From: Synechococcus sp. WH 8020
Lineage (GTDB): Bacteria > Cyanobacteriota > Cyanobacteriia > PCC-6307 > Cyanobiaceae
Direction of reading: 5' to 3'
NCBI RefSeq assembly: GCF_001040845.1
Contig: NZ_CP011941.1
Location: forward strand, 2,362,890-2,426,889
DNA: 64,000 nt
The notes below the pieces were generated by a model that was not told the origin of the DNA, did not search any database, and saw only the letters and a program-made list of their open reading frames with translations. The first letter of the stretch is position 1. Each line of letters starts with the position of its first letter. The position numbers and the translations under genes are program-made. Positions 1-64,000 of this stretch are shown here, one piece after another.

Positions 1-52
1 GGAGGGCTTGGCGTTGCCGTTGCCATTGCCATTCACGCAGGAGCTTTTTCAT
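1..52 (-). CDS. 5' end of an unidentified gene, cut by the window edge
   Basis: An ATG at 52-50 overlaps the TGA of the upstream sugar-phosphate isomerase gene (ATGA junction) and opens a frame that runs to the window edge. Only 17 residues are visible: MKKLLREWQWQRQRQAL. The product cannot be identified from these. The coupling to an arabinose-5-phosphate isomerase makes another Kdo-pathway gene, such as a KdsC-type HAD phosphatase, a reasonable guess. That is inference from position only. Confidence 0.5.
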   Translation of the reverse strand, partial: MKKLLREWQWQRQRQAL

Positions 53-1044
53 GCAAGCCCCGCTTGTACCAAGTCGTGCAGGCGCAGCAACCCTTGAAAT
101 TCGCCGTTGGCATTCACCACCGGCATCACAGAAATGGGTTTGCGCCGGTTGTGTTCCATGGTCTGAATGGCTTCAACGGCCAGCATCTCTGCCGTCACGG
201 TGATCGGGTCTGTCGTCATCAAATCCTGTGCTGTGAGCAAGGCCCATTGGTCGGCGCCGTGAGCACGCAGACCTCGTCGCAGATCTCCATCGGTGATCAA
301 ACCCAGGAGATGCTTTGGGGCGGTCGGGTCTTCGACCCAACCGCTGCCGATTGCACCTTGCGTGAGTTTGCCGATCACGTCAGACAGTTTTGTCTTGGCT
401 TGCAGAGGGGGCAGGTTTGCGGCTGGCACCATCAGATCGGCCACCGTCATGGTGAGTTGCTTGCCCAGGGAGCCAGCCGGGTGGTTGAGAGCGAAATCGG
501 CTGGTGAAATTCCACGTCGTTCCATCCAGACGGCGGCGAGGGCATCGCCGATCGCCATGGCGACGGCTGTGCTTGCGGTCGGCGCAAGATTGAGCGGACA
601 GATTTCTCGATTCACAAAGGCTGCAAGCGTCACATCACTGCCTCGGGCTAAGGATGAGTCCGCTTGACCAACGAGCGCAATTCGTGCGGTGCCTCGACGT
701 TTTAAATGGGGAAGAAGGTCCAGTAACTCGCTGGTTTCGCCACTGTTAGACAGTAAAAAGCAAACATCATCCGAGGCCACTACCCCGAGATCGCCATGGA
801 GGGCGTCAAGGGGGTTGAGGTAGAGGGCCATCAAGCCGATCGAGGAAAACGTAGCTGCGATTTTGCGAGCCACAATTCCGCTTTTGCCGACTCCAGTAAT
901 CACCAGCTTGGCTTTGCGGTCAGCACAACGCTCTAACAATCCCAGCGCTCCCTCCACGTCCTCACTGCTGAGGTGCGCAGCAGCATCGGCGATCGCTGCC
1001 GACTCTTCCTGCAAGCAGCGTGTGAGTGCGGACAAGCCTTTCAT
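49..1044 (-). CDS. kdsD: D-arabinose-5-phosphate isomerase, KpsF/GutQ family
   Basis: This 331-residue protein should interconvert ribulose 5-phosphate and arabinose 5-phosphate, the first step towards Kdo or a related acidic sugar of the cell surface. The N-terminal half is an SIS sugar-isomerase domain, with the GVGKSG phosphate-binding segment near residue 52 and LSNSGET near residue 98. The C-terminal half carries two CBS motifs (about 207-331) ending in RLHDLVQAG. Length and domain order are standard for the family. It overlaps the next gene downstream by an ATGA junction, so the two are probably translationally coupled. It diverges from the helicase gene. Confidence 0.9.
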   Translation of the reverse strand: MKGLSALTRCLQEESAAIADAAAHLSSEDVEGALGLLERCADRKAKLVITGVGKSGIVARKIAATFSSIGLMALYLNPLDALHGDLGVVASDDVCFLLSNSGETSELLDLLPHLKRRGTARIALVGQADSSLARGSDVTLAAFVNREICPLNLAPTASTAVAMAIGDALAAVWMERRGISPADFALNHPAGSLGKQLTMTVADLMVPAANLPPLQAKTKLSDVIGKLTQGAIGSGWVEDPTAPKHLLGLITDGDLRRGLRAHGADQWALLTAQDLMTTDPITVTAEMLAVEAIQTMEHNRRKPISVMPVVNANGEFQGLLRLHDLVQAGLA

Positions 1045-1150
1045 ACTCAGAAGTCGCCATTCTCCTGCATGCAGGGCTCTGTCAATTTCGGTTGGACTGG
1101 ATCATGTTGGTTTTGATCTGGTTGTTGATGCAGGCGGCGGACTTGGATAG

Positions 1151-1185
1151 ATCACATCGCTGAAGACGGTTTTGCAGCATGTGAT
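1151..1185. repeat. Inverted repeat in the kdsD-pcrA divergent region
   Basis: ATCACAT (1151-1157) and ATGTGAT (1179-1185) are perfect inverted arms. With one bulged base the pairing extends through GCTG/CAGC, giving a stem of about 11 bp. No T-run follows, so it does not look like a terminator. It lies between two divergent genes and could be an operator or a leader structure. The role is unknown. Confidence 0.35.
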
Positions 1186-1263
1186 GTCCGGATATCTCTT
1201 GACGATTCCTAGGTGGTTGGTCTCTTCTCCCAGTCCGTCAGTTAGCTCGCATACGATCAGTGG

Positions 1264-3675
1264 ATGAGCTTTCTCGCCGGTCTCAATGACGCCCAGAAGC
1301 GGGCGGTCGATCACCATGAAGGCCCTCTTCTGGTGGTTGCTGGAGCGGGGAGCGGTAAGACTCGGGCCCTAACCCATCGGATTGCCCACTTAATCGGTGA
1401 GCATGGAGCCGATCCGGCCCAGATCTTGGCGGTGACCTTCACCAATAAGGCCGCCCGTGAGATGAAAGAGCGGTTGGAACTGCTTCTGGCGCAACGCTTA
1501 GCCCAAAGTCAATACGGTCAACCCTGGAGCACCCTCCCTCCGGTGGAACAGCGTCAGTTACGCACGCGGATTTATCGCGAGATAACGAAAGAACTATGGA
1601 TCGGCACGTTTCACGCCTTGTTTGCACGAATGTTGCGCTTCGATATCGATAAATTTAAGGATTCTGAAGGCCTTACTTGGACGAAGCAATTCTCTATTTA
1701 TGACGAGGCAGATGCCCAGAGTTTGGTGAAAGAGATTGTGACCCAAGAGTTGCAGCTTGATCCAAAACGATTTGAGCCCAAAAAAGTGCGCTGGGCGATT
1801 AGTAACGCGAAAAACCAAGGCTGGTCTCCTGACGATTTGGAGGCCAATGCCGAGGGGCAACGAGGCAAGCTCAGCGCTGATGTGTACAGGCGTTATCGCA
1901 AGGCTCTGGCGGCTAACAATGCCTTGGATTTCGATGATTTACTGCTCCTGCCTGTGCAGTTGCTGCAGCAGAATGAACAAGTGCGTGGGTATTGGTTCCG
2001 ACGCTTTCGGCACGTGCTTGTTGATGAATATCAAGACACTAATCGCACTCAGTATGAGTTGATCAAATTGTTGGTAACGGACGGGAAAGAGCCGCAACAA
2101 GTGGACGATTGGTCAGGCCGATCCGTATTTGTTGTAGGTGATGCTGATCAAAGTATTTACAGCTTTCGTGCCGCAGATTTTACGATTTTGATGGGGTTTC
2201 AGGACGACTTTGGTGACAAAGCCCCTGACGATGTGACGCGCACAATGGTGAAGTTAGAGGAGAATTATCGCTCTACCGCCACGATTTTAGAGGCTGCAAA
2301 TGCCTTGATCTCCAACAACAGCGAGCGGATCGATAAAGTGCTGCGCCCGACGCGTGGTGAGGGTGAGTTGATCTCACTCACGCGCTGCGATGACGAAATT
2401 GCCGAAGCGGAAGCTGTGGTGCATCGGATGCGGATGATGGAAGCGGCGAATCCAGATCTCAGCTGGAAAGATATGGCCGTGCTGTATCGCACTAACGCCC
2501 AGTCTCGAGCGATCGAAGAATCCCTGGTGCGCTGGCGGATTCCCTATGTAGTGGTCGGGGGGTTGCGTTTCTACGACCGTCGGGAAATTAAAGACTTGTT
2601 GGGCTATCTGCGTCTTTTGATCAACCCAGCTGACACCGTCAGCTTGCTGCGAGTGATCAACGTGCCCAAGCGCGGGATCGGTAAAACCACCATTCAGCGT
2701 CTCACCGATGCCGCTAATCAGCTAGGGATTCCGCTGTGGGATGTGGTGAGTGATCCCGAGGCGGTTCGTTCTCTGGGTGGCCGTTCCGCCAGGGGGCTGC
2801 TGCAGTTTTGTGAGTTGATCAACGGCATGAAGGAGCGCATTCATGCCTCAACCCCATCCGAACTCATCCAAGAGGTGATGGAGAAGAGTGGTTATGTCAG
2901 CGAGTTGATCGCTGACGGTTCCGATGAGGCAGAAGAACGTCGCCGCAACCTGCAGGAGCTGGTGAATGCGGGACTCCAATACCAGGAAGAAAATGATGAG
3001 GGTGATTTAGAGGGATTTCTAGCTTCAGCTGCGCTCGCAAGTGATGCGGATAGCAAGGACACGGCGGCCGATAGGGTCACCTTGATGACCTTGCACAGCA
3101 GTAAGGGGCTTGAATTTCCAGTGGTCTGCCTGGTGGGATTGGAGCAGGGGTTGTTCCCGAGCTATCGCTCCCTGGATGACCCGGCCTCGCTGGAGGAGGA
3201 GCGCCGACTTTGCTACGTCGGTATCACCCGCGCCAAAGAACGTTTATTCATCTCCCATGCGAGTGAGCGGCGCTTGTGGGGCGGAATGCGTGAGCCAGCC
3301 ATGCCCAGCGTCTTTCTGTCCGAATTGCCGGAAGGTCTCGTTCAGGGTGATGTCCCTCAAAGCGGAGGCGCAGCCCTGCGGCGTGAGCAGCGTCTGGAGC
3401 GACTCACCCGCGTTGATCGCGATGATTCCCGACGGGTGGCCTCCGGCGGGGCATCGGGAGCGCCAGCCAATGCCGTGCGTCGCCGCCAGGCTGGACCTGC
3501 CCCTGGAAAAAGTTGGAGTGTGGGCGATCAGGTGGTCCATGCCAGTTTTGGTGTCGGGGAGATCACCCACACTTTTGGGAGCGGTGAAAAGGTGTCGATT
3601 GCCGTGAAGTTTGCGGGTATGGGGCCCAAAATTCTCGACCCGCGCTTGGCACCCATCGAGCCCGCTGGAGGCTGA
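1264..3675 (+). CDS. pcrA: UvrD/PcrA-family ATP-dependent DNA helicase
   Basis: This 803-residue superfamily 1A 3'-5' helicase acts in repair and in removing proteins from DNA. The Walker A motif GAGSGKT lies near residue 28, motif Ia (VTFTNKAA) follows, motif II reads VDEYQDTN near residue 257, and motif III contains GDADQSIYSFR. Motif V (TLHSSKGLEF) lies near 615 and motif VI (YVGITRAKE) near 655. After a charged linker, the last 50 or so residues (SWSVGDQVVHASFGVG onward) form the Tudor-like tail typical of PcrA, which contacts RNA polymerase in Bacillus. The start is ATG. Confidence 0.95.
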   Translation: MSFLAGLNDAQKRAVDHHEGPLLVVAGAGSGKTRALTHRIAHLIGEHGADPAQILAVTFTNKAAREMKERLELLLAQRLAQSQYGQPWSTLPPVEQRQLRTRIYREITKELWIGTFHALFARMLRFDIDKFKDSEGLTWTKQFSIYDEADAQSLVKEIVTQELQLDPKRFEPKKVRWAISNAKNQGWSPDDLEANAEGQRGKLSADVYRRYRKALAANNALDFDDLLLLPVQLLQQNEQVRGYWFRRFRHVLVDEYQDTNRTQYELIKLLVTDGKEPQQVDDWSGRSVFVVGDADQSIYSFRAADFTILMGFQDDFGDKAPDDVTRTMVKLEENYRSTATILEAANALISNNSERIDKVLRPTRGEGELISLTRCDDEIAEAEAVVHRMRMMEAANPDLSWKDMAVLYRTNAQSRAIEESLVRWRIPYVVVGGLRFYDRREIKDLLGYLRLLINPADTVSLLRVINVPKRGIGKTTIQRLTDAANQLGIPLWDVVSDPEAVRSLGGRSARGLLQFCELINGMKERIHASTPSELIQEVMEKSGYVSELIADGSDEAEERRRNLQELVNAGLQYQEENDEGDLEGFLASAALASDADSKDTAADRVTLMTLHSSKGLEFPVVCLVGLEQGLFPSYRSLDDPASLEEERRLCYVGITRAKERLFISHASERRLWGGMREPAMPSVFLSELPEGLVQGDVPQSGGAALRREQRLERLTRVDRDDSRRVASGGASGAPANAVRRRQAGPAPGKSWSVGDQVVHASFGVGEITHTFGSGEKVSIAVKFAGMGPKILDPRLAPIEPAGG

Positions 3676-3679
3676 GCGG

Positions 3680-4915
3680 GTGGAGCGTCCAGGTCTTCCA
3701 CCCCAGCTGTTGCCGGCACTTCAGGCCCTCGCCTCAGAAGCTGGCGCGTCCCGGTTAGCTCTCGTGGGCGGTGCTGTGCGTGATGCCTTGCTGCACGATC
3801 AGCACCGTAATCCCTGGCGAGACCTGCCGGATCTGGATTTAGTCCTGGAGGGGTCGGCTTCGGAGTTGGCGGCGGCTCTTCAGCGGCACTTTGGAGATCA
3901 GCGGGTTCAGGAGGTGCGTGTTCATGCTGCCTACGGCACAGCTGAGCTGTCCTTCGATGGCGTGTTGCTCGATCTAGCGGGCGCGAGGCAAGAGCAGTAC
4001 CCGGCACCGGGCGAAAACCCTGTTGTTACGAGTGGCTCCTTGGAGCGAGATCTGGAGCGTCGGGATTTCACGGTGAATGCGATGGCCTTGGAGTTGTCGC
4101 TTTCTGGCGATCGTGAGCCCTGGCTCTTGGATCCGCATGGTGGCCAGTCCCACCTTGCTCGCCGTGAACTTGCCTTCTTGCATGCGTCCAGCGTCGCTGA
4201 TGACCCCACACGGGTTATTCGTGCTGCCCGCTATGGGGCTCGCCTGGGGTTTGTTTTGGCCCCATGTGCGCTTGATCAACTCCGCACAACCGTGAAACGT
4301 TGGCCTTGGGCTTGGCGGCATGGTCAATCCACTGAACATGTTCCCCCTGCATTAGGCACACGCTTGCGCATGGAATTGGAGTTGCTGTTTGAGAATGAAC
4401 CGTGGCTAAAAGCTTTGGGGTTATTGCAGGAATGGGGAGCATTAGTCCTACTCGATCCGCTTTTAGCGTCTAACGCGGAACTGATCCGTCGTTTGCGTTG
4501 GGCTTCAAGGTTGAGGATTCCACTCTTGTTGGCTTTGGTGGCTGCATCGGCGGACCCTGTTTCGCTTGCGCTGCGTCTACAGATTCCGCTGGGTCAGCAG
4601 CGCTGTTTGGAGGAATCGATCTCCTTGAAACACTGGGTGCACTCAGAAGTGTTGCCACAAGCCTGGGTTGGCTGGAGCGCAGCTCAGTGGACTGAAGCTT
4701 TGGAGACTCGGGCTTGGTCAGCTGAGGCTGTTGTCTTAACTGTGGCAATGGGCGTGCCATGTTGGCGCCCGATGTTGCGTTGGTGGGGGCGCTGGCGAAA
4801 GGTCGCATCACCTCTCAGTGCAAAAGATTTGATCGCAAGCGGGATCTTGCCTGGGCCAGAGCTTGGCTTGGTTCTGCGTCAAGAAAGGCTAAAGATGTTG
4901 GAGACCATGAAATGA
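3680..4915 (+). CDS. cca: CCA tRNA nucleotidyltransferase / poly(A) polymerase family protein
   Basis: A class II nucleotidyltransferase of 411 residues that should add or repair the 3' CCA of tRNAs. This fits the tRNA-Met in this window, which does not encode CCA. Visible motifs are LVGGAVRD near the N terminus, the metal-binding DLDLV, the family signature RRDFTVNAMA and DDPTRVIRAARY of the neck. I chose the GTG at 3680 because a GGAGG lies at 3667-3671, eight bases upstream, and because it places the start just after the pcrA stop. A longer reading from 3611 would overlap pcrA by 65 bases. The C-terminal third is diverged, so CCA-adding and A-adding activity cannot be told apart. Confidence 0.87.
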   Translation: MERPGLPPQLLPALQALASEAGASRLALVGGAVRDALLHDQHRNPWRDLPDLDLVLEGSASELAAALQRHFGDQRVQEVRVHAAYGTAELSFDGVLLDLAGARQEQYPAPGENPVVTSGSLERDLERRDFTVNAMALELSLSGDREPWLLDPHGGQSHLARRELAFLHASSVADDPTRVIRAARYGARLGFVLAPCALDQLRTTVKRWPWAWRHGQSTEHVPPALGTRLRMELELLFENEPWLKALGLLQEWGALVLLDPLLASNAELIRRLRWASRLRIPLLLALVAASADPVSLALRLQIPLGQQRCLEESISLKHWVHSEVLPQAWVGWSAAQWTEALETRAWSAEAVVLTVAMGVPCWRPMLRWWGRWRKVASPLSAKDLIASGILPGPELGLVLRQERLKMLETMK

Positions 4916-5144
4916 CATTGATTCTCTGTTTTGATAGTCGCTTTTCTGTTATTTGCTGTTTTGATTTAATGCTCAGGGGACATACTCTGCCCTCGGAAGA
5001 GTTCTGAGTGTTTCTAGTTAGTTCTTGATTTGGTTCTTTTCAATGCATGAGGTGGGGTTTTCTATGATTGCTTGGTTTGATCAGCCTGCTTCTTCTTTAT
5101 GGCAAGCTGAAGTATAGGTTTTGCTGGAGTGGTCTTTGCCTGTT

Positions 5145-6365
5145 ATGAATCGCATCAGTCTGAGCTCTCCATGGCTGGATGTGTTGCTGCCTCTTTCGAT
5201 CCTTGGTCTTGCCTTTGAGCGTAATGCTGATCCACTTTGGATGATATTAATATTAACGCTTTGGTGTGTTCTGAAGTTTGTTAATAAATTGTCTGAGCAG
5301 CCAATTTATGGAGTTTTGATAGGGGTTCTCATGGTTAGTCTCGGGGCGATCGTGCACCCCTTAAGCACTTCCTCTTCTTCAGATTTGATCCTAGTGCTGA
5401 TGGCGTTTGCTGCCGGACTTCAGCAAACAAACAAGTATTGGCAGGTCGCACTATTTATGCTATTGGCAGGAGTCATTGTTGCGATTCCTTTTGTGGAATT
5501 TGGCAAGACGTTTAACGGGAATCTTGGCTTCATTCCTTTCTCTTCTGTCCAGGAAGTGTTGCCTCAGTATGCTGTTCGTATTCAGAAAATTACCATTAAT
5601 CGTTCTGGTTATCTCTTTGGATTAATGGCGTTGGCTGGGTGCGGATTGTGGAGGTTTTCGCGTCATGGGATCATGTCCTGGTTGGCTGGAATTGGTGGGG
5701 CTATCAGTTTCGTTTTGGCCTTTGCTACGGGATCGCGTGCAGCGTTCGTTCTTCCAGTTGTTGCAGTCATCTTTGCTGAATGTTGTTGGCGCTGGAGGGT
5801 GAGAGTGACAAGGAGTTCAGGGCAATTGGCTGGTGCAGTGCTTGCAATTGCTATGACTTTAAATTTGTTACTTTACCTGCCGATGAGTCCTCTGGCTTAT
5901 CGAAATACTAGTGATGCTGCCCGTGCTGATGTGGCTCAATGTTTTGTAAAACAGAGTTTGGGCCGATGGCCAGAAGTAGTTGTAGGCGCGGGGTTTGATA
6001 GGCGTTCTGACAATTGCTTTGAGATTACAGAAAAAAATCCAAAATCTCTGTATCAAAAGGGAATCCCGCATGCACATAATGCGTTTCTGCAAGTATTGGG
6101 AGATCAAGGGCTCATCACTCTTCTGCTGATGATTGTTTCGTTTTGGCTAGTGCTTCGGCGATTGTTTGATGCTCTTCAGTGGGATGATTGGGGCATTGCT
6201 TGGACCGGCTTGGCCTGTGTGTTTTTTATTTTATTTTCCGGAATTATTGAGTCTACGTTGATTAAGACGTCACTTCAGCAGGTGGTGACTGGATATCTTC
6301 TTTCTACGGCTTGGATGAGTCCTTCTGGTGATGAGAAGCAGAGGTCCATTAAGTGCGAGTCATGA
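5145..6365 (+). CDS. O-antigen ligase-like multi-pass membrane protein
   Basis: A roughly 406-residue protein built of about ten to twelve hydrophobic segments with one larger polar loop around residues 250-315. The end of that loop reads HAHNAFLQVLGDQGL, matching the HNxxLqxlgexG signature of the Wzy/RfaL (O-antigen ligase or polymerase) superfamily. It probably joins or polymerises surface glycans. I start at ATG 5145. A TTG at 5121 in the same frame is possible but has no better ribosome site. The gene and its flanks are richer in A+T than the neighbours, which suggests relatively recent acquisition. Substrate cannot be inferred. Confidence 0.72.
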   Translation: MNRISLSSPWLDVLLPLSILGLAFERNADPLWMILILTLWCVLKFVNKLSEQPIYGVLIGVLMVSLGAIVHPLSTSSSSDLILVLMAFAAGLQQTNKYWQVALFMLLAGVIVAIPFVEFGKTFNGNLGFIPFSSVQEVLPQYAVRIQKITINRSGYLFGLMALAGCGLWRFSRHGIMSWLAGIGGAISFVLAFATGSRAAFVLPVVAVIFAECCWRWRVRVTRSSGQLAGAVLAIAMTLNLLLYLPMSPLAYRNTSDAARADVAQCFVKQSLGRWPEVVVGAGFDRRSDNCFEITEKNPKSLYQKGIPHAHNAFLQVLGDQGLITLLLMIVSFWLVLRRLFDALQWDDWGIAWTGLACVFFILFSGIIESTLIKTSLQQVVTGYLLSTAWMSPSGDEKQRSIKCES

Positions 6366-6517
6366 GATTTGCCTGCCGTTGCTAATCATTGCAATGATAG
6401 GTTTGTCTCTTTTGCTGTGGTTCGCCTGCCAAGGCTTCGTGATTGATTAGTGATAGGCAGTCAATGCCTTGTTTGTGAAACGATTGCCATTGCTGCTCAG
6501 CTTTATGAGTGCATGAT

Positions 6518-8701
6518 TTAAGTGAGTATGGTTCCAATTGCCCACCAATTCTCTGATCCGTTTTTTGATAAAATGGCGTTGGCCAATTCTGGAGTAACGG
6601 CGATCAGTAAGGGGCCGCAGGTTTGTGGGTCTACGAGTAGTTCCAGAGCTGCCTTGTGCCTGGGGCTCCCCTTGGCGATTGCACCGAGATGCAGGGTTAT
6701 GGGCTTAAGGCGGTTTGCCTCTTGCTGGGGGTGAACTAATGACCAGGCGCGGCGGTTGGCTGGCGCCATGCTGCTGGTATGGCCCTTTTCGAGCAGCTCA
6801 ATGGCCCCCTTTAGAGCAGGAAGTGCTTCTACTTCGAGCTGCACTCTTAATGGTGGATTGTTGACGGAAGGAGTCCCGAGCATTTCGCCTAGGTGGCCTA
6901 ATAGCCCAAATCCAGTGATGTCGGTAGCGGCATGGAGTTGGCCAGGGTGCTCTTCCTCAAGACTCCTCAGTAGTTCCACGCGCCGATGTTGACTTTGATT
7001 CATTTGTGCCAGTGCCCGGTCGAGGTCACCTGGCCGCACGGCTCCTTTCATCGCCGCAGCGAAGAGCACGCCCATACCCAGTGCACCGCTGAGCAACAAC
7101 TGGTCGCCGGCTTGCATTCCGCGCTTGCTCCAAATCGGACCTTGCGCTGAGCCCTGCACGTTCAAGGCCACCTGCACCCCCAGGCTCAAGGTTCCCTCGG
7201 TATGGCTGCGTGTTTCCAGGGTATGGCCGCCGATCAGCTCCGCGCCCTGGTCTTCAAGTGCCGATCTCAGGCCGGCAAGAGTTTGGCTGAGCAACAGTCG
7301 TTGCAACGATGGAGCCGCCAGCGGCAGAGTGACCACGGCCTGGGCTGAGCGCGCTTTTGCGCCACATGCCCAGAGGTCGGAACAGGCGTGCAGAGCAGTG
7401 AGCCGAGCATTAAGCCATGGATCGCTGATCAGGGCTGGAAAGCCATCCACGCTTTGCAAAACGGAATCGCCAGCTGTGCTTTGGGTCTCTGGTATGGATG
7501 CGGCATCCTCTGGTGCTTGGCCAAGCTTGGCGAATCCGGCGTCCTCGAGAGCCGCTTCTAGATCGTCTGCGGGTAATTTTGCGGCACAGCCCCGGCAAAG
7601 CATGGTGCCTTGGGCATCGTGATTTCCTTCAGCCATCTTTGCCCCTCGCAATCGGGACATAAACCGGCGGTCAATCTGCTCTTTCCATGTCCACAACAAG
7701 GCGTGGGGGCCTAGGCAGATCGGCCCCCAAAGGGCCCACGCCGTGGGCTTCCCGTTGCGGCTAAAACCGCCAACCAACTGCATGGCCTGCCTTTGGGAGC
7801 GCCAGGGACGTAATGGCCTGTTGTTGCAGCTGGCCTTGAGGTTGCGTGACAAGGGATCAGCGGCTCGTACGGCCCAGACGCCGGAAGCGGGCCGTGGATC
7901 GGCGTCGATCACAGCGCAGTCTCCTGCCGCGAAATGGCCTGAATGGCCAAGCACTTCCAGAGTGGCTTCTGTTCGCACTCTGCCTCGCTCATCCACTGGT
8001 AAGCCGCTGTCTTTCAGCCAGGTGGGTGCACAGCTACCAGTGCAGTTCAGATCGAGGCTTTCCTTCCCTTGGGAGGAGGGTTTGGTCCTCCCCTCAGGGG
8101 TAGAGGCTGGTTGCACCGATACCCCTGCAAGCGCTAAGCCTTTTTGAAATCGTCGGTGAATGGCGTTCGTTCGTGCTTGGAGGCTCACCGTTCGGCTAGG
8201 CCAGCGATGGCGTAAGGCAAGGCTGAGTTCGATGGCCGCTAGGCCTGAACCCAAAACCCGTACGGGGGCGGTCAGTGGACTCGCGTCGGCCTCATCGATC
8301 GCGGTGAGGGCCTGTTCCAGCGGTTTAATCGCGAGGGTGTCTCGTTGGATTGGGCCAAGGTTGTTGGTGATGCAGCCCACGTTGAGGCTGAGCTGGTCGT
8401 ACCTGATTGGTGGGCGGTCAGCTAACCAGAGTTGGTGTTTGAGCGGATCAAGCCCCTTGATCTCCGCGACGATGAGGGCAACTTCGGCCTGATCCGTCAG
8501 CTGTCGCAGATCGATCTCCAGTTCTTCGCGCTGGTAATGGCCTGCCACGAGTCCTGGAACCATTCCCGAATAAAGGGCGGTGCTATGGCGACTGACCAGG
8601 GTGATGAAGGTTTTTGGTCTGCTGCCAGGGTTCATGACCCATTTCCTCAGGAGCAAGGCGTGGCTGTGCCCTCCTCCGGCCAGCACCAGATGGCCTGTCA
8701 T
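6518..8701 (-). CDS. selD: Fusion of NDH-2-like flavoprotein and selenide, water dikinase (SelD)
   Basis: A 727-residue two-domain protein. Residues 1 to about 350 resemble a pyridine nucleotide-disulfide oxidoreductase of NDH-2 type, with an FAD-binding GGGHSH at the N terminus and FAAGDCAV near 258. Residues from about 365 form selenophosphate synthetase, which makes the selenium donor for selenouridine or selenocysteine. The loop reads CRGCAAK: Cys372 and Lys375 match E. coli Cys17 and Lys20, while the dispensable Cys19 is Ala. GGHTLETRSHTEG and TDITGFGLLGH are recognisable ATP- and metal-site segments. The ATG at 8701 overlaps the galE stop (ATGA). No selA, selB or selenoprotein gene is in this window. 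Confidence 0.93.
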   Translation of the reverse strand: MTGHLVLAGGGHSHALLLRKWVMNPGSRPKTFITLVSRHSTALYSGMVPGLVAGHYQREELEIDLRQLTDQAEVALIVAEIKGLDPLKHQLWLADRPPIRYDQLSLNVGCITNNLGPIQRDTLAIKPLEQALTAIDEADASPLTAPVRVLGSGLAAIELSLALRHRWPSRTVSLQARTNAIHRRFQKGLALAGVSVQPASTPEGRTKPSSQGKESLDLNCTGSCAPTWLKDSGLPVDERGRVRTEATLEVLGHSGHFAAGDCAVIDADPRPASGVWAVRAADPLSRNLKASCNNRPLRPWRSQRQAMQLVGGFSRNGKPTAWALWGPICLGPHALLWTWKEQIDRRFMSRLRGAKMAEGNHDAQGTMLCRGCAAKLPADDLEAALEDAGFAKLGQAPEDAASIPETQSTAGDSVLQSVDGFPALISDPWLNARLTALHACSDLWACGAKARSAQAVVTLPLAAPSLQRLLLSQTLAGLRSALEDQGAELIGGHTLETRSHTEGTLSLGVQVALNVQGSAQGPIWSKRGMQAGDQLLLSGALGMGVLFAAAMKGAVRPGDLDRALAQMNQSQHRRVELLRSLEEEHPGQLHAATDITGFGLLGHLGEMLGTPSVNNPPLRVQLEVEALPALKGAIELLEKGHTSSMAPANRRAWSLVHPQQEANRLKPITLHLGAIAKGSPRHKAALELLVDPQTCGPLLIAVTPELANAILSKNGSENWWAIGTILT

Positions 8702-9810
8702 GTTTGGCGGATGTAGCCCTGGGGATTGGCCTCTTGCCAAGACCAGCCATCGCGGCAGATGTCGGTCAGCGAGCGCTGCGTGCGCCAATGGAGGTGTTCG
8801 GCCGCCAGAGTTGGATTGGCCACGGTGATGGCTACATCGCCGGGACGCCTGGGAGCGATTCGATAGGGAATCGGACGCTGGCTCGCTGCTTCCATGGCCT
8901 TCACCACATCGAGCACGCTCGCTCCCTGCCCGCTCCCCAGATTGAGGGTGAGCAATTGGGGATCAGCATTGAGCAGCGAATGGAGTGCTTCTCGGTGACC
9001 TTCGGCTAGATCCATCACATGGATGTAGTCGCGAATGCAGGTTCCGTCTGGCGTGGGCCAGTCGTCACCAAACACGGTGAGTTCAGGCCGGCGGCCTACG
9101 GCCACCTGAGTGATGAAGGGGAACAGATTGTTGGGGATGCCGTTAGGGTCTTCCCCAATCCGTCCACTGGGGTGGGCGCCTACGGGATTGAAGTAGCGCA
9201 ACCGAGCGATGCGCCAGCCACCTTCGCTGGCTTGGATTGGTTCAGTGTTACCGCTGCACCCCGCCAGATTTGCGAGCAGTGACTCTGCGGCGTGTTTGCT
9301 GGCGCCGTAGGGATTGATCGGTTGGATCGGGGCCGTTTCCGGAATCGGCACTTGATCTGGGTAGCCGTAAAGGGTAGTGCTACTGCTGAACACCAGGGTG
9401 CGGCAGCTGTGGCGGTCCATCGCACTCAGCAGTCGCTGAGTGCCAACAACGTTCACATCCCAATACCGCAAAGGCTGTTGAACCGATTCAGCCACAGCTT
9501 TCAGTCCAGCGAAATGAATCACCGCCTCAATCGGCTGACCGAACGTTGTCGCGCTTGCGAACAGGGCATCCAGGCATTGGGCATCCCTGATATCTCCCTC
9601 TACCAGGGTGAACGTTTCCGGTGCTGCTCGCAGGGTTGGTTGATCTCGCTGCAAGCGAACGCCTGCGAGTTCAGCGACCCGTTCCAGGGCGATCGCTGAG
9701 CTGTTGCTGAAATCGTCCAGCACCAACAGTTGATGGCCAGCCTCCAGCAGCACTAGGCAGGTATGGCTGCCGATGAAGCCGGCTCCGCCCGTAATCAGCA
9801 GTTGGGCCAT
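8698..9810 (-). CDS. galE: UDP-glucose 4-epimerase
   Basis: This extended short-chain dehydrogenase of about 370 residues interconverts UDP-glucose and UDP-galactose. The Rossmann motif GGAGFIGSH starts at residue 7, SSSTTLYG carries the catalytic Ser/Thr region, and the YxxxK pair is in NPYGASKHA. RYFNPVGAHPSG and YIHVMDLAEGH are standard GalE segments. I use ATG 9810, because the upstream ATG at 9834 would add only eight unconserved residues. It is translationally coupled to selD by an ATGA overlap. It supplies sugar nucleotides for envelope glycans together with the ugd and epimerase genes downstream of hisS. Confidence 0.95.
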   Translation of the reverse strand: MAQLLITGGAGFIGSHTCLVLLEAGHQLLVLDDFSNSSAIALERVAELAGVRLQRDQPTLRAAPETFTLVEGDIRDAQCLDALFASATTFGQPIEAVIHFAGLKAVAESVQQPLRYWDVNVVGTQRLLSAMDRHSCRTLVFSSSTTLYGYPDQVPIPETAPIQPINPYGASKHAAESLLANLAGCSGNTEPIQASEGGWRIARLRYFNPVGAHPSGRIGEDPNGIPNNLFPFITQVAVGRRPELTVFGDDWPTPDGTCIRDYIHVMDLAEGHREALHSLLNADPQLLTLNLGSGQGASVLDVVKAMEAASQRPIPYRIAPRRPGDVAITVANPTLAAEHLHWRTQRSLTDICRDGWSWQEANPQGYIRQT

Positions 9811-9902
9811 CGAATCGTCGTTATCCCAAAGCATTCTGGGGGGGAGGGGGCCTAGTTACACGATTCGTCGGCAGACTGCGCTGGTGATGGTGATGGTGTG
9901 CT

Positions 9903-11189
9903 GTGAGTCAGCTGCAGACATTGCGCGGCATGGTGGATCTGCTGCCGGAGCAGACCAGACGTTGGCAGGCTGTGGAGTCGGTGGCGCGCGAACACTTTCG
10001 TTGCGCGGGTTTAGACGAGATTCGAACGCCGTTGCTCGAATTCACGGACCTGTTTGCCCGGGGCATTGGTGAGGCCACGGATGTGGTGGGCAAGGAGATG
10101 TACACCTTTGTGGATCGTGGCGACCGCTCTTGCACCCTGCGTCCAGAAGGCACCGCCTCTGTGGTGAGAGCAGCGCTCCAGCATGGCCTGCTGAGCCAAG
10201 GGCCTCAGCGGCTGTGGTACGGCGGTCCGATGTTCCGTTATGAACGGCCTCAGGCTGGCCGTCAGCGTCAGTTTCACCAGATCGGTGTCGAATGTCTCGG
10301 GGCTAGCAGCCCTCGAAGCGATGCTGAGGTGATCGCCCTGGCCTGGGATCTGTTGTCTGACTTGGGGATTCAGGGCCTCAAGCTTGAAATCAACAGCCTG
10401 GGCACTCCTGACGATCGCCAGCGCTTTCGCTCTCAGCTGGTGGAGTGGCTTGAGGAGCGCGTTGAGCAGTTGGATGCAGAGTCCCAAGCGCGTCTCAGCA
10501 CGAACCCCCTGCGCATTCTCGACAGCAAAGACAAGGGCACCCAGCTGCTGTTGAACGATGCGCCAACGCTGTTAAAAGCCCTTGATAAGGAAAGTGTGGA
10601 TCGGTTTGAGCAGGTGTGTGCCCTGCTCACCGCGCTGCAGATTCCCTATCAACTCAATCCCCGCTTGGTGCGTGGTCTTGATTACTACGGCCATACCGCG
10701 TTTGAAATCACGAGTGATCAACTCGGTGCCCAGGCCACAGTCTGTGGCGGTGGTCGTTACGACGGGCTGATCCAGCAATTGGGTGGCCCAGCCACGCCCG
10801 CGATCGGCTGGGCCCTGGGGATGGAGCGTCTGTTGCTGGTGATCGCAGCTGCTGCGCAAGCCGATCCTGATGGAGCTGCGGCCCGGCTCACAGCCACGCC
10901 ATCACCGCTGGTGTATGTGATCAATCGCGGCGAGCAGGCTGAACCACAAGCATTGACTTTGGCCCGGACATTACGGGGCGCAGGCCTTGCCGTTGAGCTG
11001 GATGGCTCGAGCGCGGCGTTCGGCAAGCAGTTCAAGCGTGCCGATCGTTCCGGTGCGCCATGGGCTGTGGTGCTTGGCGATGAAGAGGCTTCGGCAGGGA
11101 CCTTGCGGCTGAAGCCCTTGCGTGGAGAGGGCGAGGAACAGCAACTCACCTGGGAGGACGCCGTGTCTTTCCTAGCCAAACAGCGATAA
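9903..11189 (+). CDS. hisS: Histidyl-tRNA synthetase
   Basis: A class II aminoacyl-tRNA synthetase of 428 residues. Motif 2 is in [12 protein letters not shown], the histidine-specific segment reads [20 protein letters not shown] follows, and motif 3 is GWALGMERL. The C-terminal anticodon-binding domain occupies about the last 100 residues. The start is a GTG at 9903. It diverges from galE across about 90 bases. Confidence 0.96.
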
Positions 11190-11225
11190 CGTGCCGAGAT
11201 CAATGCCGGCGCCAGCGTTTTTCTG

Positions 11226-12665
11226 ATGAGCAGCAATCCCACGATTCGATCGATTTGCTGTATTGGCGCTGGCTATGTGGGTGGTCCCACCATGGCCGTA
11301 ATCGCCGATCGCTGCCCGGAGGTGAAGGTCACGGTTGTGGATATCAATCAGGATCGGATTGCTGCCTGGAACAACAGCGATCTCTCCAAGTTGCCTGTGT
11401 ATGAACCAGGCCTGGATGCGGTGGTCGAGCGGGCGCGCGGGCGCAATTTGTTTTTTTCCACGGCGGTTGAGGACACGATTGCTGCTGCAGACATGGTGTT
11501 CATCTCCGTGAACACACCCACCAAGACCAGGGGCCTGGGAGCCGGCCAGGCCAGTGATCTTCGCTGGGTGGAAGCCTGTGCGCGCACGGTGGCGAAGGCC
11601 GCTACGGGCCACACGATCGTGGTGGAGAAAAGTACCCTTCCGGTTCGAACGGCGGAAGCCGTCAAGGCGATTTTGGGGTCAGTTGATCCTTCATTGGAGC
11701 TGAAAACTTTTTCGGTGCTCTCCAATCCAGAGTTTTTGGCTGAGGGGACGGCGATTCGCGATCTTGCCAATCCTGATCGCGTCTTGATCGGTGGTGACAA
11801 TGCTGAAGCAATCGATGCTCTGGCGGAGATCTACAGACAGTGGGTGCCTGAAGAGAAGATTCTGCGCACTAATCTGTGGAGCAGCGAGCTCTCCAAGCTC
11901 ACCGCTAACGCCTTTCTTGCGCAGAGAATTAGCTCGATCAACTCGGTTGCGGCCCTGTGTGAGGCCACCGGTGCGGATGTGCGCGAGGTGGCGAAAGCGA
12001 TCGGCACCGATAGCCGGATTGGACCCAAATTTCTCAACGCAGGTCCAGGATTTGGGGGCAGCTGTTTCCAGAAAGACATCCTGAATTTGGTGTATCTCTG
12101 CCGTCACTTCGGTTTGCCAGATGTGGCCGACTATTGGGAGAGTGTGGTGTTGCTGAACACCTGGCAACAGCACCGCATTGCGCGCTTGGTGGTTCAGAAA
12201 TTGTTTGGCACGGTCACGGGTAAGCGACTGGCCATTTTGGGCTTTGCGTTTAAGGCAGACACCAACGACACGCGCGAGGCTCCAGCGATTCGAATCTGCA
12301 GAGATCTTCTTGAAGAAGGGGCCCAGCTAGCCATTCATGACCCGAAGGTGGATCCGGAACAGATCAGCCGCGATTTAAAACTTATCGCGAGCCACGCACC
12401 GGAGGCGGATGCCGGGCCAACGCGGGGTGCCTTGAGTGGAGAAGCCACCTGGTGGCCGAGCTCCGATGTGGCCTCAGCGCTGCGGGGTGCCGATGCCGTA
12501 CTGATTCTCACGGAGTGGCAGCAGTACCGGGAGCTCGATTGGGCCGGACTTGCGCCTTTGATGCGCAAACCAGCGTGGGTGTTTGATGCCCGTGGCGTCG
12601 CTGATCCGAAACAAGTCGCCTCTGCGGGTTTGAATGTTTGGTGTGTTGGGGAGGGCGACGCGTGA
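11226..12665 (+). CDS. ugd: UDP-glucose 6-dehydrogenase
   Basis: A 479-residue NAD-dependent enzyme that oxidises UDP-glucose to UDP-glucuronate. The N-terminal Rossmann motif is GAGYVGGPT. The catalytic cysteine lies in GPGFGGSCFQKDI, and GFAFKADTNDTREAP is the conserved C-terminal domain segment. The length and the N-terminal CCIGAGYVGGPT segment are closer to the animal/plant UGDH type than to the short bacterial type; this comparison is from memory. Its last codons overlap the next gene (GTGA), whose product uses UDP-glucuronate, so the two form a pathway pair. Confidence 0.94.
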   Translation: MSSNPTIRSICCIGAGYVGGPTMAVIADRCPEVKVTVVDINQDRIAAWNNSDLSKLPVYEPGLDAVVERARGRNLFFSTAVEDTIAAADMVFISVNTPTKTRGLGAGQASDLRWVEACARTVAKAATGHTIVVEKSTLPVRTAEAVKAILGSVDPSLELKTFSVLSNPEFLAEGTAIRDLANPDRVLIGGDNAEAIDALAEIYRQWVPEEKILRTNLWSSELSKLTANAFLAQRISSINSVAALCEATGADVREVAKAIGTDSRIGPKFLNAGPGFGGSCFQKDILNLVYLCRHFGLPDVADYWESVVLLNTWQQHRIARLVVQKLFGTVTGKRLAILGFAFKADTNDTREAPAIRICRDLLEEGAQLAIHDPKVDPEQISRDLKLIASHAPEADAGPTRGALSGEATWWPSSDVASALRGADAVLILTEWQQYRELDWAGLAPLMRKPAWVFDARGVADPKQVASAGLNVWCVGEGDA

Positions 12666-13699
12666 GTCAGTCTTTACGTCCGATTTTGGTGACAGGTGCG
12701 GCTGGCTTCATCGGAGCCGCGTTGTGCGAGCGGCTACTCCAACGGGGCGATCATGTGATCGGCATTGACAATCTCAATGACTATTACGACCCAGCCCTGA
12801 AGCAGGCACGCCTTGCTCGCATCGAGACATTGGCCGCGCCAAGGCCTGGAGCTTGGAGTTTCCAACGCCTGGCCTTGGAAGACGGCGAGGCCTTGCTCAA
12901 GCTGTTTGCGGCGGAGAGACCGCGGGTGGTGGTGAATCTCGCAGCTCAAGCGGGTGTTCGTTACTCACTGGAAAATCCAGCTGCCTACATCCAGAGCAAT
13001 TTGGTGGGCTTTGGCCACATCCTTGAAGGTTGTCGTCATCACGGCGTTGACAATTTGGTGTACGCCTCCAGCAGCTCGGTGTATGGCGGCAACCGCAATT
13101 TGCCGTTTCACGAACAACAAGCGGTGAATCATCCCGTGAGCCTCTATGCGGCCAGCAAGAAAGCGAATGAGTTGATGGCGCATACCTACAGCCACCTCTA
13201 TGGCTTGCCAGCCACTGGCCTGCGCTTTTTTACGGTCTATGGCCCATGGGGCAGACCGGATATGGCTCCAATTTTGTTTGCAAAGGCGATCTTGGCGGGT
13301 GAACCGATCAAGGTGTTCAATCACGGCAAAATGCAGCGTGATTTCACCTACATCGACGACATCGTGGAGGGTGTGTTGCGCTGTTGTGACAAGCCCGCCA
13401 CGCCGAATCTCGAGTTTGATCCGATGCAGCCTGACCCGGCGACGGCCGCGGCACCCCATCGGGTGTTCAATATCGGCAACAGTCAGCCCACCGAACTTCT
13501 TCGGTTCATTGAGGTGATGGAACAGGCGTTAGGGAGGGAAGCAATCAAGGATTTTCAGCCGATGCAGCCTGGTGATGTGGTGGCCACGGCTGCAAACACA
13601 GAGGCTTTAGAAGCTTGGGTGGGATTTAAGCCTTCGACCTCGATCGAAGAGGGCATCCAACGCTTTGCTGATTGGTACCAGACTTTTTATCAACCGTAG
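12662..13699 (+). CDS. UDP-glucuronate 4-epimerase-like NAD-dependent epimerase
   Basis: A 345-residue extended SDR protein. The NAD motif is TGAAGFIGAAL, SSSSVYGG carries the catalytic Ser region, and YAASKKANE holds the Tyr/Lys pair. RFFTVYGPWGRPDMAP is characteristic of UDP-glucuronate 4-epimerases of the CapI/Uge group, which make UDP-galacturonate. The start is a GTG at 12662 that overlaps the ugd stop. GGGGAGGG at 12648-12655 lies six bases upstream and decides this start. Coupling to ugd supports the substrate assignment. The 3' end overlaps the convergent small gene by 10 bases. Confidence 0.9.
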   Translation: MSQSLRPILVTGAAGFIGAALCERLLQRGDHVIGIDNLNDYYDPALKQARLARIETLAAPRPGAWSFQRLALEDGEALLKLFAAERPRVVVNLAAQAGVRYSLENPAAYIQSNLVGFGHILEGCRHHGVDNLVYASSSSVYGGNRNLPFHEQQAVNHPVSLYAASKKANELMAHTYSHLYGLPATGLRFFTVYGPWGRPDMAPILFAKAILAGEPIKVFNHGKMQRDFTYIDDIVEGVLRCCDKPATPNLEFDPMQPDPATAAAPHRVFNIGNSQPTELLRFIEVMEQALGREAIKDFQPMQPGDVVATAANTEALEAWVGFKPSTSIEEGIQRFADWYQTFYQP

Positions 13700-13977
13700 A
13701 AGCGCTTCCCTTCCACACGTTTTTGTTGGTGCCTGCGGGCTTGCTTGCGGGTGTATTCACTAACGGTTGGATTGGCCACACTCGGGTCGACATTGGCCAC
13801 CTGCTCCCACAGATGTTGGGGCGCCCAGCGAACGGTGTATTGATCAGGGCAATGTTTGATGATGTGGCACCAATGGCTGCTGCCGCATTGTTCGCAATAC
13901 AGCTCTTCAAGCCACTCGTTGCTCAACACAAACACTGGATAAGCATTAATCACGAGTCGTGCAGTTTTGGCAGCCAT
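13690..13977 (-). CDS. Small conserved-looking protein with a Cys/His cluster, unknown function
   Basis: A 95-residue protein with no recognised domain name. Its centre reads ELYCEQCGSSHWCHIIKHC: a CxxC, then further Cys and His residues that could bind a metal ion. The C terminus is basic (RKQARRHQQKRVEGKR). I chose the ATG at 13977 because the sequence upstream in the same frame is low-complexity and unconvincing. It ends 10 bases inside the convergent epimerase gene. A small Zn-binding nucleic-acid-associated protein is a possible reading, but this is inference. Confidence 0.65.
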   Translation of the reverse strand: MAAKTARLVINAYPVFVLSNEWLEELYCEQCGSSHWCHIIKHCPDQYTVRWAPQHLWEQVANVDPSVANPTVSEYTRKQARRHQQKRVEGKRFYG

Positions 13978-14302
13978 CCCGCGTGCCGCAGGGCTTCTGC
14001 GCTCAATAAATGCAAAAAATATTTTTTTCCGTTTCCTCGAAGGATTTGGTCCTGGTGAACCGGGCAAACAAGTTGCCTGCCCTTTGGTCGCCTTTTGCGA
14101 GGTTTGTGATGTGTCTGATGCTGATCCACTGAACAGGACACGTTGAGACAGCCTTGTCTGTGATGACTTCAAGCGTAAGGGTTCAACCGTTATGAAAAGG
14201 TCCAAAACCTCCAATAATCCGATCCAGATTGCATCAATGCACAATTGGGATCACGCTTCGTGCTTTGCGATGATTGCGTTATGCCTTCCCAAATAGATTG
14301 CA
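13978..14302. other. Gene-free stretch between the small Cys/His gene and the psb terminator
   Basis: About 325 bases with no convincing coding frame. The part next to the small minus-strand gene contains an A+T-rich tract around 14020-14035 and probably holds that gene's promoter on the minus strand. I see no tRNA or clear repeat here. Confidence 0.5.
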
Positions 14303-14336
14303 ATAAAAATCCCATCAATAGAAAACTATCAATGGG
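14303..14336 (-). terminator. Rho-independent terminator of the psbEFLJ operon
   Basis: On the minus strand an 11-bp stem (CCCATTGATAG / CTATTGATGGG, two G-U pairs) closes a TTTT loop at 14336-14311 and is followed by a T-rich run (ATTTTTA). It lies about 30 bases downstream of the psbJ stop, the expected place for the end of the operon. Confidence 0.8.
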
Positions 14337-14365
14337 AAGAGATTTGATAGGGCTTGAGAAAAGTA

Positions 14366-14566
14366 TTAGGCAGAGCCAACGCCCACATAGGAGCCATAAA
14401 AGAAGAGGCCAACAACAAAAATGACTGCCATCCCACCTGCTGTAGCAACAAGCCAAAGAGGAAGAGTGCCTTCAGTCCAGCGAGACCTCCAGGCAACTGC
14501 TGGTCGGCCATCGGGTAGGCGATCGGGTATGCGACCGTCAGGCAGATTAGATTTCTTACCGCTCAT
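14366..14566 (-). CDS. psbJ: Photosystem II protein J
   Basis: A 66-residue small membrane subunit of photosystem II. One transmembrane helix runs from [19 protein letters not shown] to [14 protein letters not shown], the highly conserved PsbJ C terminus. The N-terminal 30 residues are longer than in plants, as is usual in marine picocyanobacteria. It is the last gene of the psbE-F-L-J cluster and starts 11 bases after psbL. It helps electron transfer to and from QA/QB and complex assembly. Confidence 0.97.
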
Positions 14567-14577
14567 GATTCAGTCCT

Positions 14578-14697
14578 TCAGTTGAAGAAGTAGCTGGAAA
14601 AAAGGATTCCAGTCGTAAAAACAATCAACAGCCCTAGATAAAGGCTCGTGCGGTTTAGCTCAACCGGCAGATTGTTGGGGTTGGGATTGCGCTCCAT
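14578..14697 (-). CDS. psbL: Photosystem II protein L
   Basis: A 39-residue protein beginning [20 protein letters not shown], followed by one membrane helix ([19 protein letters not shown]). Sequence and length are diagnostic. PsbL sits near QA at the dimer interface and is needed for donor-side function. It lies between psbF (18 bases upstream) and psbJ in the universal cyanobacterial and plastid order. Confidence 0.97.
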
Positions 14698-14715
14698 GGA
14701 AATTTCGTTGGGTGA

Positions 14716-14853
14716 TTAGCGGCGAATAAACTGCATCGCAGCTAGGGCACCCAAGAAGAAAACTGTGGGAACACCCAAGGTGTGCAAAGCGAGCCAACGC
14801 ACCGTGAAGATTGGGTAGTTGCGAGGCGTTGAAGTGGCTGGAGACTGTGTCAT
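14716..14853 (-). CDS. psbF: Cytochrome b559 beta subunit
   Basis: A 45-residue protein ([20 protein letters not shown]...) with one transmembrane helix. The haem-ligating histidine is in [12 protein letters not shown], and the protein ends AAMQFIRR. With PsbE it forms cytochrome b559 of the PSII reaction centre. The start codon lies 3 bases after the psbE stop. Confidence 0.98.
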
Positions 14854-14856
14854 GGC

Positions 14857-15105
14857 TTATTTCAAGCGCAGGTCGAGTTCAGATTTGCCCTCATAACGCT
14901 GGCTCACAACAGGAGCCTTGCTTTCAGAGGCCTGAAAATAAGCATCTGGACGAGGTGTGCCGAAGGCGTCGTAAGCGAGACCTGTGGACACGAACAGGAA
15001 CCCTGCCAAGAAAATGGATGGCAAGGTGATGGCATGAATCACCCAGTAACGAATACTGGTGATGATTTCGAAAAACGGGCGTTCCCCGGTGGAGCCGGCA
15101 GCCAT
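14857..15105 (-). CDS. psbE: Cytochrome b559 alpha subunit
   Basis: An 82-residue protein. The segment [19 protein letters not shown] contains the haem-ligand histidine and leads into the single membrane helix, followed by the lumenal PRPDAYF region. It is essential for PSII assembly. It heads the psbEFLJ group and lies about 110 bases downstream of ycf48, so it may be read both from its own promoter and from the ycf48 transcript. Confidence 0.98.
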
Positions 15106-15214
15106 GGCGTCGGGCGTATCAGCTGATTGATCTTAGGGCAGCTGCCCCAAACTCGCGCCGCTCTCACCCCACTGGTTACAGAGCGTTGTCAGAGCCGCGG
15201 GAGTTCGGATGGGA

Positions 15215-16225
15215 TCAGCTCGTCGCGGACCAGCGCAAGAGGTTGCCGCGCTCGCCAAGAAGGAAGGCATGCAATCGATTGCCGCTGTGATCGAACACGA
15301 AACGGTTGAAATTCGTGGGGGTCTGATTCGCTTCGGGATCCCGTTCCCAGCTGTCGCCGTTGTCACGACTCACCAGCAGCGTCCCATTGCCGCCACCGGC
15401 CCAAATGGCACCGTCATCGGACCAGGCCATGTCCATGTAGCCGTAGCCATTGGTGATCGGGATGATCGCCTTACCCCAGTTCTCATTGTCAACGTCATCT
15501 TCATTGAAACGAATCTGAGCTCCTCGAGCCACCATCCACAACTTTCCATCAGGTTGATAGCCGATGCTTTGAAGCCGCTGACTGCTGACGCGCTGGTGCA
15601 CTTGCCAGACGTCTTGTCCAGGGGCCCATCCGGCATAGAAGTTGCCGAGGCTGCTCACGCTCACATATCCACCTTCAGGCCCCCGTCGCAAATCGCGAAT
15701 CGCACCTGCGGCATCACTCACCTCCGCTTCCCAGCTTCCGCCTCCGTCACTGGTGCGATAGACCGCACCAACATTGGTAGCGAGTTCGGCTGTGTTGGGT
15801 CCTAGAGCTGTAATCAGGTAGGGCTCGCCTGGAAGTTTGGTGTCAAGGAAGAGTCGGGTCCAGTTCTTGCCACCATCGGTGGTGTGCATCAGCAAACCAG
15901 GCTGGCCTGCGATCCAGCCATCGTCACCGTCGAAGGCGATGCTGATTAATCGAAAATTCTCTTCGACAGGGAGATCAAGGCTGCGTTCATTCCAATTGGC
16001 ACCGCCATCATTCGTTTCAAGGATGAGTCTGTTACTTCCCACAAGGAAGCCATGGTCGGCGCTCGTGAAGGCCACATCCAGAGGATTGGCTTGGGTGTTG
16101 AGGTCAAGGGCTTGCCAGGGGCTGGACTGTGCCATCGGCAAACGCGTGGTGACACACCCACCAAGACCGAGGCCAATGCAGGCCACTAACAAAAGATTGA
16201 AGAAAGGGGTAAGCAGTTGCTTCAT
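15215..16225 (-). CDS. ycf48: Photosystem II assembly factor Ycf48 (HCF136 homologue), lipoprotein
   Basis: A 336-residue protein that should form a seven-bladed beta-propeller binding newly made D1. The N terminus is a lipoprotein signal peptide with the lipobox LGGC, putting the modified cysteine at residue 24. Repeated segments such as GFLVGSNRLILETNDGG, GWIAGQPGLLMHTTDGG and GAVYRTSDGGGSW mark the BNR/Asp-box propeller blades. It lies between rubredoxin and psbE, an order conserved in cyanobacteria and matching its role in early PSII assembly. Confidence 0.96.
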   Translation of the reverse strand: MKQLLTPFFNLLLVACIGLGLGGCVTTRLPMAQSSPWQALDLNTQANPLDVAFTSADHGFLVGSNRLILETNDGGANWNERSLDLPVEENFRLISIAFDGDDGWIAGQPGLLMHTTDGGKNWTRLFLDTKLPGEPYLITALGPNTAELATNVGAVYRTSDGGGSWEAEVSDAAGAIRDLRRGPEGGYVSVSSLGNFYAGWAPGQDVWQVHQRVSSQRLQSIGYQPDGKLWMVARGAQIRFNEDDVDNENWGKAIIPITNGYGYMDMAWSDDGAIWAGGGNGTLLVSRDNGDSWERDPEANQTPTNFNRFVFDHSGNRLHAFLLGERGNLLRWSATS

Positions 16226-16242
16226 TGGGATCAGAGGTGGTC

Positions 16243-16683
16243 TCAGCGCAGTGAATAAAGGGAGAGGAAGAAAGCAAAGCCAAGGGCGAGGCCGCCAAAA
16301 ATCAGCACATTTTTTTGCCCTGGAGTGAGGCGGTTAACGCCGAGACCGAAATTAAGGTTCTCCTCAAACCCACTCGCTTTGGAGCGAGGCCCAATGTCGG
16401 TAAAGGCTCCCACCCTGCTGCGGCAGACCGGACAACGGAATCTGATCGGGTCGAGATCTTCAAAAGCGGTGCCCACAACGATGCCCAGCTTTGTGACACC
16501 TTCATTGGGGTCGTAAACGTATCCACAGCTTCGACATTCGAACCGATGCGTGCGTGGATCGGATGTCTCCTCGACCGTGCTGGTATTCGCCTCGTCTGGA
16601 TGGGCTTCGGCTTCGATTAACTCCTCTGCGAGGGGGTCAACGTCGGCGGGAACTCCCGCTGCTTGGCTGATCTCTTCGCTCAC
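16243..16683 (-). CDS. rubA: Membrane-anchored rubredoxin (RubA)
   Basis: About 146 residues. An acidic, disordered N terminus is followed by a rubredoxin domain with two knuckles, [11 protein letters not shown] and RCPVCRS (CxxC pairs for one iron), a linker, and a C-terminal membrane helix ([18 protein letters not shown]). RubA is known to act in photosystem II biogenesis. It is first in the rubA-ycf48-psbEFLJ order, 17 bases from ycf48. I use the GTG at 16683. A TTG at 16704 is also open. Confidence 0.93.
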
Positions 16684-16783
16684 CACTCCTCCACAAGGTG
16701 ACAAGACTCTATCGGCGCTGGGCCTTGCAACGACAGAGGTGGTCTACGAATGCCAGACTGGGGTTCAGATCGAGGCTGCCTTG

Positions 16784-17146
16784 ATGTTTGTGCTGCCGGG
16801 TTATGACGCATTCCTGGGATTTCTGCTGATTGCAGCAGCCGTCCCCGTTTTGGCGTTGGTGACCAACAAGCTTTTGGCTCCTCGCAGCCAGACTGGAGAG
16901 CGTGAGCTCACCTATGAATCCGGGATGGAGCCGATTGGTGGCGCTTGGATTCAATTCAATATTCGCTACTACATGTTTGCGCTTGTTTTCGTCATTTTTG
17001 ATGTCGAGACGGTCTTTCTTTATCCCTGGGCTGTTGCCTTCCATCGCTTGGGCTTATTGGCGTTCATTGAAGCCCTTGTTTTTATTACCATCCTCCTTGT
17101 GGCATTGGCCTATGCATGGCGTAAAGGCGCCCTCGAGTGGAGCTGA
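16784..17146 (+). CDS. ndhC: NAD(P)H-quinone oxidoreductase (NDH-1) subunit 3
   Basis: A 120-residue membrane protein with three helices. The conserved loop [17 protein letters not shown] and the segment [15 protein letters not shown] are diagnostic. It is part of the cyanobacterial NDH-1 complex for respiration and cyclic electron flow. ATG 16784 is preceded by GAGG at a spacing of eight bases. It opens the ndhC-K-J operon and diverges from rubA over about 100 bases. Confidence 0.97.
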
Positions 17147-17149
17147 TTG

Positions 17150-17929
17150 ATGACCGACCCCATCACCATGACCTCAACCGGCGACAGCCCTTCGATCCAA
17201 TCCCTCCGCGATCTTCGTGAAGCGAGTTGCGGGCCCGTAGGTGGAGCTGCAGAGGGTTCGCCCACTGTCACGAACGATCTGAGTGAGAACGTCATCTTGA
17301 CGAGCTTGGATGACTTACACAATTGGGCGCGTCTCAGCAGTCTTTGGCCGTTGTTGTACGGGACGGCCTGTTGTTTTATCGAGTTTGCTGCTCTTCTTGG
17401 CTCGCGCTTCGATTTTGATCGCTTTGGACTTGTGCCTCGTAGTTCGCCTAGGCAAGCCGATCTTTTAATCGTCGCTGGCACGGTCACGATGAAGATGGGT
17501 CCGGCATTGGTTCGGCTTTATGAGCAAATGCCTGAACCGAAGTACGTCATCGCAATGGGAGCCTGCACGATTACGGGCGGTATGTTCAGCGCTGATTCCA
17601 CGACCGCTGTTCGTGGCGTGGACAAACTGATCCCTGTGGATCTGTATCTTCCCGGATGTCCGCCTCGTCCTGAAGCTATTTTTGATGCGGTGATCAAGCT
17701 TCGGAAAAAGGTGGGAAATGAGTCGGTGAGTGATCGCCGTCAGCTCAAGCAAACGCACCGTTACTGCACCGTCGATCACGCCATGGTTCCCGTTGAACCA
17801 ATCGTGACGGGCTCCTACCTGCGTGCTGAGACCCAGGTCGCTGCTCTCGCTCCTGGTGCAGGTGTCCCGATGCCTGCACCAGAGCAAACTGAGTCCGCTG
17901 AGCCCGTCTCCTCAGGTGCGTCGTCATGA
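17150..17929 (+). CDS. ndhK: NDH-1 subunit K (iron-sulfur subunit, NuoB type)
   Basis: A 259-residue peripheral-arm subunit that holds the N2 4Fe-4S cluster. The adjacent cysteine pair is in TACCFIEF, and later cysteines are in GACTITGGM and [10 protein letters not shown] long N-terminal extension of about 40 residues and a Pro/Ala-rich C-terminal tail are as in other Synechococcus. ATG 17150 follows the ndhC stop by three bases. Its last codons overlap ndhJ. Confidence 0.97.
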
Positions 17930-18474
17930 GTCCTAATTCCGAGAAGCAGTCGTCTGCTGATGTACCTGTTTCGGCCTCTCCTCAACCAGGTCCTGTGAGC
18001 CAGTGGCTGAACAAGCAAGGCTTCGATCACGATCCCTTGGATGCCGACCATCTCGGTGTTGAGCAAATCGGGGTTGAAGCTCTCTTCTTGCAAGTGATTG
18101 CTGCTGCCTTGAAAAGCAATGGTTTCGACTACTTGCAATGTCAGGGCGGATATGACGAGGGCCCCGGCGAGCGGCTCGTTTGCTTCTATCACTTTGTGGC
18201 GATGGCTGAGCTCATCGAGGGCAAGAGAGACACCCTCCGTGAAGTGCGTCTCAAGGTGTTCTTGTCCCGGGAGGGTGAGCCCAGTCTTCCCAGCCTCTAT
18301 GGACTCTTCCGTGGCGCGGATTGGCAGGAGCGTGAAACCTTCGACATGTTTGGCATTCACTTCGACGGTCATCCCCATCCGAAGCGTTTACTGATGCCTG
18401 AAGACTGGACGGGCTGGCCGCTTCGTAAGGATTACGTGCAACCCGACTTCTATGAAATGCAAGACGCTTACTAA
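17926..18474 (+). CDS. ndhJ: NDH-1 subunit J (NuoC type, 30 kDa)
   Basis: A 182-residue peripheral-arm subunit. The family signature is [27 protein letters not shown], shown here only in part: [10 protein letters not shown] and [11 protein letters not shown]. The C terminus [17 protein letters not shown] is typical of cyanobacterial NdhJ. Its ATG overlaps the ndhK stop (ATGA), so translation is coupled. The first 30 or so residues are variable and Ser/Pro-rich. Confidence 0.97.
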
Positions 18475-18476
18475 AT

Positions 18477-19832
18477 TCAAACGTTTTGACTGTCACGCTT
18501 ATGCCGTCGGTAAAAGCGCATCACAGCTAAGGCAAGACTGCGAGGATCGTGGCGGAGAGTCGCAGTGGGCCGGCTCCCCTGAAGTGGGGCCTGCATGACT
18601 TCAAAGCCCTCTTGTTGCAGTTGCCTGCTGTTGCAGATCACTGGTTCTGCGCCCAACTTGCGGTAGTGCGCCAGAAGAGCAGATTCCCTGATGGGTTCCT
18701 GGGCAAGCACGCAGTCGAACAAGCGCTTGCTCACCCCGAGAGAAGCCAATTGGGCTTCGATGGCGCGCAGGTGACCACTCACATCCAATCCATCCGTTTC
18801 GCCTGGTTGGGTCATCAGGTTGCAGATGTAAAGCCTGGGCGCGCGGCTGCGTTGAATGGCCGTGACCAATTCAGGCACTAGCAGGTTCGGAAGAAGTGAG
18901 GTGTACAAACTGCCTGGTCCCAGCAAAATCAAATCGGCGTGGGCAATGGCCTCGAGTGCTCTGGGTAATGCCGGTGGCTTTTCCGGCAGGCATCCCATCC
19001 GCACAATCGGGCTGCGTGCATTGCCAATCGCCGATTCCCCTTCAATCGTTGTGCCGTCTTCGAGTTCAGCCCAGAGACGCACATCGGCGTTGGTAGCGGG
19101 CACCACCTGGCCCTGAACGGCGAGGACGCGACTTGACGCTGTGATCGCTGTTTCCAGGCTCCCCGTAATCGCGCTGAGGGCGGACAGAAAGAGATTGCCA
19201 AAGCTGTGGCCTTCTAGACCGCTGCCCGCTGAGAAGCGGTATTGGAACAGACGGGTGAGTAACGGTTCTTCTGTGGAGAGAGCGGCAAGACAGTTGCGGA
19301 TGTCTCCTGGAGGCAACACGCCAAGTTCGCGACGCAGCACGCCGCTACTGCCTCCGTCATCGGCAACGGTCACGATCGCTGTGATGTGGCTGCTGTAGCG
19401 CTTCAGACCACTCAGCAAGGTTGATAAGCCTGTTCCACCACCAATCGCCACAATGCTGGGGCCTCGATTGAGGCGACTTTTTGCACGAAGCGCATCTATT
19501 AAGACCGTGTCTTTTTCCGGGGCCAGGGCCTGTTGGATCGAGCCAAAACTCTGGCTTTGCCCCCAGAGCAGCAGTCCGATCCCCAGCAGCAGCACGAGCG
19601 GACCGGTGAAAGCACCCGGCAACACTCTCGTGATCCAACCAAGAGATTCTTGAATGGCCCAGAGCATCCAATAGATGGGTTGTAGGTCTGCCCAGACCGC
19701 AGCCCCTAAGAGGGCCAAGACCAATCCAATTCCCGAGGTGAGTAGCCATCGCTTCACCACCAGTCCGGGTTGCAACCAGCTCATGGCCCTGCGGGAGCGC
19801 AGCATTAGATCGCGCTGCCGTTCCGCCTGCAT
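18477..19832 (-). CDS. YvcK/CofD-like UDP-sugar-binding regulatory protein
   Basis: About 451 residues. An N-terminal part with two hydrophobic segments (about residues 20-95) is followed by a CofD-like Rossmann domain that opens IVAIGGGTGLSTLL, with ADDGGSSGVLR and LPPGDIRNCLAALS. This is the YvcK/GlmR type, known in Bacillus to bind UDP-GlcNAc and adjust cell-wall metabolism, rather than F420-making CofD. The membrane-anchored N terminus is common in cyanobacteria. The start is uncertain: ATG 19832 is used, and a TTG at 19877 in frame adds 15 residues. The stop lies two bases from the convergent ndhJ stop. Confidence 0.88.
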   Translation of the reverse strand: MQAERQRDLMLRSRRAMSWLQPGLVVKRWLLTSGIGLVLALLGAAVWADLQPIYWMLWAIQESLGWITRVLPGAFTGPLVLLLGIGLLLWGQSQSFGSIQQALAPEKDTVLIDALRAKSRLNRGPSIVAIGGGTGLSTLLSGLKRYSSHITAIVTVADDGGSSGVLRRELGVLPPGDIRNCLAALSTEEPLLTRLFQYRFSAGSGLEGHSFGNLFLSALSAITGSLETAITASSRVLAVQGQVVPATNADVRLWAELEDGTTIEGESAIGNARSPIVRMGCLPEKPPALPRALEAIAHADLILLGPGSLYTSLLPNLLVPELVTAIQRSRAPRLYICNLMTQPGETDGLDVSGHLRAIEAQLASLGVSKRLFDCVLAQEPIRESALLAHYRKLGAEPVICNSRQLQQEGFEVMQAPLQGSRPTATLRHDPRSLALAVMRFYRRHKRDSQNV

Positions 19833-19972
19833 GGCTCGGAGTCGTTGTCGATTTCCGCGGCGTGGAGGGCTGGTCAAAAGGGATCGGGTGCGATGGCGTC
19901 AAATCCACCGAAGTAGTTGAACTGTACGGAAGTTGAACCTGATCACCAACCTTTTACGGCAATCCAGGCAGG

Positions 19973-20800
19973 ATGAGTCAACTTTCAGCCATCAGCCCTT
20001 TGGTTAACGCGCGGGATTCCTCGTTCAAACCCGTTGTTGAGATGAGAGATCTCACGATGCAGTGGGGGTCTCATCCGGTGCTGGACGGGGTGAATCTGCT
20101 GATGAATCCCGGGGAGCGCATCGCGGTGGTCGGTCCTTCAGGAGCGGGAAAATCAACCGTTTTGCGTTTGCTGGCTGGTTTACAACTGCCCACCGCTGGC
20201 GAATTGAGGTTGTTTGGTGAACCTCAGACCTACCTCCGCCTGGATCAACGCCGTCCGCCCGATGTCCGTCTTGTCTTCCAAAACCCAGCACTGTTGGCGT
20301 CCTTAACGGTGGAGGAAAACGTTGGCTTCCTATTGAACCGGCTCGGAAGGATGCGTCCCGCCCAAATTCGCGACCGTGTCATGGCCTGCTTGGAAGCTGT
20401 GGGTCTTTATGAAGTCGCCCATCAATATCCCGGCGAAATCAGTGGAGGGATGCAGAAGCGAGTGAGCTTTGCTCGCGCCTTGATTGATGATCCAGATCGA
20501 GATGAAGCTGCCATGCCCCTCTTGTTATATGACGAGCCCACAGCAGGCCTAGACCCAGTGGCAGCCACGAGGATTGAAGATTTAATCGTCAAAACCACCA
20601 CAGTGGCTCAGGGGTGTTCGCTGGTGGTCAGCCATGTCCACAGCACCATCGAACGCACGGCGGAGCGAATTGTGATGCTGTATGGCGGCCGGTTCCAATG
20701 GGACGGAACTGTGGACGATTACCGAACAACAGAGAATCCCTACGTTGTTCAGTTCAGGACGGGTAACCTGCGCGGACCTATGCAGCCTGCTGAGCACTGA
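19973..20800 (+). CDS. MlaF/TGD3-type ABC transporter ATP-binding protein
   Basis: A 275-residue ATPase that should drive lipid transport between membranes with an MCE protein. The Walker A is GPSGAGKST, the signature is ISGGMQKRVSFARAL, the Walker B is LLLYDEPTAGLDP and the switch histidine is in VVSHV. It resembles E. coli MlaF and plant TGD3. It is followed after three bases by an MlaD-type MCE gene, which supports the assignment. The MlaE-type permease is not next to them. Confidence 0.92.
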   Translation: MSQLSAISPLVNARDSSFKPVVEMRDLTMQWGSHPVLDGVNLLMNPGERIAVVGPSGAGKSTVLRLLAGLQLPTAGELRLFGEPQTYLRLDQRRPPDVRLVFQNPALLASLTVEENVGFLLNRLGRMRPAQIRDRVMACLEAVGLYEVAHQYPGEISGGMQKRVSFARALIDDPDRDEAAMPLLLYDEPTAGLDPVAATRIEDLIVKTTTVAQGCSLVVSHVHSTIERTAERIVMLYGGRFQWDGTVDDYRTTENPYVVQFRTGNLRGPMQPAEH

Positions 20801-20803
20801 ATT

Positions 20804-21697
20804 ATGCGTCGGAGCGTACGTGAGGGGATTGTCGGATTTTCCGTGATTGCCGCGGTTGTCGGCTTTGCAGGCACCATGCTCTGGCTCAGAGGCGAGCGTG
20901 TTTTGTCAAAGTCTTGGACCGTGACGGCCGATTTCCAGGATGCAGGGGGATTGGCGGTTCGCTCACCTGTGACCTATCGGGGAATCATGGTGGGGAATGT
21001 CACGGATATCAAGGTGACGCCTAAGGCTGTCAGGGTGTCGATCGAGATTTCTCAGGATGATCTCCAGTTATCGCTGCCTGTTCAAGCCGCAGTGGCGTCT
21101 GAATCTCTGTTGGGTGGAGACTCTCAGGTGGCCCTAACCAGTCTTGGCCCGCCTCCTCAAAAGAATGCTCCGTTGCCCAAATCTCAACGCTGCAAAGGGC
21201 AGGGTGTTTTGTGTGATGGAGCAACGATTCAAGGCAGCGAATCCGCGAGCCTCGCATCGATCACAAACTCTTTTCAGGAGCTTTTGAATCAGGCAAAGAC
21301 AGAACAGTTGGTCCCCAAGTTGGTTGGATCGACAGAACAGTTCGACGAAACGTTGAGGGATATTGAGCTGCTTGCCACGCAACTCAGAGAGGATTTGGCT
21401 AAGGCTGCACCCACGATTGCGAACCTCAATGAAGCCACGGCTCAGGCCGCTAGTGCAAGTCGTCACATCAACAGCATTGTGAGCGCTTTTGACACGCCAA
21501 CAACCATGACCGACCTCAAGCAAACGGTGAGCAATGCCCGATCGTTGACAGCAACCTTTGATGAGGTGGGTGGTGACGTTGAAAAACTCACGGCAGACCC
21601 CCAATTCATGGCGGCTGTGCGGAGCGTCACGATCGGTTTAGGCCAGTTTTTTCACGAGTTGTACCCAGCACGCACCCCGGATGTCGCCAAGCCTTAA
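20804..21697 (+). CDS. MlaD/TGD2-type MCE substrate-binding protein
   Basis: A 297-residue protein with one N-terminal membrane helix (GIVGFSVIAAVVGFAGTMLWL) followed by a single MCE domain (VTADFQDAGGLAVRSPVTYRG, VGNVTDIKV). The C-terminal part is helical and Gln/Ala-rich, suited to a coiled-coil tunnel. It probably forms a periplasmic ring that carries phospholipids between inner and outer or thylakoid membranes. It is in an operon with the upstream ATPase. Confidence 0.9.
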   Translation: MRRSVREGIVGFSVIAAVVGFAGTMLWLRGERVLSKSWTVTADFQDAGGLAVRSPVTYRGIMVGNVTDIKVTPKAVRVSIEISQDDLQLSLPVQAAVASESLLGGDSQVALTSLGPPPQKNAPLPKSQRCKGQGVLCDGATIQGSESASLASITNSFQELLNQAKTEQLVPKLVGSTEQFDETLRDIELLATQLREDLAKAAPTIANLNEATAQAASASRHINSIVSAFDTPTTMTDLKQTVSNARSLTATFDEVGGDVEKLTADPQFMAAVRSVTIGLGQFFHELYPARTPDVAKP

Positions 21698-21708
21698 ACC
21701 GTGTTGAG

Positions 21709-23787
21709 TTAAACCGTGTTCAGAGCATCCATGGCGACTGCGGCAATCGCCTGATCGCTTGCTTTGGGGAGCTGCACATATTTTCCTCCAGCGGCTTCGG
21801 CAAGATCTTTGCCCATGCCGCTACCGATGAATTTGCGTTCGGTGTCGATCACCAGCAGCTTGAGGCCGAGCATCCGATAGCGGGTGGCCACATCCAACAC
21901 TTCTTGCTTTAAGTCGGGCTTTTCCTCTCCCTCCAGCACGGGTTGCCCAAGAGAGGTGCTCAAGGGGACATTGCCTCGACCATCCGTGATTGCAACCACT
22001 ACCACTTGGCCGAGATCGCCTGTGGCCAGGGCGTTGGCACCCACCCGGGCGGCTTGGGTCAGGCCATGGGCCAGCGGTGAGCCACCGCCGCAGGGCATGG
22101 ACTCCAGGCGTCGCCGTGCGGCCGTAATCGAGCGGGTGGGGGGCAGCAGCACTTCAGCTTGATCACCGCGGAAAGGAATGAGGGCCACCTCGTCGCGGTT
22201 TTCGTAGGCCTCGGTGAGGAGTCGGATCACGGCCCCTTTGGCGCTCTGCATGCGGTTCAGAGCCATCGAACCACTGGCATCCACCAGAAAGATCACCAGG
22301 GCACCAGCCTGGCGTTGCAGCAGCTTGGCTCGGAGGTCGGACTCTTCAACAATGACGACGCGGTCTGGCTGCCGTGCGCGGCGAGCCTTTTGATACGGGG
22401 CCGCAGCGCGCAGGGTGGCGTCAACGGCGATGCGGCGCACGGGGCCGCGGGGCAACATCGGTTTCACATAGCGACCACGGCTGTCACTGAGGACAACGGA
22501 GCGGCTGCCGCTGTTGCCGCTTTTGCTCTTGGCAGCGTTGAACAGCAGCAGATCGGGATCAATCGCTACGGACTCTGGATCGAGCATGAACTCTTCCGGG
22601 ACCGACGGTGGTGGCTGATCTTCGGGGGTGTCGTCATCATCGCTGTTGTCTTCACTCTCCTGTTCTTCGCTGTCCTGTTCTTCCTCTTCCCCTGTTCCTT
22701 CAGGTGGTGGCGGTGGCTGTTGATCTTGGGGTGGTGGTGGCTCCATCTGTTGTTCAGGTGGGGGCAGTTGAGAGGCCCGTGGGGCGATCACCAGCGCAAC
22801 CGCGACTTGTAAGTCCTCTGCTTCCACCTGATCGCGCCCGCTGAGGGCGGCATGGGCTTTGGCGGCACGCACGGCATAGAGCTCGGAGCGATGTCCTTCC
22901 ACCCCACCGCGAATGGCCTCGATCACCAGATATTCGATCTGTTCGCTGCTGATTTGTACATCCGGTAGCCATTGCCGCGCCAGGAGCAATTGGGTGGCGA
23001 GCGCGTCGGTTTCTTCGCTCCACTTGTCGGAGAAGCTCCTGCTGCACTGACCGTGGGCCAGGACCGCGTTGGTGATCTCCACTCGTTGCTCAGTGCTAAC
23101 GATTTGATTGGCGGATAAGACGATCGCAAAGCGATCCAGTAGGTGATCGCGGATGGCCCCTTCTTCGGGGTTGTACGTGGCAATCAGCAGTGGCCGGCAG
23201 GGGTGGCTCAGGCTGAGCCCTTCCCGTTCCACCTGGTTTTCACCGCTGCCAACGGCGGCAAGCAACAGATTGATGATCCCGTCGTCGAGCAGGTTCAGCT
23301 CATCGACGTAGAGCACACCGCGGTGTGCTTCTGCCAGTAATCCCGGCTGGAAGACGGGGGAACCACTGGCCAAGGAGGCGGTGACATCCACGGAGCCCAC
23401 CAGGCGATCTTCCGTAACGCCAAGGGGAATCTGGATGAACGGGGCTGGAATGACTGTGGTGGGTGGATCTTGCTGCCGTTCGCCCCAATCCTGGGCATTC
23501 TGCGGATCGAGGTTGCGTCCCGGCAGCTTGGTCTCTCCAGCGGCTTCAAGGTCAACAACGTCGATGGGAGGGATCAGGGCATGCAAGCCTCGAGCCAGCA
23601 CCGACTTTCCTGTTCCACGCCCGCCAGCAATGATCACGCCGCCTAAGCCTGGATCGACTGCTGCCAACAGCAGGGCCAGCTTGAGGGTGCCGTGGCCGGT
23701 AATAGCCGCCAGCGGAAAAGCCCGGCTGGCTTGATCCAGCGCCACTGTGTTGATGACTCCGTTTGATGTCACCCCGCTTGCAACCAT
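21709..23787 (-). CDS. chlD: Magnesium-protoporphyrin chelatase subunit D
   Basis: A 692-residue AAA+ subunit of the chelatase that inserts Mg into protoporphyrin IX for chlorophyll. The N-terminal AAA+ domain has [14 protein letters not shown] and [11 protein letters not shown] central acidic/proline-rich linker ([17 protein letters not shown]) follows. The C-terminal integrin-I domain has a MIDAS motif DASGSM and the later ITDGRGN. I use ATG 23787, because a longer start would run into folK on the other strand. It is convergent with mlaD, stop to stop, 11 bases apart. Confidence 0.96.
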
Positions 23788-23808
23788 GGATGCGCCTTGA
23801 CTCCACCT

Positions 23809-24369
23809 GTGAGAAACAGTCTCGCTGATCAGACCCACAGCCTTGCTGTGGCCCTGGGCTCCAATCAGGTCGGCCCTTATGGCTCGCCGCTGCGGACTCT
23901 CATGGCCGTGAGGCCCTTGCTGGAGGGTCTGATCGGTCGTTGGGCCCAGTCCGTGGAAGAGAGCAGTCCAGTGTCCACTGCTTCGAACGATGTTTGTTCG
24001 GCACTGACGTTCTCTTGGTCCCCGTTGCAGCAGACCGCACCTGTGGGTGGACCGTCCGATCAGCCGTCTTATCTCAATGCCGTTCTGCTGGTGAAGGGCC
24101 TAGAGGTCAAACCTGCGTCGACCGCAGCACTGGATTTGCTGGATGCACTCCAACAGGTGGAGCGATCATTTGGGCGCGACCGCTCTCAGGAGGAACGCTG
24201 GGGACCGCGACCTTTGGATCTCGATTTGTTGTTTTGGGGCGATTGGCGTTTGGATCATCCGCGCTTGACGCTGCCGCACCCCCGCTTGCATTTGCGCTGT
24301 TTTGTGATGGAGCCATTGCTGGCGGCCATGCAGGCTTCAACGCCCTGGCTGAGCAGAAAGCTGGGCTGA
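23809..24369 (+). CDS. folK: 2-amino-4-hydroxy-6-hydroxymethyldihydropteridine diphosphokinase
   Basis: About 186 residues. It transfers pyrophosphate to the dihydropterin in folate synthesis. The start of the fold is [11 protein letters not shown], and the PROSITE-type signature is [33 protein letters not shown] precedes it. The start is uncertain: GTG 23809 is used, and a TTG at 23797 is in frame. It diverges from chlD within about 20 bases, so the two promoters must lie close together or inside the genes. Confidence 0.93.
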
Positions 24370-24424
24370 CGCACGGCTGTGGAACTGAACCCGCCATGCT
24401 GGATTGAAAGCTTGTTCCCCCGGA

Positions 24425-24985
24425 ATGGTCCCGCTTCCCGCGCCTGAGCCCTCCAAGTTGTTGGAGACCCTCGAGATCATGGATGCGCGCAAGATTCGTT
24501 TCGAGCGCAATCGCATCCTGTTGCCAATGGGGGTGGAGGGAACGTTTGGGATCATTCGCCACCCAGGCGCCTCACTGGCGGTTCCCATCACCTCTGACGG
24601 CCAGGTTGTGATTTTGCGTCAATACCGTTTTGCGGTGCAGGCACGTCTCCTTGAGTTCCCTGCGGGCACCCTCGAAGAGGGTGAAGATCCCCTGGAATCA
24701 ATGCAACGAGAGCTTGGGGAAGAAGCTGGATACAGCGCTGCCCGTTGGGATTCGCTTGGCCCGATGTTGCCTTGTCCTGGATATTCCGACGAGGTGATTC
24801 ATTGCTTTTTGGCGCGGGACCTCAGCCGTTTGGAGCATCCACCCACTGGCGATGACGATGAGGATCTTGAGGTGATCCTGATGAATCCGTCGGAATTGGA
24901 TGCCCATCTGGCATCCGGTGATGAATGGCTGGATGGCAAGACCGTCACCGCCTGGTTCCGCGCCAAGCAACTGTTGGGTCTCTGA
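24425..24985 (+). CDS. Nudix hydrolase, ADP-ribose pyrophosphatase-like
   Basis: A 186-residue protein with a complete Nudix box: G at the start of GTLEEGE, then RELGEEAGY (Gx5Ex7REUxEExGU). The flanking sequence PGYSDEVIHCFLA resembles the NudF/ADP-ribose pyrophosphatase branch, which hydrolyses ADP-ribose or related sugar nucleotides. I use ATG 24425. A TTG at 24404 is also open. Its TGA overlaps the ATG of the photolyase gene by one base. Confidence 0.87.
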   Translation: MVPLPAPEPSKLLETLEIMDARKIRFERNRILLPMGVEGTFGIIRHPGASLAVPITSDGQVVILRQYRFAVQARLLEFPAGTLEEGEDPLESMQRELGEEAGYSAARWDSLGPMLPCPGYSDEVIHCFLARDLSRLEHPPTGDDDEDLEVILMNPSELDAHLASGDEWLDGKTVTAWFRAKQLLGL

Positions 24986-26463
24986 TGACGGCGTCTCGCG
25001 TTTTGTTTTGGCATCGCCGCGACCTGCGCTTGGCCGACAATCTCGGTTTGCAGGCGGCAGCGGAGATCAGCCCTGCGGTGACGGGCGTGTATGTGCTTGA
25101 TCCAGCGCTGATTCACCCGCCTGAGTCGTTGCCACCGATGGCTCCGGCCCGGCTTTGGTTCCTGGTGGAAAGCCTGCGTGAGCTTCAGCAGCGCTGGCGT
25201 GATGTGGGGAGTCGTTTGCTGGTGGTGGCTGGCGATCCGGTGCAGCTGCTGCCGCGTTTGGCGTCGTTACTGGAGGCGCCTGCGGTGGTCTGGAGCCGGG
25301 ATGTGGAGCCCTATGCAAGGGAACGCGACCGTCAGGTGGCCAAAGCACTGCAAGCGGATGGTCGCAAGGTGTTGGTGGATTGGGATCAGCTGCTGCTGGC
25401 ACCGGATTTGATCAAAACCGGAGGTGGTGATCCGTATCGCGTGTTTGGTCCTTTCCTGCGCAATTGGCGCGGGCAGGTGGAGCGCCGTGGGCCAAGCACG
25501 GTGGATGCTCCCAGGGCCTTGATCGATCTGGAGGCCGACATGCTGGAAGCCATTCGTGGTGGTGAGAGTGCGCTAGGCCGTTTGTGCAATGAGGGGCAGC
25601 GGCAGCTGGAGCAGTTGCAGGTTGAGCACGGTTTTCGTGGCACGGATCTGTGCCCCAGTCGTCCAGGAGAGGCCGCGGCGGCTGAGCAGTTAGCCACGTT
25701 TGCTGACGGGGCTTTGTTGGCCTATGAACCCGATCGCAATTTTCCGGGGATGCCAGGAACGTCGTATCTCAGTGCGGGATTAAGTGTGGGTACGGTCAGT
25801 CCTCGTCAGGCCTGGTGCGCTGCCCAAGGAGTCAAGGAGATCGCCCGTAGTGATGAGCAACGGCAGGCGATCACGGTGTGGGAACAGGAACTCTGCTGGC
25901 GTGAGTTTTACCAGCAGGCCTTGTTCCATTTCCCTGAACTGGCGGATGGTCCTTATCGCGAGCAGTGGCGGCGTTTCCCTTGGGAAAACAACAGCAACTG
26001 GTTTGACGCTTGGAGGGAAGGACAAACGGGGATGCCGATCATCGATGCGGCGATGCGACAGCTCAACCAAAGCGGCTGGATGCATAACCGTTGCCGCATG
26101 ATCGTGGCCTCATTCCTTGTGAAGGATTTGATCTGTGATTGGCGTTGGGGCGAGCGCGCCTTCATGGAGTTGGAGGTGGATGGAGATTTGGCTGCCAACA
26201 ATGGTGGCTGGCAATGGAGCGCCAGCAGTGGCATGGATCCAAAGCCTTTGCGGATTTTTAACCCGGCCACTCAGGCGTCGAAATTTGATGCCGAGGGTGA
26301 GTACATCCGTGAATGGGTTCCTGAATTGCGGCACGTCAACACCAAGGATTTGATCAGTGGTGAGATCGCTGCTTTGGAGCGCAGGGGCTATCCGGAGCAG
26401 CTGGTGAATCACAAAGTGCAGCAGGCCAAGTTCAAAGCGCTTTACGCCACCATTCGCTCTTGA
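24985..26463 (+). CDS. phrB: Class I deoxyribodipyrimidine photolyase
   Basis: A 492-residue FAD enzyme that repairs UV cyclobutane dimers with light. The N-terminal antenna domain begins SRVLFWHRRDLRLADN. The C-terminal FAD domain has ELCWREFYQQ, the WMHNRCRMIVASFLVKDL signature and a DGDLAANNGGWQW segment followed by RIFNP. Overall it is of the bacterial class I type with deazaflavin or folate antenna. Its start overlaps the Nudix stop. The last 22 bases overlap the convergent aminotransferase gene. A second, split photolyase-like locus lies 2.4 kb downstream. Confidence 0.95.
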   Translation: MTASRVLFWHRRDLRLADNLGLQAAAEISPAVTGVYVLDPALIHPPESLPPMAPARLWFLVESLRELQQRWRDVGSRLLVVAGDPVQLLPRLASLLEAPAVVWSRDVEPYARERDRQVAKALQADGRKVLVDWDQLLLAPDLIKTGGGDPYRVFGPFLRNWRGQVERRGPSTVDAPRALIDLEADMLEAIRGGESALGRLCNEGQRQLEQLQVEHGFRGTDLCPSRPGEAAAAEQLATFADGALLAYEPDRNFPGMPGTSYLSAGLSVGTVSPRQAWCAAQGVKEIARSDEQRQAITVWEQELCWREFYQQALFHFPELADGPYREQWRRFPWENNSNWFDAWREGQTGMPIIDAAMRQLNQSGWMHNRCRMIVASFLVKDLICDWRWGERAFMELEVDGDLAANNGGWQWSASSGMDPKPLRIFNPATQASKFDAEGEYIREWVPELRHVNTKDLISGEIAALERRGYPEQLVNHKVQQAKFKALYATIRS

Positions 26464-27656
26464 ATCTGAGCCACGAGTTGCTCGCGCAACACCGCGATCA
26501 CGCGTTCCTGTTGTTCAGGTGTTAACTCCGGAAAGATCGGCAGACTCAGCACTTCGCTGCACAGTTGATCGGTGATCGGCAGGTTGCCCTCAGCGTGAGC
26601 TTGGCCTTCGTATGCCGGCTGCCGATGGATTGGGATGGGGTAATAAATGATCGTGTTAACACCTTGCTCTTGGAGGCTTTGCTTGAGCCAGTCCCGGCAA
26701 CGACTGGAGGGCAAGCCCAAGGTGCTGTCTGATTCGGAGCAGGTTCTGTCACAGGACGGCTGGTTGTTTGGGCAGAGGCCTACGCGCACCACAAATTGAT
26801 TCCAGCCATGGCCCACGTTCGCATCAGTGGCGGAATCGGGGAGCTCAAGGCCCGGGATGTCTTTGAGAGCTTCCAGATAGCGCTTGGCGATTGCTGCTCG
26901 CTTCTCGACCCATCCGCTGAGGTATGGCAGCTTCACGTTGAGAACTGCGGCCTGAATGGAATCCAGGCGGCTGTTGTAGCCCAATGCGGTGTGCAGGTAG
27001 CGGCGGGGCATGCCATGCACCGCCAGCTCACGCATGCGTTGGGCAAGATCATCGTCTTGGCAGGTGATCGCGCCGCCATCGCCTGCAGCTCCGAGATTTT
27101 TCGTGGGGAAAAAGCTGAAACAGCCCACATCCCCCCAACTGCCAACGGGTTTGGAATCCCAGCTGGCCCCAGTCGCCTGCGCGCAGTCCTCCACCACTTT
27201 GAGCCCATGGGAATGGGCGATGTCCATGATGCGTGCCATGTTCACCGGACGGCCGAACAGGTGAACGGGTAGCAGTGCCCTCGTGGCGGGTGTGATTGCG
27301 GCTTCAATCAGATTGAGGTCGATCAGATAGGTGACAGGGTCCACGTCCACGAACACGGGCGTCGCTCCCACAGCACTGATCGCTTCGGCCGTTGCAAAGA
27401 AGCTGAAGGATGCCGTGATCACCTCATCGCCAGAGCCGATGCCAAGGCCTCGCAAGGCCAGGATCAAGGCATCAGTACCGCTGTTGCAACCCACGGCATG
27501 GCGACTGTTCACGCTTGCGGCAAACGCGTCCTCAAATTGTTTGATCTCGGCGCCACCGATGTATTGCCCACTGCGCAACACCCGCAAGACGGCATCATCG
27601 AGCTCTGATCCGAGATCGGCGAGCTGATCTGTGAGGCTGAACGGAGGCACCTGCAT
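26442..27656 (-). CDS. DegT/DnrJ/EryC1/StrS-family sugar aminotransferase
   Basis: A 404-residue PLP enzyme that probably aminates a keto-sugar nucleotide for surface glycans. The PLP lysine is in FFPTKNLGAAGDGG, VEDCAQATGA holds the cofactor-contacting Asp, and NSGTDALILAL starts the cofactor site. Near residue 300 there is an unusual Cys-rich insertion (GLCPNNQPSCDRTCSES and later SSRCRDW) that I do not recall in typical members. I use ATG 27656. The redoxin gene ends 10 bases upstream, so the two are probably cotranscribed. Confidence 0.9.
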   Translation of the reverse strand: MQVPPFSLTDQLADLGSELDDAVLRVLRSGQYIGGAEIKQFEDAFAASVNSRHAVGCNSGTDALILALRGLGIGSGDEVITASFSFFATAEAISAVGATPVFVDVDPVTYLIDLNLIEAAITPATRALLPVHLFGRPVNMARIMDIAHSHGLKVVEDCAQATGASWDSKPVGSWGDVGCFSFFPTKNLGAAGDGGAITCQDDDLAQRMRELAVHGMPRRYLHTALGYNSRLDSIQAAVLNVKLPYLSGWVEKRAAIAKRYLEALKDIPGLELPDSATDANVGHGWNQFVVRVGLCPNNQPSCDRTCSESDSTLGLPSSRCRDWLKQSLQEQGVNTIIYYPIPIHRQPAYEGQAHAEGNLPITDQLCSEVLSLPIFPELTPEQQERVIAVLREQLVAQIQERMVA

Positions 27657-27666
27657 GGCGGGCACC

Positions 27667-28284
27667 TTAAGTCGACTGGCCAAACCATGGGGGTTCCTGG
27701 CCAGGGTTCCACTTGATGTTGCAGCCCATGGACGGCAGCTGCGTCTCGCTCACAGGGGTTCCAGCCAAGAGATTTGTGAGTGCAGCGCGTAGATCAGATC
27801 CGTCGAGAGGCTGCTCATTTCCAGGCCGACTTGCATCGAGTTGGCCTCGGTAGCGAAGCGTTTGCGTGCCATCGGCATCGGGTGCAAAGGCATAGAACTC
27901 AGGGGTGCAGGCGCCACGCAGATCTTTGGCCAGTGTTTGCTGTTCATCCAGCAAGTAGGGGAAGCGCCAGCCCTGCTGATCGGCCTGTTGCCGCAGCCCA
28001 TCACGTCCGTCTTGAGGGTGGGTGGTGAGGCTGTTACTGGAGATGGCGAGCATGGTGATCTGGTCTCCGAAATCCAACTCCAACCGGGTGATCTCTGGCT
28101 CCACGTGTTTCACGAATGGGCAGTGAGCACAGATCAGCATTATCAACAGAGGACGCCCTGGCAGATCCCTGCTACTCACCAGCTCATCTGGCGAGGACCA
28201 GGGCGGGTGACCCGACACCAGGGGCAGTGAAAATTGAGGCAGAGGATGCTGAAGAGGCAGCATCGTGGATGGCGTCAGGACCAT
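27667..28284 (-). CDS. Thioredoxin-fold redoxin (AhpC/TSA family)
   Basis: A roughly 205-residue protein. The thioredoxin-like strand GRPLLIMLICAHCPFVKH carries a CAHC motif, where the first Cys is at the peroxiredoxin or thioredoxin active-site position. CTPEFYAF is the usual later segment. Proteins of this group are common in cyanobacteria and probably act as thiol peroxidases or reductases, with exact substrate unknown. The start is uncertain: ATG 28284 is used, and ATG 28263 is possible. Confidence 0.82.
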   Translation of the reverse strand: MVLTPSTMLPLQHPLPQFSLPLVSGHPPWSSPDELVSSRDLPGRPLLIMLICAHCPFVKHVEPEITRLELDFGDQITMLAISSNSLTTHPQDGRDGLRQQADQQGWRFPYLLDEQQTLAKDLRGACTPEFYAFAPDADGTQTLRYRGQLDASRPGNEQPLDGSDLRAALTNLLAGTPVSETQLPSMGCNIKWNPGQEPPWFGQST

Positions 28285-28355
28285 GGCATCGAGCAATGGT
28301 GGATTCCGCCATCCTGAGTCGGTAGAGAATTACCTGTCAAAGCAGGATCGAGTTG

Positions 28356-28859
28356 ATGGTGCGGGTGCTGACATTGGTGGTCATGGCAGGACTAGTGAGC
28401 GCCTGTGTCCAGAAGAAAGCAACCACCTGGAAAGTCTTTCCCCTGCAGCGCAATACGCCCCACGATGGACTTGCTGTCGTCAGTCAACCCGATGGCTATG
28501 GGATTCATCTCTATTTGGAAACCGATACCAGCGATCCAGCTGTCTGTTCACCGCGCTGGCTTCCTGACCCGGCGCGATTGTTTAACGGCAACGGAAGTGC
28601 TCCGTTTAGTTCTGGATTGGCACCCCGTGCCGAGTTTCTTGCAGCGGTGAAGCGCAGAGACGTTCGAAAGACTCTGAAGCAGGAGCTCGAGGCGCTGTGC
28701 AAACTCCGAGCTCCTCAGGCGCGCTGGCAATGGCTGGAACCACCGTTGAAGGCATCAGATCTGATGCCCGTGAGTCTTCCGGCCTTGGAATACCCAGACC
28801 TTCTGACCGATCCTGTTGAGGAAAAACAGCGCGAGGACAAGCTTTTAAAGGAGGACTAA
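28356..28859 (+). CDS. Small predicted lipoprotein of unknown function
   Basis: A 167-residue protein not recognised as a known family. The N terminus (MVRVLTLVVMAGLVSACVQKK) is a lipoprotein signal with the lipobox cysteine at about residue 17. The mature part is about 150 residues with no repeats and ends in a charged tail (EEKQREDKLLKED). I use ATG 28356, since the frame is also open from TTG 28353. Its stop overlaps that of the convergent photolyase-like small gene. Confidence 0.75.
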   Translation: MVRVLTLVVMAGLVSACVQKKATTWKVFPLQRNTPHDGLAVVSQPDGYGIHLYLETDTSDPAVCSPRWLPDPARLFNGNGSAPFSSGLAPRAEFLAAVKRRDVRKTLKQELEALCKLRAPQARWQWLEPPLKASDLMPVSLPALEYPDLLTDPVEEKQREDKLLKED

Positions 28860-29284
28860 AACCTTTCCCAGACCACAGGTTCCGCGTCTCGCCAGTAGCG
28901 ACTAAAGCGACCCAGCCGGGGTGGTTTGGGTAACTCCACAAAGGGATCCGGGTCGAGCATCCAGAGAGGAAGCTCCCGATCAATGGCTGCAGCAATGCGT
29001 TGGAGGCGGGGATCCACCATGGTGCTGGTGATCACAGCGTCGGCTCCGTGGCGTTGGGCGAAACGCAGCACCTCATGTGCCACGTCACCTCGGCGCAGGG
29101 TGAGCGGCAGGTTCAAAGCGGATTCGTACAAAAAACCGATGCGTTTACGGCTGATGGACTGGTCTTGAATCCAGGCGTCGTCGAAGACGAATAGTCCTGG
29201 TGTGTTTGGGTAGTCCTGAAGAGCGGGGTTGGCTGGTCCCAGGGCTTCCTCATGCACCCAGAGGATTGGTTTGCGGGGGTCCAT
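28856..29284 (-). CDS. Stand-alone photolyase N-terminal (antenna-type) domain protein
   Basis: A 142-residue protein that aligns by eye only with the N-terminal alpha/beta domain of photolyases. It has PILWVHEEALGPANPAL at the start, GLFVFDDAW, then KRIGFLYESA, LTLRRGD and a GADAVITSTMVDPR segment, in the order found in full photolyases. The FAD domain is absent. The ATG at 29284 overlaps the stop of the upstream FAD-domain gene (ATGA), so the two are almost certainly co-translated. Together they make a photolyase-like pair with domain order reversed. The function is inferred, not known. Confidence 0.8.
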   Translation of the reverse strand: MDPRKPILWVHEEALGPANPALQDYPNTPGLFVFDDAWIQDQSISRKRIGFLYESALNLPLTLRRGDVAHEVLRFAQRHGADAVITSTMVDPRLQRIAAAIDRELPLWMLDPDPFVELPKPPRLGRFSRYWRDAEPVVWERF

Positions 29285-30195
29285 CAAAATCGCTGGGTCC
29301 TGGGCCGTGAGCTGGAGCGGGATGAGCGACGAGCGCTTCCCTCACGGATGGCTGGCTGAAGCTTGAACAGCTGTTGCTCCAACTGCTCGTAACTGCGATC
29401 AAAGGGGCAGGATTCGTTGCTCGGACAGTCCTGGCAATACCGCCCGTTGCTGTAACGCTCCAGGTTTTGGCGATTGAAGACATAGGGCTTGTGGCTGAAG
29501 CTGCTGGCCACCCACTGCCAGCTCAGGTGGTTGCTGGCGGGGTCGCCATCCAGCAGGTGCTCGAGGAACCAGTCAGCCCCTGCACGCCAGTGCACCCGTC
29601 TCCAGTGCACGAGGTAGGCCGCCATCCACATCCGCGCGTGGTTATGCAGCCATCCCTGAGTCACCAATTCCTTTCTGAAACCGTCCATGCAGGCCAGGTT
29701 TGTTCGTCCCTCCCGGATGTCATTGGGGAGACCCTGCTGATACTCACCGGCGGCATGGCCTGTTTTGTGATCTTCCTGATCGTCATGAATGCGATCGCCG
29801 AGATCAAGCCACATCCGCTGCCAGAAATCACGCCATCCCAGTTCGTTGATCAGTTTTCCGCCGTCATCCCTTCCTTGGTTGTTCTGTTTTAGCTGTGAGA
29901 AGACGGCATCTCGCACCTCCGCAAGCGTGAGAATTCCGTGGCGGATGTAGGGCGAGAGGCGTGTGACAGAACCGTTGAGGTGGTTGCGACTGCGGCCATA
30001 GCGCTTGGCATCCATCGCCCTGAGCTGCCGTTCAGCAGCGGATCGACCGCCTTCGATTGGGCTCAGCTCTCCCAATGCGGTTGGAAACTCTTGCGATAGC
30101 AGAGAATTCAGCGCTGTGCGCTCGGGAAGATCTCGGGGCAGATCTGTGGATTCGCTCGGCCAACTGAGCGGCGCAGCGTGCGGCAGCCTGGACAC
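29284..30195 (-). CDS. Short photolyase/cryptochrome-like FAD-binding protein
   Basis: A 303-residue protein that contains only the FAD-binding half of a photolyase. Motifs are NGSVTRLSPYIRHG, ELGWRDFWQRMW, WLHNHARMWMAAYLVHW (182-198) and DGDPASNHLSWQWVASSFS (217-234). These parallel the full photolyase in this window. There is no N-terminal antenna domain. That domain is encoded by the next, overlapping gene. The C terminus has Cys at 254, 257 and 263 (RYCQDCPSNESC), which could bind a metal or cluster, and then a Ser/Arg-rich tail. It may act as a light sensor or a repair enzyme. Confidence 0.85.
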   Translation of the reverse strand: MSRLPHAAPLSWPSESTDLPRDLPERTALNSLLSQEFPTALGELSPIEGGRSAAERQLRAMDAKRYGRSRNHLNGSVTRLSPYIRHGILTLAEVRDAVFSQLKQNNQGRDDGGKLINELGWRDFWQRMWLDLGDRIHDDQEDHKTGHAAGEYQQGLPNDIREGRTNLACMDGFRKELVTQGWLHNHARMWMAAYLVHWRRVHWRAGADWFLEHLLDGDPASNHLSWQWVASSFSHKPYVFNRQNLERYSNGRYCQDCPSNESCPFDRSYEQLEQQLFKLQPAIREGSARRSSRSSSRPRTQRF

Positions 30196-30304
30196 TGGTG
30201 CAGGTCAAAAAAAGCCACTCCATGCTGTCGATGTGTCGTTGTGAGCGTGAGTGCCCCGGCATGGGAGAGAATCGCTCGCATCAACCACTCCGGGGTGCGG
30301 CCTG

Positions 30305-31087
30305 ATGCTTCTTGATCTCACTGGTAAGAAGATCCTTGTTACTGGCATCGCCAACAATCGCTCGATCGCCTGGGGCATCGCGCAACAGCTCAAAGCGGCT
30401 GGAGCCGAGCTCGGAATCACCTATCTGCCTGATGAGAAGGGCCGGTTTGAAACCAAGGTTCGTGAGCTCACGACTCCCTTAGAGCCTTCGTTGTTTTTGC
30501 CTTTGAATGTTCAGGATGCCGCTCAGATGGAGACGGTGTTCGCTGAAATTAAGGACAAGTGGGGGCAGCTTGATGGCCTTGTGCATTGTTTGGCGTTTGC
30601 GGGAAAAGAGGAACTGGTGGGCGACTTCAGTGCCACCACGGCAGAGGGATTTGCCCGTGCTTTAGAAATCAGCGCTTATTCCCTTGCTCCTCTGTGCCGT
30701 CACGCCAAACCGTTGTTCAGTGAGAAAGCGGGTGTGGTGACCTTGACCTACCTCGGCGCTGAGCGGGCGATTCCCAACTACAACGTGATGGGTGTGGCGA
30801 AGGCGGCTTTGGAAGCCTCCGTTCGCTATCTCTCCGCTGAACTTGGACCCGAAAAGCAGGTGCGCGTGAATGCAATCAGTGCTGGCCCGATTCGCACGCT
30901 GGCGAGTTCTGCGATTGGAGGGATCCTCGACATGATTCACAACGTGGAGGAGAAGGCACCACTGCGCCGTACGGTCACTCAAAACGAAGTTGGGAACACA
31001 GCTGCGTTCCTGCTCAGTGATTTGTCGAGCGGCATTTCTGGTCAAACCATTTATGTGGATGCTGGTTACTGCATCAATGGCATGTGA
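30305..31087 (+). CDS. fabI: Enoyl-[acyl-carrier-protein] reductase (NADH)
   Basis: A 260-residue short-chain dehydrogenase for the last step of each fatty-acid elongation cycle. The nucleotide motif is TGIANNRSIAWGIA, typical of FabI rather than other SDRs. The catalytic Tyr/Lys region is TYLGAERAIPNYNVMGVAKAAL. AGPIRTLAS and the C terminus SGISGQTIYVDAGYCINGM are diagnostic. I use ATG 30305. Its stop overlaps the GTG of the bestrophin gene. Confidence 0.96.
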   Translation: MLLDLTGKKILVTGIANNRSIAWGIAQQLKAAGAELGITYLPDEKGRFETKVRELTTPLEPSLFLPLNVQDAAQMETVFAEIKDKWGQLDGLVHCLAFAGKEELVGDFSATTAEGFARALEISAYSLAPLCRHAKPLFSEKAGVVTLTYLGAERAIPNYNVMGVAKAALEASVRYLSAELGPEKQVRVNAISAGPIRTLASSAIGGILDMIHNVEEKAPLRRTVTQNEVGNTAAFLLSDLSSGISGQTIYVDAGYCINGM

Positions 31088-31983
31088 TTCGGCCGCGCGG
31101 ATGTCTTGAGTACTTGCAGCTCTCCTGGTGGTTGATGAGACGCCAGGGGAGGAGTTTGCTGCTCGCAACCTTGCTATGCGTGCTCAGCCTCCCTGTGAAC
31201 GCAACGATTGCGAGGACGTTGCTTCCGGAAACGTTGGTGCAGGTTCTTGGCTTGCTTCTCAGCCTTTTTCTTGGCTTTCGTTACAGCCAGGCCTACAACC
31301 GCTGGTGGGAAGCGCGGGTGCTCTGGGGGGCGATGGTGAATCAAAGTCGCAATTGGCGTGATTTGCTCACGCGTGTTTTGCCTAGACAGCTGCCGCTTTC
31401 TTTACGGCGTCGTCTTCTGCAGCAGGTAGTGCTGTTGATGTGGTGCCTGAATGCTGAGTTGCGCGGCGCTAATCGTGAAGAGGCAGTGCTGGCTGCACCA
31501 GCCCATGTGCTTGCTCTCGAGCTTGGATTTCAAAACCCATGCGTGCAACTCCTGCTTCAGCAGATGGCAAAGGAGCAATTCAAGCTGCATCGGGATGGTT
31601 GGTTGGACAGTGTCGAAAGCCGTGAGTTTGGACGCGTGCAGCAGGAGATCACCAATGCCCTTGGAGGTTTAGAACGGATCCGACACCAACCTCTCCCCAC
31701 GTCCTCGACCTTTTTCATCCGGGCGTTGACATGGGTGTACGGCTATTTGGTGTTCCTCAAGCTGGATGCGATTGGCCCCATCACTGCAGCGCTCGTGGGG
31801 TGGATGGTGTTTCTCATTTTTCTCATGGCTGAGCGGATCGGCACCTTCCTTGAGAATCCGTTCATTGATGCCCGGTTCGCCTTACCCATGGATCGGTTTT
31901 GTGCCCTGATCAGCCACGATCTTCTTGGGGCCTCCGACCCACTGGCGCAACCTTCTTCCACAAAGGGGCCCTGGCTGCGTTGA
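31084..31983 (+). CDS. Bestrophin-family ion channel (UPF0187)
   Basis: A 299-residue membrane protein. The N-terminal membrane region contains LGFRYSQAYNRWWEARVLWG, a highly characteristic bestrophin segment, and ends in helices around 215-260 with GWMVFLIFLMAERIGTFLENPF. Bestrophins are anion channels. In algae and plants they move bicarbonate or chloride across thylakoids, and that role is possible here but inferred. The GTG start at 31084 overlaps the fabI stop (GTGA). Confidence 0.87.
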   Translation: MIRPRGCLEYLQLSWWLMRRQGRSLLLATLLCVLSLPVNATIARTLLPETLVQVLGLLLSLFLGFRYSQAYNRWWEARVLWGAMVNQSRNWRDLLTRVLPRQLPLSLRRRLLQQVVLLMWCLNAELRGANREEAVLAAPAHVLALELGFQNPCVQLLLQQMAKEQFKLHRDGWLDSVESREFGRVQQEITNALGGLERIRHQPLPTSSTFFIRALTWVYGYLVFLKLDAIGPITAALVGWMVFLIFLMAERIGTFLENPFIDARFALPMDRFCALISHDLLGASDPLAQPSSTKGPWLR

Positions 31984-31995
31984 ACGTTATTCGCG

Positions 31996-32643
31996 ATGAT
32001 CGAGTCAGTCACGAGGCGTCGAGGGGCGCCTGAATGCATGCGTATTGGGGAGATTCACCGCGTTACAGGCGAGACCGATGTGAGGGTTCGACTGGGGCTG
32101 GACGGCAGCGGCAGCTGTAAGGCCAGCACAGGGGTGCACTTTCTCGATCACATGCTTCATCAGATCAGCAGCCATGGCCTGATCGATTTGGAGATCACGG
32201 CAAGTGGCGATACGCACATCGATGACCATCACACCAATGAGGATGTTGGGATTGCCGTCGGTCAGGCGCTCTCGAAGGCTCTGGGTGATCGTCGCGGGAT
32301 CTACCGCTTTGGCCACTTTGTGGCACCGCTGGATGAAGCGTTAGTGCAGGTGACTCTTGATTGCTCCGGACGCCCCCATCTCAGTTGGGGGCTCACGATC
32401 CCAACGCAGAAGATCGGGACCTATGACACCGAATTGGTGAAAGAGTTTTTTGTGGCTGTCGTCAATAACTCAGGCCTCACCTTGCACATTCGTCAGTTGG
32501 ATGGAGTGAACTCCCATCACATTGTTGAGGCCTGTTTCAAGGCTTTCGCGAGGGCGCTTCGGATGGCGACTGAGATTGACCCTCGCCGGTCTGGATCGGT
32601 GCCCAGCAGCAAGGGGGTGTTGGAGCAAGCGGGTGGCTCTTAG
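31996..32643 (+). CDS. hisB: Imidazoleglycerol-phosphate dehydratase
   Basis: A 215-residue histidine-biosynthesis enzyme. The two Mn-binding motifs are FLDHMLHQ and [10 protein letters not shown] in the first half, repeated as NNSGLTLH and [16 protein letters not shown] in the second half. Family members usually start close to the [14 protein letters not shown] segment, so ATG 32038 is an alternative that removes 14 residues. It lies 12 bases after the bestrophin gene and may share its transcript. Confidence 0.96.
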
Positions 32644-32673
32644 CCAACGGATCTTCGCGTAGGGCCACGCTTC

Positions 32674-34215
32674 ATGGTCTGTTACGAGAGGATGGAATCC
32701 ACATCTGGTAGCCCAGTGACCGTTGCACCCACCTCTGCTCGTTTCAACCGCTCGGAATGGTCTAGTGCCTTCCGCAACGTGGACGAAGAACTCACTGATG
32801 TGCCCCTGAAGCCAGTGCGGGGCGCGGTGCCGGATGCGTTGCGCGGTTCGCTCTATCGCAATGGACCTGGCCGCTTGGAACGGGATGGTCAGCGCGTGCA
32901 TCATCCGTTTGATGGTGACGGGATGATCACAGTCCTGCACTTCGACGCGGAAGGCGTGCGCTGCAGCAACCGCTTTGTTCGCACCAGTGGTTGGAAAGCT
33001 GAGGAGGCGGCAGGGAAGGTGCTGTTTCGCGGTGTTTTTGGGAGCCAAAAGCCAGGCGGTCCGCTTGCGAATGCATTTGATCTACGCCTCAAAAATATTG
33101 CCAACACCGGTGTGGTTCGGCTTGGAGATGACCTCTTGGCTTTATGGGAAGCCGCTGAACCCCACGCCTTAGACCCCCAAACCCTGGAAACGAGGGGCCT
33201 CTCCCTCCTCGGCGGTGTTCTCAAGAAAGGTGAGGCTTTTAGCGCGCACCCCCGTTTCGACCCTGGCCATCACGGTGACCCGCGGATGGTGACCTTCGGG
33301 GTGAAAACCGGGCCTCGCAGCACCGTTCGCTTGATGGAATTTGCGACAAAAGATAATGCTGCGGATGGGATTCGAGCCGGTGATTTGCTCAGTGATCGCC
33401 GGGATACGTTTGCCGGATTCGCCTTCCTGCATGACTTCGCCATCACTCCGAATTGGGCAGTGTTTTTACAGAATGCGATCTCGTTCAATCCGCTCCCCTT
33501 TGTGCTTGGGCAAAAGGGAGCGGCTCAATGCCTCACGTCCAATCCCAATGCAAAGGCCAAATTCTGGTTGATCCCCAGAGATAGCGGGGCTTTCGCTGGG
33601 CAGGAACCACGCGTCATCGATGCTCCCGATGGCTTTGTCTTTCATCACCTCAATGCCTGGGAAGAGGATGGAGATGTTGTCGTGGAGAGCATCTATTACA
33701 GCGACTTTCCCTCGATCGGTCCTGATCAAGATTTTGCTGATGTGAATTTCGACCTCATCCCCGAGGGATTACTCGAGCAGTGCCGCATCAATCTCGATTC
33801 TGCAAAGGTTGAGACCACTCGTTTGAGCGAACGCTGCTGTGAATTCGCGATGGTTAACCCCAATCAAGAAGGTCTTCCCTGTCGCTTCGCCTGGATGGCT
33901 GCTGCAGCTCGTGAACAAGGGAATGATCCACTGCAAGTTGTTAAAAAGCTGGATCTTAAAACCGGTGAAAAGCGTATTTGGAGTGCGGCGCCCAGTGGAT
34001 TTGTGAGCGAGCCGATCATGGTGCCCAGACCCAATGCCAGTGATGAAGATGATGGCTGGATATTGGATTTAGTTTGGAACGGAGCCAGAGATGCTTCCGA
34101 TCTTTTTATTCTCGATGCGCGAGACCTCAGCGAAGTTGCTTTGTTGGAATTACCGTTAGCCATTCCCCATGGTTTACATGGAAGCTGGAGCGAATCCTCA
34201 GTACAACTTGAATGA
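32674..34215 (+). CDS. Carotenoid cleavage dioxygenase (RPE65 family)
   Basis: A 513-residue non-haem iron enzyme that should cleave a carotenoid or apocarotenoid double bond. The four iron-binding histidines can be seen in AHPRFDP, FLHDFAI, FHHLNAW and IPHGLHGSW. RNGPGRLERDG and HPFDGDGM near the N terminus are typical. It resembles the cyanobacterial apocarotenoid-15,15'-oxygenase group that makes retinal-type products. The start at 32674 or 32692 is open. It is the last core-composition gene before the A+T-rich island. Confidence 0.9.
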   Translation: MVCYERMESTSGSPVTVAPTSARFNRSEWSSAFRNVDEELTDVPLKPVRGAVPDALRGSLYRNGPGRLERDGQRVHHPFDGDGMITVLHFDAEGVRCSNRFVRTSGWKAEEAAGKVLFRGVFGSQKPGGPLANAFDLRLKNIANTGVVRLGDDLLALWEAAEPHALDPQTLETRGLSLLGGVLKKGEAFSAHPRFDPGHHGDPRMVTFGVKTGPRSTVRLMEFATKDNAADGIRAGDLLSDRRDTFAGFAFLHDFAITPNWAVFLQNAISFNPLPFVLGQKGAAQCLTSNPNAKAKFWLIPRDSGAFAGQEPRVIDAPDGFVFHHLNAWEEDGDVVVESIYYSDFPSIGPDQDFADVNFDLIPEGLLEQCRINLDSAKVETTRLSERCCEFAMVNPNQEGLPCRFAWMAAAAREQGNDPLQVVKKLDLKTGEKRIWSAAPSGFVSEPIMVPRPNASDEDDGWILDLVWNGARDASDLFILDARDLSEVALLELPLAIPHGLHGSWSESSVQLE

Positions 34216-34443
34216 TCTAATCATGAGAGCTTCCCAAGCAAGAGTGGCTCGATTTAGGGGAAATTTCTAGAAAGCTTGTCAAATGCATTTTTTTTGGTAA
34301 CTTAAGAAGTCTAAAAAAATTTGTTGTTCCGATTGCGCAGTAATGTTCTCTTTGCGCAACATTTCTCTTGCCTAGTTGCGAGCTCTTTTGTTTGCCTGTA
34401 TGGTGCAATTATCAAGCTCATGTTTAATTTGCATCCTTGATCA

Positions 34444-37125
34444 GTGCTTTTCTCAAGTTTTTTCAGGAGCAATCGAAAGTATAGATATACCTCATTCCTT
34501 TATTCCTTCTGGGGTAAGAAATTAAAAGAGAATTCTTATGACCATGTTTATTTGAGGTCAAGCCGGGGAGGGTATGGTTTTGGTATTAATTCAAGTATTG
34601 ATGAAAAGCCAAAGTTTATTTCATCGGTCTTTAGTGGTGACATTGAGGTAGAGACTTCCAGCTTGGAGTTAAATAGTGATCTTCAGATAGAGCCTTCTGG
34701 CTTGGAACTAATTAGTGACAGTCAGATAGAGACTTCTAGCTTAGAGTTAAATAGTGATATTAAGGTAGGGCTTTCTGCCTTGGAATTCAATAGTGATATT
34801 GAGTTACAGCCTACTAGCTTGGAGTTAGATAGTGATATTAAGTTAGAGCCTACTGACTTGGAGCTAAATAGTGATATTAAATCGAAATCAGTTGATTGTT
34901 TGCCTGAATCCCAAATCGTCTCTGCCGGGAATGAGATCAATGACACTTTAGAGTCGTCCTTGCAAATCTCAGGTATCAATGCTCTGACGACATCTTTCAA
35001 GATTCAATCAGAGACTGACACACAGAGTGCTAACTCGTCTCTTATTCCTGTTGTTGATTCCTTCTCGCAAAAGTTTAGTGCAAAGAGACTATTTCCTCCT
35101 TTGTTAGGTTTAATAGATGAGCCCAGCGGCGTCAACAGTGGTTCTTTTCAGGATGTCTTTCCTTTTTCGGGCTACTTTGAATCGCTCATTGAAAATATAT
35201 CTACTTTTTCTGATTTCTCATTGTCAAAAATACAGCCTTTAGAGAATCTAGCTGGTGTATTTGATCAGCCAGATCATCTTCTGGCATGGAATAATCTTGC
35301 TTTGGATTTTGCGACTGCTTCACCCAGCGGCCCCACTCCAGTCACCCGCTGGATTTCTTATATCAATAGAGGCCTATGGGATGCTTGGGCAGTCTTTGAG
35401 GATAAGGCTGTAGGCTCTATTCATAATCAGGATAAGCAAGACAATTTTATTGCTCTACTTGAGAGTTTTGAGATTTCGTGCAATGACTTAGCTGAATTTG
35501 AATGTCTATATCAAGCTTCCACGTCAACTATTAAGGAGATCCTGGTACATGCTGTTCGAGAAGTGGCAATGGATACTTCCGCATTTAATGTGTTCTCTGA
35601 AATTCAGTCCTCATTGTTTATAGATGGAATACCTGTTGATTTAGTTGGTACTGCTGATGAGCTATTGGCAGAAAATCTTGCTAGTACGGCTGAGTTGTTA
35701 TCAGTAAAGAAAATTGCTGATTTAGTTATTTCTATCGGAACCAATATTGGTGAGACTGTTTCGTCAAGTATTAATCAGTATGCATTGAGCGATAACTCCA
35801 ATCAGCTTGGGTTTTATAAGGATACTACTGGGTATATCCCTCCCGTAAGTGTGTATGAGCCTGATAATCCTAATTCGCAAATAGATTCATTCTGGATACC
35901 TCTAAGTGGGCAAATTGCGCTGACTCCTCAGTGGCCAGAGGTGAAACCATTTGCGATTAATACTAATGATCTGATACCAGCTGAGATTGTTACACCATAC
36001 ACAGATCAAGGTGATTTGGATCTCGAGTTCATACGCCAATTGATTGAAGTCAGGGACATTGGTATTAGTCTCACATCGAAAGAAAAAGCTATTGCTGAGC
36101 TTTATGAAGGTGGAGAAGGTACTGCATTCCCTCCAGGTTATTGGCATGAAATAGCCATTAATCTATCTAATAGTCGCAATCTTAACCTTGATGAGTCTCT
36201 GAAGGTCCTTTTTGGTGTATCTCAATCTATGTTCGATGCGGGAATAGCTACCTGGGCAACAAAATATAAATATCAATCAGTTCGACCTGGTACATCAATC
36301 CCCCAATATGAACCTGATACAGTCTTAAGCGACGGAACGCTGGCAAGTGAATGGAAACCTTATTTAGAAACACCGCCTTTTCCGGATACTCCATCAGGTC
36401 ATTCGGCTTTTAGTAGTGCCGCTAATTATTTTCTGATTGATTATTTTGGAAGCAATTATTTTGATTTTGAAGTAATTATAAAGGACGATGATTCCATATA
36501 TTCTATTAATGGCTTTGATGGCATGCCAGGCTCTGGTGAAGATATTGTTATTTCAGCTGTTTTCTTTTCAGAAGCCTCTGCCCAAGCTGGAATTTCAAGA
36601 TTATATGGTGGTATTCATGCTGCAGATGGAGATCTTCAAGGTCAAATAATTGGGAATAGGGCTGGACCAAAAGTGAGTCAAAAGATAGAGAGTCTTGAAC
36701 AAGGCCTTTCTCTTGAAGAAGTAAGCTCGCTTCCATTTCAATCATTTGGAACGATGGTAGATGATATTTTGACGGGACTATCTTCAGAAGATTTTGATGC
36801 AAATTCTGTTCAGCAAGTGTATGCTTTTGGTGGTGATGATACTCTCATGGCAAAAGGAGAATCACTATGGGAGCTTTATGGTGGTTTCGGAACGGACACT
36901 TTTCAAATCTATGAAACAGGTTTGGTGAGTGTGCGTGATTACGAAAGCATGGAAAAGATTGAGTTGGTTGAGACCATTTTTCAGCCAGGTGAGTCTATCG
37001 ATGATATTCAATTCATCATATCTTCCACAGAGTCATTTACGGAAGTTTCTCTTAATGATCGTTTGTTGTTTAAACTGGACGGATATTGGGATCCAGAAAA
37101 CGTAAATCTATCGATGTTGGTATGA
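34444..37125 (+). CDS. Vanadium-dependent haloperoxidase, PAP2 superfamily, probably secreted
   Basis: An 893-residue protein. All vanadate-site motifs are present: K607-x6-R614-P, PSGH at 650-653, and S718-R719-x5-H725. Such enzymes oxidise bromide, chloride or iodide with H2O2. A haloperoxidase of this family is reported as an active bromoperoxidase in Synechococcus CC9311. Residues 64-151 are a tandem 13-residue repeat. Residues from about 795 contain GGDDTLMAKG and YGGFGTDTFQI, degenerate RTX-type Ca-binding repeats that suggest type I export. There is no signal peptide. The start is GTG 34444, since an in-frame stop lies two codons upstream. Base composition is A+T-rich. Confidence 0.92.
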   Translation: MLFSSFFRSNRKYRYTSFLYSFWGKKLKENSYDHVYLRSSRGGYGFGINSSIDEKPKFISSVFSGDIEVETSSLELNSDLQIEPSGLELISDSQIETSSLELNSDIKVGLSALEFNSDIELQPTSLELDSDIKLEPTDLELNSDIKSKSVDCLPESQIVSAGNEINDTLESSLQISGINALTTSFKIQSETDTQSANSSLIPVVDSFSQKFSAKRLFPPLLGLIDEPSGVNSGSFQDVFPFSGYFESLIENISTFSDFSLSKIQPLENLAGVFDQPDHLLAWNNLALDFATASPSGPTPVTRWISYINRGLWDAWAVFEDKAVGSIHNQDKQDNFIALLESFEISCNDLAEFECLYQASTSTIKEILVHAVREVAMDTSAFNVFSEIQSSLFIDGIPVDLVGTADELLAENLASTAELLSVKKIADLVISIGTNIGETVSSSINQYALSDNSNQLGFYKDTTGYIPPVSVYEPDNPNSQIDSFWIPLSGQIALTPQWPEVKPFAINTNDLIPAEIVTPYTDQGDLDLEFIRQLIEVRDIGISLTSKEKAIAELYEGGEGTAFPPGYWHEIAINLSNSRNLNLDESLKVLFGVSQSMFDAGIATWATKYKYQSVRPGTSIPQYEPDTVLSDGTLASEWKPYLETPPFPDTPSGHSAFSSAANYFLIDYFGSNYFDFEVIIKDDDSIYSINGFDGMPGSGEDIVISAVFFSEASAQAGISRLYGGIHAADGDLQGQIIGNRAGPKVSQKIESLEQGLSLEEVSSLPFQSFGTMVDDILTGLSSEDFDANSVQQVYAFGGDDTLMAKGESLWELYGGFGTDTFQIYETGLVSVRDYESMEKIELVETIFQPGESIDDIQFIISSTESFTEVSLNDRLLFKLDGYWDPENVNLSMLV
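34633..34896 (+). repeat. 39-bp tandem repeat in the haloperoxidase gene
   Basis: Six full copies plus one partial copy of a 39-bp unit encode a 13-residue repeat with consensus LELNSDIxxEPSS (LEL at residues 74, 87, 100, 113, 126 and 139). A partial copy, SGDIEVETSS, precedes them. Copies differ by substitutions but keep phase, so the frame tolerates copy-number change. Confidence 0.93.
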
Positions 37126-37262
37126 TCCTTGCTGTTCGAAATCTTTGAATACACCGGATAGGCTCTTTTGGCTTTCTCGCCAGCGAGTTGTGAGTCATCC
37201 GAAGCCATGGGGTTGTTTCGTCTGCAGGTCAGCGCTAAAAAGGCATTGATTGACGGTACAGT

Positions 37263-38702
37263 ATGACTAAAAGCAATATTTCAATCCGCAGACGTCTCGG
37301 ATATTCATTGGTAGGCCTCTTTACGATTAGTTTTGGGATCTTATTAATTGCTACTGACCAAATCATAAAACGTGATCGCTTGCAGCGACATGAGCGATTA
37401 GTGATGGCAACTGCCATGGCAATCAAAAATGAATTTGATGACGTAAAGCAGACACCGGGTAGTCAAGATGAGACTCTCGACACTCAACGTTATAGACAGA
37501 TTTTGAATAATTTTTCAGCGACTCGTGTATTGGTATGGTTGAGTCGACCGACGAAGGACCCTCTATTCCCTAATACGGCTCCTGTTCAACAGTTTTTTGG
37601 TAGCCCAAAACTCTTAGAAGCAGCAGGTGTCAATGCTTCTGGAATGCAAAAACCTAGAAGCTTTGTGTTTGATGGGCAAACCTATTTCACGTGCTCTATG
37701 CCTTTACCAGGTAACCAGGGAGTACTACGATTCCTCGAAGATGTAGGCGTGAGCCCTGCGGGACGTCAAGAGAATTTGATCTTCTTACTTGTCGTTTGGA
37801 TCTTTGCTGTGGCCATTGCCACTGTCCTAATCCGGAGATTGTTAACCAGCTCTTTGCTGCCTTTAACCAAGCTTGAATCCGTTATGGACGACATGAGTCT
37901 TCGGGCGTCTGGGCTTGTTTCAGACAAAAGGGTGCCCATTGAGTCTCAACCATCTGAACTTCAAGGGATTGTGAAATCCTACAATGGGCTTGCGGATCGT
38001 TTGCAAGAATCTTGGAGCAATCAATTGTTATTTATACGTGCGGTTAGCCATGAATTGATCACTCCGCTCACCTTGATTAATAGTTCTGCAAGACGCCTTG
38101 ATCGACATTTGACAGATCTTTCAGAGTCTGATCGTAAACTTCTTGCTTCTATTCGAAAGGAAGTTTGGGATGCTGATCATTTGGTTCGAGATTTAGTTGA
38201 TTTAGCGCGAAGTGAATCAGGTAGTCTCAAACTTAAACTGAGTTCAGTAAAGGCAATAGATGTCATTGCTGATCTATCTGCAGAACTTAAACCATTGCCT
38301 TGGGGAGATCGAGTTCTAACGCCTTCTCCAGAGGATTTGAGTATGGTTGATACTGTACTGATTTCTGTTAATTCGGCCCGCTTGCGTCAATGCATTATCA
38401 ATGTTTTGGAAAATGCTTCAAAATATTCTCCTGGCGATACACCTATAGAGTTGTCGATCACCTCTGATGATTGTAATATTTGTTTTGATGTAAAGGATCA
38501 TGGGCCTGGCATCTCTCAGGAGGATCAAAGGACAATATTTAAGCCTTTTCAACGTGGTAAAAGTGATTTAGCCGATGTTCCAGGAGGCGGAATTGGACTG
38601 GCCTTGGTTCATCAAATTGTAAGGCTTATGAATGGCAGCATCTTTATCTTGTCTTCTGGCAAAAGCGGGACGATCATGCGCTTTGAATTTCCTATTGAGT
38701 AA
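37263..38702 (+). CDS. Membrane sensor histidine kinase
   Basis: A 479-residue kinase. One helix is near residues 12-32, then a sensor region of about 140 residues, and a second helix near 170-190. A HAMP-like linker follows (LLPLTKLESVMDDMS). The phospho-acceptor His263 is in AVSHELITPLTLI. The ATPase domain has the N box in NVLENASKYS, DHGPGIS and GGGIGLALV. The sensor region is not recognised. It lies 137 bases downstream of the haloperoxidase gene, shares its A+T-rich composition and is upstream of an AraC regulator and a receiver protein, so it may govern the island. Confidence 0.92.
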   Translation: MTKSNISIRRRLGYSLVGLFTISFGILLIATDQIIKRDRLQRHERLVMATAMAIKNEFDDVKQTPGSQDETLDTQRYRQILNNFSATRVLVWLSRPTKDPLFPNTAPVQQFFGSPKLLEAAGVNASGMQKPRSFVFDGQTYFTCSMPLPGNQGVLRFLEDVGVSPAGRQENLIFLLVVWIFAVAIATVLIRRLLTSSLLPLTKLESVMDDMSLRASGLVSDKRVPIESQPSELQGIVKSYNGLADRLQESWSNQLLFIRAVSHELITPLTLINSSARRLDRHLTDLSESDRKLLASIRKEVWDADHLVRDLVDLARSESGSLKLKLSSVKAIDVIADLSAELKPLPWGDRVLTPSPEDLSMVDTVLISVNSARLRQCIINVLENASKYSPGDTPIELSITSDDCNICFDVKDHGPGISQEDQRTIFKPFQRGKSDLADVPGGGIGLALVHQIVRLMNGSIFILSSGKSGTIMRFEFPIE

Positions 38703-39060
38703 CCAATAGAGTTGTGATTTGTGTGTTGGCCCCAGTCACTTCTCTGATTGATGATATTGAGCCTATTGAATTGTGACTAATATCAACTTTGTTCGCTTGG
38801 GGCTTCATGAATACTGAAGAAATATTTGTGCGTTTATTCTTTTTCTTTTAATGCTCCGTTGATAATCTTTGCTTACTTATGGTTTCGATGAGTTCGCTCA
38901 TTTTAGATAATATACGGCCACTTGGGCCCCTTTCTTGCTTTTTTGATCAATGCGTTTTGTGCATATCTTCTTTATAGAGGGGGCCATTCAAGCGACATCT
39001 CTACCCCTGCTTGATGAAAAAGGGGTATTATAATTTAGAAAGAAAGTGTCTGGAGGCATC
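38703..39060 (+). other. Gene-free stretch between the kinase and AraC genes
   Basis: About 360 A+T-rich bases with no convincing coding frame. The downstream end holds a promoter-like TATAAT and an inverted repeat, listed separately. The rest shows no tRNA or obvious repeat. Confidence 0.5.
39002..39034 (+). promoter_or_regulatory. Candidate promoter and operator of the AraC-type gene
   Basis: TACCCCT (39002-39008) and AGGGGTA (39021-39027) form a perfect 7-bp inverted repeat, immediately followed by a perfect TATAAT (39029-39034). No good -35 lies at 17 bases, which fits an activator-dependent promoter with the repeat as operator. A GGAGG at 39052-39056 then precedes the start codon. Confidence 0.5.
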
Positions 39061-39990
39061 GTGAAACTTGAGGTCGATCAATGCCTTTCTGCATGGGTTG
39101 CTAGCATTGATCCCCGTTTTCAGTCTGAAGTTGATGATACAACGCTTGAAGTTGCAGGGTCTGAGTATCTAGGAACTAATTTATCGATTGTCAAAGTTAG
39201 CTCTAAAGGGTCTGTAAAAAGTATTCTTGCTCGAAATCCCCAAGATCTTTTTTCTTTTGGCATTTCTGATGTTGGCCTTTTTAGGGGTATGGCGGGTAAT
39301 CGTGAGATTTTCTCAAATCCTCAGCGTCTTGCTTTTATTCTTCTTCCTGGAGAATCAATAAAACTTGCTCCAGCAGCGGAGTTTTTTTCTGGTTATATTT
39401 TTCATATAAAGTCAGAATATTTGTTATCTGAATCTATCAAGCATGGCACGCAGCTGCCTAGTCTTCTTACTCTTCATGACGCTATCCCTGGGCATGAGCA
39501 ACTTGTATTGGCTTGCGCTAATCAGTTGTTGAAGTTCTTCGCCCTTGGGGATGAGGTCGGTAGCCTTCGAGTTCTTCAGCCACTTGAAGAATCAATTGTA
39601 TCGCTATTGGCCACATTGATTAGTGTTGAGCCAGATGTGCTTGTTGGCGGAAAGCAGGCTCAATCGCAGCCAAGTTATGTGCAGATTGCACTTTCTTACA
39701 TGGAGAACAATATTAGTGAAAATATTACTCTTTCTGATCTCTGCATCGCCTGTAGTGTCTCTGGTCGCACTTTGCAGGTTGCTTTTCAGGCCGTTATGAG
39801 TCGCACACCTTTGCAAGTACTGCAGGAATTAAGACTTAATAGGTTGAGAGATAAGATTATTAATGGAATGGATATATCCTCTGCCTGCGAAGAGGTTGGA
39901 CTCCAGCATAGCGGCCGTATTTCGGCTAAATATAAGCAATTGTTTGGTGAGTTGCCTAGAAACACCCGTTCTCGACGCACTCGCTCTTGA
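39061..39990 (+). CDS. AraC-family transcriptional regulator
   Basis: A 309-residue protein. The C-terminal 100 residues are an AraC DNA-binding domain: the first helix-turn-helix is around ENITLSDLCIACSVSGRTLQVAFQ, shown here only partly, and the PLQVLQELRLNRL linker helix follows. The second HTH is ISSACEEVGLQHSGRISAKYKQLFG in part, with standard spacing. The N-terminal 200 residues resemble the cupin-like sensor of the family but are diverged. I use GTG 39061 because GGAGG lies four bases upstream. A GTG at 39046 is also in frame. Located downstream of the haloperoxidase and kinase genes, it may control them. Confidence 0.87.
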   Translation: MKLEVDQCLSAWVASIDPRFQSEVDDTTLEVAGSEYLGTNLSIVKVSSKGSVKSILARNPQDLFSFGISDVGLFRGMAGNREIFSNPQRLAFILLPGESIKLAPAAEFFSGYIFHIKSEYLLSESIKHGTQLPSLLTLHDAIPGHEQLVLACANQLLKFFALGDEVGSLRVLQPLEESIVSLLATLISVEPDVLVGGKQAQSQPSYVQIALSYMENNISENITLSDLCIACSVSGRTLQVAFQAVMSRTPLQVLQELRLNRLRDKIINGMDISSACEEVGLQHSGRISAKYKQLFGELPRNTRSRRTRS

Positions 39991-40108
39991 AACTTGATTG
40001 ACTATGCGAAGCATTGACAACCCTCTCGCTTGTCTGAATGATATGTGTTTTGTGCTAATTGATATGTCGACTGAATATCAGCTTGTGGTCCTTTTGTGTT
40101 AGTGTTGG

Positions 40109-40129
40109 AAAATGCCTTAAATGCATTTT
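40109..40129 (+). terminator. Weak terminator-like hairpin after the AraC gene
   Basis: AAAATGC and GCATTTT pair across a 7-base loop and are followed by TATTTTTG. The stem is A+T-rich and weak, and it lies about 120 bases after the stop, so the terminator function is only possible. Confidence 0.3.
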
Positions 40130-40144
40130 TATTTTTGAACATAA

Positions 40145-40172
40145 TTGACTTGTGTTAATGAGTAGTTAGGAT
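40145..40172 (+). promoter_or_regulatory. Candidate promoter of the response regulator gene
   Basis: TTGACT at 40145-40150 is followed after 16 bases by TAGGAT (40167-40172). This would give a leader of about 95 bases before the receiver gene. The match is moderate and no operator is evident. Confidence 0.35.
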
Positions 40173-40273
40173 AAAATTATTGGAGAATCAGCTGCCTTTT
40201 GCCAAGTTGGTAGTGTGACCTACGTCCCGGGTTGCTTCTCTGTGATTCAATTCGTTTAACGAAAGCTGCGCTA

Positions 40274-40642
40274 ATGACTACGATTCCCCTTCTTGTTGTT
40301 GATGATGATCCTCGTATCCGATCAGCCCTGCAGGTTGAATTGGATGAGTTAGGCATCACTTCTTGCTTTTTTGAAAATGCCTTTGATCTGATCGACTATG
40401 CCTCTGCTAATCCATCGGCTGGTATTTTCGTGGATTTGCTTTTGCCTCAGATGAATGGCATTGATTGTGTTAAACGCTTAAGGTTGCTTGGGTATAAAGG
40501 TTGTGTATTTGTCTGTACAAGTCTTTGTGATACTGACATCAAGAAGCAGGCTCTCGATGCTGGCGCAACCGATTACTTTGTGAAATCTGATCTGTTTAAT
40601 GATCTCGAGAAGATTGTTTCAAGTTGTTTTGCAAAGGCGTAA
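40274..40642 (+). CDS. Single-domain response regulator (receiver only)
   Basis: A 122-residue CheY-like protein with no output domain. The acidic pocket is D10-D11-D12, the phospho-acceptor is Asp54 in FVDLLLPQMNG, Thr82 is in VCTSL, and Lys104 is in FVKSD. I use ATG 40274, because the longer frame from 40232 adds an unconserved N terminus. It lies on the same strand as the haloperoxidase, kinase and AraC genes and shares their composition. As it cannot bind DNA, it may relay phosphate or act by protein contact. The kinase is the obvious partner, by inference. Confidence 0.9.
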   Translation: MTTIPLLVVDDDPRIRSALQVELDELGITSCFFENAFDLIDYASANPSAGIFVDLLLPQMNGIDCVKRLRLLGYKGCVFVCTSLCDTDIKKQALDAGATDYFVKSDLFNDLEKIVSSCFAKA

Positions 40643-41175
40643 GTTGTTGATGGGAGTGATCGTGGTAGCGCGAGCTTTTTATCGTTGATAATGCTTTTAT
40701 GTGCGTTTTTGCCTGCTTATTGTTGGCTATTTATCCTCAAGTCCTATTGCGTTGTTGGTAAATATTTGTCATTGCTCCATCTCTCCATGCCGATTTTTGC
40801 TTCTTTTGGATTGCCAGGAAAATGGGCCAGTTTGTGGTTGTCTCGTCAGGGTTTTCTTTTTGTCAAGTCTTGATGTATGGGGCTTAAGTTGGTGATGAGT
40901 GCTTGCTGCTGAGGCTTTATGGCTCGACCTCTGGATGAGAGTTCGCGGTTGGATTCTCTTGGTTACGTGTTTTGTTTGGATGTAGCGGCGAGTCTTGCGA
41001 TGAAGTGTCCTTGAAGGTTAGAAGCTTTGAGGATGCCAATGATTGTGTAATCTTTTCCATTCATTGTGGTAATTATCTTGTCCGAGCTTGCAATAAGTTG
41101 GCTCTAAGTGCGATTGCAATGGTGAAGTCTTGTTCATGCATTGCCTCTGATTTTTGTTAGGAGTGTTTGATTGCT
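40643..41175. other. Gene-free stretch at the right edge of the island
   Basis: About 530 bases with only short, unconvincing frames on either strand. Composition is intermediate between the A+T-rich island and the core genome. It may hold decayed gene remnants or a non-coding RNA, but I cannot support either. I see no tRNA and no direct repeats that would mark an attachment site. Confidence 0.5.
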
Positions 41176-41919
41176 GTGTTTCATATGTTTCAACAATCGA
41201 TGTGGCGTTCTTTCCGGAAAATTGCTTTCACCATGCCTGCATTGATTACACCGCTTGGGTTTCAGGTCGCCTTTTGGTCGGCTTCACCAGCTCTTGCATC
41301 AGTAAGGGTCTGTAATGGCACGTTATTGGAAATTCAGGTTCTGGAAAGCGTCACCACATCCAGCGATCGCTTTCGCTTCTCGCTTGGATTGCTAGCGGAA
41401 GCTCCTTCCAAAGCGGCCGCGATGGCGCTTCTCAATCAGCGGCTTGATCGGGCGCGCCAAGAGCTGGGACCCTTCGTTCTTGATGCCTTGAGCATTCCCG
41501 CTCCACGCAGCTATTCCTATGGAAGTGGCAGTTCCTCCAGTCCCAAGCTGGAGAGAGCCACGACGCGTATTGGTGGTGAAGTGAGCCGCGACAATTACGA
41601 TGCGCTGATTCAATTGGCGGGTCGCCTCCCTGGAGTGCGCCTCCAAGGCATGACATCACTGGCCTCCAGCAGCGGCGGTGCGGCCTTGGATGATCAGTTG
41701 CTGAAACGGGCCTTGAACAAAGGGCGTCGCCGCGCGAACGACACTGCGAGCGCCTTGGGGTTGGGCCGCGTGGACCTCCTGCGAATCAACCAACGCAGTG
41801 GTGTTGTGCGGCCAGTCGCCTATGCAGAGGCAAGGATGTCTAAGCCAGCGTTTCGCTCAGACGAGGCCCCCAAACCCCAGCGATCCCTCACGCTTGGTTT
41901 GGATTATTGCCTGCGCTGA
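41176..41919 (+). CDS. SIMPL-domain (DUF541) exported protein
   Basis: About 247 residues. An N-terminal signal peptide ends near SASPALA. The rest fits the SIMPL family: periplasmic, built of repeated alpha/beta units, with function poorly known. A Ser-rich loop (YSYGSGSSSS) interrupts the middle, and LLKRALNKGRRRANDTASALGLG is the conserved family helix. AGGAG at 41159-41163 supports a start close by. GTG 41176 is chosen, with TTG 41167 and ATG 41185 as alternatives. Base composition returns to that of the core genome. Confidence 0.78.
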   Translation: MFHMFQQSMWRSFRKIAFTMPALITPLGFQVAFWSASPALASVRVCNGTLLEIQVLESVTTSSDRFRFSLGLLAEAPSKAAAMALLNQRLDRARQELGPFVLDALSIPAPRSYSYGSGSSSSPKLERATTRIGGEVSRDNYDALIQLAGRLPGVRLQGMTSLASSSGGAALDDQLLKRALNKGRRRANDTASALGLGRVDLLRINQRSGVVRPVAYAEARMSKPAFRSDEAPKPQRSLTLGLDYCLR

Positions 41920-41958
41920 TGGTGGTGGACACACTCAAGTGGTGTTGTTTGTGCCCGC

Positions 41959-43146
41959 ATGCCCAATCGCCGCCTCTGGTTGGTCAGCTTGCTGTTTGTG
42001 GCCTGGCTGATCTGGGCAGAGACCAGTTTTCAGTTTTATGACCATGCGCTTGGCCGTGATCTGCAGCTCTCGGCGAGTCGGGTCTCCTTGATCGCTGGAA
42101 GCTTCCTGGTTCCCTATGGCTTGCTGCAGATTCCCGTCGGGCGGCTGCTCGACCAGGGTCGAGTTGATCGCTGGATCTGGATTGCCGCCTTGATGGCCTC
42201 CGGGTTCAGTCTGACCTTTGCGTTCAGTACCGATCTTGTTGGGCTGATGCTCAGCCGTATGGGAACAGGGGTTGCCTGTGCTGTGGCCTTTCCTGCATCG
42301 GCCTTGTTGGCACGTCGCGCCTTGCCGCAGAACAGATTTGCCTTGGCGATGGGCCTCACCGATAGCTTGCTTGGTTGGGGTGCTGTCTTTGCTGCTCTGA
42401 TTCCGCTGGTGTTTCCGTGGACGGTTTGGCGCCAGTTGGTGGTCTTTCAAGCTCTTTTTCTGGCCGTGATGGTGGTGGTGCCTGTGATGGTCCTTGGCCG
42501 CGGTTTGCCATCTCCTGAGCCCCATAAGGATGGACGCCTGGTCAGCACTGTGCACTGGGACCGCGCTGGTGTTGGCACGGTGATCAAGGCTTGTTTGATG
42601 TACGCCTGGGGTGGTGGTTTTGTGTTTGGTTTGGCCCAGTACGGGCTGATTTCAGGATTGCGTGTTTGGGGTGCTGAGCGCACGCAGTGGATGTCCCTGA
42701 CGATGTCGTTTGGGATCGGAACTGGGATGGTGTTGGCTGGTTGGATTGGTAGTCGCTCAAGCCGCCGCGGGCTGGTGTTGCTCATGGGCACCGGCATGAG
42801 TGTGTTGGCGTTGATCGCTTTGCTCCAGCTTCCCAATCAAGCGGGAGGCCTGTTGTTGCTGGCAGCGCTTGGCCTCGGTCTTGGGCTTGGGTCCTCGGTC
42901 CTAGCGTTCCCCATTGCCGAAGACGCAGCACCTCCAGGTCAAACCGCCCTCACCGTGGCCATCGTGAATACCACTGGCACCGTGACGGGCGGGGTGATGT
43001 CGATCGTGTCGGGGTTGATCCTTGAGGCCTCAGGACCGGGTGACCTCAGTCCGGTCCTTATGGTTTATGGCCTCTTTGGCCTCTTTGGCGTCGCGGTCGC
43101 GGCTTGGATTCAGTTCAGCAGCGTGCCTGCTCATTCAGCAGCTTGA
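41959..43146 (+). CDS. Major facilitator superfamily transporter
   Basis: A 395-residue protein with twelve predicted helices. A typical MFS motif A-like loop is VGRLLDQGRVDR between helices 2 and 3, and a second, weaker copy is GSRSSRRG after helix 8. The substrate is unknown. It starts 40 bases after the SIMPL gene. Its last 16 bases overlap the end of the convergent BCCT gene. Confidence 0.87.
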   Translation: MPNRRLWLVSLLFVAWLIWAETSFQFYDHALGRDLQLSASRVSLIAGSFLVPYGLLQIPVGRLLDQGRVDRWIWIAALMASGFSLTFAFSTDLVGLMLSRMGTGVACAVAFPASALLARRALPQNRFALAMGLTDSLLGWGAVFAALIPLVFPWTVWRQLVVFQALFLAVMVVVPVMVLGRGLPSPEPHKDGRLVSTVHWDRAGVGTVIKACLMYAWGGGFVFGLAQYGLISGLRVWGAERTQWMSLTMSFGIGTGMVLAGWIGSRSSRRGLVLLMGTGMSVLALIALLQLPNQAGGLLLLAALGLGLGLGSSVLAFPIAEDAAPPGQTALTVAIVNTTGTVTGGVMSIVSGLILEASGPGDLSPVLMVYGLFGLFGVAVAAWIQFSSVPAHSAA

Positions 43147-44687
43147 CCGCTGCGTTGCCATTCCTTGAAAGCGAGTCTTGGAGCGCTCCACAGCGTGAAC
43201 AACACCAGTGGTGTGACAGGCACTGCTGTGATCACGATGAAGGCTTGGAGGGCATCAATGGAGGTGCTGTCCCCTAAGCCCGTTCCGATTCTCAACAACA
43301 CCAAGGTGAGGCTGCCGATCATCAAGGCCCAGAACAACCTCAACCTCTGCGATGGCTCATTGCGTCCGCTCACCACCATGGCGGCGGCATAACTCATCGA
43401 ATCGGCACTTGTGCACATGAACAGCACCACCAACAGAAGCCCGACTGGGATAAGCAAGCCTGAGAGGGGAAGGGCACTCAGGATCGCAAGCAAGGCAGCA
43501 GCAGCCCCGTTTTGCGCCAGTGCATCACTGATGCCTGACCCTGCGAGTTCCAGGTTCATTCCAGTTCCACCAAGCAAGGTGAACCAGAGATTGGTCACGA
43601 TCGGGCAGAGGATGGCTACCGCGAGAACAAGTTCACGGATGCTGCGGCCGCGGCTCACTCCCGCCGTGAACAGCCCCATGAGTGGCGCATAGCCCAAAAA
43701 CCAGCCCCAGTAGAAAACAGTCCAGCTGTTCAACCAGGGTTCAGTGACGTCAGATCGCGGCATCAAGGCCATTTGAGGCAGATGCAGCAAGTAGGTCCAA
43801 AAACCGCTGAAAAAATGCTGGATCAGCCAGAGGCCAGGACCGAGGATCAGCAACCCGGCCCCTAATACGAGCGTGAGCCATACATTGAGCTCCGACAGCC
43901 ACTTAATCCCTTTTTGGATTCCACTCACGGTGGATGTGGCAAAGACTGCAGTCAGCAGAACCACCACCAGGGACTGAAGTCCGGCACTATCGCTCAGCCA
44001 TGGGAGTTGTCCTGCCGCATTACTGAGTTGAAGCGACAGGAAACCAAGCGGGCCAACCGTGCCTGCGATCGCCGCAACAACCGACAGGCCATCGGCAAGA
44101 TCTCCAATCGGACCATTCACCCAACCCTTTGGAAGGATGTTGACGAGGAGAGTGCGAGGCCGCAGCGGTTCGCCGCGTTGTTCCAAAATGGAAAAGGTAA
44201 TCGTGGTGGTGGTGGCCACGAGCGCCCAGGCGAGAAAGCCCCAGTGCAGAAAGCTCACGGCTAGAGCCGGATCAACAGCTGCCGCTGTGCTTCCCACCAC
44301 TCCCTCAAAGACAGGGGAGGGGGTTTGGAAGTGGTAGAGCGGCTCCGCTGCAGACCAGAACACGCCGCCGCCCGCGAGCAGGGTGCAAATCAAGACGGCA
44401 CACCAATCGAAAAATTTCAGACTGGGCTTTGCTGTTGCTCCCCCAAGCCGAAGTTTCCCGACCGGACTGATGGCAATGGCAAGGGCGATCAGGAACAGCA
44501 GCATCACCATCCATTGCCAGAGCCCCCCGAGCGAGTGGCTGACGATGGTTTTGCCGGTTTCCGTGAAGTGCTTCGCTAACGCCAGATCGATGGCGGAGAC
44601 AAGCAGAAAAACCAGCAGCGGAATGGCACCAACCCAAAGGGGTGGTTGGCTCAAAGACGAGCGGACGGGGGTGGGGGATTCAGACAA
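43131..44687 (-). CDS. BCCT-family (betaine/choline/carnitine-type) transporter
   Basis: About 518 residues with twelve membrane helices. The family's conserved Trp-rich region is WTVFYWGWFLGYAPLMGLF followed by SRGRSIRELV. Substrates in the family are quaternary-amine osmolytes or related zwitterions, taken up with Na+ or H+. The start is uncertain. TTG 44687 avoids a long overlap with the upstream gene, and the frame is open further. It ends the methyltransferase-dehydrogenase-oxidase operon, so its substrate is probably linked to that pathway. Confidence 0.88.
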   Translation of the reverse strand: MSESPTPVRSSLSQPPLWVGAIPLLVFLLVSAIDLALAKHFTETGKTIVSHSLGGLWQWMVMLLFLIALAIAISPVGKLRLGGATAKPSLKFFDWCAVLICTLLAGGGVFWSAAEPLYHFQTPSPVFEGVVGSTAAAVDPALAVSFLHWGFLAWALVATTTTITFSILEQRGEPLRPRTLLVNILPKGWVNGPIGDLADGLSVVAAIAGTVGPLGFLSLQLSNAAGQLPWLSDSAGLQSLVVVLLTAVFATSTVSGIQKGIKWLSELNVWLTLVLGAGLLILGPGLWLIQHFFSGFWTYLLHLPQMALMPRSDVTEPWLNSWTVFYWGWFLGYAPLMGLFTAGVSRGRSIRELVLAVAILCPIVTNLWFTLLGGTGMNLELAGSGISDALAQNGAAAALLAILSALPLSGLLIPVGLLLVVLFMCTSADSMSYAAAMVVSGRNEPSQRLRLFWALMIGSLTLVLLRIGTGLGDSTSIDALQAFIVITAVPVTPLVLFTLWSAPRLAFKEWQRSGQAAE

Positions 44688-44706
44688 AGGTCGTATCAGT
44701 AAAGAT

Positions 44707-45894
44707 TCAGGCGCGGACGGCGTCGCGTTGATGGCTCCAGCAGGAGATGTCTGCAGCGGGTTGTTCGCCGCTGGCAAGACGGGCCAGCGAATCACCAATC
44801 AGCGGCGCAAATTTGAACGATTGGCCGGATCCACCGGCAAACAGGCTCAGTTTGGGGCTGAGCCGGTCCAACACGAAATTCACATCGCTGGTCATGGAGT
44901 AAGGGCTCATCACCGTTTCCACCCGCTCTTGCACGCCGTCCAGTTCGTTGAACAGGAAGGTATCCAGGAGCTCCAGGAGGCGGGCCGGCGCTTCGGTGCA
45001 CATGGCATTGGGTTCGGCGACGCGGAGCTCCTGGGGAGACCAGTCGATCCCGGCTTTGATGCGAGGACGCCCGTCAGCGGTGGTGCTGAGGGAGGGGAAG
45101 CCGTAATAGAGGCCTCCGTCATCGCCGCGCTCCTGTTGGAAACAAAACCACTGGGGGTAACGGCTGGCGAGAGCTGGATCCACGGTGTAATGGGCCCAGA
45201 GCATCGGCCAGATTTCAAGCTTTGGAGCAAGTCCTAATGGGGCCAGTAGGAGTTGACTCCAGATGCCGCAGGCCACAACAACATGCCCTGCATTGATGTG
45301 ATGACCGTCTTCGAGGGTGACGCCGCCGCCATCAGCATCAATGCTGCTAACAGGACTGTGTTCAATGACCTGATGGCCTGCATGACGGGCGGTACGAACC
45401 CAATGGGCAATAACTTTGTCGCTGCGGACGGCACCAGCGGTGGGTTCGAATAATCCGGTGAAATGGGCCTTGGGTTTCAGCGGGAAGCGCTCTGCGATCT
45501 GAGCGGCATTCAGGGCTTCGTAGGGAATGCCCTGATCATCCATTACCTTGCGAGCTCCGGGGATCGATCCTTCGATCGTCTCCTCATCCCAGCTTTCTCC
45601 GTAAAAAAGAAGCCCATGGGTGTCACGCAAAATTTCCCCGGCATGGGTCTCCTCTTCCCGCCAAAGGCGATTTGCTTCTTGGGCGAGACGGCAGAGCACC
45701 GGGTCGGAATACATCTCCCGGAACATTCGGGTCTCGCCGAAGCTGCTGGCTCGTGCGTGGGCCAGCGTTTTGCCTTCAAGAAGAATCACGTCGCTGATTC
45801 CTCGGCGCGCGAGTGATGCGGCACAGCTGAGGCCGGCCATGCCGCCTCCGATGATCACCACTGCTGCGCTGGCGGGGAGAGAGGTGGATGTCAT
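44707..45894 (-). CDS. Sarcosine-oxidase-like FAD-dependent amine oxidoreductase
   Basis: A 395-residue protein with the dinucleotide motif IIGGGMAGLSCAASLARRG at the N terminus. The C-terminal part has AGGSGQSFKFAPLIG, the equivalent of the SGHGFKF flavin-site segment of monomeric sarcosine oxidase and N-methyltryptophan oxidase. The position of the cysteine that binds FAD covalently in those enzymes is Ser330 (SPYSMTSD), so FAD would be non-covalent. It probably oxidises a secondary or N-methyl amino acid. The start overlaps the upstream dehydrogenase stop (ATGA). Confidence 0.85.
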   Translation of the reverse strand: MTSTSLPASAAVVIIGGGMAGLSCAASLARRGISDVILLEGKTLAHARASSFGETRMFREMYSDPVLCRLAQEANRLWREEETHAGEILRDTHGLLFYGESWDEETIEGSIPGARKVMDDQGIPYEALNAAQIAERFPLKPKAHFTGLFEPTAGAVRSDKVIAHWVRTARHAGHQVIEHSPVSSIDADGGGVTLEDGHHINAGHVVVACGIWSQLLLAPLGLAPKLEIWPMLWAHYTVDPALASRYPQWFCFQQERGDDGGLYYGFPSLSTTADGRPRIKAGIDWSPQELRVAEPNAMCTEAPARLLELLDTFLFNELDGVQERVETVMSPYSMTSDVNFVLDRLSPKLSLFAGGSGQSFKFAPLIGDSLARLASGEQPAADISCWSHQRDAVRA

Positions 45895-46955
45895 GCGGCT
45901 AGTCCGAAGCTGAGTCCTATGGGATCTTTACCGGTGTGGGCAGCAACTTCAACCAGAGCGTCACTGACAGTGAGGCCATCTCCTCGTTGTTTTAAGAAAT
46001 CAGTAGCGCGCTGACGCACTTCATGGCGCACAAAGTCGTACACCTGCTGAGGTGTGGCTTGCCCCCAAGCCTCAGGCGAGAAGCGCTCGATCGAGTCGGC
46101 AATCACGGCCCCGGCATTCACGAGTGGATCGGGCAGGACGCGGATGCTGCGGCGTCGCAGATCATCGGCAATTTCGGGCTGTTGGAAAGGAGCATTGGCG
46201 GCTGGAACAATCGCTTTGACCTGCAAAGCGCTGGCCATTTCCGGGTCGATCAGGCCTGAGATGGAGCAGGGCAACAGGAGGTCGAGTTCCTGTTCCCACC
46301 ACGGACTGCTGGGGGGTAGGGGTGTCGCTCCTGGAAGCCCCGCCCGCTCTGGATTCATATCGACGGTGCAGACCTGCCAGCCATGCTGGATCAAGGTTTT
46401 CGCCACCGTTCCACCCACGGCTCCGCATCCATGCACCAGGGCCTTGCCTGGCTTGGCTTCTGTCAGCGATTGTGCGAGCACCGCCTCAACGGCACCCACT
46501 GTCCCAAAGGCAGTAGCAGCGCTTGCATCCACAGGGCTTCCGACGGCAGCCAACACATGGGGGGTGAGCGACATCAGTCGCTCCATGTCTTCCAGGCTTG
46601 TGTTGAGATCACAGCCGGTGATCATGGCTCCATCCAAGGATTGGAGTAGCCCAGCGGTGATGCTGATCAACTCATCTTTGACAGAGGCAGGCTCCGCAGC
46701 CCTGGCGACAATCTTGCCGCCAGCGAAGCCCGTTCCATAGAGATCGTGCTTATGGGTCATCAGACTGGCCAACCGATGCCCATCAGCGATGCAGGCTTCA
46801 TCGCTGGAGTAATTCAGCAGCCGCAATCCACCGTTAGCGGGTTTGCCGGTATCGCTGCTTTCGGCTACGACAAACACCGATAGATGATCGGAGACATGTT
46901 GAGCCAACACCGACACCGCAGGGGTGCCGGCGGATTGCAGAGAGGCCATGGTCAT
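45891..46955 (-). CDS. Leu/Phe/Val/Glu-dehydrogenase-like protein
   Basis: A 354-residue protein. The substrate region NGGLRLLNYSSDEACIADGHRLA and MTHKHDLYGTGFAGGKIV keeps two lysines, Lys69 and Lys81, that match the carboxylate-binding and catalytic lysines of leucine dehydrogenase. The NAD domain has VHGCGAVGG, followed by Asp in TVDMN, which favours NAD over NADP. Family enzymes deaminate amino acids or aminate keto acids. The substrate here is unknown. It starts one base inside the methyltransferase stop and ends in the oxidase start, so it is tightly coupled to both. Confidence 0.85.
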   Translation of the reverse strand: MTMASLQSAGTPAVSVLAQHVSDHLSVFVVAESSDTGKPANGGLRLLNYSSDEACIADGHRLASLMTHKHDLYGTGFAGGKIVARAAEPASVKDELISITAGLLQSLDGAMITGCDLNTSLEDMERLMSLTPHVLAAVGSPVDASAATAFGTVGAVEAVLAQSLTEAKPGKALVHGCGAVGGTVAKTLIQHGWQVCTVDMNPERAGLPGATPLPPSSPWWEQELDLLLPCSISGLIDPEMASALQVKAIVPAANAPFQQPEIADDLRRRSIRVLPDPLVNAGAVIADSIERFSPEAWGQATPQQVYDFVRHEVRQRATDFLKQRGDGLTVSDALVEVAAHTGKDPIGLSFGLAA

Positions 46956-47992
46956 CAGGCCACACGCTCCATGATTTGGTGATGCTCTACGTAATCCAGA
47001 CTCCACTCCTCTGGAGACTCTGCAATGCGCTGCTTGAGACGCTCGTAGACGAGATCCGCTGTCTCATCACCAGCCACTGAGGCGAAACTGTGGCGGCTCC
47101 AGCTACGGATCGTCGCCATCAGTCCCTCGGCGAAGGCTGCGGTGTCAGCGTCTTCGTCCCAACGCTTGCGATAGGGGCAGGGGACGTGAACGGTGCGCTC
47201 ATCAACGAGCCTTAGACCATTGAGGTAGGCCGCTGACGTCTTGTCCTTCAGGGGAGCCATGAACTCCTCTGGAGACTTGTAGAAGTTCAGGATCGTGCCT
47301 TTGCGGTAGATCTCTTCGCTGATCACACCTTCATCAGCGAGGCCACGCCAGATCTGATGCAGCTGGTCGTGGACATTGCGCGTCACGCCGCCGTTGTGAC
47401 CGAGGTAACGGCCCTCGTCATCACGGGACAAATTCACGGTCAGGAGGCGACCGCCCACGGCGAGCTCCACGCTGCGCAGTTCGAGGATGCTGGCCCAGTC
47501 CTTCATGGCTTGAGCGGTGAATCGCTCAAGGGCCTCTTTGTCGTCTGAGGCGAGCACGTGGGTGTGCGTGTTGAGGGGGCCAGGGGATTCACTCAACCAA
47601 TGCATGGCTGTGGCTGAGAATCCGAAACTCACGGTTTCAGGGGCCACAAGGGGCTCATAAAAGCTGCGAGCACTCACCAGCACGGTGGGATTGGGGGGCC
47701 TCCCCAGCTGCTTGGCAATATTTTCGGCTAAAGCAACGTTGTCGTTACTGGGCAGATCGTTGCCGATCAAAGTGAGATGGGCTTTGGGCTGTCGTTTGTG
47801 CAGCTGATCTAAGACCTGAGACCACAGCCCAACAGCGGTGCCGCCGTCGGCAGCGCCGTAATCCATCAGCACATGGCTGCAATCGTTCGTTAATTGATCA
47901 ACACAAGTCAGGGCCCAGTCCGAGGCGGCATCGATGCAGAGGCGTGCGCCTTCGGTTTGCGCGCTGTAACCCGTGGTCATGGCGATGGCCAT
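46955..47992 (-). CDS. SABATH-family S-adenosylmethionine methyltransferase
   Basis: A 345-residue protein. Its motif order matches the plant salicylate/jasmonate/theobromine methyltransferases: DYGAADGG (44-51) for SAM, GNDLPSND (77-84), SFYEPL near 110, and FSATAMHWLSESPG (125-138). These enzymes methylate carboxyl groups, or ring nitrogens, of small molecules. Bacterial members are uncommon and mostly uncharacterised. ATG 47992 has GAGG three bases upstream, and ATG 47980 is an alternative. It heads an overlapping four-gene operon, so the product is probably handled by the dehydrogenase, oxidase and transporter. Confidence 0.83.
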   Translation of the reverse strand: MAIAMTTGYSAQTEGARLCIDAASDWALTCVDQLTNDCSHVLMDYGAADGGTAVGLWSQVLDQLHKRQPKAHLTLIGNDLPSNDNVALAENIAKQLGRPPNPTVLVSARSFYEPLVAPETVSFGFSATAMHWLSESPGPLNTHTHVLASDDKEALERFTAQAMKDWASILELRSVELAVGGRLLTVNLSRDDEGRYLGHNGGVTRNVHDQLHQIWRGLADEGVISEEIYRKGTILNFYKSPEEFMAPLKDKTSAAYLNGLRLVDERTVHVPCPYRKRWDEDADTAAFAEGLMATIRSWSRHSFASVAGDETADLVYERLKQRIAESPEEWSLDYVEHHQIMERVA

Positions 47993-48023
47993 AGACCTCG
48001 TCAGTAGCAAGGGGCACCGTACA

Positions 48024-48052
48024 GGGTTGTTCTGTTTAGGGGTTGTTCTGTT
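48024..48052. repeat. Two direct copies of a 13-bp motif ahead of the methyltransferase operon
   Basis: GGGTTGTTCTGTT occurs at 48024-48036 and again at 48040-48052, a 16-base period, in the short gap between rdgB and the methyltransferase gene. Read in the gene direction it is AACAGAACAACCC twice. It could be a regulator-binding site for the operon. Confidence 0.5.
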
Positions 48053-48671
48053 AAGGAATTGGCGTCGTGCCCGGGTCTTGGCTTGGGTTGTTCTCGAGAA
48101 GCTTCTCCAGCTCTGGCTTTAGCAGGGCAAAGGCGCGACCTCGATGCCCGTGTTGTTTTTTGTGATCCAGAGTCATTTCAGCAAAGGTAAGCCCACTGTT
48201 TTTGACCTCAAACACGGGGTCGTACCCGAACCCTTGAGTCCCCCGGGCGCTGAAGGTGATCGATCCTTCGCAGTGACCTTCCACTGCTGCAAGCACGCTG
48301 CCGTCAGGAGCCGCGATGCAAAGCGCCGCACTAAAGCGCGCCTGGCGGTCGGTGCGGTCTCCCAGCTCTCTGAGGAGACGCTCGATGCGTTCGGGGTCTG
48401 AGTTTGCGTAGCGCGCGGAGTAGACCCCTGGAGCACCACCCAGCGCATCCACGCTTAGGCCGGAATCATCGGCGAGCGCCCAATGGCCCGTGGCTTCCGC
48501 CACGGCCCTAGCCTTGAGAAGTGCATTGTCGCGGAAGGTGATTCCGGTTTCTTCCACCTGGATTCCATCGGGTTGAGGATCCACTTGCAGAGGAAATTGT
48601 TGAAGCAGGTTCGAAAACTCTCGGATTTTGCCGGCGTTGCCGCTGGCAATGACCAGGACGCGATTGCTCAT
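48051..48671 (-). CDS. rdgB: Non-canonical purine NTP pyrophosphatase (ITPase)
   Basis: A 206-residue enzyme that removes dITP/XTP from the nucleotide pool. SGNAGKIREF is the N-terminal substrate loop, ALADDSGLSVDALGG carries the catalytic Asp, and GFGYDPVF and HRGRAFALL are family hallmarks. The ATG at 48671 overlaps the stop of the phosphohexomutase gene (ATGA). Confidence 0.96.
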   Translation of the reverse strand: MSNRVLVIASGNAGKIREFSNLLQQFPLQVDPQPDGIQVEETGITFRDNALLKARAVAEATGHWALADDSGLSVDALGGAPGVYSARYANSDPERIERLLRELGDRTDRQARFSAALCIAAPDGSVLAAVEGHCEGSITFSARGTQGFGYDPVFEVKNSGLTFAEMTLDHKKQHGHRGRAFALLKPELEKLLENNPSQDPGTTPIP

Positions 48672-50149
48672 ATAGCGTCTGCAAAGGTGCGGGCCCAGTT
48701 CAGAACCTCCTCGACCCGCGACGGGCTGGGGGCTTCGCAATAGAGGCGAAGCAAGGGTTCTGTCCCAGAGAAGCGCAGCATCAGCCAATGGCTTGGGCCG
48801 AGCCTGAGTTTGACGCCGTCTGTGGTGACCACCTCGATCACAGGACATCCAGCGACCTCCTGGGGAGGAGTGTCAGCTAGCAGGGCTTCCAGCCGGCGGC
48901 GCGAATCCATGTCAGCGAGGCGGAGATCAAGGCGGTCGTAATGGGCCTCGCCACCACAGCGCTCTTGGATGGCTGTCATGCGCTCGCCAAGGGGTTGCTT
49001 CCCTTCCACCAACGCTTCGAGCACGAGCATGGCGGCAAACAGGGCGTCGCGTTCTGGTAGGTGCATGCCAAATCCCACGCCGCCGGACTCCTCGCCGCCG
49101 ATCAGCACCTCTCCGGCCAACATTTCAGCGGCGATGTACTTGAAGCCCACAGGCAGTTCAAGGACTTCCCGTCCCAGATCTTCCGCAACAAGACGCATGA
49201 GGTCTGAGCCGCTCACCGTTTTCACCACTGATCCAGGAAGAGATTTGGCGCGAGCCAAGTGATCGATCAGCAGTGGCATCAACTGCTGGGTGCTGCAGAA
49301 CCGTCCGTTTTCATCCACGGCGGCAATGCGGTCGCCATCGCCATCAAAGACCAGTCCAACGGCATTCCGGCCCGCTGCTTTGGAGGCTTTCACCGCAGCC
49401 ATCAGTTCCCCCAGGTGAGGGGCCAGGGGTTCCGGCGCGCATCCACCAAACAGCGGATCTCGATTGGTGCGGATCTCGGTGATGAGGTCCTTGGCATCCT
49501 CTCCCAAGAGGTCTGCGACGCAACCAGCTGCAGACCCATGCATGGGATCGACGAACACGTGGAGGCCCATGGCCTGCAGTCCAACGGTCAGAGCCTGGAG
49601 GTCGAATTTGGTTCGCAATCCTGCGAGATGCTCTCCGCGACCATCAAAGCGTTCGCAACTGCCAGCTACCGGCACCGTGATGCCTCCAGCGGCCAGACGT
49701 CGCTCCACCGCTGCAGTGAAGGTGCCCTCGACCGATCCACCAAAGGGACCTTTGATTTTGAGGCCAAGCCATTCCGGAGGGTTATGGCTGGCGGTGATCA
49801 CCAGGGCTCCAAGCACTTGGCGCTCCACCACCGCCCAGCTGCAGGCCGGAGTGGGAACGGCCGTCTCGGTGAGAAGCGGCTCTAGGTCGCAGCCGCGGAC
49901 GGCTGCCGCCACCACTTCGGCGAGCTCAGGGGCGAGGAAGCGGCGGTCATAGCCGATCACCACCGTGCGGCTGTTTAAACCTTCAGGTGCTTGGTGGAGG
50001 AGCTCCTGGGCTGCAGCGACGGCAACAGGGAGCAATCGCTCCACGGTGATATCCACCCCCAAAATGCCTCGCCAACCATCGGTACCAAAACGGATCGGGG
50101 AGGCATCCAGTGGGAGCGGGGAAGACACTTTGAGTTGCAAGCGATGCAC
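48668..50149 (-). CDS. Phosphoglucomutase/phosphomannomutase family protein
   Basis: A 493-residue alpha-D-phosphohexomutase. The phosphoserine loop is ITASHNPPEWLG, the Mg loop DGDGDR, the sugar-specificity loop GGEESGG, and the phosphate-binding loop RFSGTEP. GEESG fits phosphoglucomutase or dual-specificity members. It interconverts hexose 1- and 6-phosphates for glycogen, sucrose or glycan synthesis. The start is GTG 50149, or GTG 50128 with seven fewer residues. It diverges from the RecB-like nuclease gene and is coupled to rdgB. Confidence 0.92.
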   Translation of the reverse strand: MHRLQLKVSSPLPLDASPIRFGTDGWRGILGVDITVERLLPVAVAAAQELLHQAPEGLNSRTVVIGYDRRFLAPELAEVVAAAVRGCDLEPLLTETAVPTPACSWAVVERQVLGALVITASHNPPEWLGLKIKGPFGGSVEGTFTAAVERRLAAGGITVPVAGSCERFDGRGEHLAGLRTKFDLQALTVGLQAMGLHVFVDPMHGSAAGCVADLLGEDAKDLITEIRTNRDPLFGGCAPEPLAPHLGELMAAVKASKAAGRNAVGLVFDGDGDRIAAVDENGRFCSTQQLMPLLIDHLARAKSLPGSVVKTVSGSDLMRLVAEDLGREVLELPVGFKYIAAEMLAGEVLIGGEESGGVGFGMHLPERDALFAAMLVLEALVEGKQPLGERMTAIQERCGGEAHYDRLDLRLADMDSRRRLEALLADTPPQEVAGCPVIEVVTTDGVKLRLGPSHWLMLRFSGTEPLLRLYCEAPSPSRVEEVLNWARTFADAI

Positions 50150-50183
50150 AGGATCTAGCAGCTGGCCGCCTTACCGTCGGTGA

Positions 50184-51671
50184 ATGGGTGCCACCCCTCT
50201 CGCTGACAAGCCACTCACGGACAGGTTGCTGCGCAGCTGGGTGCGCTGCCGAAGGAGGGCATGGCTCGATCGCCATGCCAATCCTGATGATCGGCTTTAC
50301 ACCGCGCATCGCACGCTGCAGCTCGATGACCAACAGCGCAGTTTTGTGGCCTTGCTGCCGGGTAAGCCAGGGCATGGCCTTGCTGCTTGCGAGCGCGGTG
50401 ATACCGGTGTGGTGGGGGTGAGATTGCGCGGGGTCATGCTGGATGACTCAGCGCTAAAGGGTTCGGCTTTAGAGGCCCATCCGCCACTGCTTGAAAGAGT
50501 GAAAGGGTCGAGTCGCTGGGGTGACTTTGCCTATAGGCCCGTGATTGCTCGGCAGGGTCGCCGTTTAACCAGAGAACATCGTTTGCAGCTCGCCCTGGCT
50601 GGACGCCTGTTAGTGGAATTCCAGGGTGGGCCTGTGCCTGATGGCCTTGCGGTGGCTGGCTCGGGGCGACGCTTGGAGCGTGAGCGTCTTCCTCTTGGCA
50701 ACAGCTTGAATCGCCAGCTTGATGACTCTCTGCTGAGATTGTCGGCCGACCTCAACAGACCCGATCCGCCAGCTTTGGCGGCAGATCGCCGCAAATGCAC
50801 GCTTTGTAGTTGGCGGGGGCTCTGCAACGACGTTGCGTCTCAAGAAGGGCATCTCAGTGAGGTGAGTGGGATTGGCGCCAAAAGGCGCGAAATGCTTCAA
50901 GACATTGGGATCAATAGCCTCCAGGCCCTAGCTGCAGCAAACCCCAAGGAACTTGGCGGGCAGCTCAAGCGCTTCGGCGATCAGCATGCAGCGATGGCGG
51001 CCCCTTTGGTGGCCCAAGCCCGTGTCCAAAGAGATGGGGTGGTTGAACGTCTTGATGCGCTCCCCGCATTACCTGAATTGCGGAATGCTCCAGGGGTGTT
51101 GCTCTATGACATCGAATCAGATCCTGATGCCCGCGATGACTTTTTGCACGGATTTGTGCGCTTGCCCAATGGCGGCGTTCACAGCTGGGATCTCACCCGT
51201 GCCACGTATCACCCGCTGCTGGTGCTTCAGGAGCATGGGGAGAAGCGTTGTTGGCAAAGGATCCAGCGATTTCTTGCCACCTATCCCGATTGGCCGATCC
51301 TTCACTACGGCGAAACCGAATCGCTGGCTCTCTTGAACATGGCCAAACGCCAGGGGGTTTCAGATCAAGAGCTGCAAGCCCTGCGCGAGCGGTTGGTTGA
51401 TGTGCATGCCCGCTTGCGTGCCCATTGGCAGCTCCCCCTCAGCAGCTATGGCCTGAAGGCCGTAGCGGGGTGGAGAGGATTTAAGTGGGGCCAGTCAGGG
51501 GTCGATGGAGCGAGGGCTTTGTTGTGGTGGCGTCAGTGGCGAGGTGAGGGGGTGCTGGCGCGGGGCTCCAGCCATACCTTGCGTTGGATCCTCACTTACA
51601 ACCGCGACGATGGATTGGCCACATGGGCGGTGGCCCAATGGTTGTTGAGTGGTGATCAACGCCTGGACTAA
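50184..51671 (+). CDS. TM0106-family RecB-like putative nuclease
   Basis: A 495-residue protein of three parts. The N terminus has RCRRRAWLDRH, the start of a RecB/Cas4-like nuclease fold. Cys in CTLCSWRGLC near residues 206-215, with an earlier Cys, suggests an iron-sulfur cluster. A helix-hairpin-helix-like segment follows (VSGIGAKRREMLQDIGI). The C-terminal half from about 305 resembles an RNase H-like 3'-5' exonuclease (LLYDIESDPD, and a late YNRDDGLATW). The function is unproven, and DNA repair is the likely role. Its stop overlaps that of ygfZ. Confidence 0.82.
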   Translation: MGATPLADKPLTDRLLRSWVRCRRRAWLDRHANPDDRLYTAHRTLQLDDQQRSFVALLPGKPGHGLAACERGDTGVVGVRLRGVMLDDSALKGSALEAHPPLLERVKGSSRWGDFAYRPVIARQGRRLTREHRLQLALAGRLLVEFQGGPVPDGLAVAGSGRRLERERLPLGNSLNRQLDDSLLRLSADLNRPDPPALAADRRKCTLCSWRGLCNDVASQEGHLSEVSGIGAKRREMLQDIGINSLQALAAANPKELGGQLKRFGDQHAAMAAPLVAQARVQRDGVVERLDALPALPELRNAPGVLLYDIESDPDARDDFLHGFVRLPNGGVHSWDLTRATYHPLLVLQEHGEKRCWQRIQRFLATYPDWPILHYGETESLALLNMAKRQGVSDQELQALRERLVDVHARLRAHWQLPLSSYGLKAVAGWRGFKWGQSGVDGARALLWWRQWRGEGVLARGSSHTLRWILTYNRDDGLATWAVAQWLLSGDQRLD

Positions 51672-52522
51672 ATGCGTGTAGGTGGCTCTGAAAAGGCCTG
51701 CGGTTTGAACATCTGAATCGATCCTTGATTGTTGTCGAGGCTGAGTTGGGGATCTGCCAAAGCTTGTCGGCGCACCAAGGCGAGGCCAATCCATTCCTGG
51801 GACGCCCCCTCCGCAGAAGGAATCTCGAGTGCGGAGGTGATCACACCAGCCCGTTCACCCTCGCGGCGGAGCACGGTGCCCCGCTGAGGAACAGTCCCTT
51901 GAAGCTCACTGGAGAGGGCCCGCCAACTCCGCAGTTGTTGCTTGACTTCACCTTTAGAAGCAAGCTTTGCCACCGTTTCCTGCCCCAGATAACACCCTTT
52001 GTTGAGGTGCACCCAGGGAGACAGGCCCAGTTCAAAGGGATTGGTGGTTCCATCTAATTCACCAGCACTGAGAGGCCACCCCTGTGCCAGGCGCCAACAA
52101 TCGAGTTGGTTGGCGTTGGCGGCCTCACTGGCTGGGAAGCGATCGCTTGCGCTGGGCTCATCCTCTGTCCAGAACACATTGACTGGCTCCATCGGCTGGG
52201 CTTGGACCAGCAGCTCTTGTCGTCGTTGTTGTCGGATTCCTTTGAGGCGAACGCGGTCGGCGGGAAAAATCACCCGATCGAACCCTTGGTGAACGGCATC
52301 CACCGCTCCAGCCAGAACGAGCACATCAGCGCCTGTGGCGTCCATTCGGATTTCAAGCAGGGCCTGCACCCGTCCGGTGGCATCGAGCCAGCAGGCCGGC
52401 AGAAGATCGCCCTCTTCAGCCTGCTGGATGTCGGCGCTGGTCTGACCTTGAAGGAACGTGCGGCTGCCACTCCCTTCGAGGCGCAGCACTGGGAAGTTTT
52501 GATCCCAAAGGAGCTTGCTCAT
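51668..52522 (-). CDS. ygfZ: YgfZ/GcvT-like folate-binding iron-sulfur assembly protein
   Basis: A 284-residue protein. The family signature is [13 protein letters not shown], with the conserved cysteine. The N-terminal part, [12 protein letters not shown], is also typical. YgfZ helps repair and assemble iron-sulfur enzymes with folate. The start overlaps the pyrE stop (ATGA), and the two are probably one transcript. Confidence 0.9.
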
Positions 52523-53088
52523 GCTTTGAACTCTTGTGACTGGGCGGCCACCTCTTCCAGGCGATACAGGCTGTGTAACTCGAGGCCAGCGGCTTGCATC
52601 GCAGCAGCCCCTCCCTCTTCACGGTCAACAATCGTCACCACCCGATTCACCGTGAAGCCAGCGGCTCGGAGTTGTTCAACAGCTTTGATGGATGATCCAC
52701 CGGTGGTGACCACATCCTCAAGAACGGTGACGAGCGCGCCCTGCTCAGGAAGGGGACCCTCCAGCCAGGCTCCGGTGCCGTGTCCCTTGGCCTGCTTGCG
52801 CACGATCAGAGCATTCAGAAAGCGTCCTGCCTGGGCGGCAGCAAGGGCGACACCACTCACGAGTGGATCGGCTCCCAGGGTGAGGCCGCCAACGGCTGCC
52901 GCATCGGCTTCGACCAGAGCGAGCATCGCCGGGCAGAGCAGGGCTAGGCCTGAGCCGCTCAAGCTGACCGGCTTGCAATTCACGTAGTGATCGCTGCTGC
53001 GACCGGACGCGAGGGTGAAGTTGCCATGGCGGTAAGCCTCTTTCGCTAGGCGTTCCAGCAGGGGGTCGTGTTCAAAACGTTGAGACAT
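52519..53088 (-). CDS. pyrE: Orotate phosphoribosyltransferase
   Basis: A 189-residue pyrimidine-synthesis enzyme. The PRPP-binding motif is [19 protein letters not shown], and [17 protein letters not shown] is the orotate/PRPP loop at the N terminus. KQAKGHGTG is the catalytic flexible loop. It diverges from an exported-protein gene and is coupled to ygfZ. Confidence 0.96.
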
Positions 53089-53133
53089 CGGGGCTGGTGC
53101 GCAGCGAATCCTCTGCCTAGTTTGCGCGCAGTC

Positions 53134-53667
53134 GTGACGGTTTTTGTGCGCAGGCTCCCGTTTGGTGTTCTGGTGATCATGGGTTCACTCGCTCTGTGGC
53201 AGGTCGACCCTGGTCAGGCCAATCCTGTGGTTTGCGTCACGAGCCTTGAAGCTCCTTCGCATTCAAGGAGTGGCGGCGAGATCCTTGCTCCCGTTGAGGT
53301 CAGCCGTTGTGGCCCTGTCCAAACCACAGACTCACTGGTCACTGAGCGGTTTTATACGTGGACGGCACCCTTTGCTCGCGGTGTGGATGTGATGCACCAG
53401 TTCACCGACCTTCTTGGTATTGCTGTTGCGGGGCCTGAGGGCAACAAGGTGATGGGATTTGGCTTCCCTGATCAGACGATTGTTTGGGATGGATCCGCTG
53501 TGCAATCCACCTATCAGGTGTTACTGGAGGAGCAAAGTCCGGCGATCCCGTGGCGCACTGTGGACATTTCCAACGGATTCACGAGAAGCTTGGCGGAGGA
53601 AGGTCTGGTCAGAATGCCAATCGAGCGGGATGATCCACCCTCAGCACCCATACGTGCCTTGTGGTAA
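53134..53667 (+). CDS. Exported protein of unknown function
   Basis: About 177 residues, not assigned to a family. The N terminus has a basic start then a hydrophobic stretch ([16 protein letters not shown]) ending near GQA-NP, consistent with a signal peptide cut there. The mature part is about 145 residues and has two cysteines near its N terminus (VVCVTS and SRCGPV) that could form a disulfide. GTG 53134 or 53146 is the likely start. A longer frame into the pyrE 5' end is less likely. A tRNA gene starts 14 bases after the stop. Confidence 0.7.
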
Positions 53668-53681
53668 ATCCGTGATAACGC

Positions 53682-53754
53682 GGGGGTCTAGCAATCTGGT
53701 GAATGCAGCGAACTCATAATTCGCCTTAGCCGAGTTCGATCCTCGGGACCCCCA
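53682..53754 (+). tRNA. tRNA-Met (CAT anticodon)
   Basis: A 73-base cloverleaf. The acceptor arms are GGGGGTC and GACCCCC, the anticodon stem is GCGAA/TTCGC around the loop CTCATAA, and the T arm is CCGAG-TTCGATC-CTCGG. The D arm is short. The anticodon is CAT. The first pair is G-C, so it is not an initiator of standard type, and an isoleucine tRNA with lysidine cannot be excluded. The 3' CCA is not encoded. Confidence 0.93.
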
Positions 53755-53768
53755 TCCATTTCTGACCC

Positions 53769-55046
53769 ATGCGCAACCTGCTGCTGATCGCGCTTTTGGT
53801 TTTACCGGCGTTTTTTGCAGCGGCTGAAGTGGCATTGCTGCGACTGCGTCCAAGTCGAGTTCATGAACTTCGTGAGGAGGGCCTGCCGGGTGCTCCAGCG
53901 GTCGAGCGCCTCCAGCGCCGGTTGCGAACAGTTCTGCTGATGACCCAGTTCGGCACCACCTTGTCGTTGGTGGCACTCGGTTGGATCGCAAGGGGCTTTG
54001 GTCAGCGTTGGTGGCCGATGGAAACACCAGCTGGTCGATGGTGGGATCTGGCCTGGTTCCTTGTGTTGGTGGTCTTGGCCACGCTGCTATCAGGGTTGCT
54101 CCCAAGAGCGCTGGTGCTCAGCCGTCCGGAACCTGCTGTGTTGCAACTATCTCCTGTCTTGGAAACCACCATGCAGGTGTTGCGTCCCCTGCTGTCTGTC
54201 CTGGAGGTCATCGCGTCACTCCTGCTTCGTCTTGTGGGCTTAAAACCTCGCTGGGATGCACTCGTGCCGGCACTGACAGCTGGTGAGTTGGAGACCCTGG
54301 TGGAGAGTGGAGGAGTCACGGGCCTTCGGCCCGATGAACGCAACATTCTCGAAGGCGTGTTTGCGTTACGGGACATGCAGGTGCGGGAGGTGATGGTCCC
54401 TCGTTCTGGGATGGTCACCCTGCCGGTGGAGGTGCGCTTCGCAGAGTTGATGGAGGCCGTTCATCGCACCCGACATGCACGGTTCCCTGTGATCGGGCAG
54501 TCGCTGGATGATGTCCGTGGTGTGCTGGATTTACGCCGGTTGGCTGAGCCCATCGCCCGTGGCGAACTTCACAAAGATTCCGCTTTAGAGCCTTATTTGA
54601 GTCCTGCTGAGCGGGTGCTGGAGACCAGCAATCTCGCGGAATTGTTGGCGATTATTCGATCTGGACATCCTTTGCTGTTGGTGGTGGATGAACACGGGGG
54701 TACGGAGGGATTGGTGACTGCAGCCGATCTCACCGGTGAAATTGTTGGGGATGAGCCAGAACATGAAAGGGCAGAGCCAGACCTGCAGGCGATAGATGGG
54801 GAGGAGGGTGCCTGGCTAGTTGCTGGTGATTTGGAGATCTTTGAGCTCAACCGTCAACTCAATCTTGACCTGCCTGAGGCCTCGGACCATCACACGCTTG
54901 CTGGCTTCTTGTTGGAACGGTTACAGCACATTCCTGCCGCTGGAGAAGCGCTGCGGCACAACGGAGTTCAGTTTGAGATCATCACGATGAAAGGCCCGCG
55001 CATCGTGCAGGTGAGACTGGTTATCCCTGGTGTGACGAGCCGCTGA
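53769..55046 (+). CDS. CNNM/CorB-CorC-like membrane protein with CBS domains
   Basis: A 425-residue protein. The N-terminal DUF21 domain has about four membrane helices (residues 1-150; AEVALLRLRPSRV, QFGTTLSLVALGW). Two CBS motifs follow (REVMVPRSGMVTL and the later LLVVDEHGGTEGLVT). The C-terminal CorC/HlyC domain includes VAGDLEIFELN and HTLAGFLLERL. Members are linked to Mg or Co efflux or to ion homeostasis. It starts 15 bases after the tRNA. Confidence 0.9.
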   Translation: MRNLLLIALLVLPAFFAAAEVALLRLRPSRVHELREEGLPGAPAVERLQRRLRTVLLMTQFGTTLSLVALGWIARGFGQRWWPMETPAGRWWDLAWFLVLVVLATLLSGLLPRALVLSRPEPAVLQLSPVLETTMQVLRPLLSVLEVIASLLLRLVGLKPRWDALVPALTAGELETLVESGGVTGLRPDERNILEGVFALRDMQVREVMVPRSGMVTLPVEVRFAELMEAVHRTRHARFPVIGQSLDDVRGVLDLRRLAEPIARGELHKDSALEPYLSPAERVLETSNLAELLAIIRSGHPLLLVVDEHGGTEGLVTAADLTGEIVGDEPEHERAEPDLQAIDGEEGAWLVAGDLEIFELNRQLNLDLPEASDHHTLAGFLLERLQHIPAAGEALRHNGVQFEIITMKGPRIVQVRLVIPGVTSR

Positions 55047-55099
55047 AGCGGTCTTAGCTGTTGATCACCGATAATCAGCTCTGACCTGCATTCCATCCG

Positions 55100-56104
55100 A
55101 TGACCGACCCTATGGTTCCGGTAAAGGTCGGAGTGATCGGAATCGGCAACATGGGTTGGCATCACGCCCGTGTGCTTAGTCTTTTGAAGGATGCGGATCT
55201 GGTTGGTGTGTCCGATCCGGATGCCAAGCGCGGAGCGCTTGCAAAAGACCAGTTTGATTGCCGCTGGTTTGCGGATTACCGCGAGATGCTGTCTGAGGTC
55301 GAAGCGGTTTGTATTGCTGTTCCGACCCTGCTCCACCATGCCGTTGGTTTGGCCTGTTTAGAGGCTGGACTCCACGTTTTGATCGAAAAGCCAATTGCGG
55401 CCAGTCAGGAGGAAGCTGCTTCGCTCAGCGAGTCGGCAAGCCGGGTTGATCGTCTGTTGCAGGTGGGACATATCGAACGTTTCAATCCCGCGTTTCGTGA
55501 GTTGACCAAGGTGGTTGCGAATGAGGAAGTTGTCGTGCTGGAAGCTCGACGTCATAGCCCCCATTCCGATCGAGCCAATGATGTTTCGGTGGTTCTTGAT
55601 TTGATGATCCACGATTTGGATCTGGTCTTAGAGCTTGCAGGAGCGTCTGTTGTGCATTTATCGGCGGCCGGCGGAAGGAGCTCCGCAGGCCCCATCGATT
55701 ACGTCAACGCCACATTGGGCTTCGACAATGGTGTGGTGGCCAGCCTGACTGCCAGCAAAATGAGCCATCGCAAGATCAGGAGTTTGAGTGCTCACTGCCG
55801 AGGGAGCCTTGTGGAAACAGATTTCTTGAATCACACCCTGCACATCCACAGGCGTGCTCATGAGTGGTATTCCGCTGACCACGGTGAGCTGTTGTATCGC
55901 AACGACGGTTTCATCGAAGAGGTGAGCACCACGTCAATCGAGCCCCTTTACGCCGAGCTGGAGCACTTCCTGCAATGCGTTCGAGGTCGTGAAACCCCCG
56001 CCGTCGATGGCCAGCAGGCGTCTCGGGCTCTCCGTCTTGCCGACATGATTGAGCAGGCCGTGGAGCGTCCAGGAGTTGGGATTGCTCTGGACGCTCCGAT
56101 TTGA
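55100..56104 (+). CDS. Gfo/Idh/MocA-family NAD-dependent sugar dehydrogenase
   Basis: A 334-residue protein. The NAD domain opens VGVIGIGNMGWHHARV, and the EKP catalytic motif is in HVLIEKPIAAS. VGHIERFNPAFREL is typical of UDP-GlcNAc 3-dehydrogenase-like (GnnA) members, so a role in making an unusual amino sugar for lipid A or a glycan is possible. The DegT aminotransferase at 26-27.7 kb would be a natural partner, though it is far away. The stop lies one base from the convergent GH15-like gene. Confidence 0.88.
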   Translation: MTDPMVPVKVGVIGIGNMGWHHARVLSLLKDADLVGVSDPDAKRGALAKDQFDCRWFADYREMLSEVEAVCIAVPTLLHHAVGLACLEAGLHVLIEKPIAASQEEAASLSESASRVDRLLQVGHIERFNPAFRELTKVVANEEVVVLEARRHSPHSDRANDVSVVLDLMIHDLDLVLELAGASVVHLSAAGGRSSAGPIDYVNATLGFDNGVVASLTASKMSHRKIRSLSAHCRGSLVETDFLNHTLHIHRRAHEWYSADHGELLYRNDGFIEEVSTTSIEPLYAELEHFLQCVRGRETPAVDGQQASRALRLADMIEQAVERPGVGIALDAPI

Positions 56105-56105
56105 T

Positions 56106-59100
56106 TTAAAGCAGGCCTTCTTGTTCGGCTAGCTCCTTGAGCGCTTTGATTTGCCACCGGCGGCATTGCGCTGGTGACGCTAGGTAAAACTGTTTCCAAG
56201 CCGCTGCTTTGTGCTGGCTGTAGTCCCCTGTGTCTTGTTCGGGATAGGTGCTTTGCCAGCCCACCCGGACGGCATGACCAATGACCACATCGAGTGCGAT
56301 GTCGTCTTCAAAGCGCATGTCTGGGTTGGTCATCGTGAAGGCCATCAGCGAGAGCAGGCTTTCTGTGCAGAGTTGGCGGTATTCAGCGGCTTCAATCCGA
56401 CTGAGGAGATGCTCAACCTGAATGGCGAAGTTGCGCTCTCCTGGTGTTTTTTCCAGCACCAAAGCGCTGGTTAGCCGGTTGCGTCGTTCCAGCTTGTCTC
56501 CGATCACCAATCCACGGCAGTGATGCAGTAACGACCAAATGCCGGCATAGAACTCCTTCGGGACTTGTTGCAGGGAGCCCAGTCGCATGCGGTGTTGCAG
56601 CCAGTCGGATCCGCTCGGTCGTTCTTCAAGGGGCTCAGGTACGGACCACTGCACATGGCCGCGAAGGTGAAGCAGTTCTCCTCGCTGTAGAGCGGCACGG
56701 GCGTGGTCGACGTCATTAAGCAGTGCTTGAAGGCGCAAGCTGATCGCATGGGGAGCTTCGCTGCAAAGGGCTTCAAAGGCTTCGTCCTGGCTCAGTTGTC
56801 TTTCCGCTGCAAGCTCTGAGGTGAGCAAAAGCAGGAGTTGACCAAGCTGCAGTGTGAGCGTGCCCTTGAGTTTTTCTGGTTCACGACGGGCAAGGCCATC
56901 AAGAGCCACCAGTAATTCCTGTTGCAGCATGCGTTCTCGGCCGTCGTTGCCGCAGGTGCTTTCAATCAAGGCGGCGATCGCTTGGCTTGAGGCCGGGGCG
57001 CTGAGACGAGAATCGCTGGTGTAGTTCCTTCCCACTACGACCTGCTTTTGGCGGCTGAGCAGGTCGATGACGGCATCCTCGAGTTGGGGATGGACGAGTC
57101 CCATCGCACCAGCGCAGCGGCGGGCCACATTCCAATCCTCCTGGCTGAGCCCGCGGTGGTAAATCTCCTCCAGCAGGGTGACCAGCTCAATCGGGGTGCC
57201 TTGCGGGCCGCTGAGAATCGCTCGATGGCCCAGTTGGCGCTTCAGTAGTTCAAGCACTTCGGCTTGTTCTCGGAGCGAATGGCTGCTCCAAAGACGATCA
57301 CGGAGCTCACCAAGTGGGATGTCATCGAGCTCTTGTTCCTGTGCTGCGGTGAGGTCGCTGAAGTCGGTGGAGTCTTGTAAATAGAGGGCTGCATCGCTCC
57401 GTTGATGGGCGTTGCCTTTGGCTGGTGTGGCTGGAAGGGTCACCCACTGAGCACTGTGGGCGAGGGTTTCAAGATCGCTGAAGCAAACAGGAACATCCTC
57501 GATCTGTCCTGAGTTCAGACGTGTGGTGAGATCGATCAGTAGCTCAGGATTGTTCTCTAGCAGGGTGGCTTCAACAGGGATCAGTAAGAGCGGTGAACCC
57601 TCTCCACGCCAGTGCCGTTGCAGCAGGTGCAGTTCGTTGATGACCGTTTCCATGAGCTGTCGTGGGTCATGACTCACGAAGAAGGTGTCTTCTTCCAAGA
57701 CAGCCGGTAAGACGGCAAGCTGCTCGTTGCCCTGTTGGTAGAGGCGTGCTGTGTCCGAGGTGTCGGCTCGGAGCATTGGCTGACCGCTCAAGTGGAGCGC
57801 TTCATCGCCTCCGACTGCGCTGAGGCGATCGTTGAGGTTGCTGGATGGCACCACCTGGATTGGGCAGGTCTGTGGATCGCTGACCGGTAACCCTCGCGCC
57901 TTGAGTTCGGCGGCAAGTGAGCTGCTGGTTGGTGCCAGGGCAACAAGGACCTGCTCGGAACCAATCTCGGCTTGGAACCTGCGACCGCAGGGGTCAAGGT
58001 CCGCTGGCTCGATTAGTCCTTCGATCAGCATGTCTCCTAGCCAGGCAAGGCTCTGGGTCCAAAGCAGAGGCACGTTGTCGTTGGCCAAACGTTGTTGGCT
58101 TCCTGGTGCCCGACGCTCGAGTTCCACCGCACTGTCTGGGACCAGATAGAGCTCGGGGTAGAGCTGTTGCCCATGGCGTTCGACCTGCAGGATCCTGAGC
58201 CTTTCTTGCCAGTAATGCGCGTCTGTCCAACGCTCTTCACAGCAGGCTGTTAGCTGCTCATAGGCCAGGAAGAGAGGCCATTCCGATTCCACTCCTTCGA
58301 AGTTCACGAGTTCAGTCCGTTCGTAATGCAGTCGACTGACGTCTTCGACCACGGTTTGATGTCCGTCCCGGCGGAAGCGTTTGTATCCGTAAGGGCCTCC
58401 TAGTTCGCGTCGGATCCGCTGGACGGTTCGTTCCACCAGGTCTCGCTCCTCCACCGCCCAGGCTGGGTAGCCGATCACGGAGAGACAAGCGCTGTCGACT
58501 TCCTTGCTGGCCGATTCCCGTGGCAGAAGTCCTTGGAGGGCCCGGCGCAAGCGGACGACAGCGCCTTGCGGCACGAGCACCTGCACTGATCCATCGCCAT
58601 GGAAACTAAACAGATCGACGCCATCGAGGGCCTCGAGTGCCGCTTTGGCCATGCCAATGGAGCTGGCGTTGCGCTCGGGCAGGCCTTGATTCCCCTTGTC
58701 CCCCCGCTCCCAGATTCCGAAGTCGGGCACGCGGTAGGCCCGCGCCACGTAGTACACCAGGTTTTGGATGAACGCCACTTCGTGGCGGTTACGAACCACG
58801 GCGAGCCCGCCCCGGCTCAGTTGAGCTAGTTGCAACAGAAACAGTGATGTGGCATCGAGCTGCAGATGCCCCCATCCGTCATCGGCCACAACCTGATCGC
58901 CATTGGCGCTGTTGTATTTGGCATGCAGGGCGTCGAGCGGATCGAGGCTGTACTTAAAGCGCTCCACTTTTGAGGCTTGGCGCATCATGCTGTTGAGCAA
59001 GCCGCGCATCAGTCCCAGAACCCTTTGTTCAAGTTCCCAGCTGCGTTGGGTGGTGCTGCCCCTGTAAAGGCGACGATGGGCGATGGCCAGGCCCCAAACG

Positions 59101-59357
59101 CACTGAATCGAGTACACGCAGTCGCGAACCCAGGCGTCTCCGTAGTTTCCGTGCACGGTGTTGGCCGTGCTGGCTGGAAGCAATCCGCTCACTGGATGCT
59201 GACGTTGTAGAACCACCGCGTCGATGGCCACATCCAGGCTCTTTAGTTTTTCAAGGCGTAGCTCGTGTTGCTCCTTGGGGTTCGGATGCGACAAAACCGT
59301 GGCCTTCCAAGCGACCGGATTTAGATTCTCCCTCGCAGTCGAGTTAGGGATGGACAT
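56106..59357 (-). CDS. Phosphorylase-kinase alpha/beta-type GH15-related protein
   Basis: A 1083-residue protein that resembles the regulatory alpha/beta subunits of animal phosphorylase kinase over most of its length. Recognisable stretches are HPVSGLLPAST, GDAWVRDCVYSIQCVWGLA, LDALHAKYNSANGD, DDGWGHLQLDATSLFLLQLAQ, PDFGIWERGDKGNQGLPE, LNASS-like NASSIGMAKAALEAL and LLWTQSLAWLGDMLIEGLI. The N-terminal 400 or so residues form a glucoamylase-like (GH15) alpha/alpha barrel, and the rest is helical. The role in a bacterium is unknown. Glycogen handling is the obvious guess. ATG 59357 lies inside the start of the divergent wecG-like gene. Confidence 0.87.
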   Translation of the reverse strand: MSIPNSTARENLNPVAWKATVLSHPNPKEQHELRLEKLKSLDVAIDAVVLQRQHPVSGLLPASTANTVHGNYGDAWVRDCVYSIQCVWGLAIAHRRLYRGSTTQRSWELEQRVLGLMRGLLNSMMRQASKVERFKYSLDPLDALHAKYNSANGDQVVADDGWGHLQLDATSLFLLQLAQLSRGGLAVVRNRHEVAFIQNLVYYVARAYRVPDFGIWERGDKGNQGLPERNASSIGMAKAALEALDGVDLFSFHGDGSVQVLVPQGAVVRLRRALQGLLPRESASKEVDSACLSVIGYPAWAVEERDLVERTVQRIRRELGGPYGYKRFRRDGHQTVVEDVSRLHYERTELVNFEGVESEWPLFLAYEQLTACCEERWTDAHYWQERLRILQVERHGQQLYPELYLVPDSAVELERRAPGSQQRLANDNVPLLWTQSLAWLGDMLIEGLIEPADLDPCGRRFQAEIGSEQVLVALAPTSSSLAAELKARGLPVSDPQTCPIQVVPSSNLNDRLSAVGGDEALHLSGQPMLRADTSDTARLYQQGNEQLAVLPAVLEEDTFFVSHDPRQLMETVINELHLLQRHWRGEGSPLLLIPVEATLLENNPELLIDLTTRLNSGQIEDVPVCFSDLETLAHSAQWVTLPATPAKGNAHQRSDAALYLQDSTDFSDLTAAQEQELDDIPLGELRDRLWSSHSLREQAEVLELLKRQLGHRAILSGPQGTPIELVTLLEEIYHRGLSQEDWNVARRCAGAMGLVHPQLEDAVIDLLSRQKQVVVGRNYTSDSRLSAPASSQAIAALIESTCGNDGRERMLQQELLVALDGLARREPEKLKGTLTLQLGQLLLLLTSELAAERQLSQDEAFEALCSEAPHAISLRLQALLNDVDHARAALQRGELLHLRGHVQWSVPEPLEERPSGSDWLQHRMRLGSLQQVPKEFYAGIWSLLHHCRGLVIGDKLERRNRLTSALVLEKTPGERNFAIQVEHLLSRIEAAEYRQLCTESLLSLMAFTMTNPDMRFEDDIALDVVIGHAVRVGWQSTYPEQDTGDYSQHKAAAWKQFYLASPAQCRRWQIKALKELAEQEGLL

Positions 59358-60135
59358 CACCAGCACCGGTCCGCGTGATCAACGTCGCTTCCAAGTCCTT
59401 GGGGTGCCTGTGGATGCTTGTCGCGATGTCACTGCCGCAGCCATCGGTGTGCATGCCGATGGGGGAGGTCAGATCGTGACCCTCAATGCAGAGATGACGA
59501 TGGCAGCACGAGCCAACCATCGCTTAGGTGCCGTGATTGCTGACGCTGATCTGGTGGTTCCCGATGGCGCAGGCGTTGTCTGGGCTCTTCGCTTACAAGG
59601 TGTGCGCGTTCGCCGAAGTCCCGGCATTGAGTTGGCATGGGAACTCTTGAGTTATGCGGAGGCCCATGGTTGGTCTGTGGCGCTCGTTGGGGCTGCACCG
59701 CAGGTGATGGAACGACTGTGTGATCGCTTGGTGGTTGAGCGCCCTGAATTGCGTCTGGTACTGGCGCAACATGGATATCTCAGCGAAGAGGATTGGCCTC
59801 AGCTTGAAGCCAACTTGTGCGAGCTCAACCCAGATTTGGTCCTTGTTGCTCTGGGTGTTCCCCGACAAGAACTCTGGGTTCAGAGCTTGAAAGCCTCACA
59901 AACCGGGGTGTTGATGGGTGTGGGTGGCAGCTTTGATGTCTGGGCTGGTCTCAAGGAACGGGCGCCAAAATGGGCCAGCCGTTTCCAGGTGGAATGGCTG
60001 TACAGGCTTTGTCAGGAACCAAGCCGCTGGAGGCGTTATCTCGCGCTACCGCAGTTCGTTTGGGCTGTTTTGCTCAGCGGAAGCCGACAGAAGCCTGCCA
60101 AACAAAAGCAAGCAACAGGAAGAACAACGGAATGA
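59350..60135 (+). CDS. WecG/TagA/CpsF-family glycosyltransferase
   Basis: A 261-residue enzyme that should transfer an N-acetylaminosugar to a lipid-linked acceptor during surface-glycan synthesis. The opening [23 protein letters not shown] and [10 protein letters not shown] hold the conserved Asn and Asp, and [19 protein letters not shown] with [16 protein letters not shown] is the family C-terminal signature. I use ATG 59350. The start codon region overlaps the divergent GH15-like gene by eight bases, and the last 62 bases overlap psbK on the other strand. Confidence 0.9.
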
Positions 60136-60217
60136 TCGGCAGGATATCGATCAGCGGACTGAAGGCTTGATAGGCCTCAGGTAGCTGGGCCAGCAAATCG
60201 AGGGTGTAAGCAGCCAT
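60074..60217 (-). CDS. psbK: Photosystem II protein K
   Basis: A 47-residue protein: [20 protein letters not shown], then [27 protein letters not shown] in part, the diagnostic PsbK helix with its Asp/Pro-rich start. The N-terminal leader of about ten residues is removed in mature PsbK. The 3' half overlaps the end of the convergent glycosyltransferase gene by 62 bases. It lies 30 bases downstream of tgt on the same strand and may be cotranscribed. Confidence 0.95.
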
Positions 60218-60247
60218 CCCGGCGAATTCATGGTCGGAGCTCGGACG

Positions 60248-61366
60248 CTACCACGTGTGATGGGCTCTTGAGCTCGGCTCCCACGGAGCGAAATCCTCTG
60301 AAAAGCAACCATCACGAATGGCTTGCCCCATGGCGGTGGTGAATCGGATCAAATGCGTGAGGTTATGGATGCTCAAGAGCGTGAGGCCGAGCAGTTCCTC
60401 ACTACGGATCAGATGATGCAGGTAGGCACGGGTGTGATGGCGGCAGGCCACACAAGAGCAGCTTGCGTCCAAAGGAGTGTGGTCGTGCCGGAAACGAGCG
60501 TTGCGCAGGTTCCAGCGTTCGCCTCCAACCAGTGCTGTGCCATGCCTGCCAAGACGGGTGGGCAGGACGCAATCAAACATGTCAATCCCGTTGGCCACGG
60601 CAACTGCCATCTCGCGCAAGGTGCCAATGCCCATGAGGTAGCGGGGACGATCAGCGGGTAACAGCGGTGTGACCTGGCGCACGATCTGATGCATCTCCTC
60701 CACCGGTTCGCCGACGCTGACGCCTCCGATGGCGATGCCCGGCAGGTTGAAGTCCGCCACTGCTCGCGCGCTCAGATCACGGAGGTGGGGGAAACAACCG
60801 CCCTGCACAATCCCGAAGAGGGCTTGGTCTTCGCGTTGATGGGCGTCTGCACAGCGGCCCAGCCAGGCATGGGTGCGTCGGCAAGCTTCCGCAACATCGT
60901 TCTCGGTAGCTGGATAGGGCGGACATTGATCGAAGGCCATAGCCACATCGGCACCAAGGCGCATTTGGATCTGCATCGACCGCTCGGGGGTCAGCAAAAT
61001 GCGGCTGCCGTTTCGAGGGTTGCGGAAGTCCACCCCTTCATCGTCAATGCGATTGAGGTCGCCGAGGCTGAACACCTGAAAGCCACCGGAATCGGTGAGC
61101 ATCGGACCGTCCCAGCCCATGAACCGATGCAGCCCTCCGGCGGCGGCAACGATCTCCTCCCCAGGCTGGAGATGCAGGTGATAGGTGTTGGACAGCACCA
61201 TTTGGGCGCCGGTCTCCGCCAACTGGGAGGTGGTCACCCCTTTCACGGTGCCCAGGGTGCCCACGGGCATGAACCGCGGTGTCGTGACTGGACCATGAGG
61301 TGTGTGGAAGCATCCACAGCGAGCACCCGTGTTGCGGCAAGTGGCCTGAATCTCGAACTGGAACAC
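60248..61366 (-). CDS. tgt: Queuine tRNA-ribosyltransferase
   Basis: A 372-residue enzyme that exchanges the wobble guanine of four tRNAs for preQ1. The base-binding Asp is in [13 protein letters not shown], and the catalytic nucleophile Asp is in [15 protein letters not shown]. The Zn site is [10 protein letters not shown] with a later His (LLSIHNL). QCPPYPA and GGVSVGE are also typical. I use GTG 61366, which gives the usual family length. A TTG at 61381 is also open. Confidence 0.96.
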
Positions 61367-61425
61367 AGGCCCTCTGTGCAACGCATCAATTTACGGTGAG
61401 CCATGTCGGTCCATGGGTCGAGGTC

Positions 61426-62190
61426 ATGGCTTCAGCCCCCTCCTGGCTACGCGATTTAGTGGGTGCCTGGATTTTTTATTCGGTGCTGCCTGCCTGGCCC
61501 TGGCCTCAGCCTCGCTTCGAACGCATCGCCCGCTTTGCTCCTTGGATCGGCCTGGTCATAGGAGGCCTGCAGGCGGGATTGTGGTGGCTTTTGTCCGGTT
61601 TGGGATGGCCTCCTGTCGCACTGGTTCCAGCTGTTTTGGCCTTGGGGTTGTACCTCACTGGTGGGCTCCATTTCGATGGACTGATCGACACGGCTGATGG
61701 TCTTGCCGCAGGCCCTGAGCGTTGCCTGGAGGCCATGGAGGACAGCCGTGTGGGTGCGAGTGGTGTCCAGCTTTCAGTGGTGGTGCTGTTGTTGCAGTTC
61801 GCCGCTTTGGTGCGTTTGGACTCCCTGGCGCCGATCGCTTTGTTGGTCACGAGCGCTTTGTCCAGGGTGTCGCCTCTTTGGGCGATGGCGCGTTTCGCTT
61901 ATTTGCGGGTGAATGGAACGGCTGGTTTTCATCGCCGTCACCACAAGGGCCTTGGAGACGCTGTTCCCACCCTGATTTTGTTGCTGGTGGTGAGCCCATT
62001 GCTTCAGTGGCTTCCGCTGCTGACGGTTCCTCTTTGTTTGCTGAGTGCACTGGTTGCGGCTGAGTGGCTCGGCCGACGCCTGGGAGGAATGACGGGAGAC
62101 GGCTATGGAGCTGTTGTGATGCTCAGTGAGACGTCTAGTTTGCTTTTGATCGCCCTGTTGGCGTCTTCGCTGGGGGCGGGGGGAGGCTGA
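61426..62190 (+). CDS. cobS: Adenosylcobinamide-GDP ribazoletransferase
   Basis: A 254-residue integral membrane enzyme that joins adenosylcobinamide-GDP with alpha-ribazole in vitamin B12 (pseudocobalamin in these organisms) synthesis. The hallmark GGLHFDGLIDTADGLAAG lies near residue 65. LEAMEDSRVGASG and the later GMTGDGYGAVVMLSE follow. About six helices are predicted. It diverges from tgt. The last 56 bases overlap the convergent kinase gene. Confidence 0.92.
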   Translation: MASAPSWLRDLVGAWIFYSVLPAWPWPQPRFERIARFAPWIGLVIGGLQAGLWWLLSGLGWPPVALVPAVLALGLYLTGGLHFDGLIDTADGLAAGPERCLEAMEDSRVGASGVQLSVVVLLLQFAALVRLDSLAPIALLVTSALSRVSPLWAMARFAYLRVNGTAGFHRRHHKGLGDAVPTLILLLVVSPLLQWLPLLTVPLCLLSALVAAEWLGRRLGGMTGDGYGAVVMLSETSSLLLIALLASSLGAGGG

Positions 62191-63283
62191 GGAGAAAGGC
62201 GTTGCCGCGGCTTGGGAGGCTCGGGTCGAGCTGGTTCGGATGGGTGTGCAACACCAATCCCCCTCCCCGTTCCTCGGCGAGAAGGCGAGCGAGTGCCAGC
62301 CCGAGCCCTGATCCTGATTGATCTTTGCTGCTGCTTCCCCGCTTGCCTTTGTGGAAGATGAGCTCTTGTTCTTGCTCTGGGATTGGAGGCCCACCGTCCC
62401 AGATCAAGATGCTGTGGTCGAACAGGCTGAGACCCAGTGGACAGCCTGTAGGGCTGTAGCGGAAGGCATTTTCCAGCAGATTGGCCACGATCTCTGAGAT
62501 AACGGCATCGTCCTCGGGCCGAATCTCTTGAGTCCAGGCAGGCCAATGCGCTGGTGTTTGCCAAGCTCGGTTCTGGAGTGCTGCGGTTGCGGCAGCCCGC
62601 TCAATCAAAGGTTGGAGGATGTGTTCAATCGTGAGCCCTGGGCCTTTTGATTGCACCTGTGGAAGCAGCAGTGGGGCGGGCGCCTCGGGGCGATGCGGCA
62701 GGTTCTCTTGACCAATGAGGTCCAGGGATGTGATGTAGCGGTCGAGCTGGGCCTGCTCTTGAAGGAGTCCGGTCACAAGTGGGCGTTGGAGGTGCTCGGG
62801 CCCCAAGCGACGGAGCAGAAGCTGGGCATAGGTGCGCAAGGCTGCCAGTGGATTGCGCAACTGATGCACCACAAGATTCATCTGTTGGCGTTGCTGATGG
62901 AGTTCTTCCAATAGGCGACTGCGTTCGAGTTCAAGGCCAAGGCTGTAAGCCAAGGCTGAGGCGCTGGCTTGCAGGCGGCGATCCAGTTGGTCGGACCATT
63001 CCTCCTCCAGGTGCTGTTCTGCCCTCAGAACCCCTAGTAAGAGATCGTCATGACGAAGGGGGAACCAGTGTCGCTCTGGCGCTGGAATGCGCAGGCTGGG
63101 GTCGTCTGCAATCTCTGGGAGTCGCCCACTATCTGGAGGCCACTGATCCAGCATCGTGAAGCTGGGCGCCTCTCCCTCACTGCTTTGTGCGATGTAGACA
63201 ATCAATTTGTCTAGAGCCACATCCCCTGAAAAACTCTTCAGCTGTTGCTTGACCAGGGTTAGGAACCGGTTGGACAGCTGCAT
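62135..63283 (-). CDS. Soluble GAF-type sensor histidine kinase, Hik2/CSK-like
   Basis: A 382-residue kinase with no membrane helix. The N-terminal 130 or so residues look like a GAF-type sensor. The phospho-acceptor is in VVHQLRNPLAALRTYAQLLLRRL, a variant typical of cyanobacterial Hik2 and the chloroplast sensor kinase. The ATPase domain has NLLENAFRYSP, DGGPPIPE and GSGLGLALARLL. Hik2-type kinases sense redox or salt and control photosystem genes. The assignment is by motif resemblance. No regulator gene is adjacent. Confidence 0.85.
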   Translation of the reverse strand: MQLSNRFLTLVKQQLKSFSGDVALDKLIVYIAQSSEGEAPSFTMLDQWPPDSGRLPEIADDPSLRIPAPERHWFPLRHDDLLLGVLRAEQHLEEEWSDQLDRRLQASASALAYSLGLELERSRLLEELHQQRQQMNLVVHQLRNPLAALRTYAQLLLRRLGPEHLQRPLVTGLLQEQAQLDRYITSLDLIGQENLPHRPEAPAPLLLPQVQSKGPGLTIEHILQPLIERAAATAALQNRAWQTPAHWPAWTQEIRPEDDAVISEIVANLLENAFRYSPTGCPLGLSLFDHSILIWDGGPPIPEQEQELIFHKGKRGSSSKDQSGSGLGLALARLLAEERGGGLVLHTHPNQLDPSLPSRGNAFLLSLPPPPAKTPTGRSKAN

Positions 63284-63671
63284 TCGTGAAATTGTGAGCC
63301 TGGATACAGCCGGGGTGGCAACCCAAAAACCGACTTTCTTGCCAATTCAGGAAAAAGTCTTAAGATCTTGCGATCGATCAACGGCGCTCTTCGTTGCGGT
63401 GCCGGTTTCCTGTCGATTCTGCTCGGGTTGCACTTTCGTTGCTACCAAGGTTACAGCAGAGGTTGATGTGTCTCCTGTTGTCATCGGCTCTATGCCGTTG
63501 AAAGCGATGGTGTTTGTCCATCGATTTTGCAGCTCTGGCTGTGCGATCGATCCACCGTTCGCTGACGTCACGATGCTCCTTTGAGCGTCTCACTTGATCG
63601 TTTGCCGTTGCAAAACGGTGCCGATCTTTCTTGACAGCCCCCTCTCACTCCCTCAACAGGGATTTTGCCCA
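63284..63671 (+). other. Gene-free stretch before the DUF3155 gene
   Basis: About 390 bases without a convincing gene. A TTGACA at 63631-63636 could be a -35 element for the downstream gene, but no good -10 follows at the usual distance. CCGTT-GCAA-AACGG (63605-63618) forms a short inverted repeat. I see nothing else. Confidence 0.45.
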
Positions 63672-64000
63672 ATGTCCAAAAAACGTAAGAGGATTAGTCG
63701 TCGTCGCCTCGCTGGTCAGCGTGTGCTGGCGCATGTGCCGACTCACCATCTCGAAACGGGTGAACACAAGCCTGTAACAGCGGCTCGTCGCTACATAGCC
63801 GAAGGCGTCCTCATGCCCCCGGCCCTGGTCAACGTGCGCCGCAACGAACACACCACAGATCGCTTCTTCTGGGGTGAAAAGGGACTCTTTAGTGCCCAGT
63901 ACGCCGAGGAAAATCATTTTCTATTCCCTTCCCTCCGCTCCATCGTTGACAACGTTGGTGAAGAGGTGATTTTTGAAGGCCTAGACCTGGCCTCTGACGA
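63672..64000 (+). CDS. DUF3155 family protein, 3' end outside the window
   Basis: The first 109 residues are visible. A basic start (MSKKRKRISRRRLAGQR) is followed by the conserved core VTAARRYIAEG, VRRNEHTTDRFFWGEKGLF and YAEENHFLFPSLR. I recognise this as the cyanobacteria-specific DUF3155 family of unknown function. The basic start and compact core are consistent with nucleic-acid or ribosome contact, but that is inference. The acidic C-terminal tail begins at the window edge. Confidence 0.85.
   Translation, partial: MSKKRKRISRRRLAGQRVLAHVPTHHLETGEHKPVTAARRYIAEGVLMPPALVNVRRNEHTTDRFFWGEKGLFSAQYAEENHFLFPSLRSIVDNVGEEVIFEGLDLASD

Follow-up and report, generated by a model that had tools for sequence, protein, structure and literature searches.

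The phr4/phr5 gene pair of Synechococcus sp. WH 8020: a probable two-subunit photolyase with the FAD half encoded first

In the stretch of DNA from Synechococcus sp. WH 8020 that was analysed here (64,000 nucleotides, hereafter the window), the two domains of a photolyase are encoded by two separate genes on the minus strand, and the gene for the FAD-binding, catalytic half is translated before that for the antenna half. An ordinary photolyase with the normal domain order is encoded nearby on the other strand. The features to which we refer are the following:

29284..30195, minus strand: FAD/catalytic half, phr4-type, 303 amino acids, GTG start (Pfam FAD_binding_7, PF03441, E 6.9e-22)
28856..29284, minus strand: antenna half, phr5-type, 142 amino acids, ATG start, with a TTG at 29287 as a possible alternative (PF00875)
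29284..29287, minus strand: junction of the two genes, in which the A of the stop codon TGA is the A of the antenna-half ATG (read from the sequence)
29689..29691, minus strand: codon of Cys169, one of four invariant cysteines (alignment of 132 FAD halves)
29407..29436, minus strand: codons of Cys254, Cys257 and Cys263, putative Fe-S ligands (invariant in 132/132; Fe-S assignment from Haney et al.)
29629..29643, minus strand: codons of Asn185 and Met189, residues of the CPD-photolyase type (Asn in 132/132; Met in 124/132, Leu in 8/132)
24925..26463, plus strand: ordinary class I photolyase (phr3-like), 512 amino acids, normal domain order (PF00875, then PF03441)

The original prediction, which was made from the DNA letters, had placed a detached FAD half and a detached antenna half at 28856-30195, and both open reading frames are indeed found there with matching domains. 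For the FAD half, the nearest sequences in the PDB are class I photolyases; its gene starts with GTG in the window and with ATG at the same place in relatives such as L032. The antenna half matches DNA_photolyase (PF00875) with 24.2 bits and an E value of 3.5e-5, just below the curated cut-off of 26.6, and neither an NCBIfam search nor phmmer against the PDB sequences returned a photolyase for it. This weak match is backed by a profile comparison and by structural matches: The profile of the antenna-half family aligns with the class I photolyase of the window (hhalign probability 90, E 1.5e-6), and with the AlphaFold model of the antenna half (pLDDT 87.1, pTM 0.77) the top Foldseek matches are antenna domains of photolyases, with E values from 8e-6. 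The class I photolyase of the window itself scores 640.6 bits against the 8-HDF-type model of NCBIfam, the cut-off of which is 884.6. The 3' end of the antenna gene overlaps by 4 bases with that of a small convergent plus-strand open reading frame (28353-28859), for which Pfam and NCBIfam searches gave no match.

The two genes meet at GATTTTGATGGAC, which reads TGATG, with an overlap of 1 nt, if the antenna half starts at the ATG, and TTGA, with an overlap of 4 nt, if it starts at the TTG. This is what stands in place of the ATGA overlap that had been claimed for the locus; junctions of the ATGA type do exist in the relatives L038, L041, L062, L070 and L075. According to the coordinates, the frame offset from the FAD half to the antenna half is 2 of 3 in the window, so that joining the two frames would take a -1 shift rather than a +1 shift.

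The core of this arrangement is already known: The gene pair is phr4/phr5 as described by Haney et al. 2022 (PMC9426592), and the statement in the original prediction that no coupled antenna subunit was known does not hold. That paper names the reversed domain order, suggests heterodimerisation and reports a fused homologue, phr6; the cysteines of Phr4 of Synechococcus RS9916 are numbered C169, C254, C257 and C263 and assigned to an Fe-S cluster. According to the same source, survival after UV-C irradiation was 20-30 times lower in phr2, phr3 and phr4 mutants, and disruption of phr4 was without measurable effect after UV-B. Expression of phr4/phr5 in E. coli raised survival after UV-C, with no significant difference between light and dark; thus, photorepair by the pair was not shown in that experiment. 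The authors predict a (6-4) photolyase on the grounds of the Fe-S cysteines and the phenotype after UV-C. Whether a frameshift joins the reading frames into a single protein or two proteins are made is a question that they do not decide, and they stress the conserved spacing of the genes. The open reading frames are described there as separated by seven G-C pairs, whereas those of the window overlap by 1 nt and the junctions vary among the 32 split loci studied here; a different start codon might have been used in that description (PMC9426592). A literature search on Phr5 photolyase in Synechococcus returned Haney et al. only, and separate searches for a detached antenna gave nothing relevant. 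What our work adds is evidence on the question of one or two proteins, the finding of unlinked pairs, and the CPD-type residues of the FAD half.

The antenna gene was detected in 54 of the 151 genomes of the window's family. The FAD half is present in 52 of these 54 (E <= 8.8e-80), and in the remaining two, G047 and G138, the antenna gene lies at a contig edge. Sixty family loci were fetched, and the 51 with both halves were used in the counts; left out were two loci with the antenna at a contig edge (L083, L084) and seven of a divergent Phr7-like form (L085-L091). In all 51, both halves lie on the same strand and the FAD half comes first, so that the reversed order proposed for the window is general in these loci. 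They comprise 19 fused loci, in which a single open frame covers both halves, and 32 split ones. A chance arrangement or a pseudogene was considered and is ruled out, because neither frame is interrupted and both are conserved in the 51 loci.

The same pairing is seen in the phylum. In a sample of 244 genomes (thresholds of E <= 1e-50 for the FAD half and E <= 1e-6 for the antenna), 48 genomes have the FAD half and 47 the antenna; these 47 all have both, and the antenna was never found alone. The sole genome with a FAD half but no antenna call, G176, has one frame of 451 aa, which includes an additional part at the C-terminus. This part aligns weakly with the antenna profile (hhalign probability 23), too weakly for us to call it a homologue. 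Outside the family, both halves are present in 38 genomes: They are linked in 22, far apart on one contig in 9 (0.48-4.9 Mb), and on different contigs in 7. The 22 linked pairs are always encoded on the same strand with the FAD half first, and the gap between the aligned parts ranges from 25 to 1900 nt. A check of the gene order in relatives had been proposed along with the original prediction; it found the pair co-occurring across genomes, the opposite of the outcome that was to speak against a partnership.

The pair also extends beyond the cyanobacteria. We inspected the best 80 of at least 582 relatives of the FAD half in named genomes, some of which are metagenome bins and some of which, such as Calothrix NIES-3974, are also part of the phylum sample. 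These best 80 are mostly cyanobacterial; among them are six loci that are Chloroflexota by their titles (L174, L210, L215, L234, L242, L250), two from Bryobacteraceae (L177, L233), and one from a bin named Tatlockia (L230). The antenna gene follows downstream on the same strand in 49 of the 80 loci, again with the FAD half first. For the 31 others, a search at the genome level located the antenna outside the fetched stretch in every case, so that 80 of 80 genomes have an antenna gene; "outside" also covers cases in which the contig stops close to the FAD gene (e. g. L174, L198 and L212) and does not always mean far away, since in at least two genomes (L232, L247) the antenna is by coordinates only about 4-8 kb downstream. 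The assembly of Mastigocoleus testarum (L212, G389) contains two antenna genes that score equally. On plasmids, the fused form occurs in Deinococcus psychrotolerans (a 457-aa CDS, FAD half first) and the split form in Deinococcus sp. QL22 (separate genes that share 4 nt), and on two further Deinococcus plasmids both matches lie under features with an identical product name. Plasmid pPP1 of Persicobacter psychrovividus (L254) carries an unannotated single open reading frame whose FAD half is of the inverted type and whose C-terminal part does not match the antenna profile; in the Persicobacter plasmid frames, which contain these two parts, an antenna match at E <= 1 was absent. The search for the antenna in phages gave no match, and among viral contigs it gave 120 pattern matches, none of which was a relative according to tblastn.

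This distribution bears on the question whether the cell makes one chain or two. According to an alternative raised in PMC9426592, a programmed ribosomal frameshift where phr4 meets phr5 would result in one Phr6-like chain. Such a mechanism would fit the natural fused form in 19 of the 51 loci, the overlap of the frames in 26 of the 32 split loci (they adjoin in the rest), and the conserved spacing stressed in that paper. However, the frame offset among the 32 split loci is 2 in 23 cases, 0 in 6 and 1 in 3, so that 23 loci would need a -1 shift, 3 a +1 shift, and 6 the readthrough of a stop codon. There is thus no conserved frameshift, and a conserved +1 shift is excluded as a general mechanism. 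Moreover, no shift can join halves that are encoded 0.48-4.9 Mb apart, as in nine genomes, or on different contigs, as in seven, and at some junctions (L037, L050, L076) an SD-like AGGAG precedes the second start. We therefore regard frameshifting as a very improbable explanation. Two partner polypeptides rather than one frameshifted chain are favoured by the varying frames, the unlinked genes and the presence of the antenna in 80 of 80 genomes of the named loci.

How the split and the fused forms arose is a separate matter. A quickly built tree with 68 FAD halves requires at least five changes between the two forms, two of which are forced by starred branches; the Deinococcus sequences have long branches in this tree, and their placement is unsure. 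The tree gives no direction, neither from split to fused nor from fused to split. Of the idea that the gene had been "cut and permuted", the reversed order stands, and a cut is one possible history among others.

The co-occurrence of the two genes in linked, unlinked and fused form makes a partnership of their products likely, as had been proposed, and docking of the two as a heterodimer would be in keeping with it. For modelling, seven in-frame pairs were tethered by reading the stop codon as Gln. In the AlphaFold model of the tethered L236 pair (440 residues, mean pLDDT 84.6, pTM 0.84), the pLDDT is below 50 in the linker (residues 270-301) only. Since a pTM of 0.84 would otherwise be unusual, the two domains of the tethered model are probably not floating freely. 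Judged by pLDDT and pTM, the co-folding suggested with the original prediction, run here in tethered form, thus gave no hint of floating domains. VIA alignments with the tethered model span residues 1-273 only, i. e. the FAD half; here, the top matches tie at Z scores of 16.5-17.5, several Fe-S (6-4) photolyases being among them, and the class I photolyase 1dnp reaches 16.8. The Foldseek list for the FAD half is headed by class I CPD photolyases.

Which lesion the enzyme repairs can be approached from the residues of the FAD half. We aligned 132 FAD halves, i. e. that of the window, those of the 51 family loci and the 80 best of at least 582 named relatives, a composition that makes the set a non-random sample. 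Asn185 is present in 132/132 and Glu118 in 131/132, and at position 189 there are 124 Met and 8 Leu. Trp121, Trp203, Trp226, Trp228, Asn222 and the four cysteines (C169, C254, C257 and C263) are invariant. At the invariant sites other than the cysteines the class I photolyase of the window has the same residue, and N185, M189, E118, W121 and W228 align with it. For the outermost tryptophan of the class I triad (W306 in E. coli numbering), no clear equivalent is seen in the FAD half (30195-29284); the other two are invariant.

For PhrB, it has been reported that (6-4) repair depends on His366 and that the H366N variant is without repair, and Asn and Met are given as the CPD counterparts at positions 366 and 370, the latter being Leu370 in PhrB (PMC4619345). 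The spacing of four residues between N185 and M189 fits PhrB 366/370, and from this spacing and the reported CPD counterparts we infer that the sites are equivalent. Since Asn rather than His occupies the site of PhrB His366 in 132/132 sequences, the cyclobutane pyrimidine dimer (CPD) appears a likelier lesion than the (6-4) photoproduct of the published prediction. If the partnership is real and the enzyme is nevertheless a (6-4) photolyase, as PMC9426592 predicts, then the invariance of the four putative Fe-S cysteines, the tie of several Fe-S (6-4) photolyases at the top of the structural alignments, the Leu shared with PhrB at the second site in 8/132, and the reported effect of phr4 loss after UV-C but not UV-B would find a ready explanation. 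The required His would, however, be replaced by the CPD-type Asn in every sequence and the next site would be occupied by Met in 124 of 132; class I CPD photolyases lead both the Foldseek and the sequence lists, and the related 'short' Fe-S class is described as consisting of CPD enzymes (PMC9649867). We thus consider (6-4) repair to be unlikely, and CPD repair is our direct prediction against the sole experimental paper on the pair (PMC9426592).

The role of the antenna half depends on its chromophore. In the genome of Synechococcus sp. WH 8020, profile searches gave no match to cofH and for cofG a background score only (32.4 bits, cut-off 213.35, which three controls exceeded). Because of these two results, 8-HDF made by the known route is unlikely in this strain. 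Of 61 family genomes, 6 have a cofG-like gene, which at 190-206 bits (best 205.8) stays below the threshold of 213.35; the antenna gene is present in each of the six. A strong cofG match is missing from most of the 61. In PMC9426592 it is assumed by analogy that Phr3, the class I enzyme of marine Synechococcus, binds 8-HDF. The chromophore of the antenna half might be a folate, a lumazine or a flavin, or there might be none. The small protein could also act as a structural lid or a regulator, e. g. as a nucleotide-binding protein similar to universal stress proteins, and only stabilise the FAD half without harvesting light. This possibility is rather unlikely: Its fold does resemble that of the universal stress proteins, with a Z score of up to 10.7 and a Usp match in 2 of 15 family members compared to Pfam, and no genes for 8-HDF synthesis were found in its own genome; but photolyase antenna domains outrank the stress proteins in VIA alignments (Z 12.6 for 3zxs and 12.2 for 1iqr and 4dja), PF00875 is matched by 8 of the 15 members, and folate, lumazine or flavin could serve as the chromophore.

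Taken together, we think it likely that the products of the two genes are subunits of a single photolyase, probably one that repairs CPDs, with the antenna docked as a separate chain, and the interpretation given in the original prediction is partly supported. The FAD-half protein would bind FAD and the damaged DNA and perform the repair chemistry, and its four cysteines probably hold a putative Fe-S cluster. Through coupling of the stop and start codons, the antenna protein would be translated next from the same mRNA, dock on the FAD half as a separate chain and shield the flavin; if it bears a chromophore, it would also pass light energy to the flavin. The repaired lesion would most likely be the cyclobutane dimer. 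Counting against this explanation are the light/dark result in E. coli and the UV-B result reported in PMC9426592, as well as genome G359, in which the pair is present and the cysteines of the set are missing.

Several known systems are similar to the pair, and each differs from it in a specific way. The class I photolyases (phr3 of the window; PDB 1owl, 1dnp, 1iqr) have the same two domains and the same residues at the lesion site, but they consist of one chain with the antenna first and lack the cysteine set. The Fe-S bacterial (6-4) photolyases (PhrB, 4dja; CryB, 3zxs) share the four cysteines and are structurally alike in both halves; here, however, Asn is found at the His366 site and the order of the domains is opposite. 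Phr4, Phr5 and Phr6 of marine Synechococcus and Cyanobium (PMC9426592) are the same pair with the same order, cysteine numbers and fused homologue; our analysis departs from that description in the unlinked gene pairs and in residues that point to CPD rather than (6-4) repair. In the tree of the same paper, NewPHL/Phr7 (Emmerich et al. 2020) is the nearest relative of Phr4/Phr6. The seven divergent Prochlorococcus-like loci L085-L091 are single open reading frames of 378-405 codons from stop to stop, in which a FAD half is combined with a C-terminal domain; unlike Phr4, these Phr7-like forms are without the cysteine set, and the antenna-family profile did not match their C-terminal domain (hhalign probability 0.3).

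A further comparison is with SPL ('short photolyase-like', Xu et al. 2021), which is described as a FAD half only, with an Fe-S cluster and of the CPD type (PMC9649867, PMC9178010, PMC9498864). SPL is said to lack the N-terminal domain and to be a possible ancestor, and SePhrC of Synechococcus elongatus is an example (PMC9649867, PMC9178010). A FAD-half-only protein with a putative Fe-S cluster and residues of the CPD type is also what phr4 encodes; what sets the phr4-type proteins apart from the description is that a separate antenna gene is nearly always present in the same genome. The loci studied here do not fit a system devoid of any antenna: The antenna gene adjoins in the window and is present in the genomes of 80 of 80 named loci. 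SPL and the phr4-type FAD halves may be one family, and if so, the short class is not antenna-less but has its antenna in a separate gene. We give an even chance to the broader idea that the widespread Fe-S 'short' class, with members in the cyanobacteria, the Chloroflexota, the Acidobacteriota and the Deinococcota as well as in at least one gammaproteobacterial bin, is a two-subunit and probably CPD-repairing enzyme that receives its antenna in trans from a separate gene; the antenna-first and the FAD-first chains would then be alternative fusions. If this is true, the lack of an antenna domain falls as an argument for the short class as an ancestor. Moreover, a detachable antenna, if this is what the protein is, would permit experiments on energy transfer and on the shielding of the flavin in which the antenna protein is added or taken away; the single-chain enzymes offer no such possibility.
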